Part shown: in pieces, positions 1-64,000 of the stretch
Layout of the letters: the number at the start of each line of letters is the position of its first letter
Numbering within the stretch: position 1 is the stretch's first letter
NCBI GenBank assembly: GCA_018434325.1
Contig: JAHDPO010000010.1
Location: 1-64,000 of the forward strand
Direction of reading: 5' to 3'
DNA: 64,000 nt
From: Clostridia bacterium
Lineage (GTDB): Bacteria > Bacillota > Peptococcia > DRI-13 > UBA5745
Notes under the pieces: model-generated
Told to the model about the DNA's origin: nothing
What the model saw: only the letters and a program-made list of their open reading frames with translations
The model's database searches: none
Translations under genes and position numbers: made by a program

Positions 1-230
1 AATGCCCGCGCCAATGCCCGCGCCTGCGCCAGTGCCTGCGCCAATGCCTGCGCCTGCGCCAGTGCCCGCGCCAGTGCTCGCGCCCGCGCCCGCGCCAGTG
101 CCCGCGCCAGTGCTCGCGCCCGCGCCCGCGCCAGTGCCTGCGCCAATGCCCGCGCCCGCGCCGGTGCCAGTGCCTGCGCCAATGCCCGCGCCAGTGCCCG
201 CGCCAATGCCTGCGCCAGTGCCCGCGTTGC
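1..230. repeat. GC-rich hexanucleotide tandem repeat at left edge
   Basis: About 38 consecutive 6-bp units alternate between (c/t)gcgcc and (a/g)(a/g)tgc(c/t) and run off the left edge, so the full length is unknown. Because 6 is a multiple of 3, no frame contains a stop. The plus strand would read as Pro/Ala/Met/Val repeats and the minus strand as Gly/Ala/Thr/Ile repeats. It begins about 12 bp beyond the stop codon of the minus-strand phosphodiesterase gene. It may be an intergenic microsatellite or part of a low-complexity coding region outside the window; the sequence does not decide. Confidence 0.85.
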
Positions 231-241
231 AGCGGCTGCCG

Positions 242-2902
242 CTAGTTGGTCTGGCGCAAGAGCTCCAGAGCGGCCTCTTCGTCTATCGGCTTGCTGAACA
301 AATAGCCCTGCATCATGTCGCAATCATGCTCCATCAGGTATTGCTTCTGCTGCTCGTGCTCCACCCCTTCGGCTACGATGCAGTGGCCCAGCTTGTGGGC
401 CATGGAAATAATATCGCCGGTTATGGCATTTTCCGGCTGAGTTCGCAGCAGCTTGTCAATAAAATACTTATCGATTTTCAGACAATTGATATTCAGTTCA
501 TTGACCCGGGCCAGGGAGGAATAGCCGGTGCCGAAATCGTCTATGGAAACCCGCATGCCCAGGGCTTTGACCTGCCCCAGTTTTTCGTTGATTTTCTGAT
601 AATTATCGGAGAAGACGGATTCTGTTATCTCTATATTCAACTTGCGGGGATCGGCGCCGGTTTCTTCCAGCAGCTGAGCTAAATCAGCCAGGAAGGTTTC
701 GCTGAGGATCTGGATAGCCGAGATATTAAACGACAAGGTGATGGAATCGTGTCCCTGCTCAGCCAGCCGGACGGAAAACTCCAAGGCCATGCGCATCAGC
801 CTTTTGCCCAGGAGTAGCATCAACTGCGAGGCTTCGGCTATAGGGATAAACTCCGTAGGGGATATGACGCCTAATTTCGGCAGCGTATACCTGGCCAGAG
901 CCTCAAAACCGGTGATTTTCTCGGTTTTTAAATCAATTATCGGCTGATACAGCATAAATAAGGACTTATCCTTTTGGGGGGAGGTGCTGTGCAGGGTTTC
1001 CACCAGGGAGAGCCTGACCGCCGTCTCCCGCTGCTGTTTTTCTTCGATTTCCTTGCTGAAGAAACAAAAGCCGAATCTGTCGTGATCAGGAGAATATTCG
1101 GCAGCCGTAGACACATTTTTCAATACCTTTTCGGCATCGTCGTCACCATTGTCGTCCAGTTCCAGTACGCCGATACTGAAGCGAACGATTTTCTCATCGA
1201 CAGCGGTGTCTAAAGATTCCAAAATACCCTTGCATAATTGGATCAGCCACTTTCGGGAGCTGGAATGGGGAATATAAAGAATAAAGCGGTCAATGGCCGT
1301 ATGGAAAAGCATCTGGTTTTCGGAATCGTATTTTGACAGACAGACGGCGATATCCTGAATCAGCTTGTTGCCGAAAGGAAAGCCGAAAATACGATTGATA
1401 ACGCTAAAGCTGCGGATGTTGATCATCATGAGGGCGGCCGGGGATTTTATTCGTTTATTATAGGCGTTTTCAAAGGAGCGCAGATTGTAGAGGCCGGTCA
1501 GCGGATCATGTTCGCTTAAATATTTGAGCTTGATTTCATTCTTTTTTCTGTCTGTAATGTCGATGATCAAGCCTTCCAGGCATAAGACGCTGCCGTCGTC
1601 GTCATAAATAGCCTGGCCCTGTTCCCAAATCCATTTAATCAAACCGCCGGCGCAGACAATCTCATATTCTTCCTCAAACATCCTGTGGTTGGCCACGGCT
1701 TCCTGCCATTTATTCCATAAAGATTCGCGATACTTCGGCAGAATCAGATCGTTAAAGGAGAGATCTCTGTTAAAAAGCAGGCTGTCGGACTCGTAACCCG
1801 TCAGGTCAAGGCAGCCCATGGAGACGAATTCCATGGTCCATTGCCGGTCCAATTTGCAGCGGTAGGCCATACCCGGCAGGTTTTCCAGCAAAACCCTTTT
1901 GCTGCGCTCGTTTTCCTGGAGAGCACTGATGGTATTCATCTGATGGGTAATATCGATGCCGGAAGCCAACAGACCGGTAATATGGCCGTCATCGTCTTTC
2001 ATCGCAATATTGCGCCAGGAGATCAGGCGCTCGCCATTGTCGGCTGTTATGACAGAATTATCGTAGATTTTATAGTCGGCATTGCCATCCTCAACCATGC
2101 ATTTGATTATCCGATGAAGAGACGACCGGTGTTTGGCGGGAACGAAATTTTCCAGCCAATTCGTACCGATAATCTGTTCTCGGTGCAACCCTAATATATT
2201 GCAGCCCTCCTGGTTGATCAGGGTAACGTTCATATCGGTATCCAAAGTCAGAAAGATCACAGGGGCAATTTCGATATAAAGCTGGGCCTTCTTTTTTTCG
2301 GACTCCAGCTCTTCCTGATATTCCCGGCGTTCCTGCTGATAAAAAAGCAGTACGCTTAATACTACGGAGACCACGGGATAAATCAGCATTACCGGTATGG
2401 TAATGTGATGAATTACGGTGAAACGGTGGGAAGCCGGCAGCCAAAGCATATCTAAAATCATGGCCAAGTGAGCGACCAGACTCATCAGATAGACATTCAA
2501 CAGCTTCATGACCCTGGTTTTGGGCGTAAACAAGCGCCGCCAGAGCAGGCCGATGATGGCGCTGGAGACAATGGAAGCTATGCCTGCCGCAGTACCGGCG
2601 CCTCCTTGGATGATTCGGAAAAGCGCCGCCGCCACTGCCGTGATGATGGCGGGAATGCTGCCGAAGATCAAGGCTGTGGTGCTGATCAATATGCTGCGGG
2701 TATCAAAAAAGATACCCGGAAACAGAGGAAAAGGCCAGGCCATAACAGCTATACAAATGCCGGAGATCAATATGCCGCTGAGCATTTGGCCCAAGGCACG
2801 ATTTTTGCCGGACCAGTAGTAGCTGATCTCATAGATTACAAAAAGAGCTAATAACCATGATGAGTTATTAACTAAACCCAGCCATATCTCCCGGTTAAAC
2901 AT
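242..2902 (-). CDS. Membrane LytS-type sensor, PAS-PAS-GGDEF(degenerate)-EAL c-di-GMP phosphodiesterase
   Basis: Predicted to hydrolyse the second messenger c-di-GMP at the membrane. Residues 1-190 form a 5TMR-LYT-like block of hydrophobic segments; two PAS domains follow (about 210-325 and 335-455), then a GGDEF domain (about 463-615) and an EAL domain (about 640-886). The GGDEF signature is replaced by HTAIDRF, so cyclase activity is unlikely. The EAL domain keeps [20 protein letters not shown] and QGYLFSKP, so phosphodiesterase activity is expected. An ATG 12 bp further upstream is in frame, but the Shine-Dalgarno GGAGGTG lies between the two ATGs and serves the one at 2902. A sigma-A-like promoter and two inverted Spo0A boxes lie upstream. 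The last codons abut a microsatellite. Confidence 0.9.
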
Positions 2903-2932
2903 AAACACCTCCATGTGCTTTTGTTAAAATTT

Positions 2933-2961
2933 ATTATAATGGATATGAATTGGCAAGACAA
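2933..2961 (-). promoter_or_regulatory. Sigma-A-like promoter of the phosphodiesterase gene
   Basis: On the minus strand TTGTCT (2961-2956) and TATAAT (2938-2933) are 17 bp apart. The predicted start of transcription is near 2926, about 24 bp before the chosen start codon. The -10 is perfect and the -35 has two mismatches, which fits a promoter that needs an activator. The Spo0A boxes lie 17 bp upstream of the -35. Confidence 0.5.
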
Positions 2962-2977
2962 GGCTGGATGTCCTATA

Positions 2978-2992
2978 TTCGACAATGTCGAA
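2978..2992. promoter_or_regulatory. Face-to-face pair of Spo0A boxes
   Basis: The 15-bp sequence TTCGACAATGTCGAA is a perfect inverted repeat made of TTCGACA and TGTCGAA, each an exact Spo0A box. It sits between the minus-strand phosphodiesterase and the plus-strand chemoreceptor, upstream of the phosphodiesterase -35. The DNA match is seen directly; binding by Spo0A is inferred from the family consensus. Confidence 0.5.
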
Positions 2993-3135
2993 AAGTTTAA
3001 TTGTGTATTTGCCGGCTTTTGACCTGAAGTCTCCGCAAGTCCCCTCTGCATATTTATTGACTTAGTTCAGCTTTGACTGTAGAATAATACATTATATCCT
3101 TAATTATATGTTAAATTGCTGAAGGGGCTGACAGT

Positions 3136-4713
3136 ATGAGTATTAAAAGAATTATTTACAGCACGATGATTGGCCTTATTGTACTAAGCCTTTTCAACAC
3201 CGGCTTCCTGTTTTTGCTTCTTGACCAGAATCAAAGCAACGGGAAAATTGTCAATTACTGTGGCGTTGTTCGCGGCGCCACGCAGCGTATCACGAAGCTT
3301 CATCTGCTGGATCAGCCGACGGCGGAGCATATTGCCAAGGTGGAGAAGGTCATGAACGGCCTGATTGCCGGCGATGCCGAGCTGGGTCTGCCTGTGCCGA
3401 GGGACGAAGAGCTGGTTAAGCAAATGCAGGAAATCCGCAGCTATTGGCAAGACCAGGTTAAGCCCCTGATGGAGCAAAAAGCCGGCCCCCAGAATGGGCA
3501 GCTGCTGGCTAACAGCGAGGAGCTTTTTAACAAAAGCAATACCGCTGTTTCTCAGGCGGAGAGCTTTTCCGCCCAAGGGATTATTACATTAAAAATCGTC
3601 AGCGGCGTAATTCTAGCCCTCAACCTCGTCGCCATTATTTTCATCCTGGCCATTATCCGCAGAAAGATACTCCTGCCCGTAAAGACACTGGAAAAGGGTA
3701 TGGAAGGCCTGGCCCGGGGCGATTTGCAGAGCAAGATAGCCTACTCTTCCACTAATGAGCTGGGCATGCTGGCCGAAAGCATGCGCAAATCCATCGCCAC
3801 CCTTTCCGATTACGTTTCCCGTATCGGCGAGTCCATGGCTCAGATGGAGAAAGGCAATTTCGACTTGCCGCTGCAGCAATATATCGGTGATTTTACGGAT
3901 ATCGGTCATTCAATCGAGAAGTTTTCCGCCCAGATTTCCAATACCCTGGGTCAATTGAACGTGACCTCCGAGCAGGTGTCCGTGGGGGCTGATCACGTAG
4001 CCGCCAGCTCTCAGCTTTTGTCGGAAGGGGCTATGGAGCAGAGCATGGCCATAGAGAATCTTTCGCAGGCTGTAGAGGAAATCGTGTCCAAAATCGACTA
4101 TACTGCTGAGAATGCCAATATCTTTAACGGCAAAGCCCAGCAGATGGGTACCAGCCTTGACGAAAGCGAGCGGCAGATGCGGCTCTTGCTTGGGGCGATG
4201 GATGATATCCGGAAGAATTCCGAGGAGATTATCAAAATCAACAAAACCATTGAGGATATTGCTTTCCAGACCAATATTTTAGCGCTGAACGCCGCTGTTG
4301 AAGCCGCCAGGGCCGGCGCTGCCGGCAAAGGCTTTGCCGTAGTGGCCGACGAAGTGCGCAACCTGGCTGCCAAAAGCGCCGTAGCGGCCAAGAGCACCAC
4401 CGGGCTGATCGATATTTCCGTGAAATCGGTGGAGACGGGCAAAGATTTGACGGATTCCATGGCCCAGACCCTGGGGGCGGTGCTGGTGGATGCCCGGCAG
4501 ATCGCTGCCGGCGTAGGCGAAATCCAGGCCGCATCTCAGGAGCAAAGCCGCTCCATTCTGGATATTACAAAGAGTGTAGAACAGATATCGGCGGTAGTGC
4601 AGTCAAATTCGGCTACCGCCCAGGAAAGTGCCGCTGCCAGTGAAGAGCTGTCGGCCCAGGCTAAGCTGCTGAGCAGTCTGGCCAGCCAGTTCAGGCTGAA
4701 AAGCAGCCGGTAG
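3136..4713 (+). CDS. Methyl-accepting chemotaxis protein
   Basis: A 525-residue transmembrane chemoreceptor that passes a signal to CheA/CheW. TM1 lies at about 8-30, an extracytoplasmic sensor of about 120 residues follows, TM2 at about 152-173, then a HAMP domain (about 174-230) and the long cytoplasmic coiled coil. The signalling tip ([19 protein letters not shown] and [10 protein letters not shown]) is near residues 375-415. The sensor has no motif I recognise. A Shine-Dalgarno-like AAGGGG precedes the ATG. The [FeFe]-hydrogenase gene starts only 10 bp after the stop, so the two are almost surely cotranscribed. That pairing suggests redox or hydrogen taxis, but this is inference. Confidence 0.93.
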
Positions 4714-4723
4714 AGGAGGAACC

Positions 4724-6232
4724 ATGCGTATTGTAGAATCACTGGTGGGAGATATTCGCAGGAAGGTGTTCACGGAAGTGGCCCGGATGGCTTTTGAAGG
4801 CGGCGATTATTCCCGTATTGAAGAACTGCCTTACCGGATTGTGCCGGGAGAGGTGGCCAAATACCGGGAATCCATATTCCTGGAGAGAGCCATTGTCGGC
4901 GAGCGGCTGCGCCTGGCCATCGGATTGCCCTTGCGGCCTGTTGACGAGCACGCCCCCCTTTCTATGAATATTGACGCCAGCGCTATTGCGGAGAAATATT
5001 ACGAACCTCCTCTGGTAAATATCATCAAGTTTGCCTGCAATGCCTGCCCGGAGAAGTATTTTGTTACTAACGGCTGCCAGGGCTGTTTGGCCCACCCTTG
5101 TATAGAAGCCTGTCCGGTAGACGCTATCGCCATCGGTGAAAACAGAAAATCGGTCATCGATCAGGAGCGCTGCATTAAATGCGGTCGCTGCCGCTCCGTC
5201 TGCCCCTACAGCGCTATATTGAAGCTGGAACGGCCTTGCGCTGCAGCTTGCGGAGTGGATGCCATCGGCAGCGACGAAAATGGCAAGGCTGCCATTGAGC
5301 AGAGCAAATGCGTATCTTGCGGTATGTGTATCGTCAACTGTCCCTTTGGGGCTATTTCCGATAAGGGACAGATTTTCCAGGTGGTTCATGCTTTAAAAGG
5401 CGATGCGCCTGTTGTGGCCATCCTGGCCCCTTCCTTTGTAGGCCAGTTTGGGCCGAAGGTCAACTATGGCAAGGTAGTGACGGCTTTGAAGCAATTGGGG
5501 ATCCAAGAAGTCACCGAAGTGGCGGTGGGAGCTGATCTTTGCTCGATTGAAGAAGCGAAGGACTTTTTGGAAGAAGTGCCGGAGCGCCAGGCTTTCATGG
5601 GCACCTCCTGTTGTCCGGCCTGGTCGGTAATGGCCAAGACGGAGTACCCCGAGATGGCCCACTGTATCAGTATGGCCCGCACCCCCATGGTGTTGACGGC
5701 CCGTTTGCAGAAAAGAAAATGCCCGGAATGCAAAATCGTTTTTATCGGGCCCTGTGCCGCCAAGAAACTGGAGGCCAGCCGCCGCAGTGTCCGTAGTGAT
5801 GTGGATTTTGTGCTGACTTATGAGGAGCTGATGGGGCTTTTTGAAGCAAGAGGAATTGTACCGGAAAAGATGGCGGAAGATCCGGTTGTCAGCGAAGCTA
5901 CTGCCGCCGGCAAAGGCTTTGCCGTCAGCGGAGGTGTGGCTAAGGCCGTTGCCGAGGTGCTTGAGCATCTGGCGCCGGAGCGGGAAATTAAGATCGCTTC
6001 TGCAGAAGGCTTGAGAGAATGCAAGAAGATGCTGGATCTTGCCAAAATCGGCAAATACGACGGCTATCTTTTGGAAGGCATGGCCTGCCCCGGCGGTTGC
6101 GCCGCCGGCACCGGCACTTTGCAGCCGCCGCGTAAAACGGCCACCCTGGTCAGCCGGGAGCAGATGCAGAGCAAGATGAGCAATGCTTTGGATACTCCTC
6201 ACAAAAGCCTCCTGCATATGATCAAGGAATAG
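4724..6232 (+). CDS. Monomeric [FeFe]-hydrogenase, group-B-like
   Basis: Catalyses reversible H2 oxidation or proton reduction at an H-cluster. The 502-residue protein has an N-terminal segment of about 100 residues without cysteines, then a ferredoxin-like region with many Cys (105-206, three CxxC-type motifs) that binds [4Fe-4S] clusters, then the H-domain. The H-cluster motifs are TSCCPAW (294-300), GPCAAKK (342-348) and GMACPGGCAAG (452-462). Likely ligands are C297, C344, C455 and C459, with C296 in the proton-transfer position. The L1 and L2 forms differ from the classic TSCCPGW and MPCxxK of group A and resemble the poorly characterised group B. A strong site (GAGGAGG) precedes the ATG. 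It is cotranscribed with the upstream chemoreceptor and followed by a terminator. No maturases (HydE/F/G) were recognised in the window. Confidence 0.92.
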   Translation: MRIVESLVGDIRRKVFTEVARMAFEGGDYSRIEELPYRIVPGEVAKYRESIFLERAIVGERLRLAIGLPLRPVDEHAPLSMNIDASAIAEKYYEPPLVNIIKFACNACPEKYFVTNGCQGCLAHPCIEACPVDAIAIGENRKSVIDQERCIKCGRCRSVCPYSAILKLERPCAAACGVDAIGSDENGKAAIEQSKCVSCGMCIVNCPFGAISDKGQIFQVVHALKGDAPVVAILAPSFVGQFGPKVNYGKVVTALKQLGIQEVTEVAVGADLCSIEEAKDFLEEVPERQAFMGTSCCPAWSVMAKTEYPEMAHCISMARTPMVLTARLQKRKCPECKIVFIGPCAAKKLEASRRSVRSDVDFVLTYEELMGLFEARGIVPEKMAEDPVVSEATAAGKGFAVSGGVAKAVAEVLEHLAPEREIKIASAEGLRECKKMLDLAKIGKYDGYLLEGMACPGGCAAGTGTLQPPRKTATLVSREQMQSKMSNALDTPHKSLLHMIKE

Positions 6233-6257
6233 TAAAAACAGGCTTCAGTACAAAGAG

Positions 6258-6307
6258 AAAACCGTGCATTGGCAAGGACATGACGCCCCCAATGCACGGT
6301 TTTTTTG
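6258..6307 (+). terminator. Rho-independent terminator after the hydrogenase gene
   Basis: AAACCGTGCATTGG pairs with CCAATGCACGGTTT across a 16-nt loop and is followed by a run of T. It ends the chemoreceptor-hydrogenase transcript. Confidence 0.9.
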
Positions 6308-6317
6308 CCTTTTTCCG

Positions 6318-6346
6318 GTATAGTTCCCCATGATTTGGCCATGCTA
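6318..6346 (+). promoter_or_regulatory. Sigma-G-type promoter of the ger operon
   Basis: GTATA (6318-6322) and CATGCTA (6340-6346) match the forespore sigma-G consensus (GHATR, CATNHTA) at every position, with a 17-bp spacer. Transcription would start near 6353, just before the ger Shine-Dalgarno at 6362. Germinant receptors are known sigma-G genes in Bacillus. Confidence 0.65.
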
Positions 6347-6369
6347 AGCAGAAATCATCATGGAAGGAA

Positions 6370-8022
6370 TTGTCTATCTTGTTTTTAGGATACATCTTTC
6401 GCAAGCTGTCTTTTTTAGGCAACCAATATGCCTTATACCGGAGAACTACCGGCCCTTACGACCGGCGGTCGATGGAGGGCGCCGCCAAGAAACTGGATAA
6501 GAGTCTGGAGAAGAACTTAGCTTGCCTGAAAGGAATGTTCAGCGACAGCTGTGATTTAAAAATTCATCCGCTGGAGCTTGGCCCGGATCGCTGGCCGGCC
6601 GCCATATTGTTCATTGAAGGTATGGCGGACAACAATAAGATCACCGAAGGAGTTTTGCGGCCAATGAACGAATGGCGGCCTGAGGGGACGCTTGCCGCCG
6701 GTCAGCGGCTGATCGAGGAGCTTGCTAAAAAAGTTTTATGCGCCGGCAGTATCAAGCCTCTTTCCTCGCCGGAGGAAATTGTGCTGGAGTGCCTGTCGGG
6801 CAATACGGTGGTTTTGGCGGAGGGCTGCACCAGCGGTCTGATCGTCGGTACGAAGGGCTGGGAAAAGCGCAGCGTCAGCGAGCCTCAAGCCGAGACGGTG
6901 ATCAGAGGACCCCGTGAAGGCTTTACCGAGAATATCTGCAACAATACGGCCTTGATCCGCCGCAAAATCAAAAGCGGCAAGCTCCACGCCGAAAGTCTGA
7001 CCGTAGGCCGCAGAACCCAAACCGATGTGCGGCTGATGTATCTGGATGATGTGGCCAGCCGGCAGGTGGTGGATGAAGTGAAGAAACGCCTCAGCCGCCT
7101 GGATGTGGATGCTGTTCTGGAGTCCGGTTATATTGAAGAATATATCGAGGACGCTCCCTTTTCACCTTTCAGCACCGTTGGTTACAGCGAAAAACCCGAT
7201 GTGATCGCAGCGCAGATATTGGAGGGCCGGGTTGCCATTTTGGTAGACGGTACGCCTTTTGTGCTGACGGCTCCTATGCTTTTTATCGAAAGCTTTCAGA
7301 CAACGGAGGATTATTATAGCCGTCCCCTGTATGCCAGCCTGGTGCGGATGCTGCGGTTTGCCGGCTATCTGATTACTGTCTTTGCGCCGGCTCTCTACAT
7401 TGCCTTGACCTCTTTTCATCAGGAGTTTATCCCTACCAATTTGTTATTTTCCATTGCCAATGCCCGGGAAGGTACGCCTTTTCCGGTTCTGCTGGAAACA
7501 ATGGGCATGGTCTTTGCCTTTGAGATATTGCGGGAGGCCGGTATCCGGCTGCCCCGGCCGGTAGGCCAGGCTATCAGCATTGTGGGAGCGCTGATTATGG
7601 GGGATGCAGCGGTATCGGCCGGGCTGGTGGGAGCGCCGGTGGTGATTACCGTGGCGATTACGGCGGTGGCCAGCTTTCTGGTGCCGGCTCAAAATGACGC
7701 CGGCTCAGTACTGCGGATAATCATGATGATATTGGCGGCTTTCACCGGCTGGTATGGCATTTCCATGGGCTTTCTGGCGGCGCTGATCCATTTGGGCTCG
7801 CTGAGCTCCTTCGGTGTACCTTATTTTGACGGCCTGGCCTGGACCAGGGATCAGGAAGATACGATAGTGCGGCTGCCTCTGTGGTTTATGATTCGCCGGC
7901 CCAAAGCGATTCCCGAAACCAATCAGATTCGGGGACGCTTCTTTATTCCTTCTTTCCGTCCCCATGAAGCTTTGGATGAAGATGAGGAAGATGCAGATGA
8001 GAGAAGGGGGGAGGGGACATGA
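6370..8022 (+). CDS. Spore germination protein, GerA family (A subunit)
   Basis: Membrane subunit of a GerA-type nutrient germinant receptor in the inner spore membrane. The 550-residue protein has a soluble N-terminal half (to about residue 300) with the family features around TSGLIVGTKGW and EAYIEDAPFSP-like sequence, then hydrophobic segments between about 300 and 490, and an acidic charged C-terminal tail. No ATG fits: the nearest starts are TTG at 6370 and TTG at 6379, and the Shine-Dalgarno GGAAGGA at 6362-6368 is better spaced for 6379. The operon order is A-C-B plus a small ORF, each joined by 4-bp ATGA overlaps except the last. A sigma-G promoter precedes it. Confidence 0.92.
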   Translation: MSILFLGYIFRKLSFLGNQYALYRRTTGPYDRRSMEGAAKKLDKSLEKNLACLKGMFSDSCDLKIHPLELGPDRWPAAILFIEGMADNNKITEGVLRPMNEWRPEGTLAAGQRLIEELAKKVLCAGSIKPLSSPEEIVLECLSGNTVVLAEGCTSGLIVGTKGWEKRSVSEPQAETVIRGPREGFTENICNNTALIRRKIKSGKLHAESLTVGRRTQTDVRLMYLDDVASRQVVDEVKKRLSRLDVDAVLESGYIEEYIEDAPFSPFSTVGYSEKPDVIAAQILEGRVAILVDGTPFVLTAPMLFIESFQTTEDYYSRPLYASLVRMLRFAGYLITVFAPALYIALTSFHQEFIPTNLLFSIANAREGTPFPVLLETMGMVFAFEILREAGIRLPRPVGQAISIVGALIMGDAAVSAGLVGAPVVITVAITAVASFLVPAQNDAGSVLRIIMMILAAFTGWYGISMGFLAALIHLGSLSSFGVPYFDGLAWTRDQEDTIVRLPLWFMIRRPKAIPETNQIRGRFFIPSFRPHEALDEDEEDADERRGEGT

Positions 8023-9197
8023 GAGGGATCTGGCTGAAGTCAGCTGGTTTGCTTATGGTGTTGCTGCTGTTTTCTCTGCTGCTGGCCGGTTGTTGGGATT
8101 ACCACGAGCTGGAGACGCTTTTTATTGTTACGGGGGTTGGCCTGGATAAAGCGGCAGAACCGGAAAAAATGGAAATTATTTTGCAGATCGGCAAAACCCG
8201 CTCCCCTGCCACCGGCAGCAGCGACAGCAGCAATCAGAAGGATTCGATCATCTTAATGAAGGCCATCAAAGACACAACGGTGGAGGGCATAATGCAGCTG
8301 GATCAGAACAGCAGCCGCACTTTGCTGCTTCATCATAATCAAATGATGATTCTGGGCCGGGACATAGCCGAAGCCGGCGTAAAAGGCCGTATCGACGGCT
8401 TCCTGCGCAATCAGGAAATGCGCATGGAGATTCTGGTGATGGTGGCCGACCGGCGAGCCGAAGAGATTCTGTCTGCCAAGCTGGAAGAAGAGCAAATCTC
8501 CAGCATGTATCTCTATGGCATGATGCAGGATTTGTACAATATATCTCCTTATTATAAAATCCGGATGCTGGACTTCGTATCCCGCCTGCGGGACGGCACG
8601 TCGTCAGCGGTGGCCCCTATCGTTAAATTAGATGAGCTGGAGGATAAGAAAGAGCTGAAGCTTGAAGGCATGGCCATATTTAAAGAGGACAAGATGGTGG
8701 GCAGTCTTAATGACCAGGAGCTGCAGGGATATATCTGGACAATGGGCGACGTCAGGCAAAGCGGTGTGGCGGCGCAAAGCGACAAGGGCAGGGCAGTATT
8801 TCATATTGCTAAATTAGAGACAAAAAGGGAGGTGGGTCTGAAGCCGGAGGGCAATGTCCGGGTAAAACTGTCTGTATATGCCACATTGGATGTGGCGGAG
8901 CTGCGGGGCTTCGGCGAAATGACGCCGCTGGAGCTGATGCCTTATCTCGTTGATCTGTCAGAAAAGCAGATCAGTCAGCAGATCATGGCTGCCTTTAAGG
9001 CTGCCCAGGAGCTGGATGCCGATATCTATGGCTTTGGCCTGGATTTTCACCGCCTCCACCCTAAAGTGTGGAAAACGATTAAGAAGCAGTGGGATCAGCT
9101 CTTTCGCGAGCTGGAGCTTGACGTAGAGGTCAACGTTAAGCTGCCTGCCACCGGTCAGATTGCCAAATCCCTGGAAATGGAGGACGCCAAGCCATGA
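8019..9197 (+). CDS. Spore germination lipoprotein, Ger(x)C family (C subunit)
   Basis: Lipid-anchored C subunit of the germinant receptor. The 392-residue protein begins with a signal sequence and the lipobox LLAGC (Cys about residue 25) followed by WDYHELE, which is typical of the family. Its Ger(x)C domain extends to the C terminus. It overlaps the A-subunit gene by 4 bp at the start and the permease gene by 4 bp at the end, so translation is probably coupled. Confidence 0.93.
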   Translation: MRGIWLKSAGLLMVLLLFSLLLAGCWDYHELETLFIVTGVGLDKAAEPEKMEIILQIGKTRSPATGSSDSSNQKDSIILMKAIKDTTVEGIMQLDQNSSRTLLLHHNQMMILGRDIAEAGVKGRIDGFLRNQEMRMEILVMVADRRAEEILSAKLEEEQISSMYLYGMMQDLYNISPYYKIRMLDFVSRLRDGTSSAVAPIVKLDELEDKKELKLEGMAIFKEDKMVGSLNDQELQGYIWTMGDVRQSGVAAQSDKGRAVFHIAKLETKREVGLKPEGNVRVKLSVYATLDVAELRGFGEMTPLELMPYLVDLSEKQISQQIMAAFKAAQELDADIYGFGLDFHRLHPKVWKTIKKQWDQLFRELELDVEVNVKLPATGQIAKSLEMEDAKP

Positions 9198-10294
9198 GAA
9201 TCGACAAAGGCAGCATTAGCGGTATGCAATTTATGTTTGCCATGGCCTGCTATATCCAGGCTTCCACTTTGCTGACTTCTTTCGTTGCCGCCGTTACGAC
9301 ACAGGACTCCTGGCTGGCGGCCTTATTCGGCAGCCTGGTCTGCCTGCCGCTGATCTGGCTGTTCCGCAGCTTGATGGTCATGTTTCCCAATCAGAATCTG
9401 CTGGAGATCCTTGACGAAGTATACGGCCCGGTGTTGGGCAAAATCCTGGGCGCAGCCTACTGCTGGTTTTTTATTACTCTGGCCTCCATCAATCTGACGG
9501 ACTTAGGCGACTTTACGAAGCTGACGATCATGGAAGAGACGCCCAATGTGGTGCTTTTGATCATGTGCATCCTGGTCGCCGCTATGGCTGTCCGCAAGGG
9601 GGTCAGTCTGGTGACCCGATTCAGCGATTTTTTCGTTACCGTGGCCTTCAGCATATTGGTTGTTTCCATTGTACTGGTGCTGAATCAGATCAAACCGGCA
9701 AACTTTTTGCCTATATTTGATCAGCCCCCGATCAAATATATTCAGGGCACTCATATTATTGCCACCATACCTTATGGCGAGCTGGTGGTGTTTTTAATGA
9801 TTCATCCCAATGCCAAGATGTCCCGCCGGGATACCGGGCGGTATCTGCTTTGGGCCTTTTTTCTGGGGGGATTTACTATGCTGTTTATCGTGCTGCGGGA
9901 TGTGGCGGTGCTGGGCAATACGCTGGACATGTTCACCATACCGTCGCTGGTTACGTTGAGGCTGGTCAATCTGGGTATGGCTTTAAGCCGGGTGGAGATT
10001 CTCTTTGTCATCATCCTGATCATGCTCCTGTTTTTCAAAATCATGGTTTTGTATTATATATCGGTTTTAACGGTGGCTCACTTATTAAAAATCAAGAAGT
10101 ACCGCAATCTCGTTCTGGCCCTTGGCGCCTTGATGGTTACGTACGGCCTTACGCTGTACCCTTGCCCTGTAAGGCACGCGGCCTCCGCTCAGGAAACTGT
10201 TCCCTTCATTTGGAGCCCCTTTGAAATTTTGCTGCCCCTTTTGACGTTTATTGTTGCCAAGATACGGAAGCTGCCGGTAAGAAAGGAGATGTAG
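9194..10294 (+). CDS. Spore germination permease, GerB family (B subunit)
   Basis: Polytopic B subunit of the germinant receptor, related to amino-acid permeases (APC superfamily) and in B. subtilis the site of germinant binding. The 366-residue protein has about ten hydrophobic segments spread over its full length, which is the usual size. It is coupled to the C-subunit gene by an ATGA overlap and followed 4 bp later by a 70-codon ORF. The ligand cannot be told from the sequence. Confidence 0.93.
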   Translation: MRIDKGSISGMQFMFAMACYIQASTLLTSFVAAVTTQDSWLAALFGSLVCLPLIWLFRSLMVMFPNQNLLEILDEVYGPVLGKILGAAYCWFFITLASINLTDLGDFTKLTIMEETPNVVLLIMCILVAAMAVRKGVSLVTRFSDFFVTVAFSILVVSIVLVLNQIKPANFLPIFDQPPIKYIQGTHIIATIPYGELVVFLMIHPNAKMSRRDTGRYLLWAFFLGGFTMLFIVLRDVAVLGNTLDMFTIPSLVTLRLVNLGMALSRVEILFVIILIMLLFFKIMVLYYISVLTVAHLLKIKKYRNLVLALGALMVTYGLTLYPCPVRHAASAQETVPFIWSPFEILLPLLTFIVAKIRKLPVRKEM

Positions 10295-10298
10295 TCTC

Positions 10299-10511
10299 GT
10301 GATAACCGTATTGATCTTTTTCGCGCTGATTTTGCTGATCGATCTCTATCCTATTGTCCGGCGGCGCTCCTGGCGCGGCGCCTTCGGCTTCCTGCTATTG
10401 TTTATTCCGGCTCTGACCCTGGCGATATTGCAGCAAAAAAATATCGAAGTGCCCAGCCTGATGCTGGCTTTGGGCGATTTGCTGAAATCCTGGGGCATCA
10501 GTTACCGATAA
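10299..10511 (+). CDS. Small two-helix membrane protein, candidate receptor D subunit
   Basis: A 70-residue protein with two hydrophobic segments (about 2-18 and 29-45) separated by an Arg-rich turn (RRRSWR) and a short amphipathic tail. It starts at GTG with AAGGAG 10 bp upstream and lies 4 bp after the permease gene, so it belongs to the ger operon. Small two-TM D proteins that modulate germination are known next to some Bacillus GerA-type operons; the size, topology and position match, but I did not align it. Confidence 0.7.
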   Translation: MITVLIFFALILLIDLYPIVRRRSWRGAFGFLLLFIPALTLAILQQKNIEVPSLMLALGDLLKSWGISYR

Positions 10512-10601
10512 AAGAATCGATAATTCTTCGATAACTCGCAATAACCCCTATATCCTAGGTATTTGCTAATCTATAATTGGTAATAATTCTTGATAAACTT
10601 A

Positions 10602-10630
10602 TTGGCATTTTCGTGGAAATATGCTAGAAT
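10602..10630 (+). promoter_or_regulatory. Sigma-A-type promoter
   Basis: TTGGCA (10602-10607) and TAGAAT (10625-10630) are 17 bp apart, about 70 bp ahead of the chemoreceptor start codon. Each hexamer has one mismatch to consensus. Confidence 0.6.
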
Positions 10631-10705
10631 GTTCAGGCAAGCCAAATGTTTCTATCAAGAATAGAAATATTTAGTATATTACACCTTTCTGAAAGGATGA
10701 TCTTT

Positions 10706-12559
10706 GTGACAATTCGCAAAAAAATTATCGGAGGTTTCGCTGTTATTCTGGTTATTGGCTTGATTCTTGGTATTATGGGGCTGGTTTCCACTCGGTTGCT
10801 TACCGGTATGTCCCATGAATTATATGAAATGGAAGAAACGGCTTCCGGCATTGCCACGGTGCTGAATGCTCATAATACCTGGCGCCAGGGCTTGACGGAA
10901 GCGGTATTGGAAGGCAAGGAGTTTAAAGGCTCCCTTGACCCGAATGCCTGTGCTTTGGGCCAATGGAAAAATACTCAGGCAGCCCAAAATATAACAGACC
11001 CCATTTTTCTTGATTTATTGAAGAAGATGGAGGAGCCTCATGCCTATATTCATAGTGAGGCCAGTGTCATCGTCGAATTGATAAAGTCCGGCAGGCTGGA
11101 AGCAGCCAAGCGGGACCTTGTGGATAATATTTTGCCCCGGACGGCTGAAGTAATCAGTTTATTGACGGAAATGAATAATCATTACACTTCGTTGCGGGAA
11201 GAAAAAAGTGCGGAAATTATTGCTTTCGGCAATGTGACTACCGCGATTTACTCCGGCCTGATTGTCCTGGCGGTAATTGCCTGTATCATTCTGGCTCTGA
11301 AAATTATCAAAAGCATCATGAATCCTCTCAGGAATATCACCATGGCTGCGGAGACTATTGCCACCGGCGATCTGGATGTGACCGTGGATTATGCCGTGGA
11401 TGACGAGATCGGCACCCTTGCCAAATCCTTTCAGAACCTGGTGGAAACGACAAAGAAGCAAGTGGCCGCCGCCGAGGCTTTGGCAGCAGGGAATCTGGCA
11501 GTGGAGATAGAACCCAGAAGCCAAAAAGACGTCATGAATTTTGCTTTGAAAAAAATGATCGGTAATTTAAATGATATGTTTACCGAGATCCGCAGCGCCG
11601 CTCAGCAGGTATCCATCGGCTCCAAGCAGATTGCCGACGGGGCCCAGGCCTTGGCCCAAGGCTCTACGGAGCAGGCTTCGGTTGTGGAAGAGCTCTCCGC
11701 CTCCATCAGTGAGATTGCCAATAAAACGAAGCAGAACGCCGATATTGCCAGGGAAGCGGCCAGCCTCTCCGGCTCCATTAAGGATAAGGCCGAAAAAGGC
11801 AGCTCTCAAATGGAACATATGATGGGAGCCGTCAAAGAGATAAACCAGGCCAGCGTCCAGATAGAGAAGGTGATGAAGGTTATCGACGACATTGCCTTTC
11901 AGACGAATATATTGGCGCTTAACGCCGCTGTGGAGGCGGCCAGGGCGGGAGCTGCCGGCAAAGGCTTTGCTGTGGTTGCCGATGAAGTGCGCAACCTGGC
12001 GGCCAAAAGTGCGGCGGCAGCTAAGGATACCAGCAGTCTGATTGCCAACTCCGTCAGCAAGGCCGATTTGGGCTTGCGGATTGCCACAGAAACCTCAGCC
12101 TCCCTCAACGAGATCGTCAGCGGCATCAACCGCAGCGCCGAGATCGTGGAGAAAATCGCCTATCTGTCCGACCAGCAGGCGGAGGCTACGCTGCAGGTTA
12201 ATACGGGTATTGACCAGGTAGCCCAGGTTATTCAGCAAAACAGCGCCACCGCCGAAGAGAGCGCTGCCGCCAGCGAAGAGATGAGCGGCCAGTCCAGTAT
12301 GCTGGAGGGCTTGATTTCCCGGTTCCGGCTGAAGGAATCTGACCGGAGCCCCTCCTTTGCCGGTTCGTCTTTCGGCAGCCAGGCTTTCGGCGCTCCATCT
12401 TATGGCGCTCCATCCTCCGGCGGCTCGTCTTATGCTGACCAGTCTTTTGCCGATCAATCCTTTGCAGATCAGTCTTTTGCACAGAATTGGGAGCTGCCGC
12501 CGGCGCCGAAAGAGACGTTTGGGGCCATGAGCAGCAGCAGCGGCTACGATAAGTATTGA
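10706..12559 (+). CDS. Methyl-accepting chemotaxis protein with CZB-like extracytoplasmic domain
   Basis: A 617-residue chemoreceptor. The GTG at 10706 is preferred because AAAGGA lies 8 bp upstream and the protein then begins [10 protein letters not shown] with TM1 at about 8-28. Between TM1 and TM2 (about 180-202) the pattern H56...W59, C82-x-LGQW, H112xxxH116 resembles the zinc-binding CZB domain, here outside the membrane. HAMP and the signalling domain follow, with the canonical tip near 400-440. The C-terminal 50 residues are low-complexity, rich in Ser, Gly and Ala, with three tandem ADQSF units ending in AQNWEL. No CheR-docking NWETF is present, though the tail is reminiscent. It has its own promoter. 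Confidence 0.92.
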
Positions 12560-12631
12560 TGTTTGCCGCATTGGCCATATTAATGTTTGAGAAAACTGCG
12601 CGTTCCCATGCGTATCCAAAGGGTGATTCCG

Positions 12632-14074
12632 ATGAAAGAGTATCTATTATTTTTTGATGGCCGCTGGCAAGAGACCACAAGCGGCAGGGTCGTTGAAAAC
12701 ATTAATCCCGCCGATGGCCAAGGCTGGGCCCGGGTACACATGGCCGGGGCCCGGGAGGCGGAGACGGCTCTGGCTTCGGCTTGGGCTTGCCGGGAAGCCT
12801 GGGCGGCTGTACTGCCGGATCGCAAAGAAGAAATCCTCTTGCAGGCCGCCGAGCTTTTGGCAGCAAACAGCGAGGAATTAACGGAGATCCTGATTACGGA
12901 AAGCGGTTCCGCCCGCTCCAAAGCCGCCGGCGAGGTCAAGGCCTCGGCCGGTGTTTTCCGGGTGGCGGCGGGGGAATGCCGGCGGCTGAATACGGAAGTT
13001 ATGCCGGCCCTTTATCCCGGCCAGGTTTCCATGACGCTGCGAAGCCCCCTGGGTGTGGTGCTGGGGATTGCCCCTTTCAACTACCCGCTGATTTTGGCTG
13101 TCAAAAAGCTGGCTTTTGCCTTAGCCGCCGGCAATACCTTTATTCTCAAGCCCTCTCCTCATACGCCGGTTATCGGCCTCAAAATCGCTGAGATACTGGA
13201 GAAGGCCGGTCTGCCTGCCGGTGTGCTGCAAGTAGTGCCTGCCGAGACGGCGGAGATTAGCAATCTCTTGGTTCGGGATCCCCGGGTGGCCATGGTCTCT
13301 TTTACGGGCAGCACGAAGGTAGGCCGGCAGATTGCCGCTGATTGCGGCAGCCTGCTTAAGCGCTGCAGCATGGAGCTGGGCGGCAAAAACCCCTTGATTC
13401 TGCTGGAGGATTTCGATCCGGCAGAGGCGGCGGCTATCGCCGGCTACGGCGCTTTTTGCCACCAGGGTCAGCTTTGTATGGCCACATCCAGGATTATTGC
13501 GGTAGGCAAAGCCTATGAAGCTATTTTGCCTCTATTAAAGGCTAAGGCCGAAAGCCTGAAAGTGGGGGACCCCCGGGATCCTCAAGTCGTAATCGGCCCT
13601 TTGATTACACCGGAGCATTGCGCCTTTATTGATGCTCAGATTCAGGATGCTCTGGCCAAAGGCGCCCGTCTGCTTACCGGCGGCAAAGCCGAAGGGCCTT
13701 ACTATGCGCCTACGGTATTAGCGGAAGTGACGCCGGCTATGGATATTTTTTATCATGAGACCTTCGGGCCGGTGACCAGCGTCATTGCTGCCGCCGACGC
13801 CGAGGAAGCTCTGGCTCTTTGCAACGACAACCTCTACGGCCTTTCCGCCGCAGTTCTCACCAACGATCTGAGCCTGGCCTGGGAGCTGGGTCAAAAGATC
13901 AAAGCCGGCATGGTGCATATCAATGATACTACGTATCTCAGCGCTACTACCGCACCCTCCGGCGGCCTGGGCTGGAGCGGTTTGGGCCGTTCCGGCGGCC
14001 ATTACAGCATGGAGGAATATACGGAGCTGAAATGGCTGACCATGCAGAGCCAGCCGCGAAAGATGCCCTTTTAA
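12632..14074 (+). CDS. NAD(P)-dependent aldehyde dehydrogenase
   Basis: Oxidises an aldehyde to the acid using NAD(P)+. The 480-residue protein matches the family length. It shows the cofactor-binding FTGSTKVGR (224-232), the general base E248 in MELGGKNP and the catalytic C282 in GQLCMATSR. The C-terminal block (APSGGLGWSGLGRSGG) resembles benzaldehyde/vanillin-type enzymes, but the substrate is not determined. The ATG at 12632 follows AAAGGGTG at a good distance; upstream TTG and ATG codons in frame lack such a site. It stands 72 bp after a chemoreceptor gene and ends in a clear terminator. Confidence 0.92.
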   Translation: MKEYLLFFDGRWQETTSGRVVENINPADGQGWARVHMAGAREAETALASAWACREAWAAVLPDRKEEILLQAAELLAANSEELTEILITESGSARSKAAGEVKASAGVFRVAAGECRRLNTEVMPALYPGQVSMTLRSPLGVVLGIAPFNYPLILAVKKLAFALAAGNTFILKPSPHTPVIGLKIAEILEKAGLPAGVLQVVPAETAEISNLLVRDPRVAMVSFTGSTKVGRQIAADCGSLLKRCSMELGGKNPLILLEDFDPAEAAAIAGYGAFCHQGQLCMATSRIIAVGKAYEAILPLLKAKAESLKVGDPRDPQVVIGPLITPEHCAFIDAQIQDALAKGARLLTGGKAEGPYYAPTVLAEVTPAMDIFYHETFGPVTSVIAAADAEEALALCNDNLYGLSAAVLTNDLSLAWELGQKIKAGMVHINDTTYLSATTAPSGGLGWSGLGRSGGHYSMEEYTELKWLTMQSQPRKMPF

Positions 14075-14103
14075 GCAAATGGTCGGGTGAAGGATACGGA
14101 CTT

Positions 14104-14146
14104 AAAAAAATGGGACAGTCGCAAATTAAGGCGACGGTCCCATTTT
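14104..14146 (+). terminator. Terminator after the aldehyde dehydrogenase gene
   Basis: AAAAATGGGAC-GTCGC pairs with GCGAC-GTCCCATTTTT with one mismatched position and an 8-nt loop. The A-rich and T-rich flanks mean it could work on both strands and could also end the convergent ABC-transporter operon. Confidence 0.85.
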
Positions 14147-14185
14147 TCTTTCAAAAATACCTTGACTTTTATTAGCAGGTTTGTA

Positions 14186-14248
14186 CAGTTGAGCCCGGCC
14201 CGCATCCAGTTGGGCCCGACCCACACTCAGTTGGGCTGGCCCACGCCC
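14186..14248. repeat. Three 21-bp tandem repeats
   Basis: Three head-to-tail 21-bp units begin CAGTTGaGCCCGG, CAGTTGGGCCCGA and CAGTTGGGCTGGC at 14186, 14207 and 14228. They fill the gap between two convergent operons. They differ by a few bases and have no evident function. Confidence 0.75.
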
Positions 14249-14281
14249 GCTTGCGCCAGCGGCGGCACCGCCCGCCGTGTT

Positions 14282-15064
14282 TTAATCCTTTAATTCCAGC
14301 AAAGTGCGAATTTGGTGCTTGATATCGGCAAAGGCGTGGGAGTCCACGTCAAGGCTTTCTTCCGGAGTAAAGGGCACCCTGACTTCCCCGACGATCTGCG
14401 CCGGCCGTTGGGAAAAGATCACCACCCGCTCCGCCAGAATCACCGCCTCCTCCACATCGTGGGTAATGAATACGGTGGTAACGGCAATATCCCTGCGCAA
14501 TTCAATCAGCAGCTTGTGCATGCTGCGGCGGGTCATGGCGTCCAGGGCGCCGAAGGGCTCGTCCAGCAGCAGCACTTCCGGCTCCAAAACCAGGATGCGG
14601 GCCAAAGCCGCCCGCTGCTGCATGCCGCCGGAAAGCTCGGCGGGATAAGCTTTTTCAAATCCCGCTAAACCCACCCGCCGGATCAAATCGGCGCAGCGCT
14701 CCTGCCGCCGGGCTTTTGGCAGGCTCACCTGCTTAAGGCCGAAGGCCACATTATCCTCCACATTCAGCCAATCAAAGAGAGTGGGGGACTGAAACAGCAC
14801 GCCGGTTTTGGGGCTGGGCTCTCCCAAAGGCTTTCCCTTGTAATAAAGCCGCCCCTGGTCAGGCTGCAAAAAACCGGCCATCAGGTGTAGCAAGGTTGTT
14901 TTGCCGCAGCCGCTGGGCCCTAATAGGGCCACGGAATCATTTTGATCAATGGCCAAAGAGATGTCCTGCAATACCGGCAGGACATTGCCATCGGCGGCGG
15001 TATAGGATTTTCGCAGATTTTCTGCCTGTATCAAATGCACTTGCTCCGAAGCTCCTTGTATCAT
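14282..15064 (-). CDS. ABC transporter ATP-binding protein (SsuB/TauB/NrtD type)
   Basis: Cytoplasmic ATPase that powers the importer encoded by the two upstream genes. The 260-residue protein has Walker A GPSGCGKTT (about 53-61), the signature LSGGMQQR, Walker B VLLLDEPFGALD and the switch histidine in FITHDVEEA. This is the nitrate/sulfonate/taurine subfamily. It is translationally coupled to the permease gene by a TGATG overlap. It is the last gene of the four-gene minus-strand operon. Confidence 0.93.
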   Translation of the reverse strand: MIQGASEQVHLIQAENLRKSYTAADGNVLPVLQDISLAIDQNDSVALLGPSGCGKTTLLHLMAGFLQPDQGRLYYKGKPLGEPSPKTGVLFQSPTLFDWLNVEDNVAFGLKQVSLPKARRQERCADLIRRVGLAGFEKAYPAELSGGMQQRAALARILVLEPEVLLLDEPFGALDAMTRRSMHKLLIELRRDIAVTTVFITHDVEEAVILAERVVIFSQRPAQIVGEVRVPFTPEESLDVDSHAFADIKHQIRTLLELKD

Positions 15065-15882
15065 CAGCTTTGCCCCGCTTTCTTGCCGCCCATGGGCGCC
15101 GCAAACCGGCAGGCCAGGAGCAGCAGACTGTCGGTGAGTTTAGCGGCAATAGCGATTACTGCAATGCAAACAATGACCATAGCGGTATTGCCCAGCATCC
15201 GGGCGTCGGTCATCACCGCTCCCAGCCCATAGTTGACGCCGGTCATTTCCCCAAGCACCAGGTAAGCCCAGGCAATGCCCAAGCCCAGGCGGAGACCGAC
15301 GGCCACCCCGGCAAATGAGGCGGGCAGGATCACCGAAGTAAACAGGGCTGTTTTTTTGGCTCCCAGCATTTGGCCGGCCAAGATAAGCTGCTGGCTGACG
15401 GAACCGGCGCTATGGACCGTATTGGTGAAAATGGGGAAAAAGGCGGCCAGGGAGATCAGAAATAAAGTATTTTTTTCGCCCACGCCAAACCAGACAATGG
15501 CTAAAGGCAGCCAGCCGATACCGGGTACAGCCCGTATCAAATGGACGAAGGGGCCGACGGTACGGTTCAGTCCCGGTCTGCGGCCACAGAGATAGCCCAG
15601 CAGCAAGCCGCTGCCGGCAGCTAAGCCAAAGCCCCGGCCCACCCGGCCCAGGCTATGCCATAAGTGTATCCACAGCGTGCCGCCGTAAGGGCCCGCTGCC
15701 CCGGGGGCAGCAAAGCGGATCAGGGACCGCAGCGTATCCAGGGGCTTAGGCAAAAGATAAGCGGGCAGCAGTCGGAAATAGGTGGCCAAAAACCAGAGCA
15801 GCAGCAGCAAGACAGGTAATAGATAAGGGAGTCCGGGGTTTTTCCCCGGCTCCCGCTGATGTTTGCGCTTATTGTTTCGCAT
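15064..15882 (-). CDS. ABC transporter permease (SsuC/TauC type)
   Basis: A membrane permease of 272 residues with six or so hydrophobic segments. The BPD_transp_1 coupling region (the EAA-like loop) lies around ILAGQMLGAKKTALFTSVILP. The N terminus is basic before TM1 at about 20-38. Its start overlaps the end of the binding-protein gene by 14 bp, and its stop overlaps the ATPase start by 1 bp, so the three subunits are coupled. Confidence 0.9.
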   Translation of the reverse strand: MRNNKRKHQREPGKNPGLPYLLPVLLLLLWFLATYFRLLPAYLLPKPLDTLRSLIRFAAPGAAGPYGGTLWIHLWHSLGRVGRGFGLAAGSGLLLGYLCGRRPGLNRTVGPFVHLIRAVPGIGWLPLAIVWFGVGEKNTLFLISLAAFFPIFTNTVHSAGSVSQQLILAGQMLGAKKTALFTSVILPASFAGVAVGLRLGLGIAWAYLVLGEMTGVNYGLGAVMTDARMLGNTAMVIVCIAVIAIAAKLTDSLLLLACRFAAPMGGKKAGQS

Positions 15883-16903
15883 TGTTCAAAAAAGAGAGAT
15901 CAAACATGGCGTCGATATCGGGAACCTCATCGATCAAACCCAAAGCCAGCATTTCCTCGGCCAGTTTGGTTGTATGGGCAATAAATTCTTCATCGATATC
16001 GTAAAACAGCTCGATATTGTTGGCGGCGGCATCTAAAACGGCAGGATCGCTGCCAAACTCGGCGGCTTTGCCCAGCCACATTTCCCGGTCGCCATTCAGG
16101 CCATGGGTGGCTGCTACGTGAGCATCCACCAAAGCCTGGACTTTTTCCGGCTGTTCTTGGGCCATTTGCTTCGTTACGATCATAGCCGCATTGATGGTGC
16201 CGACGGAATCGTCAAAGTAAGGATAGCTGAGGATCTTGCCGTAGCCCTGCAGTTGGGCAATGGTGGGGTAGGGCTCGCCGCTGCAAAAAGCGTCGATTTC
16301 GCCGCCGGCCAGAGCCGTGCCCATATCAAAGAAATCGATGCGCTTCAGGGTGACGTCCTTATCGGGATCCAGACCGTTTTGGCGCAATACGTTGAGCAGC
16401 AGGATATGGTGCATGGTGCCGGGAACATAAGCGATCCGTTTGCCTTTAAGGTCGGCGCCGCTTTCGATGCCGGAATCTGTACCGGCCACCAGGGCGGAGC
16501 ATTTGTTGCATAAACCGGCTACAATAACCACCGGCTCATCATTGGCCGCCGCCATAATGGCGCTGACGATAGTGGTGCCGCACATATCGAGACTGCCGGC
16601 CAGCAAGGCAGTTTTTTGGTCGCCGGGATTGGTGAAAGGCAGCACCTCCGCCACCAGCTTACCTTCAGAGAAGTCCTGGTAGAAATAGGGGGTAATGGTC
16701 TGGGCTGTCTTCCAGGTGCCGATGGTGACGTTTATTGGCTCAGAACTGGTTTCCGGGGCAGTTTCCGGAGCAGTAGTTTCTCCGCCCTGGGCCGGCGGAT
16801 TAGCGGCTTCTGCCGGGGGCTGAGAGCTGGAAGAGGAGCAGGCTGCCAGCGATAAGCTTAATAAGAGGCAGAGAATCATGATAATAGATAGGCTTTTTTT
16901 CAT
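15869..16903 (-). CDS. ABC transporter substrate-binding lipoprotein (SsuA/NMT1-like)
   Basis: A 344-residue lipoprotein with a signal peptide and lipobox SLAAC (Cys about 22), a Ser/Pro/Thr-rich linker, then a type II periplasmic-binding fold of the SsuA/NMT1/THI5 group (GSLDMCGTTIV, DLKGKRIAYVPGT, LAGGEIDAFCSGEPYP). Such proteins bind sulfonates, nitrate or thiamine-pyrimidine precursors; the ligand here is unknown. It lies 15 bp after the radical SAM gene in the same operon. Confidence 0.9.
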   Translation of the reverse strand: MKKSLSIIMILCLLLSLSLAACSSSSSQPPAEAANPPAQGGETTAPETAPETSSEPINVTIGTWKTAQTITPYFYQDFSEGKLVAEVLPFTNPGDQKTALLAGSLDMCGTTIVSAIMAAANDEPVVIVAGLCNKCSALVAGTDSGIESGADLKGKRIAYVPGTMHHILLLNVLRQNGLDPDKDVTLKRIDFFDMGTALAGGEIDAFCSGEPYPTIAQLQGYGKILSYPYFDDSVGTINAAMIVTKQMAQEQPEKVQALVDAHVAATHGLNGDREMWLGKAAEFGSDPAVLDAAANNIELFYDIDEEFIAHTTKLAEEMLALGLIDEVPDIDAMFDLSFLNNAKQ

Positions 16904-16918
16904 GATTTTGTCCTTTCC

Positions 16919-17920
16919 CTATATTTCCTGCTTAGTCTGGTGAACGGTATAGCCATTGCGCCGGAAAGCTTCGTTAGCCTGGCGGCAGTCAAAACCATGC
17001 CAGGCTTGATCATGCTGGCCTACGTCTCTGGGGATGGAACCGCATTCCACCACAGTTACGTTGGCGCCCCAGGCCAGAGCCAGGTCGTTGCAGGGATGGA
17101 CGCAGACATCGGGAATGGCGCGGCCGCAAACCAGGCGGCTGACAGCGATGATTTGTGCCAGCCTGCGTTCGGAAATCTGGGGAATACTGCCCAGGGGAGT
17201 GCCCGGCACCGGCACCCTGGCCATAGCGCCGGAGACGTTGGCGCCGCAGTCCAGCACCGACTGCATGATGTCGGCGATTTCTTCGTTTGTATGCTCCCGA
17301 CCCACAGGTTCCACCAAATAGACCAGATCTAAAGGAGAGGCGCCGATGGCTTTCAGGGTTGCCACCCGGTCCTCCGGCCGGAAAATAGTATCCCGGCCTT
17401 CACCCAGCCGCAAGGAGTGGTAGGCGAAGGCAGCCCCTGAGGCCGCTACCTGTCCTGCCAGGTTCTCATCCATTTCTCCCGCATTGATGCCCAGTTCGTA
17501 TTTGCCGGGGACAGCCCGGCGAATTTTTTCGATGAAGCCGCCCAGCTTGTCCAAGCTGTAGAATTGAGTAGTCCGCAAAACGATCCAACGCACGTTGCCA
17601 TTTTGGTAGTTCTGAACAATCCGGAAAATTTCCTCGTCTTCCAGCTGCTCTTTTTGGCTGATCAAGCCCCAGTCTTCGCCTAATGAACAGTACCTGCAAT
17701 TCATTGAGCAAGGGGTGGCGTCTACGCCCACAGCGCCCCATAAATAGGCATGATCACCGCAAATTTCACTGGCGGCGGCTCTGGCGGCGGCGCCTAAGTA
17801 ATCGCAGAGCTCCGATTCTTCGGGGATCGACAGCAGCGCAACTATCGTTTGATGATCCAAGGGTTTGCCGGCAAGGGCGCGGCACTTTGCATCGTCGATT
17901 ATTTTTTTCAGATCCTCCAT
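16919..17920 (-). CDS. Radical SAM enzyme, BioB/HydE/PylB-like, linked to an ABC importer
   Basis: A 333-residue protein with the radical SAM cluster motif CSMNCRYC (about 74-81), which binds a [4Fe-4S] cluster and S-adenosylmethionine. Downstream it has EPVGREHTNEE and RVPVPGTPLG, features shared with the biotin synthase/HydE/PylB group. The C-terminal third carries extra cysteines (VCGRAIPDVCVHPCND, VVECG), which may hold a second cluster or bind substrate. It does not match BioB, ThiH, HydE or PylB closely enough for a name. It is the first gene of the operon, 15 bp before the importer's binding protein, so it probably acts on the imported compound or its product. Confidence 0.8.
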   Translation of the reverse strand: MEDLKKIIDDAKCRALAGKPLDHQTIVALLSIPEESELCDYLGAAARAAASEICGDHAYLWGAVGVDATPCSMNCRYCSLGEDWGLISQKEQLEDEEIFRIVQNYQNGNVRWIVLRTTQFYSLDKLGGFIEKIRRAVPGKYELGINAGEMDENLAGQVAASGAAFAYHSLRLGEGRDTIFRPEDRVATLKAIGASPLDLVYLVEPVGREHTNEEIADIMQSVLDCGANVSGAMARVPVPGTPLGSIPQISERRLAQIIAVSRLVCGRAIPDVCVHPCNDLALAWGANVTVVECGSIPRDVGQHDQAWHGFDCRQANEAFRRNGYTVHQTKQEI

Positions 17921-18057
17921 AAATATCCCTGCTTTCCTTAGTGTGTAGCTTCCCTATAGGACTATGTCTACTATTATAGAAAGTCTCCTTGCCAAATTCT
18001 AAAAAAATATATAACCTTTTAGGTAATTTTCGGGTGTCAGTATTTTAATCCATGCAA

Positions 18058-18087
18058 AACAAAAAATACCTCAAAATGAGGTATTTG
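18058..18087 (-). terminator. Terminator after spoVT
   Basis: AAATACCTCA pairs with TGAGGTATTT across an AAA loop. Read on the minus strand it is followed by TTTTGTTTT, so it ends the spoVT transcript. Confidence 0.85.
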
Positions 18088-18120
18088 AAATGTCAAAGCT
18101 ATTATCTTCGGGCTTTTGCA

Positions 18121-18690
18121 TCATTCGTCATAAATGGAAATATTCTTAGCCAAAGCGAGAGCAGCAAATCTTGCCAGCTTTACTTCCACCTCACCAAAGC
18201 TGCGGCCTTTTTCCCGGCTGGCCAGGCAGAGGGTGCCGGCGGTCATTCCTTCCGATAAAAGTATGGGTTCGATAATTACGGCGCTATATTGGGCCTTACG
18301 CTCATCGTCTTCGAGAATAGCGGCGGCTAAGGCTGTGCCCGGCCTGTTTTCCAGTACGCCCACCCGGCCGGACAGAACTCTGTCCACCCCGGCGCCAATG
18401 GGTTTATGGCCATATTCTTCCTGAGAAACGCCGGCCACGGCTACCGTATTGTCCCGGTCGGTAATGATCACCATGCTGTCGGTGGCCTCATGGAGAACAT
18501 TTGCTATGTCATTAAGCAAAGGGCCTACGCCTTTAACTAATGAATATTTCTCCAAAATCAGCTCACCGTTTTGATTGACGAAAAATTCTAAAGGGTCACC
18601 TATGACAATTCTGAAACTCCGCCGGATTTCCTTGGGGATAACGACTCGGCCTAAAAAGTCAATTTTACGAATTAATTGATATTTTTTCAT
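18121..18690 (-). CDS. spoVT: Stage V sporulation transcription regulator SpoVT
   Basis: A forespore DNA-binding regulator that tunes sigma-G genes. The 189-residue protein has an AbrB-type swapped-hairpin DNA-binding domain (1-50, containing GRVVIPKEIRR) and a GAF-like C-terminal domain (about 55-180). The size is close to the usual 178 or so residues. GGAGGT precedes the ATG. It lies next to a dpaA-like gene and downstream of a sigma-G-driven germination operon, which fits a late-sporulation role. It has its own terminator. Confidence 0.92.
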   Translation of the reverse strand: MKKYQLIRKIDFLGRVVIPKEIRRSFRIVIGDPLEFFVNQNGELILEKYSLVKGVGPLLNDIANVLHEATDSMVIITDRDNTVAVAGVSQEEYGHKPIGAGVDRVLSGRVGVLENRPGTALAAAILEDDERKAQYSAVIIEPILLSEGMTAGTLCLASREKGRSFGEVEVKLARFAALALAKNISIYDE

Positions 18691-18851
18691 CGATAGGTGA
18701 CCTCCATACTGCTATTCAAATTATTTTAGCCTATTATAGCATTTTATGTTTCATTTTGTCTTCTTTATTTCAGATTTTTGTATCTAAATTCGGCGGCTCA
18801 AAAAACCGGGTTATATTGAAGTTCGTGCAGATTTTAGCTGAAAAGTTTAAG

Positions 18852-19619
18852 CTAAGAGAGGCTGAGCTTTTGGTAAATATATTGGCCCAGAATCTCGCCG
18901 GCAGATTTGACAGCCAGCTTGCCGGGGATGCCGGGCAGCAGGACGGAATCGGGATTTAAGGTTTTGGCATACTCCATGGAAAAACCGTAAGGCGCCGAAG
19001 CAATTTCCACCATCATCGCGCCTTTTAGCTGATCAAGCATACCATTGGTGAATACTTCTGCCGGTACGGTATTGATGACCACATCAAACCGGTGCTTGCC
19101 GATATCCTGCAAATAAACCGGTGTTATGCCTCCGCGCCAGGCATAGCTTTCTTTTGTGCTATTGCGTACTAACGCATAAACCTGGGCGCCTAAGGCCTGC
19201 AGCCTGCCGGCTAAGTCGCTGCCCACAATGCCGTAGCCGGATACCAGGATGGAACTGCCGAAGATGGTTTTGTTGCGATGATAAAGCAAATGAGCAATAA
19301 CACCTTCAGAGGTAGGGATGGCGTTTTTGGCTTTTATGCCCTCTTCAATCATGATCGGATAATAGGGCCAGCCCCTCGTTTGACATTGCCCGGCCAGATA
19401 ATCATTAGAGACGCCGGAAAACACAATGATTTCCTTTTTTAGCCGGCTAAAAAAGCTGTCGTTATATTCGGCGGTATCTACTTTGCCGAATAAAGGAAAA
19501 ACAATAAAGTCCAAGGCTTCCGGCGCCGCCAAAGCTTCGGCAAAGGTGAAGCCTTGATCTTTTAAATATTCTTCCGCATAGTGCAAACGCTTGTCGTCTT
19601 TAATAAAATAACCGTGCAT
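18852..19619 (-). CDS. dpaA: Dipicolinate synthase subunit A-like protein
   Basis: DpaA (SpoVFA) with DpaB makes dipicolinic acid for the spore core. The protein shares with it VFSGVSNDYL (66-75), NAIPTSEGVI (99-108), the Rossmann GYGIVG (128-133), INTVPAEVF and LLPGIPGKLAVKSAGEILG near the C terminus. The start at 19619 follows GGAGGG and gives 255 residues, somewhat shorter than the usual 290-300; an in-frame start at 19700 adds 27 residues that look non-coding and overlap the promoter. No DpaB flavoprotein gene lies beside it, which is unusual since the two are normally adjacent. A sigma-A-type promoter lies upstream, back to back with that of the dehydratase-like operon. Confidence 0.85.
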   Translation of the reverse strand: MHGYFIKDDKRLHYAEEYLKDQGFTFAEALAAPEALDFIVFPLFGKVDTAEYNDSFFSRLKKEIIVFSGVSNDYLAGQCQTRGWPYYPIMIEEGIKAKNAIPTSEGVIAHLLYHRNKTIFGSSILVSGYGIVGSDLAGRLQALGAQVYALVRNSTKESYAWRGGITPVYLQDIGKHRFDVVINTVPAEVFTNGMLDQLKGAMMVEIASAPYGFSMEYAKTLNPDSVLLPGIPGKLAVKSAGEILGQYIYQKLSLS

Positions 19620-19680
19620 TGCCGCCCTCCGTTCAACGTTTTTGTTTCCCGATCTCAGCCGCAGGATTAATCCTGATTCC

Positions 19681-19710
19681 AGTATAGCTATAGTTGCCAA
19701 GTCCAGTCAA
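19681..19710 (-). promoter_or_regulatory. Sigma-A-like promoter of dpaA
   Basis: On the minus strand TTGACT (19710-19705) and TATACT (19686-19681) are 18 bp apart. Each has one mismatch to consensus. In Bacillus the equivalent operon is read by sigma-K; no sigma-K site was recognised here. Confidence 0.55.
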
Positions 19711-19720
19711 GGATTACCGA

Positions 19721-19749
19721 TTGATAAGATTGCGAATATCCGGTATAAT
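19721..19749 (+). promoter_or_regulatory. Sigma-A promoter of the dehydratase-like operon
   Basis: TTGATA (19721-19726) and TATAAT (19744-19749) are 17 bp apart. It starts 11 bp from the divergent dpaA promoter. Confidence 0.75.
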
Positions 19750-19755
19750 AAAACC

Positions 19756-19776
19756 GTTGTGAAAATTTTGCACAAC
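19756..19776. promoter_or_regulatory. Inverted repeat at the transcription start (Rex-like)
   Basis: GTTGTG and CACAAC flank 9 bp (aaaattttg), overlapping the expected transcription start of the dehydratase-like operon, where a repressor would act. The form TTGTGAA...GCACAA recalls the NADH-sensing Rex operator (TTGTGAA-N4-TTCACAA) but is 1 bp longer, so the assignment is tentative. Confidence 0.35.
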
Positions 19777-19847
19777 GATGTCATGTCGTGCCGTAACACA
19801 ATATGACAACAACAAAGGGATAAATTGAGAGGAGAGGGAAACGGATT

Positions 19848-21005
19848 ATGCTGGAGATGAGAAAAGAACTGCCGGAAATTTTTGATAGCTTTGCCGAGGC
19901 AAGGCAAAAGGGTTTTTTAGCGATGAAGAAAATTAAGGAGGAGGGCAAAGGTGTGGTGGGGCAGTTTTGCACCTATACGCCTTTAGAGATTTTTATGGCT
20001 GCCGGCCTGGTCAACGTGGGCTTGTGCTCGACCAGCGACGAAACCATCGCTGAGGCGGAAAAAGTTCTGCCGGGCAATCTCTGTCCTCTGATCAAATCAA
20101 GTTATGGCTTTGCTATTACCGATAAATGCCCCTACATGTATTTCTCGGATTTGGTCGTAGGCGAGACAACCTGCGACGGCAAAATAAAAATGTATGAGCT
20201 GCTGGCTCAGATTAAAAATCTCCACATCCTGGAGCTGCCGCGCAAGCAGAATACTGAGGAGGCCTTTGCCTTGTGGCGGGCGGAGATTATCCGGCTTAAG
20301 GAGCGGGTGGAAAAGGATTTTGGGGTAACGATTACCGACGACATGCTTAAAGAAGCCATTCGCAAACGGAATGTGGAGCGCCGCCTGCTGAAGGAGATTT
20401 ATGAGCTTAGCGCCATGACGCCTCCGCCTGTCAGCGGCCTGAAGCAGCTGCAAATTCTCTTTGGCTCTCAGTTCAAATTTGACTGGGATGAGAAAGTGGC
20501 GGAGCTGCAGCAAGCTATCGACAGCATCAAGGCCGCTTATGCCGCCGGTGAAAGGCCGATTTCCGATAAGGCTCCCCGGATTCTGATTACCGGCTGCCCT
20601 ATGGGCGGCGTGACCGAAAAGGTAGTGAAGGTCATTGAGGAGGCCGGCGCGGTGGTGGTAGTTTATGAAAACTGCACCGGCGCCAAGCAAATGGATCGTC
20701 AATGTCAGGAAGAAGGCGACCCGATTAGCAATATTGCCCGGCATTATTTGCAGATCGGCTGTGCCGTAATGACGCCGGATACCAACCGGCTGGAGCTTTT
20801 GGACCGGCTTTGCGAGCAGTTCAAAGTGGACGGCGTGGTGGAGATGACGCTGCAATCCTGCCATCCCTATTCCATAGAAGCTTATACCATCAAAACCCAT
20901 CTGCAAAAAAAGGGTATACCGTATCTGCATCTGGAGACGGATTACAGCACCGCTGACATCGGCCAGCTGGCTACCCGGGCCGGCGCCTTTTTGGAGATGC
21001 TGTAA
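19848..21005 (+). CDS. 2-hydroxyacyl-CoA dehydratase-type iron-sulfur protein (double-cubane/YjiM-like)
   Basis: A 385-residue member of the HgdB/FldB family. Family features are GQFCTYTPLEIFMAAG (about 44-59), the Cys-containing LPGNLCPLIKSSYG and TDKCPYMYFSD, and a C-terminal ENCTGAK and LQSCHPYS. True dehydratases have two different subunits of this family; here there is one, followed at once by its activator. That arrangement is the one seen for the double-cubane-cluster proteins (YjiM/YjiL). The substrate is unknown. The operon has a strong promoter with a Rex-like inverted repeat, which would fit redox control. Confidence 0.85.
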   Translation: MLEMRKELPEIFDSFAEARQKGFLAMKKIKEEGKGVVGQFCTYTPLEIFMAAGLVNVGLCSTSDETIAEAEKVLPGNLCPLIKSSYGFAITDKCPYMYFSDLVVGETTCDGKIKMYELLAQIKNLHILELPRKQNTEEAFALWRAEIIRLKERVEKDFGVTITDDMLKEAIRKRNVERRLLKEIYELSAMTPPPVSGLKQLQILFGSQFKFDWDEKVAELQQAIDSIKAAYAAGERPISDKAPRILITGCPMGGVTEKVVKVIEEAGAVVVVYENCTGAKQMDRQCQEEGDPISNIARHYLQIGCAVMTPDTNRLELLDRLCEQFKVDGVVEMTLQSCHPYSIEAYTIKTHLQKKGIPYLHLETDYSTADIGQLATRAGAFLEML

Positions 21006-21847
21006 TGGCTGGACCGGCGAACCTGGCTGGCCAGGCTATTACGGCCGGCATCGATTGCGGTTCCGCCGCCTGCAAGGGCGTTCTGATGCGGGGCGGAGCC
21101 ATCATTGCCAAGGCGGTGAGGCCCACGGGCTGGAACCCCCGGGAGACGGCGGAGGGGCTGCTGCGGGAGCTGCTGCTGCAAGGCGGCCTGGCGGGGGAAG
21201 CGGCGGCAAGCTCAGGGGAGCCGCTGCCGTTGCCGTCGCCGGATAAGGAAGCTTTAGAACAGGCGGGCATAACGGTAGTGGCCACAGGCTATGGCCGGGT
21301 GGCTATCCCCTTTGCCGCCCGTACGGTTACGGAAATCACCTGCCATAGCCGGGGCGCCGAATATCTGCTGCCCGGCGTCGGCACCGTCATCGATATCGGC
21401 GGTCAGGACTCCAAAGCCATCAGCCTCCATAACGGCAAGGTCCTGGCTTTTCAGATGAATGACAAATGTGCCGCCGGCACCGGCCGCTTCCTGGAAATGT
21501 CGGCGGCCCGCATGGGCGTTACTTTGGCGGAATTGGACGGCCTGCTGCAAAGCGGTGAAAGCTGCCGCCTCAGCAGCATGTGCGCTGTTTTCGCTGATTC
21601 GGAGATCGTTTCTCTATTGGCGGCGGGTAAAAGCCGCCAGGAGGTAGCCGGCGGCGTTATCGATGCCGTGGCGGGCAGAGCCGCCGCCTTAGCTGCCAGG
21701 GTAGAGGTTCGGCCGCCGCTTTTGCTTACCGGCGGTCTGGGGGAGCTGGAGGGGCTGCGGAAGGCATTGGCGGCCCAGCTGTCATGCCGGGTGGAGACTT
21801 CGCCGTTATCCCGTTTTGCCGGGGCTATCGGGGCTGCTTTAAGCTAA
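21005..21847 (+). CDS. Activator ATPase of the dehydratase-type protein (HgdC/YjiL family)
   Basis: An ASKHA-fold ATPase that uses ATP to push a low-potential electron into its partner. The 280-residue protein has the phosphate loops GIDCGSAACKG (15-25) and IDIGGQDSKAI, and the two cysteines that in the homodimer hold one bridging [4Fe-4S] cluster: C155 in NDKCAAGTGRF and C193 in MCAVFADSE, 38 residues apart as in HgdC. The ATG overlaps the stop of the preceding gene (TAATG). An Ala/Gly/Glu-rich stretch around 55-80 is longer than usual. Confidence 0.9.
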   Translation: MAGPANLAGQAITAGIDCGSAACKGVLMRGGAIIAKAVRPTGWNPRETAEGLLRELLLQGGLAGEAAASSGEPLPLPSPDKEALEQAGITVVATGYGRVAIPFAARTVTEITCHSRGAEYLLPGVGTVIDIGGQDSKAISLHNGKVLAFQMNDKCAAGTGRFLEMSAARMGVTLAELDGLLQSGESCRLSSMCAVFADSEIVSLLAAGKSRQEVAGGVIDAVAGRAAALAARVEVRPPLLLTGGLGELEGLRKALAAQLSCRVETSPLSRFAGAIGAALS

Positions 21848-21986
21848 GCGGCCCCTTCTTTTTAATAAAGCTGCCCTCGCCGCAAGACCCAATTACCCAG
21901 TTACTCACCAACGACAAGGCCCACTCCTTATGTTAGAATTGACTATATTTATATCAAATAATTCTATAATAAGGAGAGAGATTAAG

Positions 21987-22796
21987 TTGAATAAGGGAAT
22001 ATTGCATACGATGACTGCTGTCTGCTTGACGGGGGCGCTCCTGATTGCTCAGCCCCTTTTTGCCGACGGCAATTACCGGGTAGTCACAGCCAATGAGAAT
22101 TATACGATAACCGACAGGCTTCTTGGAGATACGGAGATTGTTGTAGCCGGCCATCTGCCGGAGTTTAAGGTCAGTGATCCCCTGTTTTCCCGGCAGGTCA
22201 ACGACAAAGTCGAGGCTTTTTATAATGGGGCTTTGGCTAAAGCTGGAGAAATGGCAGAGGAAAACCTGGTGGTTATTTTTTCTTATGATGTTTTCGGCAA
22301 CGCCAAAGCGATGTCGGTTGCTCTTCATGCCATGACGATTTCCGGCAATAACCGTTTCGAGGAGCTCACTGCTTTTGTGCTGGACAAAGAGGGAAACAAG
22401 TTTCTGACTCTGAAAGATATCCTGGGACCGGAGGGCTTTGCTATTGGCGATAAGGTAATCGGCGACGCCATTAAGGCTGCTGAGCCCAGCGAGTATTTCC
22501 GGGGTGAAAACGGTTTTGAGAGATTTAAAGGCGTCAATGAGCAAACGAAGTTTTACGTTGATGGCTCTAATGTTATCGTTTTCTTCGACAAATATGAGAT
22601 AGCTCCCGGCTATATGGGACGGCCCTCTTTTGTGATTCCGCTGGCGGCGGAAGAGGAGCAGCCGGCTGCCGATGGGGCAGAGGCAGAGGCAGAGGAAGGA
22701 GCGGCTGAGGCCGATAAGGCGGCGGCTGATGGGGCTGCGGAAGATAAGGCTTTGCAGGAGCAGAAGCTTGATCAAGAGCTTTTTCCTTTAGGCTAA
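21987..22796 (+). CDS. Exported protein with DUF3298 (RsiV-like) domain
   Basis: A 269-residue exported protein that starts at TTG, preceded by AAGGAGAGAG. A signal peptide covers about 1-28 (cleavage near LFADG). A DUF4163/DUF3298-type region follows, ending in the typical FFDKYEIAPGYMGRPSF. The last 55 residues are low-complexity, rich in Ala, Glu and Asp. The domain occurs in RsiV-type anti-sigma factors and in peptidoglycan deacetylases, but no anti-sigma or deacetylase part is seen here. A terminator follows. Confidence 0.75.
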   Translation: MNKGILHTMTAVCLTGALLIAQPLFADGNYRVVTANENYTITDRLLGDTEIVVAGHLPEFKVSDPLFSRQVNDKVEAFYNGALAKAGEMAEENLVVIFSYDVFGNAKAMSVALHAMTISGNNRFEELTAFVLDKEGNKFLTLKDILGPEGFAIGDKVIGDAIKAAEPSEYFRGENGFERFKGVNEQTKFYVDGSNVIVFFDKYEIAPGYMGRPSFVIPLAAEEEQPAADGAEAEAEEGAAEADKAAADGAAEDKALQEQKLDQELFPLG

Positions 22797-22836
22797 GCAG
22801 GTAAAGTTTGAAGCAAGCGGTTATGTCGATTCAGTC

Positions 22837-22884
22837 AAAGCAGGTCCATGTTGATCATATCAACCTTGGATCTGCTTTTTATTT
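22837..22884 (+). terminator. Terminator after the DUF3298 gene
   Basis: AAAGCAGGTCCA pairs with TGGATCTGCTTT (one G-T pair) and is followed by TTTTATTT. Confidence 0.8.
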
Positions 22885-23003
22885 GACAAAAATATCAAGC
22901 GCGGCTATACTGAAAGCTAATTATTTTATGGAATAATTCGGCGGTCAACAGTCCGGACCGAAACAATATATCCTGCCGCCAAGGGCGGGGCGAAAGGAAT
23001 TTT

Positions 23004-23801
23004 ATGTTTTTTTGGAACGACGAAAGCATCGAATGGTACCGGAGAGCGGCAGTTACCCATAATTATCACTAATCACTGGCGGCGAGAGTCTTATCGTATA
23101 TTCCCAAGCGGCAGCAGGCACGGATCCTTGATCTGGGCGCCGGTCTTGGCTATCTTTCTCTGGCTATGGCTTCTTATGCTAAAGAAATCACAGCCTTGGA
23201 TGTCAGCCCGGAGGCTATAGGCTGGCTGACAAATGAGATTTCCTGCCACAAGGTGAGCAATGTTTTAGCAGTTAATGGGGATTTTGCCAAGCTTGAGCCG
23301 CCGCCGATGATTTATGACGCCGCCATCCTTTGTTTTTTTGGCCGTCTTGCCGAGCTGCTGCCCAGGCTGAGGCAATGGGTCGGGGGGCCGGTGGTTTTTA
23401 TTGCCTCGGACAATAAGCAAAAAAACTTTGGCGTGGCCGGCCGCAAGAAAAACCATTCTGCCGCAGACAGCGCTATGTATCTCCAAAGGGAAGGTATTGC
23501 CTATAAAGAAGAAAAGCTGACCCTTTCTTTTGGCCAGCCTTTCTTAAACCGGCAAGAGGCCGGCTGCTTTCTGAACTTTTATAACCGGGAACTGCTGTTG
23601 CCCGGGGACGGCGGTTCGCCTGAAAATACCCCCTTGCCGGCCCTTTTGCCGGCGGATCTGAAAAAAGCTGTCGATATCTATTTAAATAAAAACCTGTTGG
23701 ACAGCCCTCCTGAGATTGCTGCTCAAGGCTACCCGTTATATTTGCCTTGCGTAAAATCCTTAAGGCTGTTGATCGTTGAAGGAATCAGGCCAAACTCATG
23801 A
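23004..23801 (+). pseudogene. SAM-dependent methyltransferase with one in-frame stop
   Basis: The gene starts at ATG 23004 with AAAGGA 6 bp upstream and reads 22 codons (ending THNYH) to an in-frame TAA at 23070-23072. The same frame then continues without a break through SLAARVLSYIPK, the SAM-binding motif ILDLGAGLGYLSLAMA and the rest of a class I methyltransferase to 23801. A single G-to-T change in a GAA or GAG codon would explain the stop. The fragment after the stop could only be made by reinitiation, for example at ATG 23166, which lies after the SAM motif. The 3' end overlaps the convergent gene by 6 bp. It may be a recent pseudogene, a sequencing error or a read-through gene. Confidence 0.75.
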
Positions 23802-25055
23802 AAGCGATTTCATGCCGGACAGGAATTGTTCGGCGCCGCTGCCCTCCACATAAGGGAAACGCAAGGCGACTTCGATAATGTCGTTGCCGTCTTTATAGAA
23901 ATAAATTTGGTGGGAAACGTCGTCATAGGAATAGGTGAGGCCCATATATTCTTTACCGGCAATGGTGAAGTGAAAGGGCTGGCCGACGGTATATTTGCCC
24001 ACGGCTTTTCCCAATAGATTGGTAAAGAAATTGATTTGATCGTTTTCGTTGGTTGCCCCGACATCTTTGTTTACGGAAAGCTGGAAAGACGCCTGGTTGT
24101 CGGAGCGGACGGCGGAGCCTTCAATGGATTTTTTGTCGTTAGTTTCCCGAAGGGTCGCCGGCTGGAGCTGCCAGTTTTCCGGCAAAGTAATCGACATATT
24201 TAGCTGAGAACTGCTATAGGTATTGCCGGTCCATTGACCAAATTCCGTGTCGGCATTGCGAATCACCGGCGCAGACCCCGGCCCGGAGTCAGAACTCGAC
24301 TTGTCAGGGGCCGGCGGCGTCACGGTAATCTGACATTGACCGTCGGCCTTTTCCTTGGCGTTCCATGAGGTGGTATAGATATAAAGCGTGATTAATTCAT
24401 CGACTTTGGCATTAGCTTCCGCCGTCGACAAACGAATGATCAAAGTCTGCTTATCCTGCTGGCCCTTATCCAGCAGCTCCTGATTGGTTATGGCCTTGAG
24501 TTCATCCAGCCAATTGCCGTCGTTGTCCTGAATTTTGCGGTTATAAAAATTCCAGTCATAAGAAGTGTCCAACAGGCGCATATCAAGCTCTAAAGCGGCC
24601 AGACGGCCGGTTTCTTTTGACAGGCCGTAGGACTCTTTTTCCGCCGCCGACAGCTGTCTGGCATTGCCAATAATAATCTCGTAGCGGGCGGCGGGATCCT
24701 GAGACCAGTCGATTTGCTTATTCGAGGAATCGCTTGCTTCGGTTTCCTGATCTTCCGGATTTTCCTGATCCTCCGAATTTTCCCGGCTTGCTTCGGCCAG
24801 GGCAGCGCCCGGATTGGCGTCCATATCGCAAATAATCTTCACGTCGCCGGGCAAGAAAACAGGATTATATTTTTCGCCGTCATCGGCAGAGAGCTTACGA
24901 CTTTTTAAAAGCATATATATACTGAAAACGATGGAAACGATCAAAAACAGACAGACAACAGCGACCAAAACGGTTTTTTTTCTGTCTTTTTTTTGCGAGG
25001 TTTTTTCTGTTTTCTCCGTCTTCTCTTGCTTTTCTTTTGCTTGCCTCTTAGCCAC
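23796..25055 (-). CDS. Membrane-anchored protein of unknown function
   Basis: A protein of about 419 residues with a Lys/Glu-rich N terminus (repeats of EKTEKTEKT), one transmembrane segment at about 30-50 and an extracytoplasmic remainder. The outer part has an acidic linker rich in Glu, Asp and Asn (about 95-115) and two globular stretches separated by a Pro/Ser-rich linker near 260. The C-terminal part (SITLPENWQLQP, YDDVSHQIYFYKDGNDIIEVAL) resembles the small PsbP-like or DUF domains of clostridial lipoproteins, but I do not recognise the family. GTG at 25055 is chosen; an ATG at 25091 in frame has no ribosome-binding site. Confidence 0.7.
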   Translation of the reverse strand: MAKRQAKEKQEKTEKTEKTSQKKDRKKTVLVAVVCLFLIVSIVFSIYMLLKSRKLSADDGEKYNPVFLPGDVKIICDMDANPGAALAEASRENSEDQENPEDQETEASDSSNKQIDWSQDPAARYEIIIGNARQLSAAEKESYGLSKETGRLAALELDMRLLDTSYDWNFYNRKIQDNDGNWLDELKAITNQELLDKGQQDKQTLIIRLSTAEANAKVDELITLYIYTTSWNAKEKADGQCQITVTPPAPDKSSSDSGPGSAPVIRNADTEFGQWTGNTYSSSQLNMSITLPENWQLQPATLRETNDKKSIEGSAVRSDNQASFQLSVNKDVGATNENDQINFFTNLLGKAVGKYTVGQPFHFTIAGKEYMGLTYSYDDVSHQIYFYKDGNDIIEVALRFPYVEGSGAEQFLSGMKSLS

Positions 25056-25120
25056 GATAACTGCCCCAATCTCTGGAAGTAACAGAATCATAACACATTA
25101 TTACAGAAATCTCAAGATTG

Positions 25121-25150
25121 GTGACAATTACTATTATTATATGATATGAT
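25121..25150 (+). promoter_or_regulatory. Sigma-A-like promoter
   Basis: GTGACA (25121-25126) and TATGAT (25145-25150) are 18 bp apart, each one base from consensus, about 50 bp ahead of the secreted-protein gene. Confidence 0.4.
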
Positions 25151-25202
25151 GAGTTTAGTATTTTCTTTGTGATCAATTTATTATGCTGAAGGGGGATGTC
25201 AA

Positions 25203-26510
25203 ATGAAAACAAGTTTATTTAAAAATCGTTTTATGGCGCCAATCCTTGCGGTAATGCTTACGTTTTGCCTGTGCTTTTCTGTTTTGCCCGCCGCTGCGGC
25301 TGCTGCGGTTGTACAACCGGCAGCTGTTACCGCCACAGCGGCGGTCGGTCTGGATAGTGAGGCTGCCTATCTTTCTTATTATTTTGACATTCAGTTGGAT
25401 AAAGAATTTGTCAGCATGGAGGCCTATGCAGAAGCGCTGCTAAAGCTGCAGCCGGACCACGGTCTGAATCAGCTGGCTCCTGAGCATCCCGATTACGGCG
25501 TCGGGGCTTTGGATGGGGTAAAATATGCGGTAATCGCCGCCAATATGAAAGAGCTGGCACTGGTTTACAGACCTGAGAAAATCAATGCCGCTTTAGAGGC
25601 TGCCGGCGCCGCAGGCATCGATGCCGCTTATGCGCCTTATGTTGCGTGCGCTTTGGATCTGCAGATGATCACTCCCGCCCAGGCTAAGATGGCCAAGGCC
25701 AACAACCAGGCGGATATTGCTTATCTTAACCGTTTGCTGATGGCTGTGGCCGAGGTCAACGGCGTCAGCCGCAATTTCCTGGGTTATACGGATGATGCCG
25801 ACATTTATGCTAAATTTATCAATGCCTATGAAAGCTTCGAGCTTTTTGACGACGCCAGACTTGCCGATATCGGCAGCCAGGCGGTTATTAATCAGATTAC
25901 TACCGGCTACAACTTGAAGTCCAGCCATTATGACGCCCGTTTTCTGCCGGAGCTGACGCTGATCTATGGCCATAGCAATATCAAGCACGCCGCTCAGATT
26001 CTGGGCCTGATGCAAAGCGAAGGCATCTCAGCTAAAGTGCAGTTTGAGCCTAAAGTTTCTATTTATCAATATCTGCCGGAGTGGGGTGAGCCCGGCGAGC
26101 CTACGCCTACCTATGCGGTAAAAACTATTAATGAGAATCTGATGCTGGCCTATGCCACCGAATACGATATGGTGCTGGAGTTTGCCTCTAAAGAGGATAT
26201 GAAGAAGCTGGACGGCTTGGTTCTCAATTATGCCAAGAAAAACAGCGGTGAAGAAGGCAAGGCCCTGCTGGCCGGTTCCTGGTGGCAGCCTCTGTATTAT
26301 GCTCACGTGGAAATGGGCGACGGCTATCACATGCTGTATGACAACGTGATCACCAATGGCAACTATTCTCTGCATCCTTTCAGCCTGCCCGAGGCTAAAG
26401 CCGATGTACTGGCAAAATTCAAAGCCATTGACGCTGATATCGACATTGAGCAGGTGCCCATTTGGTGCGATGCGCCTTTCTATCGTTATCTTAACGGCTT
26501 GCCGGAATAA
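25203..26510 (+). CDS. Secreted protein of unknown function
   Basis: A 435-residue protein with a signal peptide (about 1-33, cleaved after the Ala-rich stretch LPAAAAAA). GAAGGGGGATG precedes the ATG. I do not recognise the mature part. Residues 45-200 are helical and Ala-rich, with SLH-like spacing but no SLH signature. The C-terminal half contains aromatic-rich stretches (SWWQPLYYAHVEMGDGYHMLYDN) that could be a carbohydrate- or ligand-binding fold. Its last 20 bp overlap the 3' end of the convergent gene. Confidence 0.75.
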   Translation: MKTSLFKNRFMAPILAVMLTFCLCFSVLPAAAAAAVVQPAAVTATAAVGLDSEAAYLSYYFDIQLDKEFVSMEAYAEALLKLQPDHGLNQLAPEHPDYGVGALDGVKYAVIAANMKELALVYRPEKINAALEAAGAAGIDAAYAPYVACALDLQMITPAQAKMAKANNQADIAYLNRLLMAVAEVNGVSRNFLGYTDDADIYAKFINAYESFELFDDARLADIGSQAVINQITTGYNLKSSHYDARFLPELTLIYGHSNIKHAAQILGLMQSEGISAKVQFEPKVSIYQYLPEWGEPGEPTPTYAVKTINENLMLAYATEYDMVLEFASKEDMKKLDGLVLNYAKKNSGEEGKALLAGSWWQPLYYAHVEMGDGYHMLYDNVITNGNYSLHPFSLPEAKADVLAKFKAIDADIDIEQVPIWCDAPFYRYLNGLPE

Positions 26511-28185
26511 CGCCCATGCTGCGCAGCAGGCCGCGGATTCCCTCTTGTTCGGCGATATCCTGATAATACTTGAGATTGCCGGCAATCAGCTCGTCGATGA
26601 CCTGCATACCTAATAACTCTACCGGGGCCTTATCATCAGTAAAGATTAGGGGTCCCGGTTCTTTTTTTTGCAAGTCCTGCCGGAGGCCCAGCATCAGCTT
26701 TTTAAAAGGGCTGTTTTGGGGCAGAGCTTCGGTCTCAGCTGCCAACCGCTCCAAAATCAAAGGGTCCCGGGAAGCAAAAAGCACCATGTTGGTGTTGTTC
26801 GGCAGCGCCATCGTATAAACATAAGGGAACTGGCTGGCAATGGTGTCGCAAAGATAAGCGTTGATGGAGCCTTCCTTGTCGGAGCGCATATTCATGTTGA
26901 CGGCCATGACGCCGTTTTCTTTAAGGTGATCCTTAACCATGCCGAAAAACTCCTGGCTTGACATCTGAAAAGGAATGGTGATGTCTTGGTAAGCATCCAC
27001 CAGGATGACGTCATAAGTGCCGCTGTTTTGCAGATAAGCCCGGCCGTCATTGACGCTGACCTTCACTTCTGCCGGCAGCCGGAAATACTCTTTGGCCAGG
27101 CTGACGATCTTTTCATCGATTTCTACGCCCTCTACCTCAATTCCGGGAAAATAATTCAGGCATTGGGTGGCGTAAGTGCCGGTGCCCAGGCCCAAAATCA
27201 GCAGGTTGCGCCCTTGTGCCGCAGAGCTGCTGCCGGCAGAAAAGTTATCGTAGGCTTTAGCGCCCAGAGGTATGCCCGCCATAATGGGGGCAGCCAGGGC
27301 ATAATCGTAATACATGCCGGTAAGCTCTTCGTTTTTCATCATGATGGACTGAACGCCTTCAAGGACGTTGGTGGACAAAATAACGCTCCTGGGCGTATCC
27401 TTCACCTGCAGATAATTGTAGATGGATTCCCCCTCATAAAGCAGGCTGGTCTCCCAAAAAGCAAAGCTGTTGCCCACCGGCAGGAATAACAAAGTGCCAA
27501 TGATCAGAAATACGCTGAGACTTTTAGCCACATATTTTTTGATGGACAAAAAATAAGCCAGGCTGATGGCCGCCAGTATGCCGGCAAAAATCAGGAAGGT
27601 GGCCGCCGTTCCGACTGCCGGGATCGTGACAAACGTAGGCAAAAACGTGCCGATAATACTGCCGATGGTGCTGATGGCCTCAAGTTCCCCAACGACTTTG
27701 CCGTTTTCCTCCAGATTCAGCACACAAAATTTAATCAATGCCGGGGAGACGGTACCCAAAAGCAGCAGCGGAAAAACAAAAACCAGAAAGCAGGAGAGCA
27801 GGGAGGCCCAAATCAGGAAATTGCTCTTGACGAAAATGGCCAACACTAAGGAAACGCCGGTAATGACGTATTTGCCGGCAAAGGGAATGGCCGCCGTCCA
27901 GATGGCCGCCAACAAAAGCCGCAGATAAAGCCGGCTGGGGTCCGGGTTTTTGTCCACCATGCGGCCGCCGATAACATGGCCCAAGGCCAGAGCAATCATG
28001 ATGGTGCCGATGATGACGGTCCAGACGATTTGCGAGGAGCTGAAATAAGGCGCCAAAAGGCGGCTGGCTCCCAGCTCGATAGCCATGACCGACATACCGG
28101 AAAAAAATGCAGTGGTGTAAAGAAAATAACGGTTTTTCATCAACCGGCTGCCGCCGGCCTTTTTTCTGTCGGTTAAACTGCCCAT
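26491..28185 (-). CDS. Polytopic membrane protein fused to a spermidine-synthase-like domain
   Basis: A 564-residue protein. The N-terminal part (about 15-225) has seven or more hydrophobic segments (AIELGASRLLAPYF at the start). The C-terminal cytoplasmic part is a spermidine-synthase-type Rossmann domain with LGLGTGTYATQCL, EGVEIDEKIV, NDGRAYL and DVILVDAYQD. The acidic residues that bind polyamine are partly kept, but the substrate is unknown; similar fusions are common and mostly uncharacterised. The ATG at 28185 follows AGGGGGA at 5 bp; the longer in-frame start has no such site. Confidence 0.85.
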   Translation of the reverse strand: MGSLTDRKKAGGSRLMKNRYFLYTTAFFSGMSVMAIELGASRLLAPYFSSSQIVWTVIIGTIMIALALGHVIGGRMVDKNPDPSRLYLRLLLAAIWTAAIPFAGKYVITGVSLVLAIFVKSNFLIWASLLSCFLVFVFPLLLLGTVSPALIKFCVLNLEENGKVVGELEAISTIGSIIGTFLPTFVTIPAVGTAATFLIFAGILAAISLAYFLSIKKYVAKSLSVFLIIGTLLFLPVGNSFAFWETSLLYEGESIYNYLQVKDTPRSVILSTNVLEGVQSIMMKNEELTGMYYDYALAAPIMAGIPLGAKAYDNFSAGSSSAAQGRNLLILGLGTGTYATQCLNYFPGIEVEGVEIDEKIVSLAKEYFRLPAEVKVSVNDGRAYLQNSGTYDVILVDAYQDITIPFQMSSQEFFGMVKDHLKENGVMAVNMNMRSDKEGSINAYLCDTIASQFPYVYTMALPNNTNMVLFASRDPLILERLAAETEALPQNSPFKKLMLGLRQDLQKKEPGPLIFTDDKAPVELLGMQVIDELIAGNLKYYQDIAEQEGIRGLLRSMGVIPASR

Positions 28186-28423
28186 GGGATTCCCCCTGTT
28201 AAAATGGTTTTGCTGGTATGCCGAACTGTTGGGATTAAACTTTATTTTAATAGTATACCACAAAACCTAAAGATCAGGCTGTAGTTTTGCCTGAACCTGC
28301 AGACTTCATCCAAAATTCACAAGGCAGGGCTTGTATTATGGGGTGCTTTGGCGCAAAATATTAAGTAGATGATGTTGACAGTCCCCTTCGGACCACATTA
28401 AAGAAATGGAAGGCACTCATTAA

Positions 28424-29656
28424 ATGCGAATGATAATGATGTTGCTGTTAATGCTGGCCATATACAGCAGTTTGAATATTTACGTAGGCTCCCGCATATT
28501 GTTTTATTTCCGGCTCTCCCTTTCGCCTTTTTTCCATGGGGTATTCTGGCTGGCCGTTTTTGTGCTGGCTTTTTCCTATATATTCGGCATGCTGCTGCCC
28601 GGCAGCTTGCTGGGCAAGGCTTGCCGCTATGCAGGCAGCTATTGGATGGTGATGTTTCTCTATCTGCTTTTAGGCTTTGTCCTGATGGACGGACTGCGGT
28701 TGTTAGGCCGGTTGCCTTTTTTGGCCTCCCTGGCCGGCGGTTTGCCGGCTTTTACTTTATTGCTGGTAGGCTCTTTGGTGGTTGGCGGTTCTCTGGTTAC
28801 GGTTGCTTATGGGGCTTACCACGCCCGGCAGGTGAGCCTGGCGGAGTACCGGGCTGAGGCGGTTAAGGCCGGTCCTCCCGGAGAGCTGAGGGTAGCTCTG
28901 GTTTCCGACCTGCACCTGGGCTCTGCCGTAGATAATGCCTGGCTGGCCCGGGTTGTGGCAAAGATTAACGAGGCTGAGCCGGATCTGGTCTGCATAGCCG
29001 GCGATATTTTTGATAATAACCTGGACAGCCTGAGGGATGTGGCGGGGATTACTGCCGCCTTCCGCCAAATACGGGCTCCCTACGGTGTTTATGCCTGTTT
29101 GGGCAACCATGACGTAGAGGAGGTATCTTTCAGACGCCGGCAAAACAACGCTGGCGGTGATGGCCTGGCTGCCGAAAGCGATGGCGCAGCCGCTGCCCTT
29201 AAGCCGGCAAACCCCGGCATCCGCCAGCTTCTGGAGGCGGGAGGAGTCACCCTGCTGCAAGACGAAATGATATTGGTGCAGGATACCTTCTATATTGCCG
29301 GCAGGAAAGACGCCTCCCCCATCGGCATTGCCGACCACTCCCGGCTGGCTGTGGATCAGCTGACGGCGGCAAGGGATGAGAGCCTGCCCCTGATCCTTTT
29401 GGACCATCAGCCCACAGATATTCCGGCGGCGGCGGCCGGCGGCGTTGATTTGCTGCTTTCCGGCCACACTCACCGGGGTCAGGTTTTTCCCGCCAGTCTG
29501 GTAACCCGGCGGCTATTCCTGGTGGATTACGGTTATATGAAGCTGGAAAACACCAATATAGTGGTAAGCTCCGGCGCCGGGGTCTGGGGGCCGCCCATTC
29601 GGGTAGGCACAAATTCTGAGGTAGCGGTTATTGATTTAAAGTGGTATACTGAATAA
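28424..29656 (+). CDS. Membrane-bound metallophosphoesterase (YkuE/calcineurin-like)
   Basis: A 410-residue protein with four hydrophobic segments in its first 140 residues and a calcineurin-like phosphoesterase domain after that. The metal-binding motifs are complete: SDLHLG (about 162-167), GDIFDN (about 191-196), GNHD, LLDHQP and SGHTHRGQ. Known relatives act on phospholipid-type or nucleotide-type phosphoesters at the membrane; the substrate here is not known. GGAAGGC lies upstream of the ATG. Confidence 0.9.
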   Translation: MRMIMMLLLMLAIYSSLNIYVGSRILFYFRLSLSPFFHGVFWLAVFVLAFSYIFGMLLPGSLLGKACRYAGSYWMVMFLYLLLGFVLMDGLRLLGRLPFLASLAGGLPAFTLLLVGSLVVGGSLVTVAYGAYHARQVSLAEYRAEAVKAGPPGELRVALVSDLHLGSAVDNAWLARVVAKINEAEPDLVCIAGDIFDNNLDSLRDVAGITAAFRQIRAPYGVYACLGNHDVEEVSFRRRQNNAGGDGLAAESDGAAAALKPANPGIRQLLEAGGVTLLQDEMILVQDTFYIAGRKDASPIGIADHSRLAVDQLTAARDESLPLILLDHQPTDIPAAAAGGVDLLLSGHTHRGQVFPASLVTRRLFLVDYGYMKLENTNIVVSSGAGVWGPPIRVGTNSEVAVIDLKWYTE

Positions 29657-29692
29657 AGATCGGCAGGATATGTAGGAGGGGGATAATGATTG

Positions 29693-30121
29693 ATGAATAT
29701 CTTATTTTTCCTGACGCCCAAAGAAGAAGTAGCTTACATTTATGAAGATTTCACCTTGCGCCAAGTTTTAGAAAAAATGGAGTATCACCGTTATACGGCC
29801 ATACCGGTATTGAAGCGTTCAGGAGAATACGCCGGTACCCTTACCGAAGGGGATCTGCTGTGGGCCATTAAAAATAAATACCAATTAAATTTAAAAGCGG
29901 CGGAGCACCTGCCTATATCGGATCTGCCGCGGTATTCCGATAATAAGGCTGTTACTATATCGACGGATATCAACGAGCTGATCACCAAATCGCTGGAACA
30001 AAACTTTGTGCCCGTAGAAGACGATAGGGGTATGTTCATCGGTATTGTTACCCGCCGTAATGTGATCCAGTATTTCAAGAATAAATGGGAAAGACCCTTG
30101 GCTGATTCCTATACCGCTTAA
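29693..30121 (+). CDS. CBS-domain pair protein
   Basis: A stand-alone pair of CBS domains in 142 residues (about 15-65 and 75-135), a module that binds adenine nucleotides and usually regulates a partner. It reads YTAIPVLKRSGEYAGTLTE in the first and FVPVEDDRGMFIGIVTRRNV in the second. AGGAGGGGG lies upstream; ATG at 29693 is preferred to the adjoining TTG. It is followed by about 180 bp with no gene and a terminator. Confidence 0.88.
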   Translation: MNILFFLTPKEEVAYIYEDFTLRQVLEKMEYHRYTAIPVLKRSGEYAGTLTEGDLLWAIKNKYQLNLKAAEHLPISDLPRYSDNKAVTISTDINELITKSLEQNFVPVEDDRGMFIGIVTRRNVIQYFKNKWERPLADSYTA

Positions 30122-30302
30122 GCGGCGGGTAAGCGAGGAGGCGGCGATCCAAAGCCAAAGAGGAGCTGGTTAAAGAACCGGCCCGATCTGCGGCCAGGAC
30201 GGCGAAAGACGATTGCGGCACAAACGTCACAATAGAATCAAAACGCACTGACCAAAGGGTAATTCCCGATGAAAAGGCGGCAAAGAGAAAGCTGTTCATT
30301 TT

Positions 30303-30328
30303 GCCACGCCTTTTGGCGTGGTTTTTTT
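30303..30328 (+). terminator. Terminator before the second ABC operon
   Basis: GCCACGCC pairs with GGCGTGG across TTTT and is followed by seven T. It lies only about 28 bp before the start of the binding-protein gene, so it may also act as an attenuator of transcripts coming from the CBS gene. The 180 bp between the CBS gene and this hairpin show no other feature. Confidence 0.85.
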
Positions 30329-30355
30329 AATGAGAAAGACGAGGAGGAGAAAGAT

Positions 30356-31402
30356 ATGAAAAAAGTATTGTCGGTATTGTTGATGGTGATGTTAACGGCA
30401 GGTCTGCTGGCCGGCTGCGGTTCGGGCGGAGGGGCTGCAAATCCTGCCGCCACCACGCCTCAAGGGGCCTCTGAGCCTGCTGAGGCTACGGAGCCGGCAG
30501 CGCCGGAGGTTCAGCCCGCCACTATCCGTTTGGGCGGCTTAAAAGGGCCTACAACCATGGGTATGGTAAAGCTTTTAAAAGACGCTGAAGCAGGCGGCAC
30601 TTTCAATCAGTATGAATTCACTATTGCCGGCGCCGCCGACGAATTGACGCCCCAGCTGATTCAGGGCCAGCTGGATATTGCTGCCGTACCGGCCAATCTG
30701 GCGGCGGTACTCCATAATAATACCAAGGGCGCCGTAAAGCTGGCAGCCGTTAATACTCTTGGCGTTGTGTATATCGTGGAAACCGGCGAGGCCATCGAGA
30801 CGATCCAGGATTTAAAAGGCAAGACGATTTACGCCACCGGCAAAGGCTCCACGCCGGAGTACGCTTTACGCCATATTTTGCAGGAAAATGGCATCGATCC
30901 CGATAAAGATGTGACCATGGAATGGAAATCGGAGCCCACAGAGGTGCTGGCCCTTCTGGGTCAAGGCGGCGGCGTGGCCATGATGCCCCAGCCTTACGTA
31001 ACGGTGGCCCAAAACACCTTGCCCAATCTGCGGATCGCTTTAGACCTGACGAAAGAATGGGACGCTTTAGACAGCGGCAGCATGCTGATCACCGGCGTTT
31101 TGGTGGTGCGCACCGCCTTTGCTGAGGAGTATCCGGAGCAATTGGCTAAGTTTTTGGAAGAGTACAAAGCTTCCACGGAATATGTCAATGCTAATGTCCA
31201 GGAGGCTGCCGTTTTAGTGGAAGAGTTCGATATCGTTAAAGCAGCCATTGCCGCCAAGGCAATTCCATATTGCAATATTACCTATCTGGACGGGGAAACG
31301 ATGAAACAGGCGATGGCCGGTTATCTGCAGGTGCTCTTTGATCAAAATCCCAAATCTGTAGGCGGCAGCCTGCCGGGAGATGATTTCTATTACCAGAAAT
31401 AA
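30356..31402 (+). CDS. ABC transporter substrate-binding lipoprotein (NMT1-like)
   Basis: A 348-residue lipoprotein with signal peptide and lipobox LLAGC (Cys about 21), an Ala/Pro/Glu linker to about 60, then a type II binding fold (RLGGLKGPTTMGMVKLL, IQGQLDIAAVPANLA, DLKGKTIYATGKG). It belongs to the NMT1/SsuA-type group. GAGGAGGAG precedes the ATG at 30356; the longer frame starting at 30269 includes the terminator hairpin and is rejected. Its 3' end overlaps the fused permease-ATPase gene by 23 bp. Confidence 0.9.
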   Translation: MKKVLSVLLMVMLTAGLLAGCGSGGGAANPAATTPQGASEPAEATEPAAPEVQPATIRLGGLKGPTTMGMVKLLKDAEAGGTFNQYEFTIAGAADELTPQLIQGQLDIAAVPANLAAVLHNNTKGAVKLAAVNTLGVVYIVETGEAIETIQDLKGKTIYATGKGSTPEYALRHILQENGIDPDKDVTMEWKSEPTEVLALLGQGGGVAMMPQPYVTVAQNTLPNLRIALDLTKEWDALDSGSMLITGVLVVRTAFAEEYPEQLAKFLEEYKASTEYVNANVQEAAVLVEEFDIVKAAIAAKAIPYCNITYLDGETMKQAMAGYLQVLFDQNPKSVGGSLPGDDFYYQK

Positions 31403-32864
31403 GGAAAAGCTTAAGAATCAACGCAGAACACAGCTGCTTTTCTCCATATTGCTGGCACTGATTCTCTGGCAGTTGGGGGCCATGCTTTTTGAACATTTTG
31501 TGGTTTTCGGCGGTTTTCTGGTAGCCACGCCGGCAGCGGTCCTGCGCAGGCTTTTGACCTTATGGAGCCAGCTGAGCTTTTGGCAAACAGTCTGGTTCTC
31601 TTTTGGCCGCATTGTCACCGGTTTTTTGGCGGCATTAACCTTAGGTTCCCTGTTGGCGGCTGCTGCCGGCCGCTTCCCTCTGCTGGAGACTCTGTTTTGG
31701 CCCTACATTACGGTAATTAAGGCTACGCCGGTGGCCTCCTTCATCATTCTCTGCCTGATCTGGTGGGGCTCCCGGAATTTGTCCATCATCATTTCATTTC
31801 TGATGGTGCTGCCCGTCATCTATACCAATATGCTGCAAGGAATCCGCAGTACCGACCGTCATTTGCTGGAAATGGCGGCGGTGTTTCGGGCCAGCTGGAG
31901 CCGGCGGCTGGTTTATATCTATCTGCCTCAGTTGAAGCCCTATTTGCTTTCGGCCTGCAGCATATCCTTGGGCATAACCTGGAAATCGGGCATTGCCGCC
32001 GAAGTCATCGGTATTCCCGATGGCTCTATCGGCGAGATGCTGTATCAGGCTAAAATCTACCTGAATGCCCAGGAGCTTTTTGCCTGGACGGCAGTGATTA
32101 TTTTAGTCAGCGCAGCCTTTGAGAAGCTGTTTATCGCTCTGATCAAAAAGGCTTACAGATGCCTGGAGGGTCTGGGCAGGTATGAGGGAGCAAGGAAGGC
32201 GGGAGCCGGGCCGGAGCAAGCGCCGTCTGACGCTGAGGCGCCGGCGGCAGGGGCTGCGACTGCGGCGGTAGTTCGGCCTTTGCCGGATATCGAAGTGAGT
32301 GGTCTTGCCAAAGCGTACGGCGATAAAAAAGTGTTGGAGGATTATAGCGCCGTTTTTTCCGGCGGCAGCTGCACCTGCATCATGGGTGATTCCGGTCTTG
32401 GCAAGACCACGCTGCTGCATATTTTGATGGGCCTGACGCCGCCGGATAGCGGCAGCATCAAGGGCTTGGCAGGCTTAAAGATCAGCGCCGTATTTCAGGA
32501 AGACCGGCTTTGCGAAAGCTTTAATGCCGTGGCTAATATCGGCTTTGCCTGCGGCAAAAAAACAGAACCGACCGTCATCGCCGCCCATTTGACGGCCTTG
32601 GGCCTGGGGGACAGCCTGAATCAGCCGGTACGGGAGCTTTCCGGCGGTATGCGGCGGCGGGTGGCTATTTGCCGGGCGGTGCTGGCTGCCGGTCAAGCGC
32701 TGTTTTTGGATGAACCCTTCAAGGGCTTGGATGAGCAAAATAAAGAGCTGACCGCCAACTACATACGGCGGTACAGCCGGGGCATTACTACGCTGATGGT
32801 GACTCACAGTCAGGAGGAGGTAACCCTCATGGGCGGTGAACTGCTGATCATGAAAAAGGGTTAA
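31380..32864 (+). CDS. ABC transporter with permease and ATPase fused in one polypeptide
   Basis: A 494-residue protein. Residues 1-255 are an SsuC-type permease with about six hydrophobic segments and the coupling loop LLEMAAVFRASWSRRLVYIYLP. An Ala/Pro/Glu-rich linker (about 265-300) joins it to an SsuB-type ATPase with Walker A GDSGLGKTT (336-344), signature LSGGMRRR (421-428), Walker B LFLDEP and MVTHSQEE. In most bacteria, and in the other importer of this window, these are separate genes. The ATPase half is short, about 190 residues. The sequence shows no stop or frameshift at the joint, so the fusion looks genuine. Confidence 0.9.
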   Translation: MISITRNKEKLKNQRRTQLLFSILLALILWQLGAMLFEHFVVFGGFLVATPAAVLRRLLTLWSQLSFWQTVWFSFGRIVTGFLAALTLGSLLAAAAGRFPLLETLFWPYITVIKATPVASFIILCLIWWGSRNLSIIISFLMVLPVIYTNMLQGIRSTDRHLLEMAAVFRASWSRRLVYIYLPQLKPYLLSACSISLGITWKSGIAAEVIGIPDGSIGEMLYQAKIYLNAQELFAWTAVIILVSAAFEKLFIALIKKAYRCLEGLGRYEGARKAGAGPEQAPSDAEAPAAGAATAAVVRPLPDIEVSGLAKAYGDKKVLEDYSAVFSGGSCTCIMGDSGLGKTTLLHILMGLTPPDSGSIKGLAGLKISAVFQEDRLCESFNAVANIGFACGKKTEPTVIAAHLTALGLGDSLNQPVRELSGGMRRRVAICRAVLAAGQALFLDEPFKGLDEQNKELTANYIRRYSRGITTLMVTHSQEEVTLMGGELLIMKKG

Positions 32865-32871
32865 CCGCCGG

Positions 32872-33270
32872 TCAAAAAAAGTTTTGCAGCGTAAATTTCT
32901 CTTTTTCCGGCACGTGGCTGATCAAATAGCCCAAGGAGGAGAGCTCCATTTCCGCCTCCTCGTGGTTTTGCTGCCGCAGCCGGTTTTCCAGGCGAACCAG
33001 AGCGTCGCTGATTTTCTCCAATTCCTGGTGATCCAGTATCAGAGCCCAGGTTTTTTGGTGCTCTTCCCAAAGGTCGGCCAGCTGGTCCCGCAAAGAAAGA
33101 GAGCCTTCCCAGTCTTTGTCGTTCAGCAGGAGTTCTAAAGCGCTTACCTCGGACAAAAGCTGCCGGGCGACTTTATCCAACAAATGGCTGGTATAAAAAC
33201 AGCAGGAAATCAAAGCAACAAGGAGAAAGATAATGATAGCAGGCGTAAGATTTTGTTTCACTGTTATCAC
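32872..33270 (-). CDS. DUF4363 protein, partner of YetF-type protein
   Basis: A 132-residue protein with one N-terminal transmembrane segment (about 8-28) and a helical, charged remainder. It fits the DUF4363 family, which in spore-formers is nearly always encoded just after a YetF/DUF421 gene, as here with a 4-bp overlap. Function is unknown. It ends 7 bp from the stop of the convergent ABC gene. Confidence 0.8.
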   Translation of the reverse strand: MITVKQNLTPAIIIFLLVALISCCFYTSHLLDKVARQLLSEVSALELLLNDKDWEGSLSLRDQLADLWEEHQKTWALILDHQELEKISDALVRLENRLRQQNHEEAEMELSSLGYLISHVPEKEKFTLQNFF

Positions 33271-33965
33271 TCCTTCTTTGCTTTCGGTTTCTTGTTTTTT
33301 TTCTGATAGAGCAAGCCTTCCGTCTGATCCAGGGCGGCAAAAAACAACTCTTCAATATTATTAATGCCTTCTTTTTTCAGCAGATTATCGAAACTGGGCC
33401 GAGTCAGCCCCGCCGGTTTAAGATTGGCGCTGATCAGCCGTCCGTCCATGACGAGCATCACGGGAGGAGCCTCTTCCGGAGGCGGCTCGATGCCCAGGTC
33501 TTCTATGGTAACGGGCTTATAAAGGGATTTAGGAATTACGCTGATTTGGCCGCAGGTTTCCAGAATGGCAAATTCCACCTGAGTAGGATCGGCGAAGCCT
33601 TTAATTCGCAGCAGTTCTAAAAGGTCCGTCAGGTTTAAACGAGTAGAAAGCAGGGCCTCTTCCATGATACGGCCCCGTTCAATAAGCACTGCCGGCTTGC
33701 CGCAGATAAACTCTCTGGCCCTGTTGCTTTTTAAAGCCCACCAGGAAATGGTCAGCTGGGAAAGCAGCAGAATCAGCATTGGTATAATACCGGATAATAG
33801 GGGCAGATCTGATGAAGCCATAGGAATGGCGGCCAGCTCAGAAATCAGGAGAGTGACCACTAACTCATAAGGCTGCAGCTCGCCGATTTGTCTTTTGCCC
33901 ATGATCCGCAGTATCAGAGTCACAAGCAAAAAAAGGAACACTGTCCGAAAAAAGGTAATAAACAT
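33267..33965 (-). CDS. DUF421/YetF-family membrane protein
   Basis: A 232-residue protein with three hydrophobic segments in the first 85 residues and a soluble YetF-type domain (LLRIKGFADPTQVEFAILE, PVMLVMDGRL). The C-terminal tail is Lys-rich. AAGGAG precedes the ATG. Relatives in Bacillus sit in the spore membrane; the near-consensus sigma-G promoter upstream fits that. Confidence 0.88.
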   Translation of the reverse strand: MFITFFRTVFLFLLVTLILRIMGKRQIGELQPYELVVTLLISELAAIPMASSDLPLLSGIIPMLILLLSQLTISWWALKSNRAREFICGKPAVLIERGRIMEEALLSTRLNLTDLLELLRIKGFADPTQVEFAILETCGQISVIPKSLYKPVTIEDLGIEPPPEEAPPVMLVMDGRLISANLKPAGLTRPSFDNLLKKEGINNIEELFFAALDQTEGLLYQKKNKKPKAKKE

Positions 33966-34006
33966 AAGGTAATATTCTCCTTGTAATACTCAAGGGCATC
34001 TTCGGC

Positions 34007-34035
34007 TATTATCCCAAGAAAAAAGCTTTGTATAC
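34007..34035 (-). promoter_or_regulatory. Near-consensus sigma-G promoter of the YetF operon
   Basis: On the minus strand GTATA (34035-34031) and GATAATA (34013-34007) are 17 bp apart. Only the first base of the -10 departs from CATNHTA. It lies about 40 bp ahead of the start codon. Confidence 0.45.
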
Positions 34036-34121
34036 AGCAAAAGGAAGAAGTTCCCCTATAAAAAATTCACAAAATGTGATATATTGTACAATTGAAGAGT
34101 GAATTCTAGGAGGTTTTTTTC

Positions 34122-35375
34122 ATGTTAGAATCGATGGCTGCAAGTCATGCTGCCGGTAAGGGCAGCGAACCGGATTCCGTATTTGCCGTGGTGGCAAAAA
34201 TCAGAGAAGCCAAGAAACTGCCGGGGGCAGAGAATATTATAGATGGGTCTATCGGCGCCATGCGGGGCGAGGATGAAGAGCTCAGCATTTTGCCGGTGGT
34301 GGATGAAGAATTCCGCCGGCTGCCGGCAGAGACTTTAATGGATTATGCCACCATCAGCGGTTCGCCGGAGTTTATCCGGGCGGCTATCGATTATACTTTT
34401 CAGGGCTTCCAGCCGGCAGGCACCACTGCCGCAGCCGTGGGCACTCCCGGCGGCACCGGCGCCGTCCGCCTGATGATTTTTAATTACCTGGATGAGGGCG
34501 AGGCGGTTTTGATTCCCGACTGGTTTTGGGCTCCTTATAAGACCATTGCCGAGGAATGCCAAAGAAGTTATGCCACTTATGAAATGTTCGATGAAAATCT
34601 GCAGTTTACCACGAAAGATATTAAAGCCAAGGCTCAGCAATATTTGGAGAAGCAAAATCAGCTGCTGGTGATTTTCAATACTCCCGGCCATAATCCCACA
34701 GGCTACAGTTTGTCCGAGGCCGATTGGGCAGAATTGATTCCCTTTTTCAAAAAGCTGGCTGCCGAAAGCGGCAAGAAAATCGTCATCGGCCTGGATATGG
34801 CCTATGTGGACTACTGCGGCGATCCCAAGGAAGCCCGTCGCTTCCTGGGCATGTTCACCGATCTGCCGGAAAATATGCAGGCAGTTATTGCGTTCAGTAT
34901 GTCGAAATCCTTTTTCGCTTACGGAATGCGCAGCGGCGCCATTGTGGGCTTTCATCAATCGGCGGCAGTGATGAAGGATTTTACCAACATACATTCCTAC
35001 TCCGCCCGTGGCGCTTGGTCTAACGGCAACCATGGAGCCCAGGAACTATTGGCTAAAATCAATAACGATCCGCAGCTTTCAGCCAAGGCTGACGCGGAAA
35101 GAGCGGCTTTAGTGGAGCTTTTGATTCAGCGGGCCAAGATCTTTGTGGATGAGGCCAAAGAAGTTGATTTAAAAATTCTGCCGTATTTCGGCGGCTTTTT
35201 CATCACCATTCCGGCCAAAGATCCCAAAGGTCTTTGCGCTAAATTGATGGAGCAAAACATTTATCTGGTAGGCATGGGCAAAGGCGTGCGGCTGGCCGTC
35301 TGCGCAGTGCCCAAAAGCAAAATCCCCGGGCTGGCGGCCAAGATTAAGGCTGCTCAGGAAGAAATCGAGAGTTAA
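34122..35375 (+). CDS. PLP-dependent class I/II aminotransferase
   Basis: A 417-residue fold-type I aminotransferase. Residues visible are N191 in NPTG, D225 and Y228 for cofactor binding, the Schiff-base lysine K262 in SMSKSFFAYGMRSGA and R270. The sequence resembles aspartate/aromatic aminotransferases; the amino-acid substrate cannot be fixed. AGGAGG precedes the ATG. A short inverted repeat TCACA-AAA-TGTGA lies at 34067-34079, about 45 bp upstream, and may be an operator. Confidence 0.9.
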   Translation: MLESMAASHAAGKGSEPDSVFAVVAKIREAKKLPGAENIIDGSIGAMRGEDEELSILPVVDEEFRRLPAETLMDYATISGSPEFIRAAIDYTFQGFQPAGTTAAAVGTPGGTGAVRLMIFNYLDEGEAVLIPDWFWAPYKTIAEECQRSYATYEMFDENLQFTTKDIKAKAQQYLEKQNQLLVIFNTPGHNPTGYSLSEADWAELIPFFKKLAAESGKKIVIGLDMAYVDYCGDPKEARRFLGMFTDLPENMQAVIAFSMSKSFFAYGMRSGAIVGFHQSAAVMKDFTNIHSYSARGAWSNGNHGAQELLAKINNDPQLSAKADAERAALVELLIQRAKIFVDEAKEVDLKILPYFGGFFITIPAKDPKGLCAKLMEQNIYLVGMGKGVRLAVCAVPKSKIPGLAAKIKAAQEEIES

Positions 35376-35502
35376 GAGCCGCCAGCCTCAATCTACTAGA
35401 TTCAATCTGCTGTCCTTAGTTGCTTGGCACGCAGATGTATCCGCTATCCTGAGATATTGGGCGCGGATGTTCAGAAAAAGAACCGCCAAAGGAGTTGAGA
35501 TC

Positions 35503-36195
35503 ATGACGGAAGAAAAGCGTATATTGGTGGTTGATGATGATGAGAATATCTGCCGCTTATTGAAGATGTACCTGGCCAACGAAGGCTTTCAGATCTTTGT
35601 AGCCAACGACGGCTCCAAGGCTCTTGAATATGTGGAGAAAGAAAAGATCGACCTGATTATCCTGGATGTGATGATGCCGGTGATGAACGGCTGGGATGTC
35701 TGCCGGGCCGTGCGGAAAATCAGCACTGTGCCTATCATCATGCTGACAGCCAGGGACATGCTGGATGATAAGCTTCAGGGCTTTGAATCCGGCGCTGACG
35801 ACTATATGGTTAAGCCTTTTGAGACAAAGGAATTGGTGGCCCGAGTTAAGGCCCGGCTGCGAGACAAGCAGGAGGAATCCGGCGCCGACGATCAGCTGCC
35901 CTTAGCTATTGGCAATCTGGTGGTGGATTTAAGCCGCTACCAGGTAACCCTTGATCAGACGGTGGTGGATTTAAAGCCGAAGGAAATTCAGCTTCTGCAT
36001 TTCCTGCTGCTGCACCGCAACACCGTTTTTTCCCGGGAGCAGCTGCTGGAGAAGGTCTGGGGCTACACTTACTATGGGGATACCCGGACGGTGGATGTCC
36101 ACGTTAAGCGTCTGCGGGAGAAGCTGGAAAAGCCGGCCAACACCTGGCAAATCAAAACCGTTTGGGGCGTGGGCTATAAGCTTGAAGGCGAATGA
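35503..36195 (+). CDS. Two-component response regulator, OmpR/PhoB family
   Basis: A 230-residue regulator. The receiver domain (1-120) has the acidic pocket D11-D12 and the phosphorylation site D55 in ILDVMMP, plus K in MVKPFE. The C-terminal winged helix (about 132-228) ends KTVWGVGYKLEGE. AAAGGAG lies ahead of the ATG at 35503; a longer in-frame start at 35467 is rejected. The kinase gene follows 47 bp later. Confidence 0.95.
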   Translation: MTEEKRILVVDDDENICRLLKMYLANEGFQIFVANDGSKALEYVEKEKIDLIILDVMMPVMNGWDVCRAVRKISTVPIIMLTARDMLDDKLQGFESGADDYMVKPFETKELVARVKARLRDKQEESGADDQLPLAIGNLVVDLSRYQVTLDQTVVDLKPKEIQLLHFLLLHRNTVFSREQLLEKVWGYTYYGDTRTVDVHVKRLREKLEKPANTWQIKTVWGVGYKLEGE

Positions 36196-36242
36196 GCCGG
36201 CGTTGAAGGAATTGCGATTTTGCATCAGATGGGAGACCGAGG

Positions 36243-37670
36243 GTGTTTAAGTCTTTATTTGCCAAACTTTTAATCGGGTATCTGACCATTTTTATTATTA
36301 CCTTGGCCGCATCCACTGCGGCCATTACTTTCATTTATCAAGTCTTCGTGTTCTCAGAAAAAGAGCATAGCTTGGGCAATGGGGCCCAGCAGGTCAATGA
36401 TTATTATGTGGCTTGGCTTAACGGCGAGATTTCCAGGGAGAGCTTTGAACGCTCCACAGACGCCATCGGCAGGGTGATGGATTCCGTTATCTATGCAGTA
36501 GAGGTGGACGGCGAAGGTCTCAACAAATATTATGAGGAAAACAGCAATAAAGGCGTTAAGGATAGCTATATTATAGAAGACCTCATCAATATCATGAAAA
36601 ATGGCCATGTATTCAGGAAAGAAGAGTATTCCGTGGAGCAAGATACCTACATGGTATATCACGGGCTGCCTCTGATGGTGGATGGCGTGGTCAAGGGCGC
36701 CATTCTCCAGTACTCTCCCGTAGAACAGATCCGCAGCGGCTTAGTCCAGATTTTCATTCAAATCTGGTCGGTAGGAGCGGTGATGGGGGTCATGGGTATT
36801 TTGGTCATCTATCTCTACTCCACCAGAACCTCCCGGTCTTTGCGGGAACTGGAGCGGGCTGCTGCCCAGATCGCTGCCGGCAATCCCGTAGAAGATATTG
36901 CCAGTGTCGGCGACGACGAATTGAGCCAGCTGATCCGGGTCTTCAACGAAATGAAAGGCAAGCTGGAGCATATTGAAACCATGCGCCGGGATTTTATCGC
37001 CGGCATTTCCCACGAATTGCGGACGCCATTAACCTCCATTTCCGGATTTGTCCAGGGAATGAAAGACGGCCTGGTTCCCAAAGATGAAATACCGGCGGTG
37101 CTGTCGATCATTCAGCAGGAAACCCGGCGGCTGATCAGCCTGACCGGCGAAATCCTCGACCTGGTCAAAATGGAAAACGGCGGTGAGGAGCTGTTTCTTG
37201 AACAATTCCGGGTTTTTGACGCGCTGACCTTCATCATTGGCTCTTTAAATGTTAAGGAGAAAAAGCCGGGTCTGCAGGTGGAAATGCTTTGCCCCGAGGA
37301 TTTATCCATTATTGCCGACAGCGACCGTTTCCGCCAGATTATGTTGAACCTTCTGAGCAATGCCATCAAATATACCGATCCGCCGGGCCAAATCCTGGTG
37401 GAGGTGGAGCGGCAGGGCAAATGGGTCAAATTTGGGGTCATCGATACCGGCATCGGCATCGATGCCGAGGAATTGCCTTTCATCTTTGAGCGTTTTTACC
37501 GTACCGATAAATCCCGCCACAGCAGGACCGGCGGCGCCGGTCTGGGCCTGAATTTGGCCAAGGCCATGGTGGAACAGCATCGCGGTCAGATCTGGGTGGA
37601 AAGCCAGGCAGGGGTGGGCACGAAAGCTTGGTTCACCATGCCCATAGGAGGAGAAGGGGAGACGCCGTAA
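36243..37670 (+). CDS. Sensor histidine kinase with HAMP domain
   Basis: A 475-residue kinase starting at GTG. TM1 at about 8-35, an extracytoplasmic sensor of about 130 residues, TM2 at about 172-193, HAMP (about 194-245), a HisKA dimerisation domain with phosphorylated H257 in ISHELRTPL, and an HATPase domain with NLLSNAIKYT, DTGIGI and GGAGLGL. It resembles the ResE/PhoR/WalK group, and should phosphorylate the preceding regulator. The two small exported proteins downstream may be its outputs or partners. Confidence 0.93.
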   Translation: MFKSLFAKLLIGYLTIFIITLAASTAAITFIYQVFVFSEKEHSLGNGAQQVNDYYVAWLNGEISRESFERSTDAIGRVMDSVIYAVEVDGEGLNKYYEENSNKGVKDSYIIEDLINIMKNGHVFRKEEYSVEQDTYMVYHGLPLMVDGVVKGAILQYSPVEQIRSGLVQIFIQIWSVGAVMGVMGILVIYLYSTRTSRSLRELERAAAQIAAGNPVEDIASVGDDELSQLIRVFNEMKGKLEHIETMRRDFIAGISHELRTPLTSISGFVQGMKDGLVPKDEIPAVLSIIQQETRRLISLTGEILDLVKMENGGEELFLEQFRVFDALTFIIGSLNVKEKKPGLQVEMLCPEDLSIIADSDRFRQIMLNLLSNAIKYTDPPGQILVEVERQGKWVKFGVIDTGIGIDAEELPFIFERFYRTDKSRHSRTGGAGLGLNLAKAMVEQHRGQIWVESQAGVGTKAWFTMPIGGEGETP

Positions 37671-37757
37671 AGATTAAAATATTGTTTACAAATTCACTGA
37701 AGTTTGTTTAAAACTTTTTTCGATGAATTGCGTATAATACACAATAAGGAGAAGAAA

Positions 37758-38165
37758 ATGACGAAAGGCGGACACTTCCGAAAAATTAAGCTTCTGGCAG
37801 GCTGCGGCATAGCTGTTTTGATTCTGGCTTTTGCCGGGGCAGGCTGCGGCCAAGTTGACCAAAGCAGCAGCAGCTCTTTTCGGGAAGGCCCTGCTATGGT
37901 GGAGTCCCTGGAGGGCTTGATTGTGGAAGGGGAAGGACCCATACCCGCCCGCCTGATCTACCGCTCAAAGAATTCTCTTTCTAATGAAGAAGACCGCTTG
38001 GTTCTGGAGGAGATTGCCCAGGAGCTGGACCGTTTGGTGGAGCTGGCCGGCAGGCTGGATGAAGCCATTACCGGAGAAACGGCGAAGACGGATCAGTTAC
38101 CCTCCGGAAATGAGAACAGCCAGGATGGCACTGGTGAATTAGAGCAGAAGGAGGCTCGCCCCTGA
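37758..38165 (+). CDS. Small lipoprotein or exported protein, unknown
   Basis: A 135-residue protein with a basic N terminus, a hydrophobic segment at about 12-30 and a Cys in AGAGCGQ that may be a weak lipobox. The rest is acidic and helical (EEIAQELDRLVELAG). AAGGAG precedes the ATG. A TATAAT at 37733 is a possible -10 without a good -35. Its stop overlaps the next start (TGATG). Confidence 0.7.
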   Translation: MTKGGHFRKIKLLAGCGIAVLILAFAGAGCGQVDQSSSSSFREGPAMVESLEGLIVEGEGPIPARLIYRSKNSLSNEEDRLVLEEIAQELDRLVELAGRLDEAITGETAKTDQLPSGNENSQDGTGELEQKEARP

Positions 38166-38773
38166 TGAAAGGAAAAAAAATAAGGCCTTTGGTGTTTATC
38201 TTGCTTACGGCCTTATGCTTGTTATATGCAGCTACGCCTTTGCTGGCGACAAGTCAGGTGGCCGTCCCGAAGCCGGTAGCAGGGGCTGCCGATGATTCAG
38301 AGCTGAGCATTACCGAGCTGTATGATAAAGTAAAAGACTCCCGGCAGACTCTGCTGGAAAACCGGCTGGAAGTGGTTAAGAAGGCCAATGAAGCCAAGCA
38401 GAGGCTGGAAGAGCTGCTTTTAAAAAACAGCAAAGGCGGCAACCAGTCTGCCGAAGCATTAAAAGCTGAAACATTAAAAAAGGATCTGGAGACCATCAAG
38501 GAAGCCCAGCGGGTGCTGACCAGCATCCTTTCCGATATCGTCTGCGCCACTGCCGAGGCGGCAGAAGATGGCAAGCCGGAGACCGGTAAGCAAGCGGAGG
38601 GTGGCACCACCGAAAAGCCAAAGGTTTTGGGCACAGCCAAGGCAACGGGTAATACCGCTGAGATTATGCCTTCCCGGGAATACCTGGAAAGCCTTATACC
38701 TTTGTATGATGAAAAAAGCCAGCAGCTAACCAAGGTTATCGAATCTCTCAACGGTATTGTGCCGCTGAACTAG
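38165..38773 (+). CDS. Exported coiled-coil protein, unknown
   Basis: A 202-residue protein with a signal peptide (about 1-30) and a long charged helical region (about 45-130) consistent with a coiled coil, then an Ala/Gly/Lys-rich linker and a C-terminal helix. It is coupled to the preceding small lipoprotein by a 1-bp overlap, so the two probably act together. A strong terminator follows. Confidence 0.7.
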   Translation: MKGKKIRPLVFILLTALCLLYAATPLLATSQVAVPKPVAGAADDSELSITELYDKVKDSRQTLLENRLEVVKKANEAKQRLEELLLKNSKGGNQSAEALKAETLKKDLETIKEAQRVLTSILSDIVCATAEAAEDGKPETGKQAEGGTTEKPKVLGTAKATGNTAEIMPSREYLESLIPLYDEKSQQLTKVIESLNGIVPLN

Positions 38774-38814
38774 AGACGCCGGGCTGTTAAGAAAATAACG
38801 GAATATATATGAAA

Positions 38815-38862
38815 CAAGTGTCTTAAAATGGCGTGAAAGCCATTCTGAGACACTTTTTCTTT
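38815..38862 (+). terminator. Terminator after the coiled-coil protein gene
   Basis: AAGTGTCTTAAAATGGC pairs with GCCATTCTGAGACACTT (a few mismatches) and is followed by TTTTCTTT. Confidence 0.85.
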
Positions 38863-38887
38863 GACTTATCCGATGATGTAAAGCATA

Positions 38888-38917
38888 TTGTAAACGGCAT
38901 ACAGATTTTGGTATAAT
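38888..38917 (+). promoter_or_regulatory. Sigma-A-like promoter of the RhuM fragment
   Basis: TTGTAA and TATAAT (38912-38917) are 18 bp apart, about 40 bp ahead of the ORF. Confidence 0.45.
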
Positions 38918-38957
38918 AAGTTGAAGCTTGTTTAGCCGTGCAGGAGGGTAAGACCGC

Positions 38958-39242
38958 ATGGTAAGTTCCTATCTGGATTTTGCGGAAAGTATGACACAGC
39001 GCAAAATCCCTTTGACGATGCAGGATTGGGAAAAGCGATTGAACTCCTTTATTGAAATGTTCGAATATGGACTATTGAAAGATGCGGGGAAAGTGTCTGC
39101 GGAAATGGCGAAAATATTCGCAGAAACCGAATTTGAAAAGTATCGTATTATTCAGGACAGATTCTTTGAATCGGATTTTGATAGATATATACGTGAGATT
39201 GAAGAGCGAGTGATGAAATCGGATGATGGCACAGCGATGTAA
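38958..39242 (+). CDS. Truncated RhuM-family protein (C-terminal remnant)
   Basis: A 94-residue ORF that matches only the C-terminal end of the RhuM virulence-associated family: SSYLDFAESMTQRKIPLTM, DWEKRLNSFIEM, DAGKVSAEMA and EFEKYRIIQDRFFESDFD. Full-length members have about 330 residues, so the N-terminal DNA-binding-like part is gone. It nevertheless has a Shine-Dalgarno (GGAGGG) and a promoter-like sequence, so the fragment could be expressed. RhuM genes usually occur with restriction systems or on mobile DNA. Together with the BlaR1/BlaI-like pair that follows, it suggests acquired DNA. Confidence 0.7.
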   Translation: MVSSYLDFAESMTQRKIPLTMQDWEKRLNSFIEMFEYGLLKDAGKVSAEMAKIFAETEFEKYRIIQDRFFESDFDRYIREIEERVMKSDDGTAM

Positions 39243-39260
39243 TCATTGCAGGCACACTGC

Positions 39261-41489
39261 TCAGTTATTTTTCGAGTCAGTCTCCGGTCTTGTTCGGTCA
39301 ATGCCAAGGGCAGTCAGATTGCCGCCCGCAATGGCCAATTCGCCTGTGGCAAGCGCATCGCTTTGCGGATCGGGGTATTTTGTTTGCTTTACCATCAGTT
39401 TTCCGTTATCAAGATAGAGCGCGTAATCATAATACATACGGTCGTTTAGTTCATAAATAGTTCCCGTCTTATAATCGCAGACCAGGATGCGCTCATCAAT
39501 GATACCGGAACCAATGCTGATCGTCGCGCATAATTCGGGAAGTCCGTCGCCGGTAAGGTCGGCGAGGTATACGTTCCAAACGGGCATCCCGATAAAGAGC
39601 GTTTTTTCGCTGCCTGAATCGACAGCTTTCACTTCTGATGGGGTCCATTGGAACACGGTATCCGGGTATTCCGGCAATTCCAATTTCAGACTGCCTTCCC
39701 AGGGCATTGGCTCAAAGTAATAATCAAACCATTGGTGCGGCTCGTAGGGGGAAGCCAACGATATATTCGGTTCAGATACATACCGGGCGCCCTTGTCAGC
39801 GAATAAAGGTACGGCTGCCGACCGGAAAACCAAAGTGTTATCATCAGCCACCGTAAATCGCGCAATAATTTCCCTGTGTTTAACGCCGAAAGCAGCTTCT
39901 GTTTTTTCCGTTTCGATATTGGCATAAATCAACAATTCGTCGTCTACAAAGGCATAAGTGCAATTTGGCAGCATATAACTGCTGATTAGCGGCGTCGCCA
40001 GCCGCGCTGTGCCATCACTATATAGCTGCACAGAGGATAGGCGTTCAATTTTTTGCCTTTCGGTGGGGTTTTCCAGAGAATATGTTTTTGTCGGCGCTTC
40101 GCTCGGGATGATAATCGCATAAGATTCCTGTTTCTCAGCATTTTTGTCAATGACAAAATCTGCCCAGACGGTGTATTTTTCAGGCGCTTCACCCTCGTTC
40201 TTGTGATGATATACATTCGTGACAATTCTGTATAGCCCCTCATTTAGCTTAACGGCAAGCATTTCCGGTCTAACGTCGTAATTGATGCTCGACCCATTTT
40301 CAAGCAGATGCGCGATATCGTTAAACCCTGTTTCGTCAGCGAATGGGACAATTCTCCAGACATCACCATCTTGCTTCACCAGTGTGAAATAGGCGCCGCA
40401 GGTTAATCCCTGTATGTTTTGGTTGTTCATAAGCTGTGCCGAGATCACGGTGTATTCAGGATTGTAGGGCGTATCATTACACCTGAAAAATACTTGCTCA
40501 AAAGTTTCAGCGGGAAAGCTATATTCATCCCAAGCATTCCTGTTTACGGCGTCATTTTCCCTGTTCGCAGCAAACCCAATACTCAGTACGGCAACAAAAG
40601 CCACCGCCGCAGCGATGATTACCGGCGACGGTTTTTTAAAATTCAGCACGTTTTTAATCCGCTCTTTCATACCGCCCTCTCCAAAAGCAAGCGGACTGCC
40701 GCCGATGATACGATGCTCTGTTGCCAGTGACAATAGTGAGAGCGAATAATCCTTTTTCATTTCATTGCCTATTTCCTTCAACACGCCCTCGTCGCAGGAC
40801 ATTTCCATATCCAGGCTCATCAGCAGGAACGCAGTCCAAACAAGCGGATTGAACCAATGCAGGCATAAAATGAAATAAGCCGCAATTTTTATAATATGGT
40901 CATACCGCCGGATATGTGTCTGTTCATGAAGGATAATATAGCTTTTTTCTTTCTCGGCCAAGCCGGCGGGCAGATAGATCCTTGGCTTGAGCACCCCGAG
41001 CACGAAGGGCGATTTTATGTTTTTTGCTTTATATACATTGCTATTGACCTTAATGGGGGTCGCTTCCCTCATTTTTTGTTTAAGGATAACAAATGAAGCC
41101 GCTCCGTAAACGGCCATCGCGGCAACGCCGATAAGCCAAACAAGCGATCCGGCTGCTGTCCATATTTGCAGGGGATTGACGCTTGCAGACGGCGCAGCGG
41201 CAGGAAGAAGACTGCTGACAGAGCTATTGATAAAGGATATGCCGCTTTCAATGCGCGGTACGGGCTGCATAGCTATATCCTGCGGTATCGTTTGAGCACT
41301 GAAGGGTATCAGGCTAAAAGCACTTTCGATTGAAAAAGGAAAGATAAGCCTGAATCCTGCCACCGCCCACAGGCAGTATGAGATTATTTTCGGCGCTTTT
41401 TTTAAGGACAGCCGCGCCAGGCATATGGCAGCGATAACAAAAGCCCCTGTCAAACTCATATTGAGAATAGTGAGGAATAGCTTATCCAT
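39261..41489 (-). CDS. BlaR1/MecR1-like M56 metallopeptidase sensor
   Basis: A 742-residue membrane protein. The N-terminal half has four or so hydrophobic segments and an M56 zinc-peptidase domain with HEQTH (188-192) and the downstream MEMSCDEGVL (about 228-237). After a transmembrane segment at about 307-325 lies an outer domain of about 415 residues. This is not the penicillin-binding domain of BlaR1 (no SxxK...KTG serine-enzyme motifs); its last part has a FG-GAP-like LADLTGDGLPELCA. The signal is therefore probably something other than a beta-lactam. Its start overlaps the BlaI-like gene by 8 bp. Confidence 0.85.
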   Translation of the reverse strand: MDKLFLTILNMSLTGAFVIAAICLARLSLKKAPKIISYCLWAVAGFRLIFPFSIESAFSLIPFSAQTIPQDIAMQPVPRIESGISFINSSVSSLLPAAAPSASVNPLQIWTAAGSLVWLIGVAAMAVYGAASFVILKQKMREATPIKVNSNVYKAKNIKSPFVLGVLKPRIYLPAGLAEKEKSYIILHEQTHIRRYDHIIKIAAYFILCLHWFNPLVWTAFLLMSLDMEMSCDEGVLKEIGNEMKKDYSLSLLSLATEHRIIGGSPLAFGEGGMKERIKNVLNFKKPSPVIIAAAVAFVAVLSIGFAANRENDAVNRNAWDEYSFPAETFEQVFFRCNDTPYNPEYTVISAQLMNNQNIQGLTCGAYFTLVKQDGDVWRIVPFADETGFNDIAHLLENGSSINYDVRPEMLAVKLNEGLYRIVTNVYHHKNEGEAPEKYTVWADFVIDKNAEKQESYAIIIPSEAPTKTYSLENPTERQKIERLSSVQLYSDGTARLATPLISSYMLPNCTYAFVDDELLIYANIETEKTEAAFGVKHREIIARFTVADDNTLVFRSAAVPLFADKGARYVSEPNISLASPYEPHQWFDYYFEPMPWEGSLKLELPEYPDTVFQWTPSEVKAVDSGSEKTLFIGMPVWNVYLADLTGDGLPELCATISIGSGIIDERILVCDYKTGTIYELNDRMYYDYALYLDNGKLMVKQTKYPDPQSDALATGELAIAGGNLTALGIDRTRPETDSKNN

Positions 41490-41859
41490 TATTGCCGCCC
41501 CCCTCGTGTTCTTCGATCAGGCGTTTTAATTCTGCCGCCTGCTCAGGCGTTAGCTTCCTGCCGCCAAAAAATGAAGCAATAAACTTCGGCAGCGATCCGC
41601 CGAAAGTATCCTCCACATAACGGCGGCTTTGACGGGCCATTTGCTCGTCCCGGGTAAGCAGCACCGACACATTGGCATTTTCGTTTCGGAATACGCCCTT
41701 ATCGCAAAGTTTCTTCAGCACTGTATAAGTCGTTGATTTTTTCCAATCCATTTCCCTCTCGGCAAGAACGACCAAATCCGGTGAGGTCAGCGGCGCATTT
41801 CGCCAAATCAAGGCAGCAAGTTTTTCTTCGGCGGCAGTGAGCGTTATATCCTTAGCCAT
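41482..41859 (-). CDS. BlaI/MecI/CopY-family repressor
   Basis: A 125-residue winged-helix repressor (about 8-75, containing WKKSTTYTVLKKLCDKGVF) with a short dimerisation tail. It should block its own promoter and be cleaved when the M56 sensor is triggered. GGAGGGG precedes the ATG. The operator overlaps the promoter upstream. Confidence 0.9.
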   Translation of the reverse strand: MAKDITLTAAEEKLAALIWRNAPLTSPDLVVLAEREMDWKKSTTYTVLKKLCDKGVFRNENANVSVLLTRDEQMARQSRRYVEDTFGGSLPKFIASFFGGRKLTPEQAAELKRLIEEHEGGGNNG

Positions 41860-41884
41860 AGCATCCCCTCCAATCTAAACCACT

Positions 41885-41925
41885 TAGACTGACTATAGTC
41901 TACCGCTTTTAGACCAGCTTCGCAA
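41885..41925 (-). promoter_or_regulatory. Promoter and operator of the BlaI/BlaR1-like pair
   Basis: On the minus strand TTGCGA (41925-41920) and TAGACT (41902-41897) are 17 bp apart. The -10 lies inside the inverted repeat TAGACT-N6-AGTCTA (41885-41902), which contains the perfect palindrome GACTATAGTC. The repeat is a natural BlaI-type operator. Confidence 0.65.
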
Positions 41926-41965
41926 GAGATTTTTTCAGCTTTTGGCTAAAGCGGGATGGAAAATA

Positions 41966-42103
41966 CGCAAAATTGCAGGTTTAAAGTGTGCTGCTCCTCT
42001 AAAAATAGGGTGTTTATTCTGACGACGACACTAGATACAGCTAAAAAGCGATGTTCAGCCTCATTGCAGTGGGCTTTGGACACTTTAAACTTGCAATTTT
42101 GCG
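41966..42103 (-). mobile_element. MITE-like element, copy A
   Basis: A 138-bp element bounded by inverted ends: GCAAAATTGCAGGTTTAAAG on the left and CTTTAAACTTGCAATTTTGC on the right. The inside carries ACACTAGATACAGC (42028-42041), the reverse complement of the core shared with copies B and C, so it lies in the opposite orientation. It encodes no protein and occupies the 406-bp gap between the blaI-like and tmk-like genes; the rest of the gap holds a hairpin. Confidence 0.75.
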
Positions 42104-42125
42104 CAAAATCGCTTCTGGTCTGAAT

Positions 42126-42171
42126 AAGGGGCTGCTCAATTGATTTTTGAAAACCAATTGAGCAGCCCCTT
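42126..42171. terminator. Perfect 17-bp hairpin, probable terminator
   Basis: AAGGGGCTGCTCAATTG is fully complementary to CAATTGAGCAGCCCCTT with a 12-nt loop. The T-run is weak on the plus strand (TGTTATT) and weak on the minus strand, so it may be a bidirectional terminator for the tmk-like gene. Near-copies of GAGCAGCCGG occur at 42234 and 42253. Confidence 0.6.
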
Positions 42172-42266
42172 GTTATTCAAAAAGCTGAAATATCCTTATT
42201 GGCCATGCCTTTTCCACAGCTTAGCCAATTTTGAGCAGCCGGGTCCAATGTTGAGCATCCGGTGCA

Positions 42267-42914
42267 TTATTTTTCTAAAAATGGCAAAAGCTCTTTAACA
42301 ATATCGTCCCGCAGAGCAGACATAGGCTGGTCGCCGCTGACGCGGCTGATTCGGTGGCCTGTTTTGATCAGCAAGGCCATGGCTTCCTCGTATTGCTGCC
42401 GCACCCGCCGCTGGGTTTCCAGGGCTTCATAAAGGTCCTGGTGCAGGCGGCCCCGGCTTAACCTTCCCTGAGCTATTTCCGGGTCGATATCGATATAAAC
42501 CGTTAAATCCGGCTTGATTACCTGACTGTTGATCTGGAGAACCCATTCCATAGGTAAATCCAGGGATTGATAAGCCAAAGAAGAGAGCAGATAGCGGTCG
42601 CTTATTACATGGACGCCCTGAGCCAGCCATTGGGATAAACCCGGCTCCTGGCCGCCGTCATTTTTTTTAAAAATATGGTCTGTCCGGTCGGCGGCAAACA
42701 GTAGGGCCAGTGTATATTTATCCAGATGGAGCCGGTGATTTAAGGCCATGCGGGCCAGACTGCCGGCAGGACCGGCCGTAGGCTCGCAGGTGGCGGCGCA
42801 TCTGCCGTATTTGCTGCCTTCGCCGGCAAACCAATCCTTTAAAAGTGCGGTTTGCGTGGTGGTGCCGCAGCCGTCCAGTCCCTCTAAAACAACAAAAATT
42901 CCTTTTTTATCCAT
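42267..42914 (-). CDS. Thymidylate-kinase-like protein with altered P-loop
   Basis: A 215-residue protein with thymidylate-kinase landmarks: the N-terminal EGLDG, SDRYLLSSLAYQ (the DRY motif), YIDIDPEIAQGRL and a LID-like region. In the P-loop the sequence is EGLDGCGTTTQ (11-21), where the family has GxGK[TS]TQ; the lysine that contacts the phosphates is Thr18. The nucleotide sequence around it is unambiguous. The enzyme may be inactive as a dTMP kinase, may work differently, or may belong to a divergent subfamily. ATG at 42914 follows AGGAGAT; the longer frame overlaps the divergent gene. Confidence 0.85.
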   Translation of the reverse strand: MDKKGIFVVLEGLDGCGTTTQTALLKDWFAGEGSKYGRCAATCEPTAGPAGSLARMALNHRLHLDKYTLALLFAADRTDHIFKKNDGGQEPGLSQWLAQGVHVISDRYLLSSLAYQSLDLPMEWVLQINSQVIKPDLTVYIDIDPEIAQGRLSRGRLHQDLYEALETQRRVRQQYEEAMALLIKTGHRISRVSGDQPMSALRDDIVKELLPFLEK

Positions 42915-42938
42915 AGAAAAGATCTCCTCTTTACGAAT

Positions 42939-42967
42939 ACATAAAAAAAAAACCTCAGAACATAATA
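42939..42967 (+). promoter_or_regulatory. Near-consensus sigma-G promoter of the YhcN-like gene
   Basis: ACATA (42939-42943) and CATAATA (42961-42967) are 17 bp apart. The -10 is perfect for sigma-G and the -35 has one mismatch (A for G). The start codon lies about 33 bp from the expected transcription start. Bacillus yhcN is a sigma-G gene. Confidence 0.45.
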
Positions 42968-43006
42968 ATAGCTGAAAACCAACCATTTGAAAAGGAGTGA
43001 AACACG

Positions 43007-43729
43007 TTGAAAAGCAAAAAAGAGCTTTTTCGGTTTTTGGCATTGACAGTGGCTATTCTTCTATTGTCCTTTACAGTATTGGCCGGCTGCGGTTCCAGAA
43101 GGCCGGACGGTACCACCACACCCACCAACCCCAGCGCCCCGAATCAGGTAAACAACAACTATGATACGGCTATGGTAGATACCCTGGAGAAGGAAATCAA
43201 CGACCTTAACGGCGTCAGCAGAGCCAGTGTGGTTTTATCTCAGGATACGGCTTGGGTGGCCGTAGAGCTGGATAGCGCCGGCGGAGCTGGAGCACCCTTG
43301 AACGTAACCCCCGGTACTGACGTTACTCCCGGTACTGACGTAACCCCGTCGGGCGACGCCACTTCCCCGATAAACAGCAATCCTTCCACGATGGATACCC
43401 CTGTAACACCGGCTCCCGCTGTTGAAAGCAACGCCACCGGCGTTGGCAACGGCGCTAATGTAACCGGTACCGGCAGCACCAACGGCACCACCAGCATGGG
43501 CACTGAACTGGTTAATGAAAGTATAGCTCTGCCCAACGGCTTGCAGGAAGAAATCACCAGGCTGGTCAAGGATAAGGTTCCCGGCGTCAATACGGTATAT
43601 GTAACCGCCGATACGCAGCATGTAACGAGAATTCGCGGTATTCGCGATGATCTGTACAGCGGCAGAACTACTGTGGATTCCGTTTGGGATGACCTGAAAG
43701 ATATCGGCCGCCGCATCACCGACATGTAA
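43007..43729 (+). CDS. YhcN/YlaJ-family spore lipoprotein
   Basis: A 240-residue lipoprotein starting at TTG with AAAGGAG upstream. The signal peptide ends in lipobox VLAGC (Cys about 28). The YhcN/YlaJ-type fold is split: LEKEINDLNGVSRASVVLSQ near 60-80 and TRLVKDKVPGVNTVYVTAD near 185-205, with an insertion of about 90 residues rich in Thr, Gly, Pro and Asn, including tandem GTDVTP units. The C-terminal DVWDDLKDIGRRI-like helix is typical. Family members are inner-membrane spore proteins that affect germination or outgrowth. Confidence 0.85.
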   Translation: MKSKKELFRFLALTVAILLLSFTVLAGCGSRRPDGTTTPTNPSAPNQVNNNYDTAMVDTLEKEINDLNGVSRASVVLSQDTAWVAVELDSAGGAGAPLNVTPGTDVTPGTDVTPSGDATSPINSNPSTMDTPVTPAPAVESNATGVGNGANVTGTGSTNGTTSMGTELVNESIALPNGLQEEITRLVKDKVPGVNTVYVTADTQHVTRIRGIRDDLYSGRTTVDSVWDDLKDIGRRITDM

Positions 43730-43820
43730 GGAAGAATCCTTTTGCAATCCAAATTTTTCTATTAAGGCATTATAAGGGGTGAGCTGGCCGGCTTGCCTCT
43801 TTTTTAATTGATTCTTTGGC

Positions 43821-43849
43821 TTGACGTATTTACGAGTTTTTTGTAGTAT
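43821..43849 (+). promoter_or_regulatory. Sigma-A promoter of the minimal SUF operon
   Basis: TTGACG (43821-43826) and TAGTAT (43844-43849) are 17 bp apart, about 38 bp ahead of the ATPase gene. Confidence 0.65.
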
Positions 43850-43887
43850 TAACAGTATCGATTATAAACGACAGGAAGGTCATGCGG

Positions 43888-44634
43888 ATGTTAGAATTAA
43901 AAAATATTACGTATGCTGCCCAGGACGAAAAGGGCAAAAACGATATTTTAAATGGCATAAACCTGGCTTTAGAAAGCGGCCGCTTTTATGTGATCACCGG
44001 ACCCAACGGCGGCGGCAAATCCACTCTTGCTAAAATTATCATGGGTATCATTCAGCCTACTTCCGGCGAAATCTGGTTTGAAGGAAAAAACATAACCGAT
44101 GCTTCCATTACGGATCGAGCTAAAATGGGCATCGGCTATTCTTTTCAGCAGGCTCCGCGATTTAAGGGCATTAAAGTCGGCGAACTGCTGAATTTGGCAG
44201 CGGACAAGGACAGAAAGAAAAGAGCTTACTGTGAGACGGCTTTGCGGGAAGTAGGCTTATGCACCCAGGATTACATCAACCGGGACGTGGACGCCAGTCT
44301 TTCCGGCGGTGAGCTGAAACGTATCGAAATTGCTACTTTATTGAATCGCAAGCTGAAACTGGCGCTTTTTGACGAGCCGGAAGCCGGTATCGACCTGTGG
44401 AGCTTTGCTAAATTAACGGAGACTTTCTCGGCTTTGCATAAAGGCAGTGAGGGCACCATCGTAATTATTTCTCATCAGGAGAGAATCCTGGAATTGGCCG
44501 ATGAAATCATTATGATCCGTGACGGCGTAGTAGCGGCTCAGGATTCCAAAGAAAAAATCCTGCCGGGTATATTATGCGGCCCCGAAGGCTGCGAATTGGG
44601 CAAAGGAGAAAAAAGCTATGCTTGCATTAGATAA
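43888..44634 (+). CDS. SufC-type ATPase of a minimal SUF (SMS-like) system
   Basis: A 248-residue ATPase of the SufC group that drives Fe-S cluster assembly on its SufB-type partner. It shows Walker A GPNGGGKSTL (about 40-49), the SufC-typical FQQAPRFKGI, signature LSGGELKR, Walker B ALFDEPEAGID and ISHQE. Two ATGs fit; 43888 is spaced 8 bp from AGGAAGG and is preferred to 43882. It overlaps its partner gene by 17 bp. No sufS, sufU or sufD is present nearby, so the operon is the two-gene type. Confidence 0.88.
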   Translation: MLELKNITYAAQDEKGKNDILNGINLALESGRFYVITGPNGGGKSTLAKIIMGIIQPTSGEIWFEGKNITDASITDRAKMGIGYSFQQAPRFKGIKVGELLNLAADKDRKKRAYCETALREVGLCTQDYINRDVDASLSGGELKRIEIATLLNRKLKLALFDEPEAGIDLWSFAKLTETFSALHKGSEGTIVIISHQERILELADEIIMIRDGVVAAQDSKEKILPGILCGPEGCELGKGEKSYACIR

Positions 44635-45535
44635 AGAATTGCTGGCGGAAGTAGCCGACCTTCATGAAATACCTCAGGGAGCCATGAATATCCGGAAAAA
44701 CGGCCAGCTGCTGACCAGAAATACCACGGCAAATATCGATATTGTCACGAAAAAGGATAAGCCGGGCATCGACATCATCATCAAAGAAGGCACAAAAAAC
44801 GAAAGCGTCCATATTCCCGTATTATTGACGGAAACCGGTATGCAGGATCTGGTATATAATGACTTTTACATCGGAGACAATGCGGAAGTTCTGATTGTAG
44901 CCGGCTGCGGCATCCACAACGGCGGCGACGGCGAAAGCCGCCACGACGGCATCCACACGTTTCATATTGGCAAAAATGCCAAGGTACGTTACGTAGAAAA
45001 GCATTACGGCCAAGGGGACGGCAAGGGCCAGCGGATATTTAACCCGGAAACCATCATCGAAATGGCCGACGGCTCATATGCTGAGATGGAGATGGTGCAA
45101 ATCAAAGGGATCAACTCCACCTTGCGGATCACTAAAGGCACTGTCGGCGCCGGCGCCCGCCTGATCCTGGAGGAACGTCTGCTGACCCACGGGGAACAGT
45201 ATGCCGAAACCCGGATGGATGTGGAGGTTGTTGGCGAGGACGGCAGTGTGCAGGTAATTTCCCGTACAGTAGCCCAGGATCGCTCCAGACAAGTATTTTA
45301 TCCCAGGGTAATCGGAAAAAATAAATGCCGGGCTCATCTGCAGTGTGATTCCATCATCATGGATAATGCACAGGTTCGTTCCATACCGGAAATTGACGCC
45401 CAGCATCCCGATGCCCAGCTGATTCACGAGGCTGCCATCGGCAAAATCGCCGGGGAGCAGATTATTAAATTGATGACGCTGGGGCTGACGGAAGAAGAAG
45501 CGGAAGCCACCATTTTGCAGGGATTCTTAAAATAA
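44618..45535 (+). CDS. SufB/SufD-type scaffold of a minimal SUF (SMS-like) system
   Basis: A 305-residue SufBD-domain protein, shorter than the 420-470 residues of SufB or SufD, as in the two-gene SUF-like minimal systems (SmsCB) of archaea and clostridia. It contains the beta-helix-type core (SYAEMEMVQIKGINSTLRI) and the conserved C-terminal HEAAIGKIAGEQI with GLTEEEAE. Cys98 (GCG) and Cys247/251 in NKCRAHLQC are possible cluster ligands. In the full systems the homologue holds the nascent cluster. It is followed 30 bp later by the phosphate transporter gene. Confidence 0.87.
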   Translation: MLALDKELLAEVADLHEIPQGAMNIRKNGQLLTRNTTANIDIVTKKDKPGIDIIIKEGTKNESVHIPVLLTETGMQDLVYNDFYIGDNAEVLIVAGCGIHNGGDGESRHDGIHTFHIGKNAKVRYVEKHYGQGDGKGQRIFNPETIIEMADGSYAEMEMVQIKGINSTLRITKGTVGAGARLILEERLLTHGEQYAETRMDVEVVGEDGSVQVISRTVAQDRSRQVFYPRVIGKNKCRAHLQCDSIIMDNAQVRSIPEIDAQHPDAQLIHEAAIGKIAGEQIIKLMTLGLTEEEAEATILQGFLK

Positions 45536-45565
45536 AGGGCATTAAGCCCATTTAAGGAGTAGAAA

Positions 45566-47230
45566 ATGAGAGAGCTGATATTCGGGTTGATCGGCGGCAC
45601 CGCTTTATTGATGTACGGTATTGAGATGATGGGCGACGGCCTGGAGAAGGTTTCCGGCCCCATGATGAAAAAAATTCTGGGGGCTTTAACCGGCAATGTA
45701 TTGAAGTCCACGTTTGTAGGTATTTTAATTACGGCCCTGGTTCAAAGCAGTACGGCCGTCACTGTGCTGACGGTGGGCTTCGTTAATGCGGGTTTGATGA
45801 AGTTCAGTCAGGCTGTCGGCATCATTTACGGCGCTAATATCGGTACTACCGTTACCGCTCAGTTGATGGCTTTGAGCTTCAAATTCAAATTGACGGACAT
45901 CGCCTTGCCGATGCTGGGTCTCGGTTTTGCCATTACCTATTTTGCCAAAAAAGATCACTGGAAGAACCTGGGCAGCGCGATTATGGGCTTCGGCATGATG
46001 TTCTACGGCCTGAAGATCCTCAATTCCGGCGCTCCTTATATGCAAAGCAGCGAGACTTTACGTTATTTCTTTACCCACTACGCTTCCATACCGTTAGTGG
46101 GCGTATTACTGGGCATTGTGGCTACAGCCATGGTGCACAGCTCAGCGGCCACCGTTGCCCTGGTTATGGTTTTGGGCACCACCGGCCTTATTGATTTTCC
46201 TACAGCCATCTATCTTACTTTAGGGGACAACATCGGTACCTGCATCACGGCTCAGCTGGCTTCTATGAGCGGCAATATCAACGCCCGCCGCACGGCCTGG
46301 GCTCATACCCTCTATAACCTTACCGGCGTGGTTTTGCTTATGGGCTTCGTACCTCAGTTTGCGGAATTGGTTAAGTGGGTTACCGGCTTATATTACCAAA
46401 GCGCAGGCATGGATGTACTGATCGCCAATACCCATACCATTTTTAACGTGGCTTCCGCTCTTGTCTTTATGCCCTTCACCAAATATTTCGTCCGGCTTCT
46501 GGAATCTCTGGTTAAACAAAAGAAGGAGAAGGATTGGGAGGATGACGACGATAGCAGTGTTATGGACAAGCTGTTGCTTAATACGCCGATTGCTGCCGTT
46601 AATGCCACGAAAAAAGCCATCAATACCAGTGTGCTGCGTTCCCGGGATATGCTCAAGCAGACCATGGATTTCATTTATACAGGCAACCTGGATGCCTTGG
46701 AAAATATCAGCGTCCAGGAGGTTAAGCTTAATGCCATGCAGCGAAACCTTACCCGTTATACTGTGCAGCTGTCTAAGGGCAGCCTTAGCGGTATTCAACC
46801 CTCGATTATTCCTGCTTTGATTACCTGCATGAATCACGTAGAGCGTACCGGCGACCATGCCAATGATTTGGTGAAGCTGGCTCAAATTAAGGTGGACAGG
46901 CATTTAACCTTCAGCGACGTGGCTATGGTCGGCTTAAAAGAATTAGAGGGCCTGGTTGTTCATATGTTTGATCTTCTGGCGGAGCTTTTGGTGAATCAAG
47001 AAAAACTTCAGCCTAATTACCAGGAAATCAAAAGGCTGGAGGATGAGGTGGACATCAAAGCCAAGGAATTGGTGGACGGCCACGTGATCCGCCTGGAAAA
47101 AGGCCTGTGCACGGTGGAGGCCGGTGTGTATTTTATGGATCTGGTCAATTTCCTCGAGAGAATTTCCGACCATATTTTCAAAGCCAGCCGGGACCTGCGT
47201 CACGGTGAAAAAGGTACGGAAAAAATATAA
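45566..47230 (+). CDS. Na+/phosphate cotransporter (NptA family) with PhoU-like C terminus
   Basis: A 554-residue membrane protein. Two Na/Pi cotransporter repeats carry the typical QSSTAVTVLTVGFVNAG (about 55-71) and HSSAATVALVMVLGTTG (about 190-206) motifs among eight or so hydrophobic segments (1-310). Residues 340-550 are a soluble PhoU-like helical domain. It should import phosphate, or export it in some relatives, with sodium. AAGGAG precedes the ATG. The tandem AraC regulator gene lies 19 bp downstream. Confidence 0.93.
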   Translation: MRELIFGLIGGTALLMYGIEMMGDGLEKVSGPMMKKILGALTGNVLKSTFVGILITALVQSSTAVTVLTVGFVNAGLMKFSQAVGIIYGANIGTTVTAQLMALSFKFKLTDIALPMLGLGFAITYFAKKDHWKNLGSAIMGFGMMFYGLKILNSGAPYMQSSETLRYFFTHYASIPLVGVLLGIVATAMVHSSAATVALVMVLGTTGLIDFPTAIYLTLGDNIGTCITAQLASMSGNINARRTAWAHTLYNLTGVVLLMGFVPQFAELVKWVTGLYYQSAGMDVLIANTHTIFNVASALVFMPFTKYFVRLLESLVKQKKEKDWEDDDDSSVMDKLLLNTPIAAVNATKKAINTSVLRSRDMLKQTMDFIYTGNLDALENISVQEVKLNAMQRNLTRYTVQLSKGSLSGIQPSIIPALITCMNHVERTGDHANDLVKLAQIKVDRHLTFSDVAMVGLKELEGLVVHMFDLLAELLVNQEKLQPNYQEIKRLEDEVDIKAKELVDGHVIRLEKGLCTVEAGVYFMDLVNFLERISDHIFKASRDLRHGEKGTEKI

Positions 47231-47249
47231 GAAATCAGGGGATGGGGCA

Positions 47250-48797
47250 ATGAGTGAAAATGACTTATTCTCCGTGCTTGAACTTTTTCCCTTGCCCATG
47301 GAGGTCTTTTTGCCTACAGGTCTCAGCCTGTTTGTCAACAAGGCCTTTTTGCAATTGTTTCATCTTCCCGGCCCCTCAATGATCGTCGGCAAGTTCAACG
47401 TTCTGCAAGACCCTTATATCAATCACAGTCTGGGCTTAACCGATTATTTGCGGCGGGTATTTGCCGGTGAGATACTTTCTGTTTACGACGTCAAGGCCCC
47501 TTTGCAAGAGCTGGACAGCCGATACCTGCCTGAGCAGCATGCAGCTCCGACAGATGAAATGTATCAGGAGATCACCTGTTTTCCCTTGTGGGATGAGAGC
47601 GGGACGCTGGCTTACGTGGTCGCCTTATTTAAGACGAAGCATATTTACCAATCAAGGCTGGATGCCATCAAGGCCAGGGAATATATTGACGCTCACTGGC
47701 TCGATGATTTTGACCCGGATAAGATTGCCGGGGCCGCCGGCCTCTCCCGTTATCATTTGGTGCGTTTATTCAAAAAATACATGGGCATGACGCCTTACAG
47801 TTATTATCAGGAGCTTAAGATTGAAAAAATCAAAGAGGCCTTAACAGATAGAAAATACAGCATCAGTCAGGCCTTTGCAGCCTGCGGCGCCGATTACAGC
47901 GGTCGCTTTGCCGAAGCTTTCAAAAAAAAGCTGGGCATGACGCCCTCTCAATACAGAAAAAGCTTGCCGGCTCAGACCGGCAAAAGCCAAGGGATTTTAG
48001 AAGAACGAAACTCCGGCAGCGGCAAGCCGGCTGGGCATGCTGCCTTCCCCACCGGTTTTGACCGGGAAAGGGAGGAAAGGCTTTATAAAACAATTCAGCT
48101 TTTTCCCTTGCCGATTCAAATATTTAATCCCAACGGCGATATCGTTTTTATCAATGAAGCGGTGCTGCAGACCTGGAATGTGGCGGATTCTTCGCTGATC
48201 CTGGACCGATATAACCTGATCAAGGATCCCTTTGTCAATGAGCAATTTGGTTTGCGGGACTATATCCGCAGGACTTTTCAGGGGGAAATCGTTCTGATTC
48301 CGGACATAAAGATTCCTCTGGAGAGCTTTTGGCAATGGTATAAGGCCCGAAGCCCTGTTTACGATGTGGAGGCAATTTATACCGACATCTTAAACTTTCC
48401 GGTTTTTGGGGAAACAGGCAAAATGGCTTACGTAGTCAGCGTCTTTTTTACCAGCAGAATCTACCGGGGTGAGCCAAATGTGGCCAAGGCCAAGGAATAT
48501 CTAGAAAACCGCTGGCGGGAAGAGTTTGATATAGCCAGGCTGGCGGCGGCGGTCTGTTTAAGCCCTGCTCACCTTGTGCGCTTATTTAAAAGGCATACGG
48601 GCATGACGCCGTATAGCTATTATCAGGAGATCAAGATAAAGCGGATTAAAGAAGCTCTGCGTGATAAAAACCTGAGCGTGGCCGAAGCCTTTGTGGCCTG
48701 CGGTTTTGATTACCTCGGCAATTCTGCCAGATTCTTCAGGGAAAAGGTAGGAATGACGCCATCCCAATACCGTAAACTGACGGAAGATAACAAATAG
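47250..48797 (+). CDS. Regulator with two tandem PAS-AraC units
   Basis: A 515-residue protein made of two copies of one regulator. Unit 1 has a PAS-like domain (about 8-130) and an AraC-type double helix-turn-helix (about 138-245); unit 2 repeats these at about 279-400 and 412-512. The two share ELFPLPMEVF/QLFPLPIQIF, DYLRRVFAGEI/DYIRRTFQGEI, HLVRLFKKYMGMTPYSYYQE/HLVRLFKRHTGMTPYSYYQE and GMTPSQYRK. The copies differ at many positions, so the duplication is old. ATG at 47250 with AGGGGATG upstream is preferred to a longer frame inside the transporter gene. It may control the neighbouring transporter. Confidence 0.88.
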   Translation: MSENDLFSVLELFPLPMEVFLPTGLSLFVNKAFLQLFHLPGPSMIVGKFNVLQDPYINHSLGLTDYLRRVFAGEILSVYDVKAPLQELDSRYLPEQHAAPTDEMYQEITCFPLWDESGTLAYVVALFKTKHIYQSRLDAIKAREYIDAHWLDDFDPDKIAGAAGLSRYHLVRLFKKYMGMTPYSYYQELKIEKIKEALTDRKYSISQAFAACGADYSGRFAEAFKKKLGMTPSQYRKSLPAQTGKSQGILEERNSGSGKPAGHAAFPTGFDREREERLYKTIQLFPLPIQIFNPNGDIVFINEAVLQTWNVADSSLILDRYNLIKDPFVNEQFGLRDYIRRTFQGEIVLIPDIKIPLESFWQWYKARSPVYDVEAIYTDILNFPVFGETGKMAYVVSVFFTSRIYRGEPNVAKAKEYLENRWREEFDIARLAAAVCLSPAHLVRLFKRHTGMTPYSYYQEIKIKRIKEALRDKNLSVAEAFVACGFDYLGNSARFFREKVGMTPSQYRKLTEDNK

Positions 48798-48810
48798 AAA
48801 GCAAGCCTTG

Positions 48811-48840
48811 CCTGCCGCAAATATGCGGTAGTTTTTTTAT
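48811..48840 (+). terminator. Terminator after the tandem regulator gene
   Basis: CTGCCGCA pairs with TGCGGTAG across AATA, followed by seven T. Confidence 0.85.
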
Positions 48841-48867
48841 GATCATTTTTGAATAAATTTCAGCCAC

Positions 48868-48898
48868 CAGCCGCTATTGCGGCCTTTTTGTTTTTTAT
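48868..48898 (+). terminator. Second terminator in tandem
   Basis: GCCGC pairs with GCGGC across TATT, followed by TTTTTGTTTTTT. It lies 40 bp before the next gene. Confidence 0.75.
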
Positions 48899-48937
48899 AA
48901 GATAAAGATAACCAGAATCAGGCAAAGGCGAAAGGCG

Positions 48938-49435
48938 GTGATTATTCTGAAACAGGAAAAATTGGTGGAACAGCTTTTTCTTGAGTTTCTCTCCATGGAA
49001 AGGGATGTAAAAAAAGAACTGGTTGCTCAGGAGAGCTTTATCAGGCAGTTTCAAGCTTTGGCGCAAAAGGATAAAGGCGACTTGCCGATCATCGATTATC
49101 TTTCCTGTCCGGTGGCAATTTTTGAAAGGGGCGGCGTTATCTGCAAAGCAAACCGCATGCTCCTTGAAAAAACTGACTTGCCCCGGACCGGTATAGGCGG
49201 GGCAAAAATCAACTTCTTGGACCGCATCACGGATGAAAACTATTCTCTTATGGAAGCAGCCGAAAGTGTGTTTTATGGCAAGACCGCACTTTTAAGCCGC
49301 CTTTCCTGCCTGCTGGCGCTGTTTTGCCGCAGCTGGAATTATTCGGTTGACCAGGATTATCACAGTGCTTTACTTTTTCCCCTGCCCGATGGCGAGGGCC
49401 GGATTTTGTGGGGCGTTGTCATGCTGATGCAATGA
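48938..49435 (+). CDS. PAS-like single-domain protein, unknown
   Basis: A 165-residue cytoplasmic protein starting at GTG, with a helical N terminus (about 1-40) and a PAS-like core (about 47-160: DYLSCPVAIFERGGVICKANRMLLEKT and later HSALLFPLPDGEGRILWGVVML). It has the style of the PAS-like part of the upstream tandem regulator, with no DNA-binding domain. It is the first gene after two terminators and leads into the lipoprotein and SLH-protein genes (20 and 30 bp spacing), so it may sense something for that operon. Confidence 0.6.
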   Translation: MIILKQEKLVEQLFLEFLSMERDVKKELVAQESFIRQFQALAQKDKGDLPIIDYLSCPVAIFERGGVICKANRMLLEKTDLPRTGIGGAKINFLDRITDENYSLMEAAESVFYGKTALLSRLSCLLALFCRSWNYSVDQDYHSALLFPLPDGEGRILWGVVMLMQ

Positions 49436-49455
49436 AATAAAAGGAGATGAAATAG

Positions 49456-50778
49456 ATGAACTATCGATTTGTTAAATTGATCCCCTTTCTGCTGGTGTTG
49501 TTCATTATAACCGCCTGCGGACAAAGCGCAGAAAAAACAGGCTCCCAGGGAGCGGCGTCAGAGCCTGCGTCTGAAACGCAAAGTATCCCCGACCTGCCAA
49601 ATCCTCCGTCGCAGGAAGACTGGCCGGCTGACCTTGCTCCCGCCGAGCTGCCTGAGTATACCGCGGGGACGGTTACAGCCTCGGCAGTGGACAGTGAGGG
49701 TGTGCTGACCATTAAGATCACGGATACGAACAAGTCCGACCTTTATGTCTACATAGGAAAGCTGCAAAGCAGCGGCTGGAACGTGACCTCCAATGATGAC
49801 GAGGCCGAAGCGCTGCTGGGCCTTTATTCGGCAACCTTTGTTTTGCAGGGAGCGGACAAAACCGTCCTCCAAATCGATGTTTATACTGAGGAAGCCGGCA
49901 GCTGGCCTGCCGAGGCAATCCCGCCCGTTGTGCCCGAGCCCGGGGCCGGCGTTTTGGTGGGTCAGGTTGAGGTTTTGTCGGCGGTGGAAAATATGTGGTA
50001 CTTTGACTACACCTACGACGGCATTGATGAGGCCGCCGCTGAGGCGTATATGAACAGCCTTACCGAAAAGGGCTGGAGCGGCGACGCTTACCAGATGTAT
50101 AAAGCCTTTGAATGGAAAGGCAAGAGCTATGAGGCTACCATCGAGATCTATGAAACGGTGGCGGACCGAACCACCTTTACCTGCAACTTTTATCTGAGCG
50201 CCGCCGAGCCGGCAGCCCAAACGGAGCCAACCTCCGCAGCTGCCACCGAGAGCACCGCAGCATCGGCTGAGAGCACGGAAGCTCCGTTGGAGGGAACGGA
50301 GGCTTCGACCGAGGGAACGGAGGTTTCAACCGAGGGAACGGCTTCGCCCAAGGGCGCGGACGCTTCGGCGAAAAGTGCGGATACTTCGGTAGTTGGCTCT
50401 TGGACCCTAGGCATGCTGTCGGGCGGGCAGTTCAACGCCGGCACGGGAAAATATGAGGGCGGCGCCTCCGGCATGGGGCAAATCTACACCTTCAAGCCGG
50501 ATGGCACCTACACGGCGCTGGTCGTCTTTGGCGATACCATTTGGTTTACCGGCAATTACAGCGTGGCGGGTGATTTGCTGACGCTGACCGGCCGGACTGT
50601 AGAGGAAAGCAAGGACGGCGGCAAGACTTGGGGCGCGCCGGAAACGCTGCCCGATGCGTCGGCCTATTTTGTTGCCGGCAAGGATGATAGCGGGACATAT
50701 CTGCTGCTTGGCCAGGAGGGGGAGAAGCCGCCTCTTGAGGATAAGAAAAACGCAATGAAATACAGCCGGAAAAACTGA
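49456..50778 (+). CDS. Lipoprotein with low-complexity linker, unknown
   Basis: A 440-residue lipoprotein with lipobox FIITAC (Cys about 21). Two similar stretches lie at about 60-155 and 165-250. A linker of about 60 residues is rich in Ser, Thr, Glu and Ala with tandem EGTEASTEGTEVSTEGT units (24-bp DNA repeats). The C-terminal domain (about 315-440) starts VVGSWTLGMLSGG and looks lipocalin-like (DUF-type). I do not recognise a named function. It is 30 bp upstream of the giant surface-protein gene, so it may help its assembly or anchoring. Confidence 0.75.
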   Translation: MNYRFVKLIPFLLVLFIITACGQSAEKTGSQGAASEPASETQSIPDLPNPPSQEDWPADLAPAELPEYTAGTVTASAVDSEGVLTIKITDTNKSDLYVYIGKLQSSGWNVTSNDDEAEALLGLYSATFVLQGADKTVLQIDVYTEEAGSWPAEAIPPVVPEPGAGVLVGQVEVLSAVENMWYFDYTYDGIDEAAAEAYMNSLTEKGWSGDAYQMYKAFEWKGKSYEATIEIYETVADRTTFTCNFYLSAAEPAAQTEPTSAAATESTAASAESTEAPLEGTEASTEGTEVSTEGTASPKGADASAKSADTSVVGSWTLGMLSGGQFNAGTGKYEGGASGMGQIYTFKPDGTYTALVVFGDTIWFTGNYSVAGDLLTLTGRTVEESKDGGKTWGAPETLPDASAYFVAGKDDSGTYLLLGQEGEKPPLEDKKNAMKYSRKN

Positions 50779-50808
50779 TCAGCTAAAACAAGGAAAGGAG
50801 AAATTGCT

Positions 50809-53800
50809 ATGGCAACACATATCTCAAAAAGCAGAAGAATTCTGGCGGCCGTGCTGGCGGTTTGCATGCTGCTATCCCTGTGGCCTGCCGCCGTGGGAGC
50901 CCAGGAGGTTTTGCCGGAAGGCGGCCCACTAATGATTGATACGGAGAAGCTTGAGGGTGCAGACGGAGAGGAGAAGATACCGCCGCCGGCTGCCGCAGGC
51001 CCTGGAGAAGAATTCGGCAAGCCAGAGAATCAAGGGCAGCCGGCAGGTTTTGAAGGGGTGCTGTTTTTACAGGCTGACTTCGGGCCGATGGCTATTGGGG
51101 ACGATGACGTCTGCGCCATTGGCGAACAAGGCTATGACAGCCTTGAGGCTGCTCTTGCGGTTGTGACTGAAGGCGGTACCATCGACATCCTTAAGGATAT
51201 CACCCTGACGACATCTCTGACTCTCGAAAAAAGCGTTACCCTTACTTCAGCAACCAGCTCTACACTGCATGCAGACAATCGTACGATTAAGATTGCTGCG
51301 GGGAAGTCGGTTGCCTTGCAGGGCAATCTTGCAGTCGACGGCAGCGCATCACCTGTCATTGAGGTGTTCGGCAGCTTTGCCCTCAACGGTGACGCTTCGA
51401 TAATCCATACGAGTACAAATGATTATGTATTTGCCATCTATAACAGAGGTGGTATGGTGACCATCAATGATGGTAGTGTTACGGGTGTTTATGGGGGAAT
51501 TTCCAATGAAGCCGGCGGCACACTTACCGTAACCGGCGGCACGGTGACAGCTCCTGAGACTGCAATCGACAGCGAGGGGAGCTTAAGCGTCTTCGGCGGC
51601 AGCATCGGCAGCGCCGCCTCGAAACAAGGCATCCGGGTAATGAGCGGCACAGCACTCATTGAAGGCGGCACCATCAGCGGCAAGGATTTTGCTTTGACCA
51701 TAAACGGAGCGGCTACAGAAGCCAATGTCTCCGGCGGCAGCTTTAGCGTCGCTGATGTGTCCACCGGCCATGCCCTGCGCTGCTCGGGAGGAACCACAAC
51801 CCTGACCGGCGGCAGCTTTAACGGCAGGGTGGCGACCACCTCAAACGGCTCCCTGCACATCAACTGCGGTACGGGCAGCAATTCTCCGGTTATCTCCGGC
51901 AGTGTGGGGTATTCGTATAGCGGACAGCACCAGCAATTTTTCACCACCCTGCCGGCTGATCTGCCAATCCCGGTAGTACAAGATGAGGAAACCACGGTTA
52001 ATCTGGGAGGGATGGCCACGTCGCTAACCTATATAATCGATGGGGCGACGGATGAGGCGCTAGGCGCCGAGCCGGCCGGTACAGGCCCTGCAGCCGTTGT
52101 AAAGCTGCAGCCTACAGCAACGGGTAATTTCAACCTGGTTCTGACGCCCTCGGGAATCTCCGCCGGCCAGTCCCTCAAGCTGACATTGCCGGTGACGGTA
52201 ACGGCGGCGAGTACGGATACGGTAATAGACATTGCGGCGATTTCGGGCGTTACCGCTCCGGTGGTTGGCCAGGCTCCGGTCACCTCGATTACAGCCACAG
52301 AACAGTATAGCGGCAGTGTTTCCTGGACGCCGGCGGTGAGCACCTACTTTAATGCCAATACCGCCTACACGGCCACCATCACCCTGACGCCCAAAGCCGG
52401 CTATACCTTGGCGGGCGTGGCGGCAAACTTTTTCACGGTAGCGGGCGCCTCGCCGGTAAGCAACGCCGCCGGTTCCGGCGTGATTACAGCTGCCTTCCCG
52501 GCTACCGGATCTCTGCCTGTATACGTCTGCGAAGTATCGACGACGCCTGCGGCAACCAAATATGAGTCGCTGGCCCAGGCAGTGAACGCGGCAGCGGACG
52601 GCCAGACCATCACAATGCTCAAGAGCTTCGACCATATTACTGATACAGCGGCAAAGGTTATCAAAATCAATGGTAAGTCTATCACTTTCAATTTGGCGGG
52701 ATATACTTTAAATATAGGGGACAATAGTGTCAGTGCGGCGCTTGTTGTGGAAAACGGCGGCAAGCTGGAGCTATTTGGCGTATCGGGAGAATTGAATGTC
52801 ACCGCTTACGGTAATGCGGTTGAAGTGACAGGCGCCGGCTCCGCCGCCACGGTCACTAATGCCACCAGCATCAATAACAGCGCGGTAAGGGTGACAGGCG
52901 GCGGTCAGGTCACTGTACGGGGCGATGCCGAGGGTAAAATCCACGCGATCGCTGCCGGAGGTGCCTCCGATGCGCTGGGAAGCACTGTCACTGTGGGCGG
53001 CAATGCGATAAATACAGATAATGACCGCACTGTAATAGCGGCAGCCAAAGGCTCAAAGGTTACGGTGGAAGGAAACGTGACCACCACGGGCACCGCGGGC
53101 ACCGGCGGTAGGGGAGTGGATGCGCTTGATCCGGGCACCGAGGTGCATATTAAGGGCAGCGTAGAGGGGCGATTCTATTTCTGCGTGGACGCAAGCGAAT
53201 CAGCCCAGGTCATAGTAGATAACAATGTGATCTCAACATTTGCAAATACCCATGCGTCCTATGGCGTAAGGGCGCAGACCAAAGCTCAGGTCACGGTAGG
53301 GGGCAATGTCCAGGTTAATTCCAACCAATACAGTGTGGGCGTATGGGTAAAGAGCTTGTCTGGCAAAACCCCGACGCAGGTGGCGGTGGGGGGAACCATC
53401 AGCGGCAAAACCTATGTCAAGCTGGATGAAACGGAGAAGACGGAAGCCCAGAAAGAAGTTGAGAGCACCTTGGCCGGCTACCACACCTACACCCTGAGCA
53501 ATACCCAAGGCACCCACACTGTCTGGGTGAAAGATACCTCAGCTCCCGCCAATGCCTGCTCCATCGGCGGCACAGAATACGCCTCGCTGGCGGCAGCCCT
53601 TGGGGCAGTGCAGACCGGGGAAACCAAGACCATCAAGCTGCTGAAAAATATTGATTACAATGGCGGCATCATCTTGGGCAATAGCGAAAATAAACATATC
53701 ACCTTTGACTTAAATAGCTTCACGCTGAATGTAGTAAACAGCGGCGGCCCGGGAGTCTCCGTCACCGAGGGCAGCAGTGTCGATTACGTGGACAATACTG

Positions 53801-56800
53801 CCTCTCCGGGAACGTTTAACGTCACCGGCAGGGAGTGCGGCGTCAGGGCTTGGTATGGCGACGTCAAAGTGAGCAACGCCACCGCAACGGCGCCTTCCAC
53901 AAACAATGACGCGCTTAGTTACGGTGTATACGCCCGCTATGGGGCCCAGGTTACGGTGAACGGCAATGCCAGCGGCAAAAAATTCGGAGCCTACGCCGAT
54001 TCGGGCTACGGCGGCAAAAGAACGAAGGTTGTCGTCGTCGGCGATGCCATAGCGGAAAATGTCAATAACAATTTTAACCCAAGAATCGGGGCCAATGCCA
54101 CCAACTATGCGGATATTGAGGTGGCCGGCAATGCTTCCGGCGGCTGGATCGGCGTTGCTGCAGAAAGCAGCAGTACGGCCAAGGTGGGCGGCAAGGCTAC
54201 CGGCGGTATGTACGGCGCTTATGCAGATCTGAATAGCAGCACCGAAGCAGGGGCGGCTGAGGCCACGGGACAATACGGGGCTGCCGCTTATAATGGCAAT
54301 AATGACTCTTCTGTTCTCGTCAAGGGCAATGCTGTCGCCCATCCGTTAAACGGCATCGGAGCCGTGGCCAATGCAGGCAATATCACCATAGACGGCGTAA
54401 TCACAGCGCCCATCTACGTGAGAACCGGATCGACCGATAAAAATGCCGGCGAATACACGGTTGACGGCAGCAAACCCGGCTATCGCAAGTACAGCGATGG
54501 CACAGCCACCGTTTGGGTGAAGGAAGCAGCACCTGGAAATATCTGCGCTATCGGCAGCAAAGAGTATACTACTCTAATGGCAGCTATCACCGATGCCAAC
54601 GCCGCCGGCAGCCCCCAGACCATCAGGCTGCTGCGGAATATCACGGAAAACCAGGAGATCACCATTACCGGTGATATCACCTTCAATCTGGACGGTTACA
54701 ATCTTACGATTGATACCAGCGCCGAAAACGGCTCTACCGCCTTGTATGTAAATGGTGGCAAAGTAAATTATAGTGGCAATGGCAGATTTGATGTTATCGG
54801 CAACTTTTCCAGCGTGCGGGCCGACGGCTCAGGGGCCTCCGCCACAGTTAGCTACGCTGAATCCACAACGGGCAGTGCCTATAACGTACAGGCGGGAGCG
54901 GGCGGCAAGGTTGTTGTCAAGGGCAATGCCCTGTGCCGCAGCGCCGGCAGCTACGGGCTGAGAGCCGTTTCAGGCGGCAATATCACCGTGGAAGGCGCTG
55001 TCCTATGCTTGGGCGAAAACAGCTGGGGCGTATATTCCACCGGCAGCGGTAGTATAGCCACCGTGAAAGGCGGCGTGACAGCAGCAGCCGTTGGCGATGG
55101 CAGCACCGGCGTTAACGCCAATAACGGCGGCAAAGCCGATATCACCGGCAATATCACGGCCAGCGAAGTCGGTGTCACCGCTTACGGCACGACTGCCACT
55201 GAAGTAACCGTAACCGGCAGTGTGACGGTGGAAGGGCCGGACAGCGCAGGCATCAGCATCGGCGGCGGCAGCACAGTCACCGTTACCGGCAACGTAACGG
55301 TTAAGGGCTCCGGCTGTACCGGGCTTGCCGCCAACAGCGGCAACATCCGAGTCGGCGGCAAGCTGGAATCGGAGGGTCTTGGCGCAGAAACCACCAATAG
55401 CGGCACCATCACCGTTGACGGTGTATTCACAGCGTCAGGCAGCTACGTAAAGGTAGGCGGAATCATTAAGGGCGCCGGTGAAAATGAAGCCGCAAGTTCC
55501 ACCCCTGGCTATAGGGAATACAAGAATGGCGGCAACATCGTTTGGATCAAAGAGACCTCAGTTATTGTGCCGCCTGCGGTACTGACGGGGCCGGTGACCA
55601 GCCTGACCGCCACCGGAGCCACCCTCTCCGGTACGATGACCTCCGACGGCGGCGGAGCGGTTACGGAAATCGGCTATGTTTACGGCGCCTCGCCAAACCC
55701 GGTGATCAGCGGGTCAGGCGTTTCCAAGATGACTTTGGGCAATTCCTATTCAGGCCCGTTTACGATTTCGATTACCAGCCTTACTTCTAACACGACTTAT
55801 CATGTCCGGGCCTATGCTAAAAACAGCGCAGGAGTTGCTTACGGAGCCGATGTTAGCTTCACTACCCTGCCTGCAGCGCCGGCAACCTACCTGGTCACTG
55901 TCAACGGCAGCTACGCTTCGCCTACTGGCGCGGGCACCTATGCTGCAGGCGCCACCGTAAGCATCCATGCCGGCAGCCGCACGAGCTATACCTTTACCGG
56001 CTGGACCTCTCCCGATGTGACGATTAGCAATGCCGCCGGCACAGACGCCAGCTTCACCATGCCGGCCAAGGCCGTCACCGTGACCGCAGGCTGGAGTTAT
56101 AACGGTGGTGGTGGAGGCGGCGGAGGCGGCGGTTCAACGGCGCCTTCTGCACCGACCTATAATGCAGACGTAAAAGAAGGAACCGGTACCGAAACGAAGC
56201 TTCCGGTCACGGTCAATGCAGAAAACGGAACAGCAGTCATCGATACGGGCGTCGGAAAGCTCACTTCAGGCGATACGGTTGTTACGATGCCCTCGATTCC
56301 GGGCGTTGATATCTATACTGTTGGTATACCGGTTCCCGATCTGTCAACATCGGATGCTCAAGGCAGCCTGATCGTCGAAACCGGTAACGGCAGCATCACT
56401 GTCCCCTCAAACATGCTGACGGGTATTCCGGAAATCAGCGGCAGCAAAGCTCAAGTCTCCATTGGCAAGGGAGATAAGAGCGCTTTGCCGGAGGACGTCA
56501 AAGCTGCCATCGGTGACAGACCATTGATTCAGCTCACCCTATCCATCGACGGCCAGCAAACCAACTGGTCTAATCCCGGCGCGGCGGTAACGGTAAGCAT
56601 CCCCTACACCCCGACGGCAGCGGAGCTGGCAAATCCCGAGAGCATTGTGATATGGCACATCGATGGCGCCGGCAATGCCGTAGCCATTCCTAACGGACGC
56701 TACGATGCGGCAACGGGAACAGTGACCTTTGCTACTACTCACTTCAGTTATTATGCAGTAACTTATCACAAAGTGAGCTTTAGCGATGTAGCTGCGGAGG

Positions 56801-57258
56801 CGTGGTATCACGATGCGGTGAGTTTCCTCGCAGCAAGAGGCATTACCGGCGGTACGGGCAATGGCAAATACAGCCCCGACGCCAGGCTCACCCGCGGCGA
56901 ATTCATCGTCATGCTGATGCGTGCCTACGAAATCGCCGCCGATGTAAACTACACGGATAATTTCTTCGATGGTGGCAACACCTGGTACACCGGCCATCTG
57001 GCGGCAGCGAAGCGGCTGAGAATTACCGCAGGTGTGGGCAATAACATGTACGCTCCGGCCAGAGCGATCACCCGTCAGGAGATGTACGCTTTGCTGTATA
57101 ACACCCTCAAGGCCCTTGACAAACTACCTGCCGCCAACTCCGGTAAGATACTCTTCGATTTTAGCGAAGCCGGCGGCTCAGGCGAAGCGCTGCAGCCTGA
57201 CGCTGCGGCCACGAGGGCGGAGCTGGCCCAGGCGCTTTATCATCTGCTGACAAAGTAA
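50809..57258 (+). CDS. 2149-residue modular surface protein with C-terminal SLH domains
   Basis: A giant exported protein anchored to the cell wall by three C-terminal S-layer homology (SLH) motifs (about 1988-2149; VSFSDVAAEAWYHDAVSFL, TRGEFIVMLMRAY, RQEMYALLYNTLKALD). A signal peptide covers about 1-33. Four modules begin with an Ile/Cys-rich block followed by a YxSLxxAL-type segment (about 98, 571, 914 and 1243) and continue as Gly/Asn/Val/Thr-rich beta-helix-like repeats with endings such as VWVKE. Then come a fibronectin-like domain (about 1590-1690), a small repeat domain (about 1690-1765), a run of ten Gly and another globular region. AAAGGAG lies ahead of the ATG. It is likely an adhesin or S-layer-associated protein; no catalytic motif was seen. 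Confidence 0.9.
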   Translation: MATHISKSRRILAAVLAVCMLLSLWPAAVGAQEVLPEGGPLMIDTEKLEGADGEEKIPPPAAAGPGEEFGKPENQGQPAGFEGVLFLQADFGPMAIGDDDVCAIGEQGYDSLEAALAVVTEGGTIDILKDITLTTSLTLEKSVTLTSATSSTLHADNRTIKIAAGKSVALQGNLAVDGSASPVIEVFGSFALNGDASIIHTSTNDYVFAIYNRGGMVTINDGSVTGVYGGISNEAGGTLTVTGGTVTAPETAIDSEGSLSVFGGSIGSAASKQGIRVMSGTALIEGGTISGKDFALTINGAATEANVSGGSFSVADVSTGHALRCSGGTTTLTGGSFNGRVATTSNGSLHINCGTGSNSPVISGSVGYSYSGQHQQFFTTLPADLPIPVVQDEETTVNLGGMATSLTYIIDGATDEALGAEPAGTGPAAVVKLQPTATGNFNLVLTPSGISAGQSLKLTLPVTVTAASTDTVIDIAAISGVTAPVVGQAPVTSITATEQYSGSVSWTPAVSTYFNANTAYTATITLTPKAGYTLAGVAANFFTVAGASPVSNAAGSGVITAAFPATGSLPVYVCEVSTTPAATKYESLAQAVNAAADGQTITMLKSFDHITDTAAKVIKINGKSITFNLAGYTLNIGDNSVSAALVVENGGKLELFGVSGELNVTAYGNAVEVTGAGSAATVTNATSINNSAVRVTGGGQVTVRGDAEGKIHAIAAGGASDALGSTVTVGGNAINTDNDRTVIAAAKGSKVTVEGNVTTTGTAGTGGRGVDALDPGTEVHIKGSVEGRFYFCVDASESAQVIVDNNVISTFANTHASYGVRAQTKAQVTVGGNVQVNSNQYSVGVWVKSLSGKTPTQVAVGGTISGKTYVKLDETEKTEAQKEVESTLAGYHTYTLSNTQGTHTVWVKDTSAPANACSIGGTEYASLAAALGAVQTGETKTIKLLKNIDYNGGIILGNSENKHITFDLNSFTLNVVNSGGPGVSVTEGSSVDYVDNTASPGTFNVTGRECGVRAWYGDVKVSNATATAPSTNNDALSYGVYARYGAQVTVNGNASGKKFGAYADSGYGGKRTKVVVVGDAIAENVNNNFNPRIGANATNYADIEVAGNASGGWIGVAAESSSTAKVGGKATGGMYGAYADLNSSTEAGAAEATGQYGAAAYNGNNDSSVLVKGNAVAHPLNGIGAVANAGNITIDGVITAPIYVRTGSTDKNAGEYTVDGSKPGYRKYSDGTATVWVKEAAPGNICAIGSKEYTTLMAAITDANAAGSPQTIRLLRNITENQEITITGDITFNLDGYNLTIDTSAENGSTALYVNGGKVNYSGNGRFDVIGNFSSVRADGSGASATVSYAESTTGSAYNVQAGAGGKVVVKGNALCRSAGSYGLRAVSGGNITVEGAVLCLGENSWGVYSTGSGSIATVKGGVTAAAVGDGSTGVNANNGGKADITGNITASEVGVTAYGTTATEVTVTGSVTVEGPDSAGISIGGGSTVTVTGNVTVKGSGCTGLAANSGNIRVGGKLESEGLGAETTNSGTITVDGVFTASGSYVKVGGIIKGAGENEAASSTPGYREYKNGGNIVWIKETSVIVPPAVLTGPVTSLTATGATLSGTMTSDGGGAVTEIGYVYGASPNPVISGSGVSKMTLGNSYSGPFTISITSLTSNTTYHVRAYAKNSAGVAYGADVSFTTLPAAPATYLVTVNGSYASPTGAGTYAAGATVSIHAGSRTSYTFTGWTSPDVTISNAAGTDASFTMPAKAVTVTAGWSYNGGGGGGGGGGSTAPSAPTYNADVKEGTGTETKLPVTVNAENGTAVIDTGVGKLTSGDTVVTMPSIPGVDIYTVGIPVPDLSTSDAQGSLIVETGNGSITVPSNMLTGIPEISGSKAQVSIGKGDKSALPEDVKAAIGDRPLIQLTLSIDGQQTNWSNPGAAVTVSIPYTPTAAELANPESIVIWHIDGAGNAVAIPNGRYDAATGTVTFATTHFSYYAVTYHKVSFSDVAAEAWYHDAVSFLAARGITGGTGNGKYSPDARLTRGEFIVMLMRAYEIAADVNYTDNFFDGGNTWYTGHLAAAKRLRITAGVGNNMYAPARAITRQEMYALLYNTLKALDKLPAANSGKILFDFSEAGGSGEALQPDAAATRAELAQALYHLLTK

Positions 57259-57278
57259 TACGTAAATTAAACAGAAAG

Positions 57279-57320
57279 CAAGCCGGCAGGTTCAAAAAAG
57301 ACTGCCGGCTTGTTCTGGTT
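57279..57320 (+). terminator. Terminator after the surface-protein gene
   Basis: CAAGCCGGCAG pairs with CTGCCGGCTTG across a 12-nt loop, followed by TTCTGGTTC; the T-run is weak. Confidence 0.75.
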
Positions 57321-57380
57321 CTAAGCTGCCTTCTCGATGATGACTGTATTAGTCGTGCACTGCCGAGGACACTGAAAAAT

Positions 57381-57528
57381 GCGCAAAATTTCAAGTTTAA
57401 AGTGTCAGGACACCGTTTTGGAGAATGTATTTGACTGCATTTTACCGTATTCGGCTATATTTAGTGTATTTGTAAGAGAATAGGCCATATTTTGAAGGAG
57501 CGCCACACTTTAAACCTGCAATTTTGCG
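57381..57528 (+). mobile_element. MITE-like element, copy B
   Basis: A 148-bp element with ends GCGCAAAATTTCAAGTTTAA and TTAAACCTGCAATTTTGCG. It shares the core CGGCTATATTTAGTGT (57452-57466) with copy C. It lies in the 457-bp gap between the surface protein and nrdG; the remaining 190 bp before nrdG hold nothing I recognise. Confidence 0.75.
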
Positions 57529-57715
57529 TATTAAGCTGAGACTTGGCAACTTTTTCAGTGGCCTCTGCACCGCCTCGTTTTTTGTACAGGTTCCTGATGC
57601 TTACCGCTTCCGGGATCTTTAGCTGCTTTATGATGATGAAATGTTCAAGAATAAATAGTACAATGGACTTACAAAAAGATTTACAAACTTTTATTATTCA
57701 AGGATGTGACATTCT

Positions 57716-58426
57716 ATGATTATTGGAGGAATTCAAAAGCTATCCTTGCTGGATTATCCCGATAAGACCTGCTGCACCATTTTTACAATCGGGTGCAATT
57801 ATAGATGCCCTTACTGCCACAATGCCTCCCTGATCCAGGGCTCGAGCCCGGAAGAAATCATCTCTCTGGAAAAAATCATTGCGCCGGAAGCGATCATGGC
57901 TTTTCTGAAAAAACGCCGGGGGCTTTTGGACGGCGTCTGCGTCACCGGCGGCGAACCGCTTTTGCAAAAGGGACTGGAAGGCTTTCTTTATGAGATAAAA
58001 AACCTCGGCTTCTCTGTAAAGCTGGATACCAACGGCAGTTATCCCGAAAGGCTGCGGGAGCTTATTGCCAGTGCTTTGGTGGATTACGTGGCCATGGATC
58101 TGAAAAATGCGCCGGATAAATACGGACAGACAATCGGGATCAGCAGCTTCGACATTGCTCCCATCAAAGAAAGCGTTGCTGTTTTGCTTGCCGCCAGCGT
58201 ACCCTATGAGTTCAGGACAACCGTAGTCCGTGAATTCCATACCGCAGAAGATATGCTTGCCATGGCCCGCTGGATCAAGGGCGCCAAGCATTACTATCTG
58301 CAAAGCTATGTGGATTCCGATGATGTTTTGACAAAGGGATTGAGCGGTTATTCAAAAGAAGAAATGCATTCACTCCTTGAATTGGTTCGTTTAATCATAC
58401 CCGAGGCCGAGCTGCGGGGAATTTAG
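57716..58426 (+). CDS. nrdG: Anaerobic ribonucleotide reductase activase NrdG
   Basis: A radical SAM enzyme that puts the glycyl radical on NrdD. The 236-residue protein has the motif CNYRCPYC (about 28-35, CxxxCxxC) near its N terminus and the typical GGIQKLSLLDYPDKT and GGEPLLQ. It resembles the slightly longer activating enzymes of class III reductases. It comes before nrdD, the reverse of the usual order, with two NrdR boxes and a promoter in between. Confidence 0.88.
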   Translation: MIIGGIQKLSLLDYPDKTCCTIFTIGCNYRCPYCHNASLIQGSSPEEIISLEKIIAPEAIMAFLKKRRGLLDGVCVTGGEPLLQKGLEGFLYEIKNLGFSVKLDTNGSYPERLRELIASALVDYVAMDLKNAPDKYGQTIGISSFDIAPIKESVAVLLAASVPYEFRTTVVREFHTAEDMLAMARWIKGAKHYYLQSYVDSDDVLTKGLSGYSKEEMHSLLELVRLIIPEAELRGI

Positions 58427-58429
58427 ACA

Positions 58430-58477
58430 TAACCATATATAGTGTAATTGTTTTTGAAAAAACTCAATATATAGTAT
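58430..58477. promoter_or_regulatory. Two NrdR boxes upstream of nrdD
   Basis: TAACCATATATAGTGT (58430-58445) and ACTCAATATATAGTAT (58462-58477) both fit the NrdR-box consensus acaCwAtATaTwGtgt at most positions. Their centres are 32 bp apart, three helical turns, as expected for paired boxes, and they end 7 bp before the nrdD -35. NrdR is the nucleotide-dependent repressor of bacterial reductase genes. Confidence 0.65.
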
Positions 58478-58484
58478 ATATTCA

Positions 58485-58513
58485 TTGACTCTCCATAATT
58501 TTCAAGATATAAT
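58485..58513 (+). promoter_or_regulatory. Sigma-A promoter of nrdD
   Basis: TTGACT (58485-58490) and TATAAT (58508-58513) are 17 bp apart, about 27 bp ahead of the nrdD Shine-Dalgarno. Confidence 0.85.
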
Positions 58514-58546
58514 GAATATCACTGATAAGATTAGGGAGATGGATTT

Positions 58547-60853
58547 ATGTACCAAGTAGTGAAACGAGATGGTTATGTCACCGGATTTGACCTGTCAAAG
58601 ATAAGCAAAGCAATTACAAAGGCTTTCGAGGCCCAAAACAAACAGTATCATCCGCAAACCATTGACTTTTTGGCACTGAAGGTAACTGCCGATTTTGAAC
58701 CTAAAATTGCCGACGGCAAAATTTCCGTGGAAGATATCCAGGACAGCGTAGAGGCCGTGCTCATCAAAAGCGGCTATGCGGATGTGGCGAAGGCCTTTAT
58801 TTTGTATCGAAAGCATCATGAGAAAATGCGCAATATGAAGTCCACTATTTTGGACTTCAAGGATACGGTAAACAGCTACCTGAATATCACCGATTGGCGG
58901 GTCAAGGAAAATTCCACGGTCACCTATTCGGTAGGCGGATTGATTTTGAGCAATTCCGGCGCCATTACCGCCAATTACTGGCTGAGCGAAATCTACGACG
59001 CCGAAATTGCCCAGGCCCACCGTGACGCCGATCTGCACCTCCATGATTTGTCTATGCTTACCGGATACTGCGCCGGCTGGAGTTTAAAGCAGCTCATTCA
59101 GGAAGGGCTGGGCGGCATCACCGGTAAAATCACTTCAGCCCCTGCCAGCCATTTAGCCACGCTATGCAACCAGATGGTGAATTTTCTTGGCATTATGCAG
59201 AATGAATGGGCGGGAGCCCAGGCATTTTCCTCCTTTGACACCTATCTTGCGCCCTTTGTCAAAGTGGACAACCTATCTTATGACGCCGTCAAAAAATGCG
59301 TCGAAAGCTTTATTTATGGCGTCAACACCCCTTCCCGCTGGGGGACGCAAGCACCCTTTTCCAATATCACTTTGGATTGGGTAGTTCCCCATGATCTTGC
59401 GGAGCTGCCGGCCATTGTAGGCGGCAAGGAAATGGACTTTAGGTACAAAGACTGCAAAAAAGAGATGGATATGGTCAACAAAGCCTTCATCGAAATCATG
59501 ATCGAGGGCGACGCCAACGGCCGGGGTTTCCAGTATCCCATCCCTACCTATTCCATCACAAAAGATTTTGACTGGAGCGATACGGAAAACAACCGGCTTT
59601 TATTTGAGATGACCGCCAAATATGGTACGCCATATTTTTCAAACTATATCAACAGTGAAATGGAGCCCAGCGATGTACGCAGTATGTGCTGCCGCTTGCG
59701 TTTGGATCTGCGGGAACTGCGCAAAAAATCCGGCGGTTTTTTTGGCAGCGGCGAGAGTACTGGTTCTATTGGGGTAGTTACGATTAACCTGCCGCGCATT
59801 GCTTATCTGGCCCAAAATGAGGCGGATTTTTACGGCCGCCTGGATAAGATGATGGACATTGCCGCCAGAAGCCTCAAAATCAAAAGGAACGTAGTAACCA
59901 AACTGCTGGAAGAAGGTCTGTACCCCTACACAAAACGTTATCTGGGCGCCTTCAGCAATCATTTTTCCACCATTGGACTGATTGGCATGAACGAGGCTGT
60001 ATTAAACGCTAAATGGCTGCGAAAAGACATCTCGCATCCGGCGGCCCATGCTTTTGCCAGAGAGGTGCTGAACCATATGAGGAGGCGTCTCTCCGATTAT
60101 CAGGAGGAATACGGCGACCTGTACAATCTGGAAGCCACACCGGCAGAGAGCACAACTTACCGCCTGGCCAAGCATGACGTAAAGCGCTATCCGAATATTA
60201 TCACGGCTGCCAAAGCGGGGGAAACGCCCTATTACACCAATTCTTCCCACCTGCCGGTAGGCTTTACGGATGATATTTTTGAGGCGCTGGCTATTCAGGA
60301 TGATCTGCAGACCTTATATACCTCCGGCACGGTATTCCATGCCTTTTTGGGTGAAAAGCTTCCCGGATGGAAAGGGGCTGCAGCCTTGGTGCGGAAAATC
60401 GCCGAGAATTACACGCTGCCTTATTATACTCTCTCGCCTACTTACTCCGTCTGCAAAAACCATGGCTATATCAAGGGGGAAGAATACGTTTGCGACCAAT
60501 GCGGAGAGGCTACTGAGGTGTACAGCCGTATTACCGGCTATTACCGTCCGGTGAAGAATTGGAATGAGGGGAAGGCACAGGAATTCAAGGACCGCAGGCT
60601 GTACAAGGTAGAAAAAGAAGCCGGCAAGCCGATGCTGTTCACCACCAAAACCTGTCCCAACTGTAAAATCGCCAAAGCCTTCCTGAATGAAGCCAATATC
60701 ACCTTTGAGACTTTGGACGTAGAGGAAAACGTGGGCTTGGTTGAGCGCTATGGCATAAAAAACGCCCCTGCACTGGTTGTCCGGGAAGGGGCGGCGGGGT
60801 ATACGCTATATCTGAACGCCTCCGACATCCGGCGTTTTGCGCAGTCATGCTAA
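58547..60853 (+). CDS. nrdD: Class III ribonucleotide reductase NrdD with C-terminal glutaredoxin-like domain
   Basis: Reduces ribonucleoside triphosphates to deoxy forms without oxygen. The 768-residue protein has an ATP-cone (1-95), the catalytic barrel with SMCCRLRLDLRELRKKSGG and a Zn-binding site near the end (C636, H639, C649, C652), then the glycyl-radical site RITGYYRP (Gly664). After about 29 residues follows a glutaredoxin-like domain (about 693-768) with the redox pair CPNC (703-706). Typical NrdD proteins end soon after the glycyl-radical loop. The fused domain suggests that electrons come from the fused redoxin or NADPH system rather than from formate. The C-terminal stop falls inside a 19-bp repeat. 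Confidence 0.93.
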   Translation: MYQVVKRDGYVTGFDLSKISKAITKAFEAQNKQYHPQTIDFLALKVTADFEPKIADGKISVEDIQDSVEAVLIKSGYADVAKAFILYRKHHEKMRNMKSTILDFKDTVNSYLNITDWRVKENSTVTYSVGGLILSNSGAITANYWLSEIYDAEIAQAHRDADLHLHDLSMLTGYCAGWSLKQLIQEGLGGITGKITSAPASHLATLCNQMVNFLGIMQNEWAGAQAFSSFDTYLAPFVKVDNLSYDAVKKCVESFIYGVNTPSRWGTQAPFSNITLDWVVPHDLAELPAIVGGKEMDFRYKDCKKEMDMVNKAFIEIMIEGDANGRGFQYPIPTYSITKDFDWSDTENNRLLFEMTAKYGTPYFSNYINSEMEPSDVRSMCCRLRLDLRELRKKSGGFFGSGESTGSIGVVTINLPRIAYLAQNEADFYGRLDKMMDIAARSLKIKRNVVTKLLEEGLYPYTKRYLGAFSNHFSTIGLIGMNEAVLNAKWLRKDISHPAAHAFAREVLNHMRRRLSDYQEEYGDLYNLEATPAESTTYRLAKHDVKRYPNIITAAKAGETPYYTNSSHLPVGFTDDIFEALAIQDDLQTLYTSGTVFHAFLGEKLPGWKGAAALVRKIAENYTLPYYTLSPTYSVCKNHGYIKGEEYVCDQCGEATEVYSRITGYYRPVKNWNEGKAQEFKDRRLYKVEKEAGKPMLFTTKTCPNCKIAKAFLNEANITFETLDVEENVGLVERYGIKNAPALVVREGAAGYTLYLNASDIRRFAQSC

Positions 60854-60891
60854 GCCCTAGCAGACATGCTAAGCCCTAGCAGACATGCTAA
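60846..60891. repeat. 19-bp tandem repeat across the nrdD stop codon
   Basis: Two full copies of CATGCTAAGCCCTAGCAGA (60846-60864, 60865-60883) and the start of a third. The nrdD stop codon is in the first copy. Confidence 0.8.
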
Positions 60892-60916
60892 AATGATAAG
60901 AGGAGGAGCGATACCG

Positions 60917-61255
60917 ATGAAAAAATATTTGTTTTATGCCAAGTCGGGCCAAAAAATGTGCTTTGTTCATGTTCTGCTCAATGCCCTGGATCTTAAAAGT
61001 GCCGAAAATGAAGTGAAGATTATTTTTGAGGGAGAATCAGTCAAGCTGCCGCCGATTCTGGCTGAGGAGTCAAATCCTCTTTATAAAAAGGCTTTGGATT
61101 CCGGTCTGATTGCCGGCGTTTGCCTGGCCTGTGCGCAAACCTTAGGCGTGAAGGATGATATTGAGAAGATAAATTTGCCCTTCCTCAAAGACATGAGCGG
61201 TCACGCAGGTATGCGGCCTTATATCGAAGATGGGTATGAGGTTTTCATCTTTTAA
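60917..61255 (+). CDS. Small DsrE-like protein
   Basis: A 112-residue protein with the DsrE/YchN-type pattern: MKKYLFYAKSGQKMCFVHVLLNALDL at the start and VCLACAQTLGV near 75-85. Such proteins often act in sulfur transfer, but this one lacks enough markers to be sure. GAGGAGCG precedes the ATG at 60917. It lies 63 bp after nrdD and may be cotranscribed with it. Confidence 0.7.
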   Translation: MKKYLFYAKSGQKMCFVHVLLNALDLKSAENEVKIIFEGESVKLPPILAEESNPLYKKALDSGLIAGVCLACAQTLGVKDDIEKINLPFLKDMSGHAGMRPYIEDGYEVFIF

Positions 61256-61283
61256 ATTTGATGTTTTTCACCGCGTTATAGAC

Positions 61284-61330
61284 AACAAGCCTCTGGTACC
61301 AGTTTTCAACTGAATACCAGGGGCTTGTTG
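61284..61330. terminator. Hairpin after the DsrE-like gene
   Basis: AACAAGCCTCTGGTA pairs with TACCAGGGGCTTGTT (one G-T pair) across about 16 nt. It lacks a clear T-run, so its role as a terminator is probable but not certain. Confidence 0.55.
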
Positions 61331-61397
61331 AGTAAAATGCTCCCTAATCCAAGCTGTGTTGCAGCGGACATTGAATTTAGACTAAATCCAACAAGAG

Positions 61398-61421
61398 GTG
61401 TAAAACTTGAAATTTTGCACA
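61398..61421 (+). repeat. Solo end of the MITE-like family
   Basis: GTGTAAAACTTGAAATTTTGC matches the right end of the family with a 2-bp loss, and the flank CATTCTCCAG resembles that of copy C. No matching left end was found, so it is a decayed copy. The remainder of the 716-bp gap (61256-61971) holds no gene that I can support. Confidence 0.5.
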
Positions 61422-61647
61422 TTCTCCAGAGGTTGTATTCACTAACCGGATATCGCTTATCAAAGGCAGCCTATCGGATGCTTCCGTATTTATAGCATAC
61501 GATTAAATGGCGTCTGCCCAAGCCTTATTTATCAAGGGCTTCGCTCCTATTGCTGTAAACTCGAGCCTGATTTGAGCACTCGGACTCGATTTTGCGCATT
61601 TGAGTAGGGTAGGCCGCTAAAAAATCCCCTCAAGCATCAGCTTATTT

Positions 61648-61785
61648 GAGCAAAATTGCAGGTTTAAAGTGTCCAAAGACTGCATATCGGCCGGATTTGG
61701 CTGTATTTGGCTATATCTAGTGTAACGGCCAGGATATGTACGCTATTCTTAAGAGACAGCACACTTTAAACTTGCAATTTTGCTC
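61648..61785 (+). mobile_element. MITE-like element, copy C
   Basis: A 138-bp element with ends GAGCAAAATTGCAGGTTTAA and TTAAACTTGCAATTTTGCTC, which are inverted copies of each other over 20 or more bases. The core CTATATCTAGTGT (61711-61723) matches copies A and B. Confidence 0.78.
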
Positions 61786-61840
61786 ATTTTCCAGTGCCCT
61801 CCACTCAGACTCGATTTCGAGTGCAATATCCCATAAAATC

Positions 61841-61892
61841 AGGGCGTCCCCTCTGCACCTTTTCAGGTTCATTTGGGACGCCCTTTTGTTTT
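61841..61892. terminator. Terminator between the MITE copy and the acidic-protein gene
   Basis: AGGGCGTCCC pairs with GGGACGCCCT across about 24 nt and is followed on the plus strand by TTTGTTTTTT. On the minus strand it follows the acidic-protein gene with a weaker T-run, so it may be bidirectional. Confidence 0.7.
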
Positions 61893-61971
61893 TTGCTTTG
61901 CGAATGCGGTTAACGGTCGATAAATTCCCTGCCTATAATCGCAGCATTTAATTCCAGCTTTAATCCCCGCC

Positions 61972-62322
61972 TTAATCCCGGCCCTTCAAATCGCCGGCAT
62001 CCTTGCTTAAATCAAAGGGATATTCCTCATCGTAATCGTAGTCCACAGGGTCTTCTTCTTCAAAGCCGTTATCCTGCAACACATACTCCGTAACATGGTG
62101 CTCATGGTGCAGATAATGGTCGTGATGGGAAGGTGTGATTTTTGCCCGGGAAATCTCATCGCCGGCCGCTTTCTTTGCGACCGGGGGCCTGGCGCCAGAC
62201 TTTGCTGAAGGCTCGTGAGCTAAATGGAGATCCCAGTCCTCATCCTCATCTTCTTCGTCATCATATTCGTCTGCCCGCCACTCCTGGTCATAATGCTCAT
62301 CTTGATTTTTGGGATGTTTCAT
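61972..62322 (-). CDS. Acidic His- and Asp-rich small protein, unknown
   Basis: A 116-residue protein with acidic stretches (EDEDEDW) and a His cluster (HHDHYLHHEHH). No signal peptide or hydrophobic segment is seen. It may bind metal; that is inference. GGAGGTGGAG precedes the ATG by a good distance. It is divergent to no gene and sits between two transcription units. Confidence 0.65.
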   Translation of the reverse strand: MKHPKNQDEHYDQEWRADEYDDEEDEDEDWDLHLAHEPSAKSGARPPVAKKAAGDEISRAKITPSHHDHYLHHEHHVTEYVLQDNGFEEEDPVDYDYDEEYPFDLSKDAGDLKGRD

Positions 62323-62374
62323 AGGTGCTCCACCTCCTATCTTGTTCTTATTTTAACATGGAGTCCGGCTATTT

Positions 62375-64000
62375 TCAATTGACCATTAATTTTGCTTTGC
62401 CCGTAGGGGTCACCAGGCTACCAAAGCCTTTTTGGGATTGGATGAGATTAAGTTCTTTCAAACGGTTAAGACGGTATTTCAGTTGCCATTTTGTTAATAT
62501 GACGCCTTGATCCCGGCAGAAATCAAGGAGCTCCTGATGTCCGGGAGGCCGGCCATCTAATTGTAGGGACTCCAAAGCCCGCAATACGGCGGCAGTTTCG
62601 ATTTTCAGGTTGATGCCGTCAGCAGGCTTCCGGTTAGTATCATTAGGGGGATGGCTGTTATTTAATAAAGGGACTTTTTCGCTTTCATCCCGGCTATTTT
62701 CCAGCCAGGCCAGAATTTCTTCATTAACACTGAAAGCGCTGCCAAAGGCCACGCCGTTGACCAGGTATTCTACTAAGCTTCGCAGCTCCCGGACATTGCC
62801 GGGCCAGGCATAATGCTCCAGGCCGGCGCTGGCGGCGGAGCTGATTTCCGGCGCCGAAAGCTGATAACGGTTTAAATTAATATTTAGATAATAATAAAAT
62901 AAAAGTATGATATCCTCCCGCCTTTGGCGCAATGGCGGCAGGGTAATTGGCAATACGTTGATGCGGTAGTATAGATCCTGGCGGAACTTGCCGGCTCGGA
63001 TGAGGGCCGGCAGGTCCTGATGGGTGGCGGTAATGATCCTTACGTCCACCGGTATAGGCCGCTCGCCGGAAATCCGGTAAACCTCTTTTTCCTGCAATAC
63101 CCGCAAAAGCCGTTGCTGTACCACCAAAGAGGCGTCGCCGATTTCATCAAGAAACAGCGTGCCGCCGCCGGCCAGCTCAAACAAGCCTTGCTTGCCCCGC
63201 TTTCTGGCGCCGGTAAAAGCTCCTTCTTCATAGCCAAAAAGTTCGCTTTCCAAAAGTGATTCCGTCAAAGCTCCGCAGTTTACCGGCAAAAATGGGCCGG
63301 CGGCTCTGGGGGAACAATTATGGATGCCCCGGGCCAGCAGTTCCTTGCCGGTACCGCTTTCACCCCGGATCAGTACGGCAGTCTCGCTGCAAGCCATCCT
63401 TTCCGCCCGGGCGATGACCTGACTCATGGCCTCACTGCAATAGACCAGGTTGGTAAAATGGCTGCCGCTTTTGCGGCCGGCCTCAGTCCTGGTCGCCGGA
63501 TGCTCCTGGACTGCTGTTGGCGCAGGCTCCTTTGGCAAAGCCTTTATCGTCATCATCCAGAGGCCTTGATCGATATCCTGTAAAAGGCGAAGGGAAATCT
63601 GGCAGGCGGAGCCTTCGATGGACCGGTAATAATCGAAAGCCGGCGTTTGATCCCAGTTTGCAGGCAAGAGAGCGCGCAGGATATCCCGGTGAATATCATC
63701 GCCCAGATAGGACCTGGCCACTTGATTGTATTCCATGATATTAAGACTGCCGTCAAAATAGATCATACCATCGGCGAATTCATCCAGAAGCAGTTGAAGA
63801 TGCCGCTTCATTCTGGCGTTTTTACGTATTTCCTGATCCAGGTGCCGCATATTGTCAATGATTTTCTTGATGTAACGATTCATGATCAGCTCGTCGATCT
63901 GGTTATTGCCCGTAAAAAAGCTGAGGATCTGGCTGACGGTGGAAAGGCTCAGATCCCGCATGCCCAGATCAAGGATATGGGGGATTCCGGGAGGGACAAG
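62375..64000 (-). CDS. Sigma-54-dependent transcriptional activator (5' end outside the window)
   Basis: The N terminus is cut by the right edge: an ATG at 63961 is in frame, but the frame stays open to 64000 and reads like protein, so the true start is probably further upstream. It shows a coiled segment, a PAS-like domain (near 62 to 155 from 63961), then the AAA+ domain with Walker A GESGTGKE, GAFTGA (contact with sigma-54) and LFLDEIGDASL. The C terminus ends in an unusual winged-helix-like region (TKWQLKYRLNRLKELNLIQ) instead of the usual Fis-type helix-turn-helix. It is 53 bp from the acidic-protein gene, which is transcribed in the same direction. Confidence 0.88.
   Translation of the reverse strand, partial: LVPPGIPHILDLGMRDLSLSTVSQILSFFTGNNQIDELIMNRYIKKIIDNMRHLDQEIRKNARMKRHLQLLLDEFADGMIYFDGSLNIMEYNQVARSYLGDDIHRDILRALLPANWDQTPAFDYYRSIEGSACQISLRLLQDIDQGLWMMTIKALPKEPAPTAVQEHPATRTEAGRKSGSHFTNLVYCSEAMSQVIARAERMACSETAVLIRGESGTGKELLARGIHNCSPRAAGPFLPVNCGALTESLLESELFGYEEGAFTGARKRGKQGLFELAGGGTLFLDEIGDASLVVQQRLLRVLQEKEVYRISGERPIPVDVRIITATHQDLPALIRAGKFRQDLYYRINVLPITLPPLRQRREDIILLFYYYLNINLNRYQLSAPEISSAASAGLEHYAWPGNVRELRSLVEYLVNGVAFGSAFSVNEEILAWLENSRDESEKVPLLNNSHPPNDTNRKPADGINLKIETAAVLRALESLQLDGRPPGHQELLDFCRDQGVILTKWQLKYRLNRLKELNLIQSQKGFGSLVTPTGKAKLMVN

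Follow-up and report, generated by a model that had tools for sequence, protein, structure and literature searches.

A four-gene operon on the minus strand of the analysed stretch of DNA (64,000 nucleotides from a Clostridia bacterium, referred to below as the window) combines the gene of a radical SAM enzyme, belonging to a family unlike any named one, with those of an NMT1-type ABC importer. The view that this operon is an import-and-process cassette is well supported. As to its cargo, we tentatively favor import and processing of a soft-element compound (arsenic, mercury, selenium, metal) or a thiol-reactive one, because of the enzyme-importer linkage within one clade of the family (clade I), the residues of the importer pocket, PadR regulators with a CxC motif, neighbors with arsenic-related names and the absence of conserved auxiliary-cluster cysteines in the enzyme. 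The relevant features of the window are the following:

16919..17920, minus strand: radical SAM enzyme (ATG start, 333 aa), family without a name, provisionally sister to BioB
17687..17710, minus strand: codons of the CX3CX2C motif (C71, C75, C78), coordinates derived from the ORF
15869..16903, minus strand: NMT1/SsuA-type substrate-binding lipoprotein (SBP; NMT1 PF09084, 79.8 bits, cut-off 20.5)
16499..16501, minus strand: codon of SBP Cys135, right after the hinge (orthologue alignment)
16409..16414, minus strand: codons of SBP Met164-His165; Met164 stands where SsuA has its sulphonate ligand Ser141
15064..15882, minus strand: ABC permease (PF00528, 59.3 bits)
14282..15064, minus strand: ABC ATPase (PF00005, 113.7 bits)
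14110..14146, no strand assigned: inverted repeat flanked on either side by a T run, likely a bidirectional terminator shared with the aldehyde dehydrogenase gene (by eye)
18064..18086, minus strand: terminator-like hairpin between the operon and the upstream SpoVT-like gene (terminator scan)

The ORF coordinates and Pfam matches confirm the architecture given in the first-pass annotation, i.e. a four-gene minus-strand operon led by the enzyme, with 15-bp and overlapping junctions. The gene order is radical SAM enzyme, SBP, permease and ATPase; a gap of 15 bp separates the first two genes, the SBP and permease genes overlap by 14 bp, and those of the permease and ATPase by 1 bp. Three components (the PF09084 match of the SBP, the permease and the ATPase), together with a lipobox-like LAAC recognized by eye at the SBP N-terminus, identify the importer as an NMT1-type ABC system. 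The upstream gene (18121-18690; SpoVT-like, 156 bits vs a cut-off of 236 in NCBIfam) stops ahead of the hairpin at 18086-18064, and therefore the transcription unit begins at the enzyme; the terminator scan of the window returned 7 hairpin sites vs 6.1 expected in shuffles, so a single site is weak on its own. The repeat at 14110..14146, adjacent to the convergent aldehyde dehydrogenase gene downstream of the operon, was seen by eye and is absent from the scan output. Near position 17970 there is a TATAAT-like box, but a -35 element to go with it is lacking, and we do not claim a promoter there. In the spacer past the ATPase gene (14180-14255) a short GC-rich unit with CAGTTGGGC-like copies is repeated (by eye). 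On the other flank, the SpoVT-like gene and a DpaA-like gene (18121-19700, minus strand; 156 of 236 and 132 of 320 bits, both far under the cut-offs) are likely diverged paralogues of sporulation genes, and a double-cubane-cluster reductase (NF040772, 523 bits vs 350) with its activase (19848-21847, plus strand) lies beside the operon, an arrangement that is syntenic in the genus mate G004.

The enzyme carries CX3CX2C at residues 71-78, and C71, C75 and C78 are the sole invariant cysteines of the family, being Cys in 101/101 members of a set that was selected for the motif and excluded radical SAM pieces shorter than 250 aa or lacking it. Besides these, N146, Y167, E174, R185, P205, G207, H210 and R235 are conserved at 1.00 in the 101 members, H168, R171, E204 and E209 at 0.99, E292, G294, P297 and R298 at 0.98, and H275 at 0.97. 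The abundance of charged residues among the invariant ones speaks for a polar substrate. The C-terminal cysteines, which the first-pass annotation had likened to those of BioB/HydE/PylB, turned out to be mostly variable: C273 is Cys in 59/101 members, and positions 265, 277, 293 and 312 of the window enzyme are not Cys positions across this set. Pfam at a threshold of 0.001 gave no match for the window enzyme, whose E value against Radical_SAM (PF04055) is 0.0011 (19.7 bits, below the cut-off of 29.5), and 35 of the 36 family members match PF04055 at 0.01. The motif, the PF04055 matches within the family and the fold of the model place the enzyme in the radical SAM superfamily; among the Pfam and NCBIfam matches the family has no model of its own.

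It had been noted earlier that the enzyme matches none of BioB, HydE and PylB, and this holds, both in the NCBIfam scores, which lie under the cut-offs (36.4 bits vs 348.2 for PylB TIGR03910; 32.7 vs 225 for BioB TIGR00433), and in the separate position of the family in the tree. HydE TIGR03956 did not match the window enzyme at 0.01, and 15/36 family members match it weakly. The phylogenetic comparison with BioB, HydE, PylB and ThiH suggested in the annotation comprised 65 sequences (43 family members, 3 BioB, 6 HydE, 7 PylB, 4 ThiH and 2 HydG; PylB L209 was dropped, its chosen frame being without the motif). The family forms its own split (UFBoot 100, branch 1.04 long), nearest to BioB (100) and then to PylB (99), while HydE, PylB and ThiH/HydG fall in splits apart from it (HydE and PylB at 100%). 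The family is provisionally regarded as the sister of BioB, the tree having held just 3 BioB sequences. The AlphaFold2 model of the enzyme (pLDDT 95.9, 36 sequences) is likewise nearest to BioB 8vdw (Z 35.0, 310 aligned, 2.2 A), followed by HydE (Z 32.4, 314 aligned, 2.6 A), PylB (Z 31.2, 307 aligned, 2.7 A) and ThiH (Z 29.5, 309 aligned, 2.6 A).

BioB (including 8vdw, 8vcw and 1r30) shares CX3CX2C with the family, but N146, E174, E204, E209, H210, R235, E292 and R298 are family-specific. In an alignment with three BioB sequences, the auxiliary-cluster Cys columns are occupied by W61, G144 and Y201 in the window enzyme, and mostly by W/H/F, V/I and Y/T/S in the family; residue 202 is Cys in 28/43 family sequences and Leu in the window enzyme. 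HydE and PylB are radical SAM enzymes without an essential auxiliary cluster, and HydE acts on an iron complex; they have a fold in common with the family, whereas most of the family-invariant residues differ. The window genome encodes its own HydE; no BioB was found in it. The comparison with LipS1/LipS2 was made through the published auxiliary-cluster ligands (C230/C276/C277; C85/C276/C279, in the part of PMC9585515 available to us) rather than by sequence alignment, and the family has just three invariant cysteines. BioB-like and PylB-like identities were set aside, and a LipS-like one provisionally so, since the auxiliary cysteines are missing or the scores low. Judging from the alignment, sulphur insertion of the BioB/LipS kind would be unlikely for an enzyme with no conserved extra cysteines. 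ArsS (TIGR04167), a radical SAM enzyme that shares a gene cluster with family members in genome G379, is absent from the matches listed (25 of 28 families) for the window enzyme and 35 relatives.

A 9-row profile detected the family with E below 1e-80 in 20/398 genomes of the phylum, followed by a gap to 1e-27 that marks a clear family edge. A single-sequence query of genome contigs retrieved no relatives, whereas a query with the alignment behind that profile succeeded, yielding at least 264, of which the best 80 of 264 were retained. According to record titles they occur in Clostridia, Bacteroidota, Gordonibacter, Desulfobacterota, Acidobacteria and others, and mostly in anaerobes. Family gene counts are based on scripted ORF calling, not curated annotation, and on short MAG contigs; each cluster label denotes a BLAST group of which a single representative was annotated, and the labels FecC, LPGsyn, DUF169, DUF1638 and PhnP were assigned by eye. 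A limited literature search found no paper on the enzyme family.

The window enzyme belongs to clade I (UFBoot 100 for 16 clade tips), in which NMT1-type ABC genes adjoin the enzyme gene in 13/20 loci. Ten of these contain an SBP orthologous to that of the window (the window itself, L031, L032, L033, L075, L093, L094, L095, L097 and L100, the last being a fragment outside the tree that was assigned to clade I by 56% identity), and three contain other or masked SBPs (L072, L092, L098). Of the remaining loci, four (L087, L088, L091, L099) have no transporter and three (L077, L085, L096) run into contig ends. Clade-I loci with the importer span several phyla (taxa as in record titles). The enzyme, SBP and permease are 83-89% identical in the genus mate and 52-59% identical in G086 and G126, the former having no recognisable ATPase. 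Conserved linkage to the transporter in other genomes, as expected from the first-pass annotation, thus stands for clade I, but other clades show no excess. ABC ATPase genes account for 10/127 genes within 4 kb of clade-I enzymes vs 1/71 at 5-10 kb (L072 left out of the count), and 12/531 vs 11/353 at the same distances in the rest of the family. Therefore, the importer link is a feature of clade I and not of the whole family. L034, L037 and L102 contain Fec-, Pot- and Liv-type systems, but an importer theme running through the entire family was rejected, because the density control favors clade I only.

The absence of importer excess in other clades and the four clade-I loci without an importer would fit an enzyme that uses an endogenous metabolite, with the importer just a co-regulated neighbor. 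We consider this very improbable, since orthologous SBP, permease and ATPase genes are kept beside enzymes only about 42-53% identical, and since in L095 the gene order is rearranged and the enzyme-importer link retained. The conserved linkage points instead, in agreement with the earlier proposal, to an imported small molecule.

Outside clade I, the orthologous SBP is truncated in L079 and L105, both loci of the Desulfofundulus type: the N-terminus is missing from both genes (L079:10933-11436; L105:11544-12293), and that of L079 also contains an internal TAG. The enzyme and PadR frames of both loci are open despite the broken SBP gene. Two different enzyme paralogues lie side by side in L091:598-3036 and L096:2577-5031, an arrangement that suggests that one pathway includes two radical steps; between the pair of L091 a C_GCAxxG_C_C protein (100.9 bits) is encoded.

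The best NCBIfam matches of the permease (SaoP, 131 bits, cut-off 295; TauC, 126, cut-off 342) and of the ATPase (a taurine-type ATPase, 226, cut-off 357) are under the respective cut-offs, as is the match of the SBP, a relative of SsuA/TauA, to SsuA_fam TIGR01728 (141.5, cut-off 163.5). The SBP model (pLDDT 86.2) is nearest to 3un6 (Z 32.2, 279 aligned, 2.4 A), with SsuA 3ksx close behind (Z 30.4, 278 aligned, 2.5 A). In SsuA of X. citri the sulphonate is held by Gly68, Gly86, Gln36 and Ser141, and the hinge comprises Pro107-Thr109 (available part of PMC3839906). In a sequence alignment at about 22% identity, the window SBP has G94, T111, W64 and M164 at the positions of these four ligands, and C132 at that of hinge Thr109; both sulphonate side-chain ligands of SsuA are thus changed (Gln36 to Trp64, Ser141 to Met164). 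C135 (three residues past the hinge), M164 and H165 are invariant in 10/10 intact SBP orthologues, a set from which the L079 and L105 proteins were left out, while C132 and C108 are each Cys in 7 of them and C207 in 6. Among other NMT1 SBPs from six genomes, a Cys at the C135 position occurs in 2/22 (28 matches minus 5 orthologues minus the gapped L183). One of the two is encoded in the cluster of ArsS and radical SAM paralogues of G379, the other beside nitrogenase-like genes (L224:3248-9256, G379:C3), where three such genes, identified by eye, are followed by those of the SBP and a permease. From the sequence, the residues that line the pocket suggest a ligand that is soft and thiophilic, although the cysteines of the SBP could serve other roles.

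Importers with the same three-part composition include SsuABC and TauABC, from which the window system differs in the invariant Cys135 and the replaced SsuA ligands. The SAO (Sec-assisted organometallic; named in the available part of PMC13188914) importer SaoX/SaoP/SaoA is also NMT1-type with pocket-region cysteines, but the window SBP reaches 51 bits vs 300 for SaoX (NF040735) and the SaoX cysteines sit in other loops, so SAO membership was rejected.

The resemblance to SsuA raises the question of organosulphur acquisition, in which the imported compound would be a sulphonate or a thiol-sulphonate and the enzyme would help anaerobic C-S cleavage. The SsuA_fam score, the structural nearness to SsuA, TauA and nitrate/bicarbonate binders, and the precedent of Rhodobacter capsulatus, whose SsuCAB imports isethionate for a pathway containing a radical SAM enzyme (PMC11423573, as far as available to us), speak for this explanation. 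We regard it as unlikely, since the SsuA_fam cut-off is missed, SsuA Gln36 and Ser141 are replaced, and nitrogenase-like genes were not seen among the window ORFs at 9-26 kb. Furthermore, the isethionate enzyme IsrB, promising at first, is placed by the available part of that source closest to BciD, which represents another type of radical SAM enzyme, and was set aside.

Quite unlikely, in our estimation, is uptake of a metal or metallophore, with the SBP binding a Zn, Cu, Ni or Co complex and the enzyme making or modifying the ligand or a metal cofactor. The structure that comes closest to the SBP, 3un6, is that of an SBP from S. aureus with bound Zn, the Met/His/Cys donors would suit a metal, and HydE, a structural neighbor of the enzyme (Z 32.4), acts on an iron complex; however, 3un6 is only 17% identical and SsuA lies within 2 Z units of it. 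CobW GTPases, encoded in 21/98 family loci (a count omitting L073 and the duplicates of whole-genome loci L084, L086, L089, L090, L143 and L160), could also be cited here, but they occur mainly in another clade than clade I.

The first-pass annotation had also suggested, as a possibility, a cofactor precursor as the salvaged substrate; HMP, dethiobiotin or a lipoate- or methylornithine-like compound would be candidates. Of the named models, those of BioB and PylB come closest, and the SBP resembles in fold, among others, THI5, PqqT and a protein that binds FAMP (3ix1); the lack of a detected BioB in the window genome could be read in the same direction. Set against this are scores far under the cut-offs, family-specific residues missing from BioB and PylB, a pocket with soft donors and the lack of a riboswitch at the operon, which make the suggestion improbable. 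Rfam detected no riboswitch in the window and none at the operons of 9 clade-I or near loci. Its matches away from operons were a T-box in L097, c-di-GMP-I in L092, and a cobalamin riboswitch in L032 (7365-7553, minus strand), 2.4 kb upstream and on the other strand; seven other-clade loci gave two tRNAs and nothing else.

In 11 loci the enzyme gene is preceded by that of a PadR regulator, at a distance of at most 45 bp in 8 of them, and a CxCxG motif is present in 11/11 of these regulators. CxC pairs bind As(III) in ArsR. In the window genome the CxC PadR is unlinked to the operon (L223:6313-6717, G000:C44, about 1.7 kb past hydF, by eye) and is 57% identical to a PadR preceding the enzyme elsewhere.

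Genes with arsenic-related names are also found near relatives of the enzyme. Clade III neighbors include glycosyltransferases of TIGR04282/TIGR04283, for which 'arsenosugar biosynthesis' is the database name, and HdrD-like Fe-S proteins. TIGR04282 is present in 9/20 family-positive and 26/378 family-negative genomes, and in 5/9 genomes holding both it lies within 5 kb of the enzyme, in all cases in another clade than clade I. In G379 (L072 and L073, G379:C2), four enzyme paralogues within 17 kb are accompanied by ArsS (443 bits, cut-off 300), an ArsM-ArsS fusion, an arsenosugar ArsM (525 bits, cut-off 400), an aquaporin and two NMT1-type importers. ArsS occurs in 11/398 genomes, and among the family-positive ones in G379 only. 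The arsenic link is therefore real for some family members and conjectural for the window. The window genome yielded neither TIGR04282 nor ArsS.

Taken with the pocket, these observations lead back to the soft-element or thiol-reactive compound that we tentatively prefer. The SBP would capture a small compound from outside the cell by means of the soft donors that line its NMT1-fold pocket (Cys135, Met164 and His165, plus Cys132 and Cys108 in most orthologues), and the permease and ATPase would carry it into the cell. The enzyme would cleave SAM at its CX3CX2C cluster, and the resulting 5'-deoxyadenosyl radical would act on the compound without a cysteine-ligated auxiliary cluster, either by H-abstraction followed by rearrangement or cleavage, or by adenosyl addition to the soft atom. 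The imported compound is presumably the substrate of the enzyme, containing arsenic, selenium, mercury or another thiophilic metal or being otherwise thiol-reactive, and the cassette may serve detoxification or salvage. What weighs against a soft element is that clade I adjoins arsenic genes in G379 only, that four clade-I loci have no transporter, and that the second control SBP with C135 adjoins nitrogenase-like rather than arsenic genes.

A narrower proposal, which we consider rather unlikely, is that anaerobes use such cassettes for uptake and radical processing of organometal(loid)s, most likely organoarsenicals. The enzyme would then make or break a carbon-to-metalloid bond, the Cys, Met and His residues of the importer would bind the compound, and the CxC PadR would sense the same element. 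If this is true, the wider family would add a new branch to the radical chemistry of metalloids in anaerobes, and an arsenical or organometal ligand would reveal by which route such compounds are taken up, and by which radical reaction they are processed, in anoxic habitats, those of gut-associated lineages among them. The paired importer turns the question of an orphan enzyme into one of binding, since the ligand of the SBP would name the substrate class.

Enzymes of clade II are accompanied by CobW, by methyltransferases of the MtaA/CmuA type fused to a thioredoxin-like domain, by corrinoid activators and by DUF2284-like proteins (these last labelled by eye). A methyltransferase of this type, MtaA/CmuA-like with the thioredoxin-like domain at its C-terminus, is encoded at L150:3830-5197. 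The window itself contains another NMT1/phosphonate-type SBP gene (30269-32864, plus strand), followed by that of one protein in which the permease and ATPase domains are fused.

Follow-up and report, generated by a model that had tools for sequence, protein, structure and literature searches.

Does a regulator that carries two complete PAS-AraC units in one polypeptide occupy two DNA half-sites by itself, and which genes would such a protein control? The question is raised by a gene in the window (the whole stretch of 64,000 nucleotides analysed here) which a reading of the sequence alone had described as encoding a 515-residue chain of two tandem units, each with full helix-turn-helix (HTH) regions. 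Domain make-up, conservation of both units, gene order, operator-promoter architecture and half-site divergence were computed in this study; binding and control are predicted from them.

Two units in one chain

The frame at 47250-48797 runs from an ATG to a TAG without internal stops. Residues 1-243 and 270-515 of its product align without gaps over 235 positions, with 46% identity (E 7e-84). In Pfam searches HTH_18 was matched twice (2e-45) and HTH_AraC four times (5.5e-28), all above cut-off, and the protein has the two-HTH DNA-binding domain of about 100 residues that characterises the AraC/XylS family. PAS models gave matches below cut-off only (PAS_8, 17.7 bits against 21.8), so that in this case it is the structure match that places the sensor parts in the PAS superfamily. 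The AlphaFold2 model, built with 26 sequences (mean pLDDT 82), comprises two mixed alpha/beta PAS-like and two all-helical AraC-like domains with a low-confidence linker, and Foldseek matched these domains to PAS sensor structures and to AraC DNA-binding domains, including AraC 2k9s. Reading frame, likeness of the units, Pfam and AlphaFold2 thus agree, and the original description of the chain and of its HTH regions stands. The features discussed below are collected in Table 1.

Table 1. Features of the tandem regulator locus (window coordinates)
Feature	Coordinates	Strand	Basis and remarks
Tandem PAS-AraC regulator gene	47250..48797	+	515 aa; ORF calling, Pfam, unit self-alignment, AlphaFold2
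Unit 1 PAS-like domain	47256..47657	+	Profile match, AlphaFold2, Foldseek
Unit 1 AraC DNA-binding domain, two HTH	47655..47963	+	Pfam, AlphaFold2; dN/dS 0.09 vs L001 (rough)
Linker, about 36 residues, disordered, unconserved	47964..48071	+	pLDDT <50 at residues 244-270; 40% identity to L001
Unit 2 PAS-like domain	48072..48473	+	Profile match, AlphaFold2, Foldseek
Unit 2 AraC DNA-binding domain, two HTH	48471..48779	+	Pfam, AlphaFold2; dN/dS 0.04 vs L001 (rough)
Intrinsic terminator after regulator gene	48812..48838	+	8-bp stem and T run; conserved in L001
Predicted operator half-site 1, promoter-distal	48840..48859	+	Gapless alignment, 19 loci
Predicted operator half-site 2	48861..48880	+	CTAT 48874-48877 overlaps -35; doubles-only matrix
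Predicted -10 box TAAGAT; spacing to operator constant	48898..48903	+	TAnnnT at offset 49-54, 19 loci
Stand-alone PAS protein of 165 aa; its gene opens the predicted target operon	48938..49435	+	C66 paralogue, PAS fold, position shared by many loci
Lipoprotein, weak DUF6591 match	49456..50778	+	21.8 bits, below cut-off of 27.1
Giant surface protein with SLH domains, 2149 aa, predicted end product of operon	50809..57258	+	Pfam SLH 6e-20

The predicted target operon and its operator

Gaps of 20 and 30 nt separate the three genes that follow the regulator, and these are preceded by ribosome-binding sequences; 48938-57258 is therefore probably a single operon. The product of the first, which had been called a stand-alone PAS-like protein, has no match in Pfam; its structure model nevertheless shows a PAS fold in Foldseek, in agreement with that description. 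DUF6591 lipoproteins scoring above cut-off stand at the place of the second gene in two other loci (L152 and L156), and the order regulator, stand-alone PAS protein, lipoprotein (with DUF6591 in several cases) and surface protein is a common one. An SLH protein was present in the fetched stretch at 12 of 24 regulator loci against 1.3 expected (P 8e-11), or against 2.9 if each SLH match is counted as a gene of its own (P 1.4e-6), both P values assuming independent loci although some are related. Some loci without SLH have other secreted proteins (L117 and L162, for example). On C66, a second contig of the same genome, a PAS-AraC gene with one unit precedes the genes for a stand-alone PAS protein and a giant SLH protein; the contig also has a further regulator with an extra Xis-like HTH. 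The giant SLH orthologues are unequal in length, that of L121 (11861-16222) having 1453 aa against the 2149 aa of the window's, which suggests fast turnover of repeats in the cargo.

On the other side, a Na/Pi symporter gene lies upstream of the regulator, as had been pointed out. A role tied to phosphate transport did not hold up: in the sister genome (L001) the two genes are separated by 143 bp with a terminator-like hairpin, and the other loci encoding doubles lack such a neighbour. The link was therefore rejected and the transporter is taken as an incidental neighbour. In the window the corresponding gap (47231-47249) is 19 nt long; a deletion may have brought the regulator within reach of the promoter that serves the transporter.

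The sequence-only reading had proposed that a direct-repeat operator be sought at 48800-48937, between regulator and operon. Gaps downstream of regulators share a gapless element, GC-9 bases-ACTAA and AGC-9 bases-CTAT, with a -10 box of the form TAnnnT 20 nt further on; from this spacing, the second half-site covers the -35 position. Among loci that are partly related to one another, the element holds 18.7 bits over 30 bases, compared with 12.8-13.4 in eight dinucleotide-shuffled sets, and untrained sites in front of cargo genes scored 30.1 (L208), 24.7 (L224) and 18.5 bits (L205), each ranking at the top of its own locus. The window site (48849-48878) reached 21.6 bits with a matrix made from four other doubles, a score attained in 0 of 400 shuffles. 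With the general matrix it was weak (5.9 bits, 5 of 400 shuffles) and fell outside the top five in the 64-kb window. Several single-unit loci, mostly those with a fused Xis-HTH, are without the motif. A plain sigma-70 scan of the window gap returned no promoter; the -35 hexamer there lacks consensus, and the predicted half-site stands in its place. A Gibbs search of width 42 was discarded, having locked partly onto T-rich tracts, and a terminator-like hairpin at 48870-48883 is probably a chance structure, as it overlaps half-site 2 and its pairing is lost in L001 (GCCGCTATTGCAGT).

How alike the two half-sites are depends on the type of regulator. At an offset of 21 bp they are 47% identical in single-unit loci (n=8; null 29%, P<0.0005) and 43% in loci with a pair of adjacent single genes (n=6; P 0.04), whereas in doubles (n=6) identity is 24% with a null of 25%; the samples are small, and the doubles form a single clade, so that their divergence counts as one event. 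This comparison indicates that the half-sites of single-unit regulators form a true 21-bp direct repeat and that those of doubles have become unlike. The proposed operator was thus recovered in part: two predicted half-sites 21 bp apart are present in the window gap, but they do not repeat each other in sequence. Since they are unlike, each unit of a double may read its own half-site; on a simple reading, two copies of a single-unit protein would need similar half-sites and a fused pair with diverged units would not.

The model that we favour, and consider probable, is that of a local class-II-type activator of the surface operon downstream. The regulator would activate the genes for the stand-alone PAS protein, the lipoprotein and the giant SLH surface protein, its AraC domains binding the two half-sites and the promoter-proximal one overlapping -35, whereby RNA polymerase would be recruited as by AraC at araI1-araI2. 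Two copies of a single-unit relative would occupy two similar half-sites. In the window a single chain is the most likely occupant of both, given that its units are fused and diverged; it would span them by means of the flexible linker, with each unit on its own half-site. The earlier suggestion that such a chain could bind two half-sites by itself would fit this anatomy. The PAS domains are the likely modules for signal and pairing. Since the stand-alone PAS protein is made from the operon's first gene, it probably exerts feedback on the regulator, which it may do through PAS-PAS contact.

PAS domains commonly dimerise, and this is one ground for a different arrangement, a dimer of two double chains in which two of the four AraC domains would remain unbound or contact DNA at another place, as happens when DNA is looped. 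AraC, a class-II-type activator at araI1-araI2, also loops between araI1 and araO2 (PMC4760080). Against such a dimer, just two half-sites are conserved at each promoter, even for doubles, and the terminator occupies the space immediately upstream. Moreover, the operator pattern has one match within two mismatches in the 3.8-Mb genome, a count that shows uniqueness and is not independent support, the pattern being drawn from the window site itself. We regard the dimer of doubles as possible but rather unlikely. A bolder version of the single-chain activator, which we would put forward as speculative and doubt more than we believe, makes the chain an obligate pseudo-heterodimer in which each unit has its own signal and its own distinct half-site: a homodimer on a direct repeat would have turned into a two-input switch of the surface coat, with feedback built in through the stand-alone PAS protein.

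The overlap with -35 would also suit a steric block, the double acting as a repressor that keeps RNA polymerase out until a signal releases it. This seems improbable, however, in view of the missing -35 consensus in the window, of the position of the site, which ends at the point where an activator contacts polymerase, and of the precedent set by AraC-type regulators that have a surface protein as neighbour, for instance EbrB, which act as activators (PMC3669262).

Conservation, origin and spread of the tandem form

The window regulator has a likewise fused orthologue, 78% identical, in L001 (L001 and G008 appear to be one record). Between the two, dN/dS was 0.12 for the PAS and 0.09 for the AraC domain of unit 1, 0.14 and 0.04 for those of unit 2, and nominally about 1.2 for the linker, all rough values because synonymous sites are near saturation. 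These figures indicate that both AraC DNA-binding domains are kept under purifying selection. One unit per chain is enough in single-unit relatives, and it might be argued that in the double, too, activity is confined to one unit while the other is a degenerate duplicate; but with both units under purifying selection, four HTH matches kept across them, confident folds in both and the doubled form maintained in several families, we judge this highly improbable.

A profile of the PAS part was searched against 398 sampled Bacillota genomes and then against further genomes around two of the positive ones. The family was present in 18 of the 398 and in more genomes around those two; neither plasmid nor phage homologues turned up. 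Relatives with one unit, which the sequence-only reading had recommended looking for, are widespread in Bacillota, as are adjacent pairs of single genes. The window-type double occurs in eight genomes (those of the window, L001, L147, L148, L149, L164, L205 and L206). In a tree of 62 units all first units fall in one clade (99/100) and all second units in another (100/99), L164 having very long branches and an uncertain position; this points to one duplication that is old, having taken place before the gene reached its present range of at least six families. An error of assembly or sequencing that joined two genes, a worry expressed at the outset and conceivable insofar as adjacent single-gene pairs exist, some overlapping by 4 nt, has a negligible probability: the same chain, uninterrupted by any stop between the units, is found in L001 and six further genomes from several families, first and second units belong to separate clades, and the double of L149 sits in a genome of one 3.4-Mb contig, which by itself makes a joining error very unlikely.

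Two adjacent single genes with the 4-nt overlap are seen in L209 and L222. In G505 such an adjacent pair is fused, and in the tree both halves group with the separate genes of its congener G506. Compared with G506, the first gene seems to have acquired a 7-bp tandem duplication close to its end, by which the two genes would have been joined. The G505 fusion is recent and separate from the window type, with a sequence error there being possible. That fusion occurred on two separate occasions suggests that the units work together.

Other arrangements were observed in the family. A Xis-like HTH is fused in frame to PAS-AraC in L002, L147, L158, L160, L205 and L213; elsewhere a small frame of this kind overlaps the PAS-AraC start in another frame (L149, 8846-9025; L153, 9838-10053; L091, 9242-9772; L210, 8584-8826), where translational coupling or frameshifting is possible. 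A PAS-only fragment (L093 7812-8342, contig C22) ends, and an AraC-only fragment (L092 1557-1898, contig C49) begins, at one and the same point of the unit. Both are nearest to unit 1; one adjoins ParA/ParB-like genes, and an IS200-type transposase is found close to the other. The two fragments may be the halves of one broken gene. The single-unit regulator modules of L152 and L213 are almost identical, yet they come from two families (f103 and f15, respectively), and a recombinase-like gene lies close to the L213 module; this suggests that the module was transferred horizontally in recent times.

Relation to known regulators

Neither the AraC nor the PAS domain is new, nor is the principle of placing a regulator next to a surface-protein gene. 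A literature search that took in few subscription journals yielded no tandem PAS-AraC protein, no paper joining AraC with S-layer homology and none on DUF6591; what is new with respect to that literature is the tandem form with its co-diverged operator. Because single, paired and fused states coexist in the family, each with its own operators, the transition from homodimer to fused heteromer is directly testable, and the response of the DNA site to fusion of its regulator can be traced in the same proteins. The model also offers a prediction for the control of giant S-layer-type proteins in uncultured Bacillota, which make up a large and uncharacterised class.

At araI1-araI2 the spacing is 21 bp and araI2 overlaps -35. 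AraC at these sites resembles the window regulator in its two-HTH domain, in the operator layout predicted for the latter (two half-sites spaced by about 21 bp, of which the proximal one lies at -35), and in the likely role of activator; it has an arabinose-binding domain, whereas the window regulator has PAS domains, two complete units per chain and unlike half-sites. PocR (Salmonella, Lactobacillus reuteri) likewise combines a PAS-like sensor with an AraC DNA-binding domain, but as a single unit with metabolic targets, and the NCBIfam PocR model matched only the AraC part of the window regulator, with 92 bits against a cut-off of 500. VqmA of Vibrio cholerae (PDB 6ugl, 6kju), a Foldseek match, likewise couples a PAS sensor in the cytoplasm to a DNA-binding domain; it differs in the type of that domain, in being a single unit and in having a known autoinducer ligand.

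Few bacterial regulators besides the AraC proteins recognise direct repeats, a task for which a symmetric dimer must break its symmetry (PMC9723621). In Enterococcus faecium the AraC-type protein EbrB activates and controls esp, the adjoining surface-protein gene (PMC3669262). Like EbrB and other YSIRK-adjacent regulators of TIGR04094, the window regulator is of AraC type and stands beside a large surface-protein operon (the SLH gene; enrichment P ≤1.4e-6 if loci are taken as independent), the control of which is predicted here and established for EbrB. Its score against TIGR04094 is 66.8 bits, below the cut-off of 200, its cargo is SLH-anchored where theirs is of YSIRK type, and it carries PAS sensors and tandem units.
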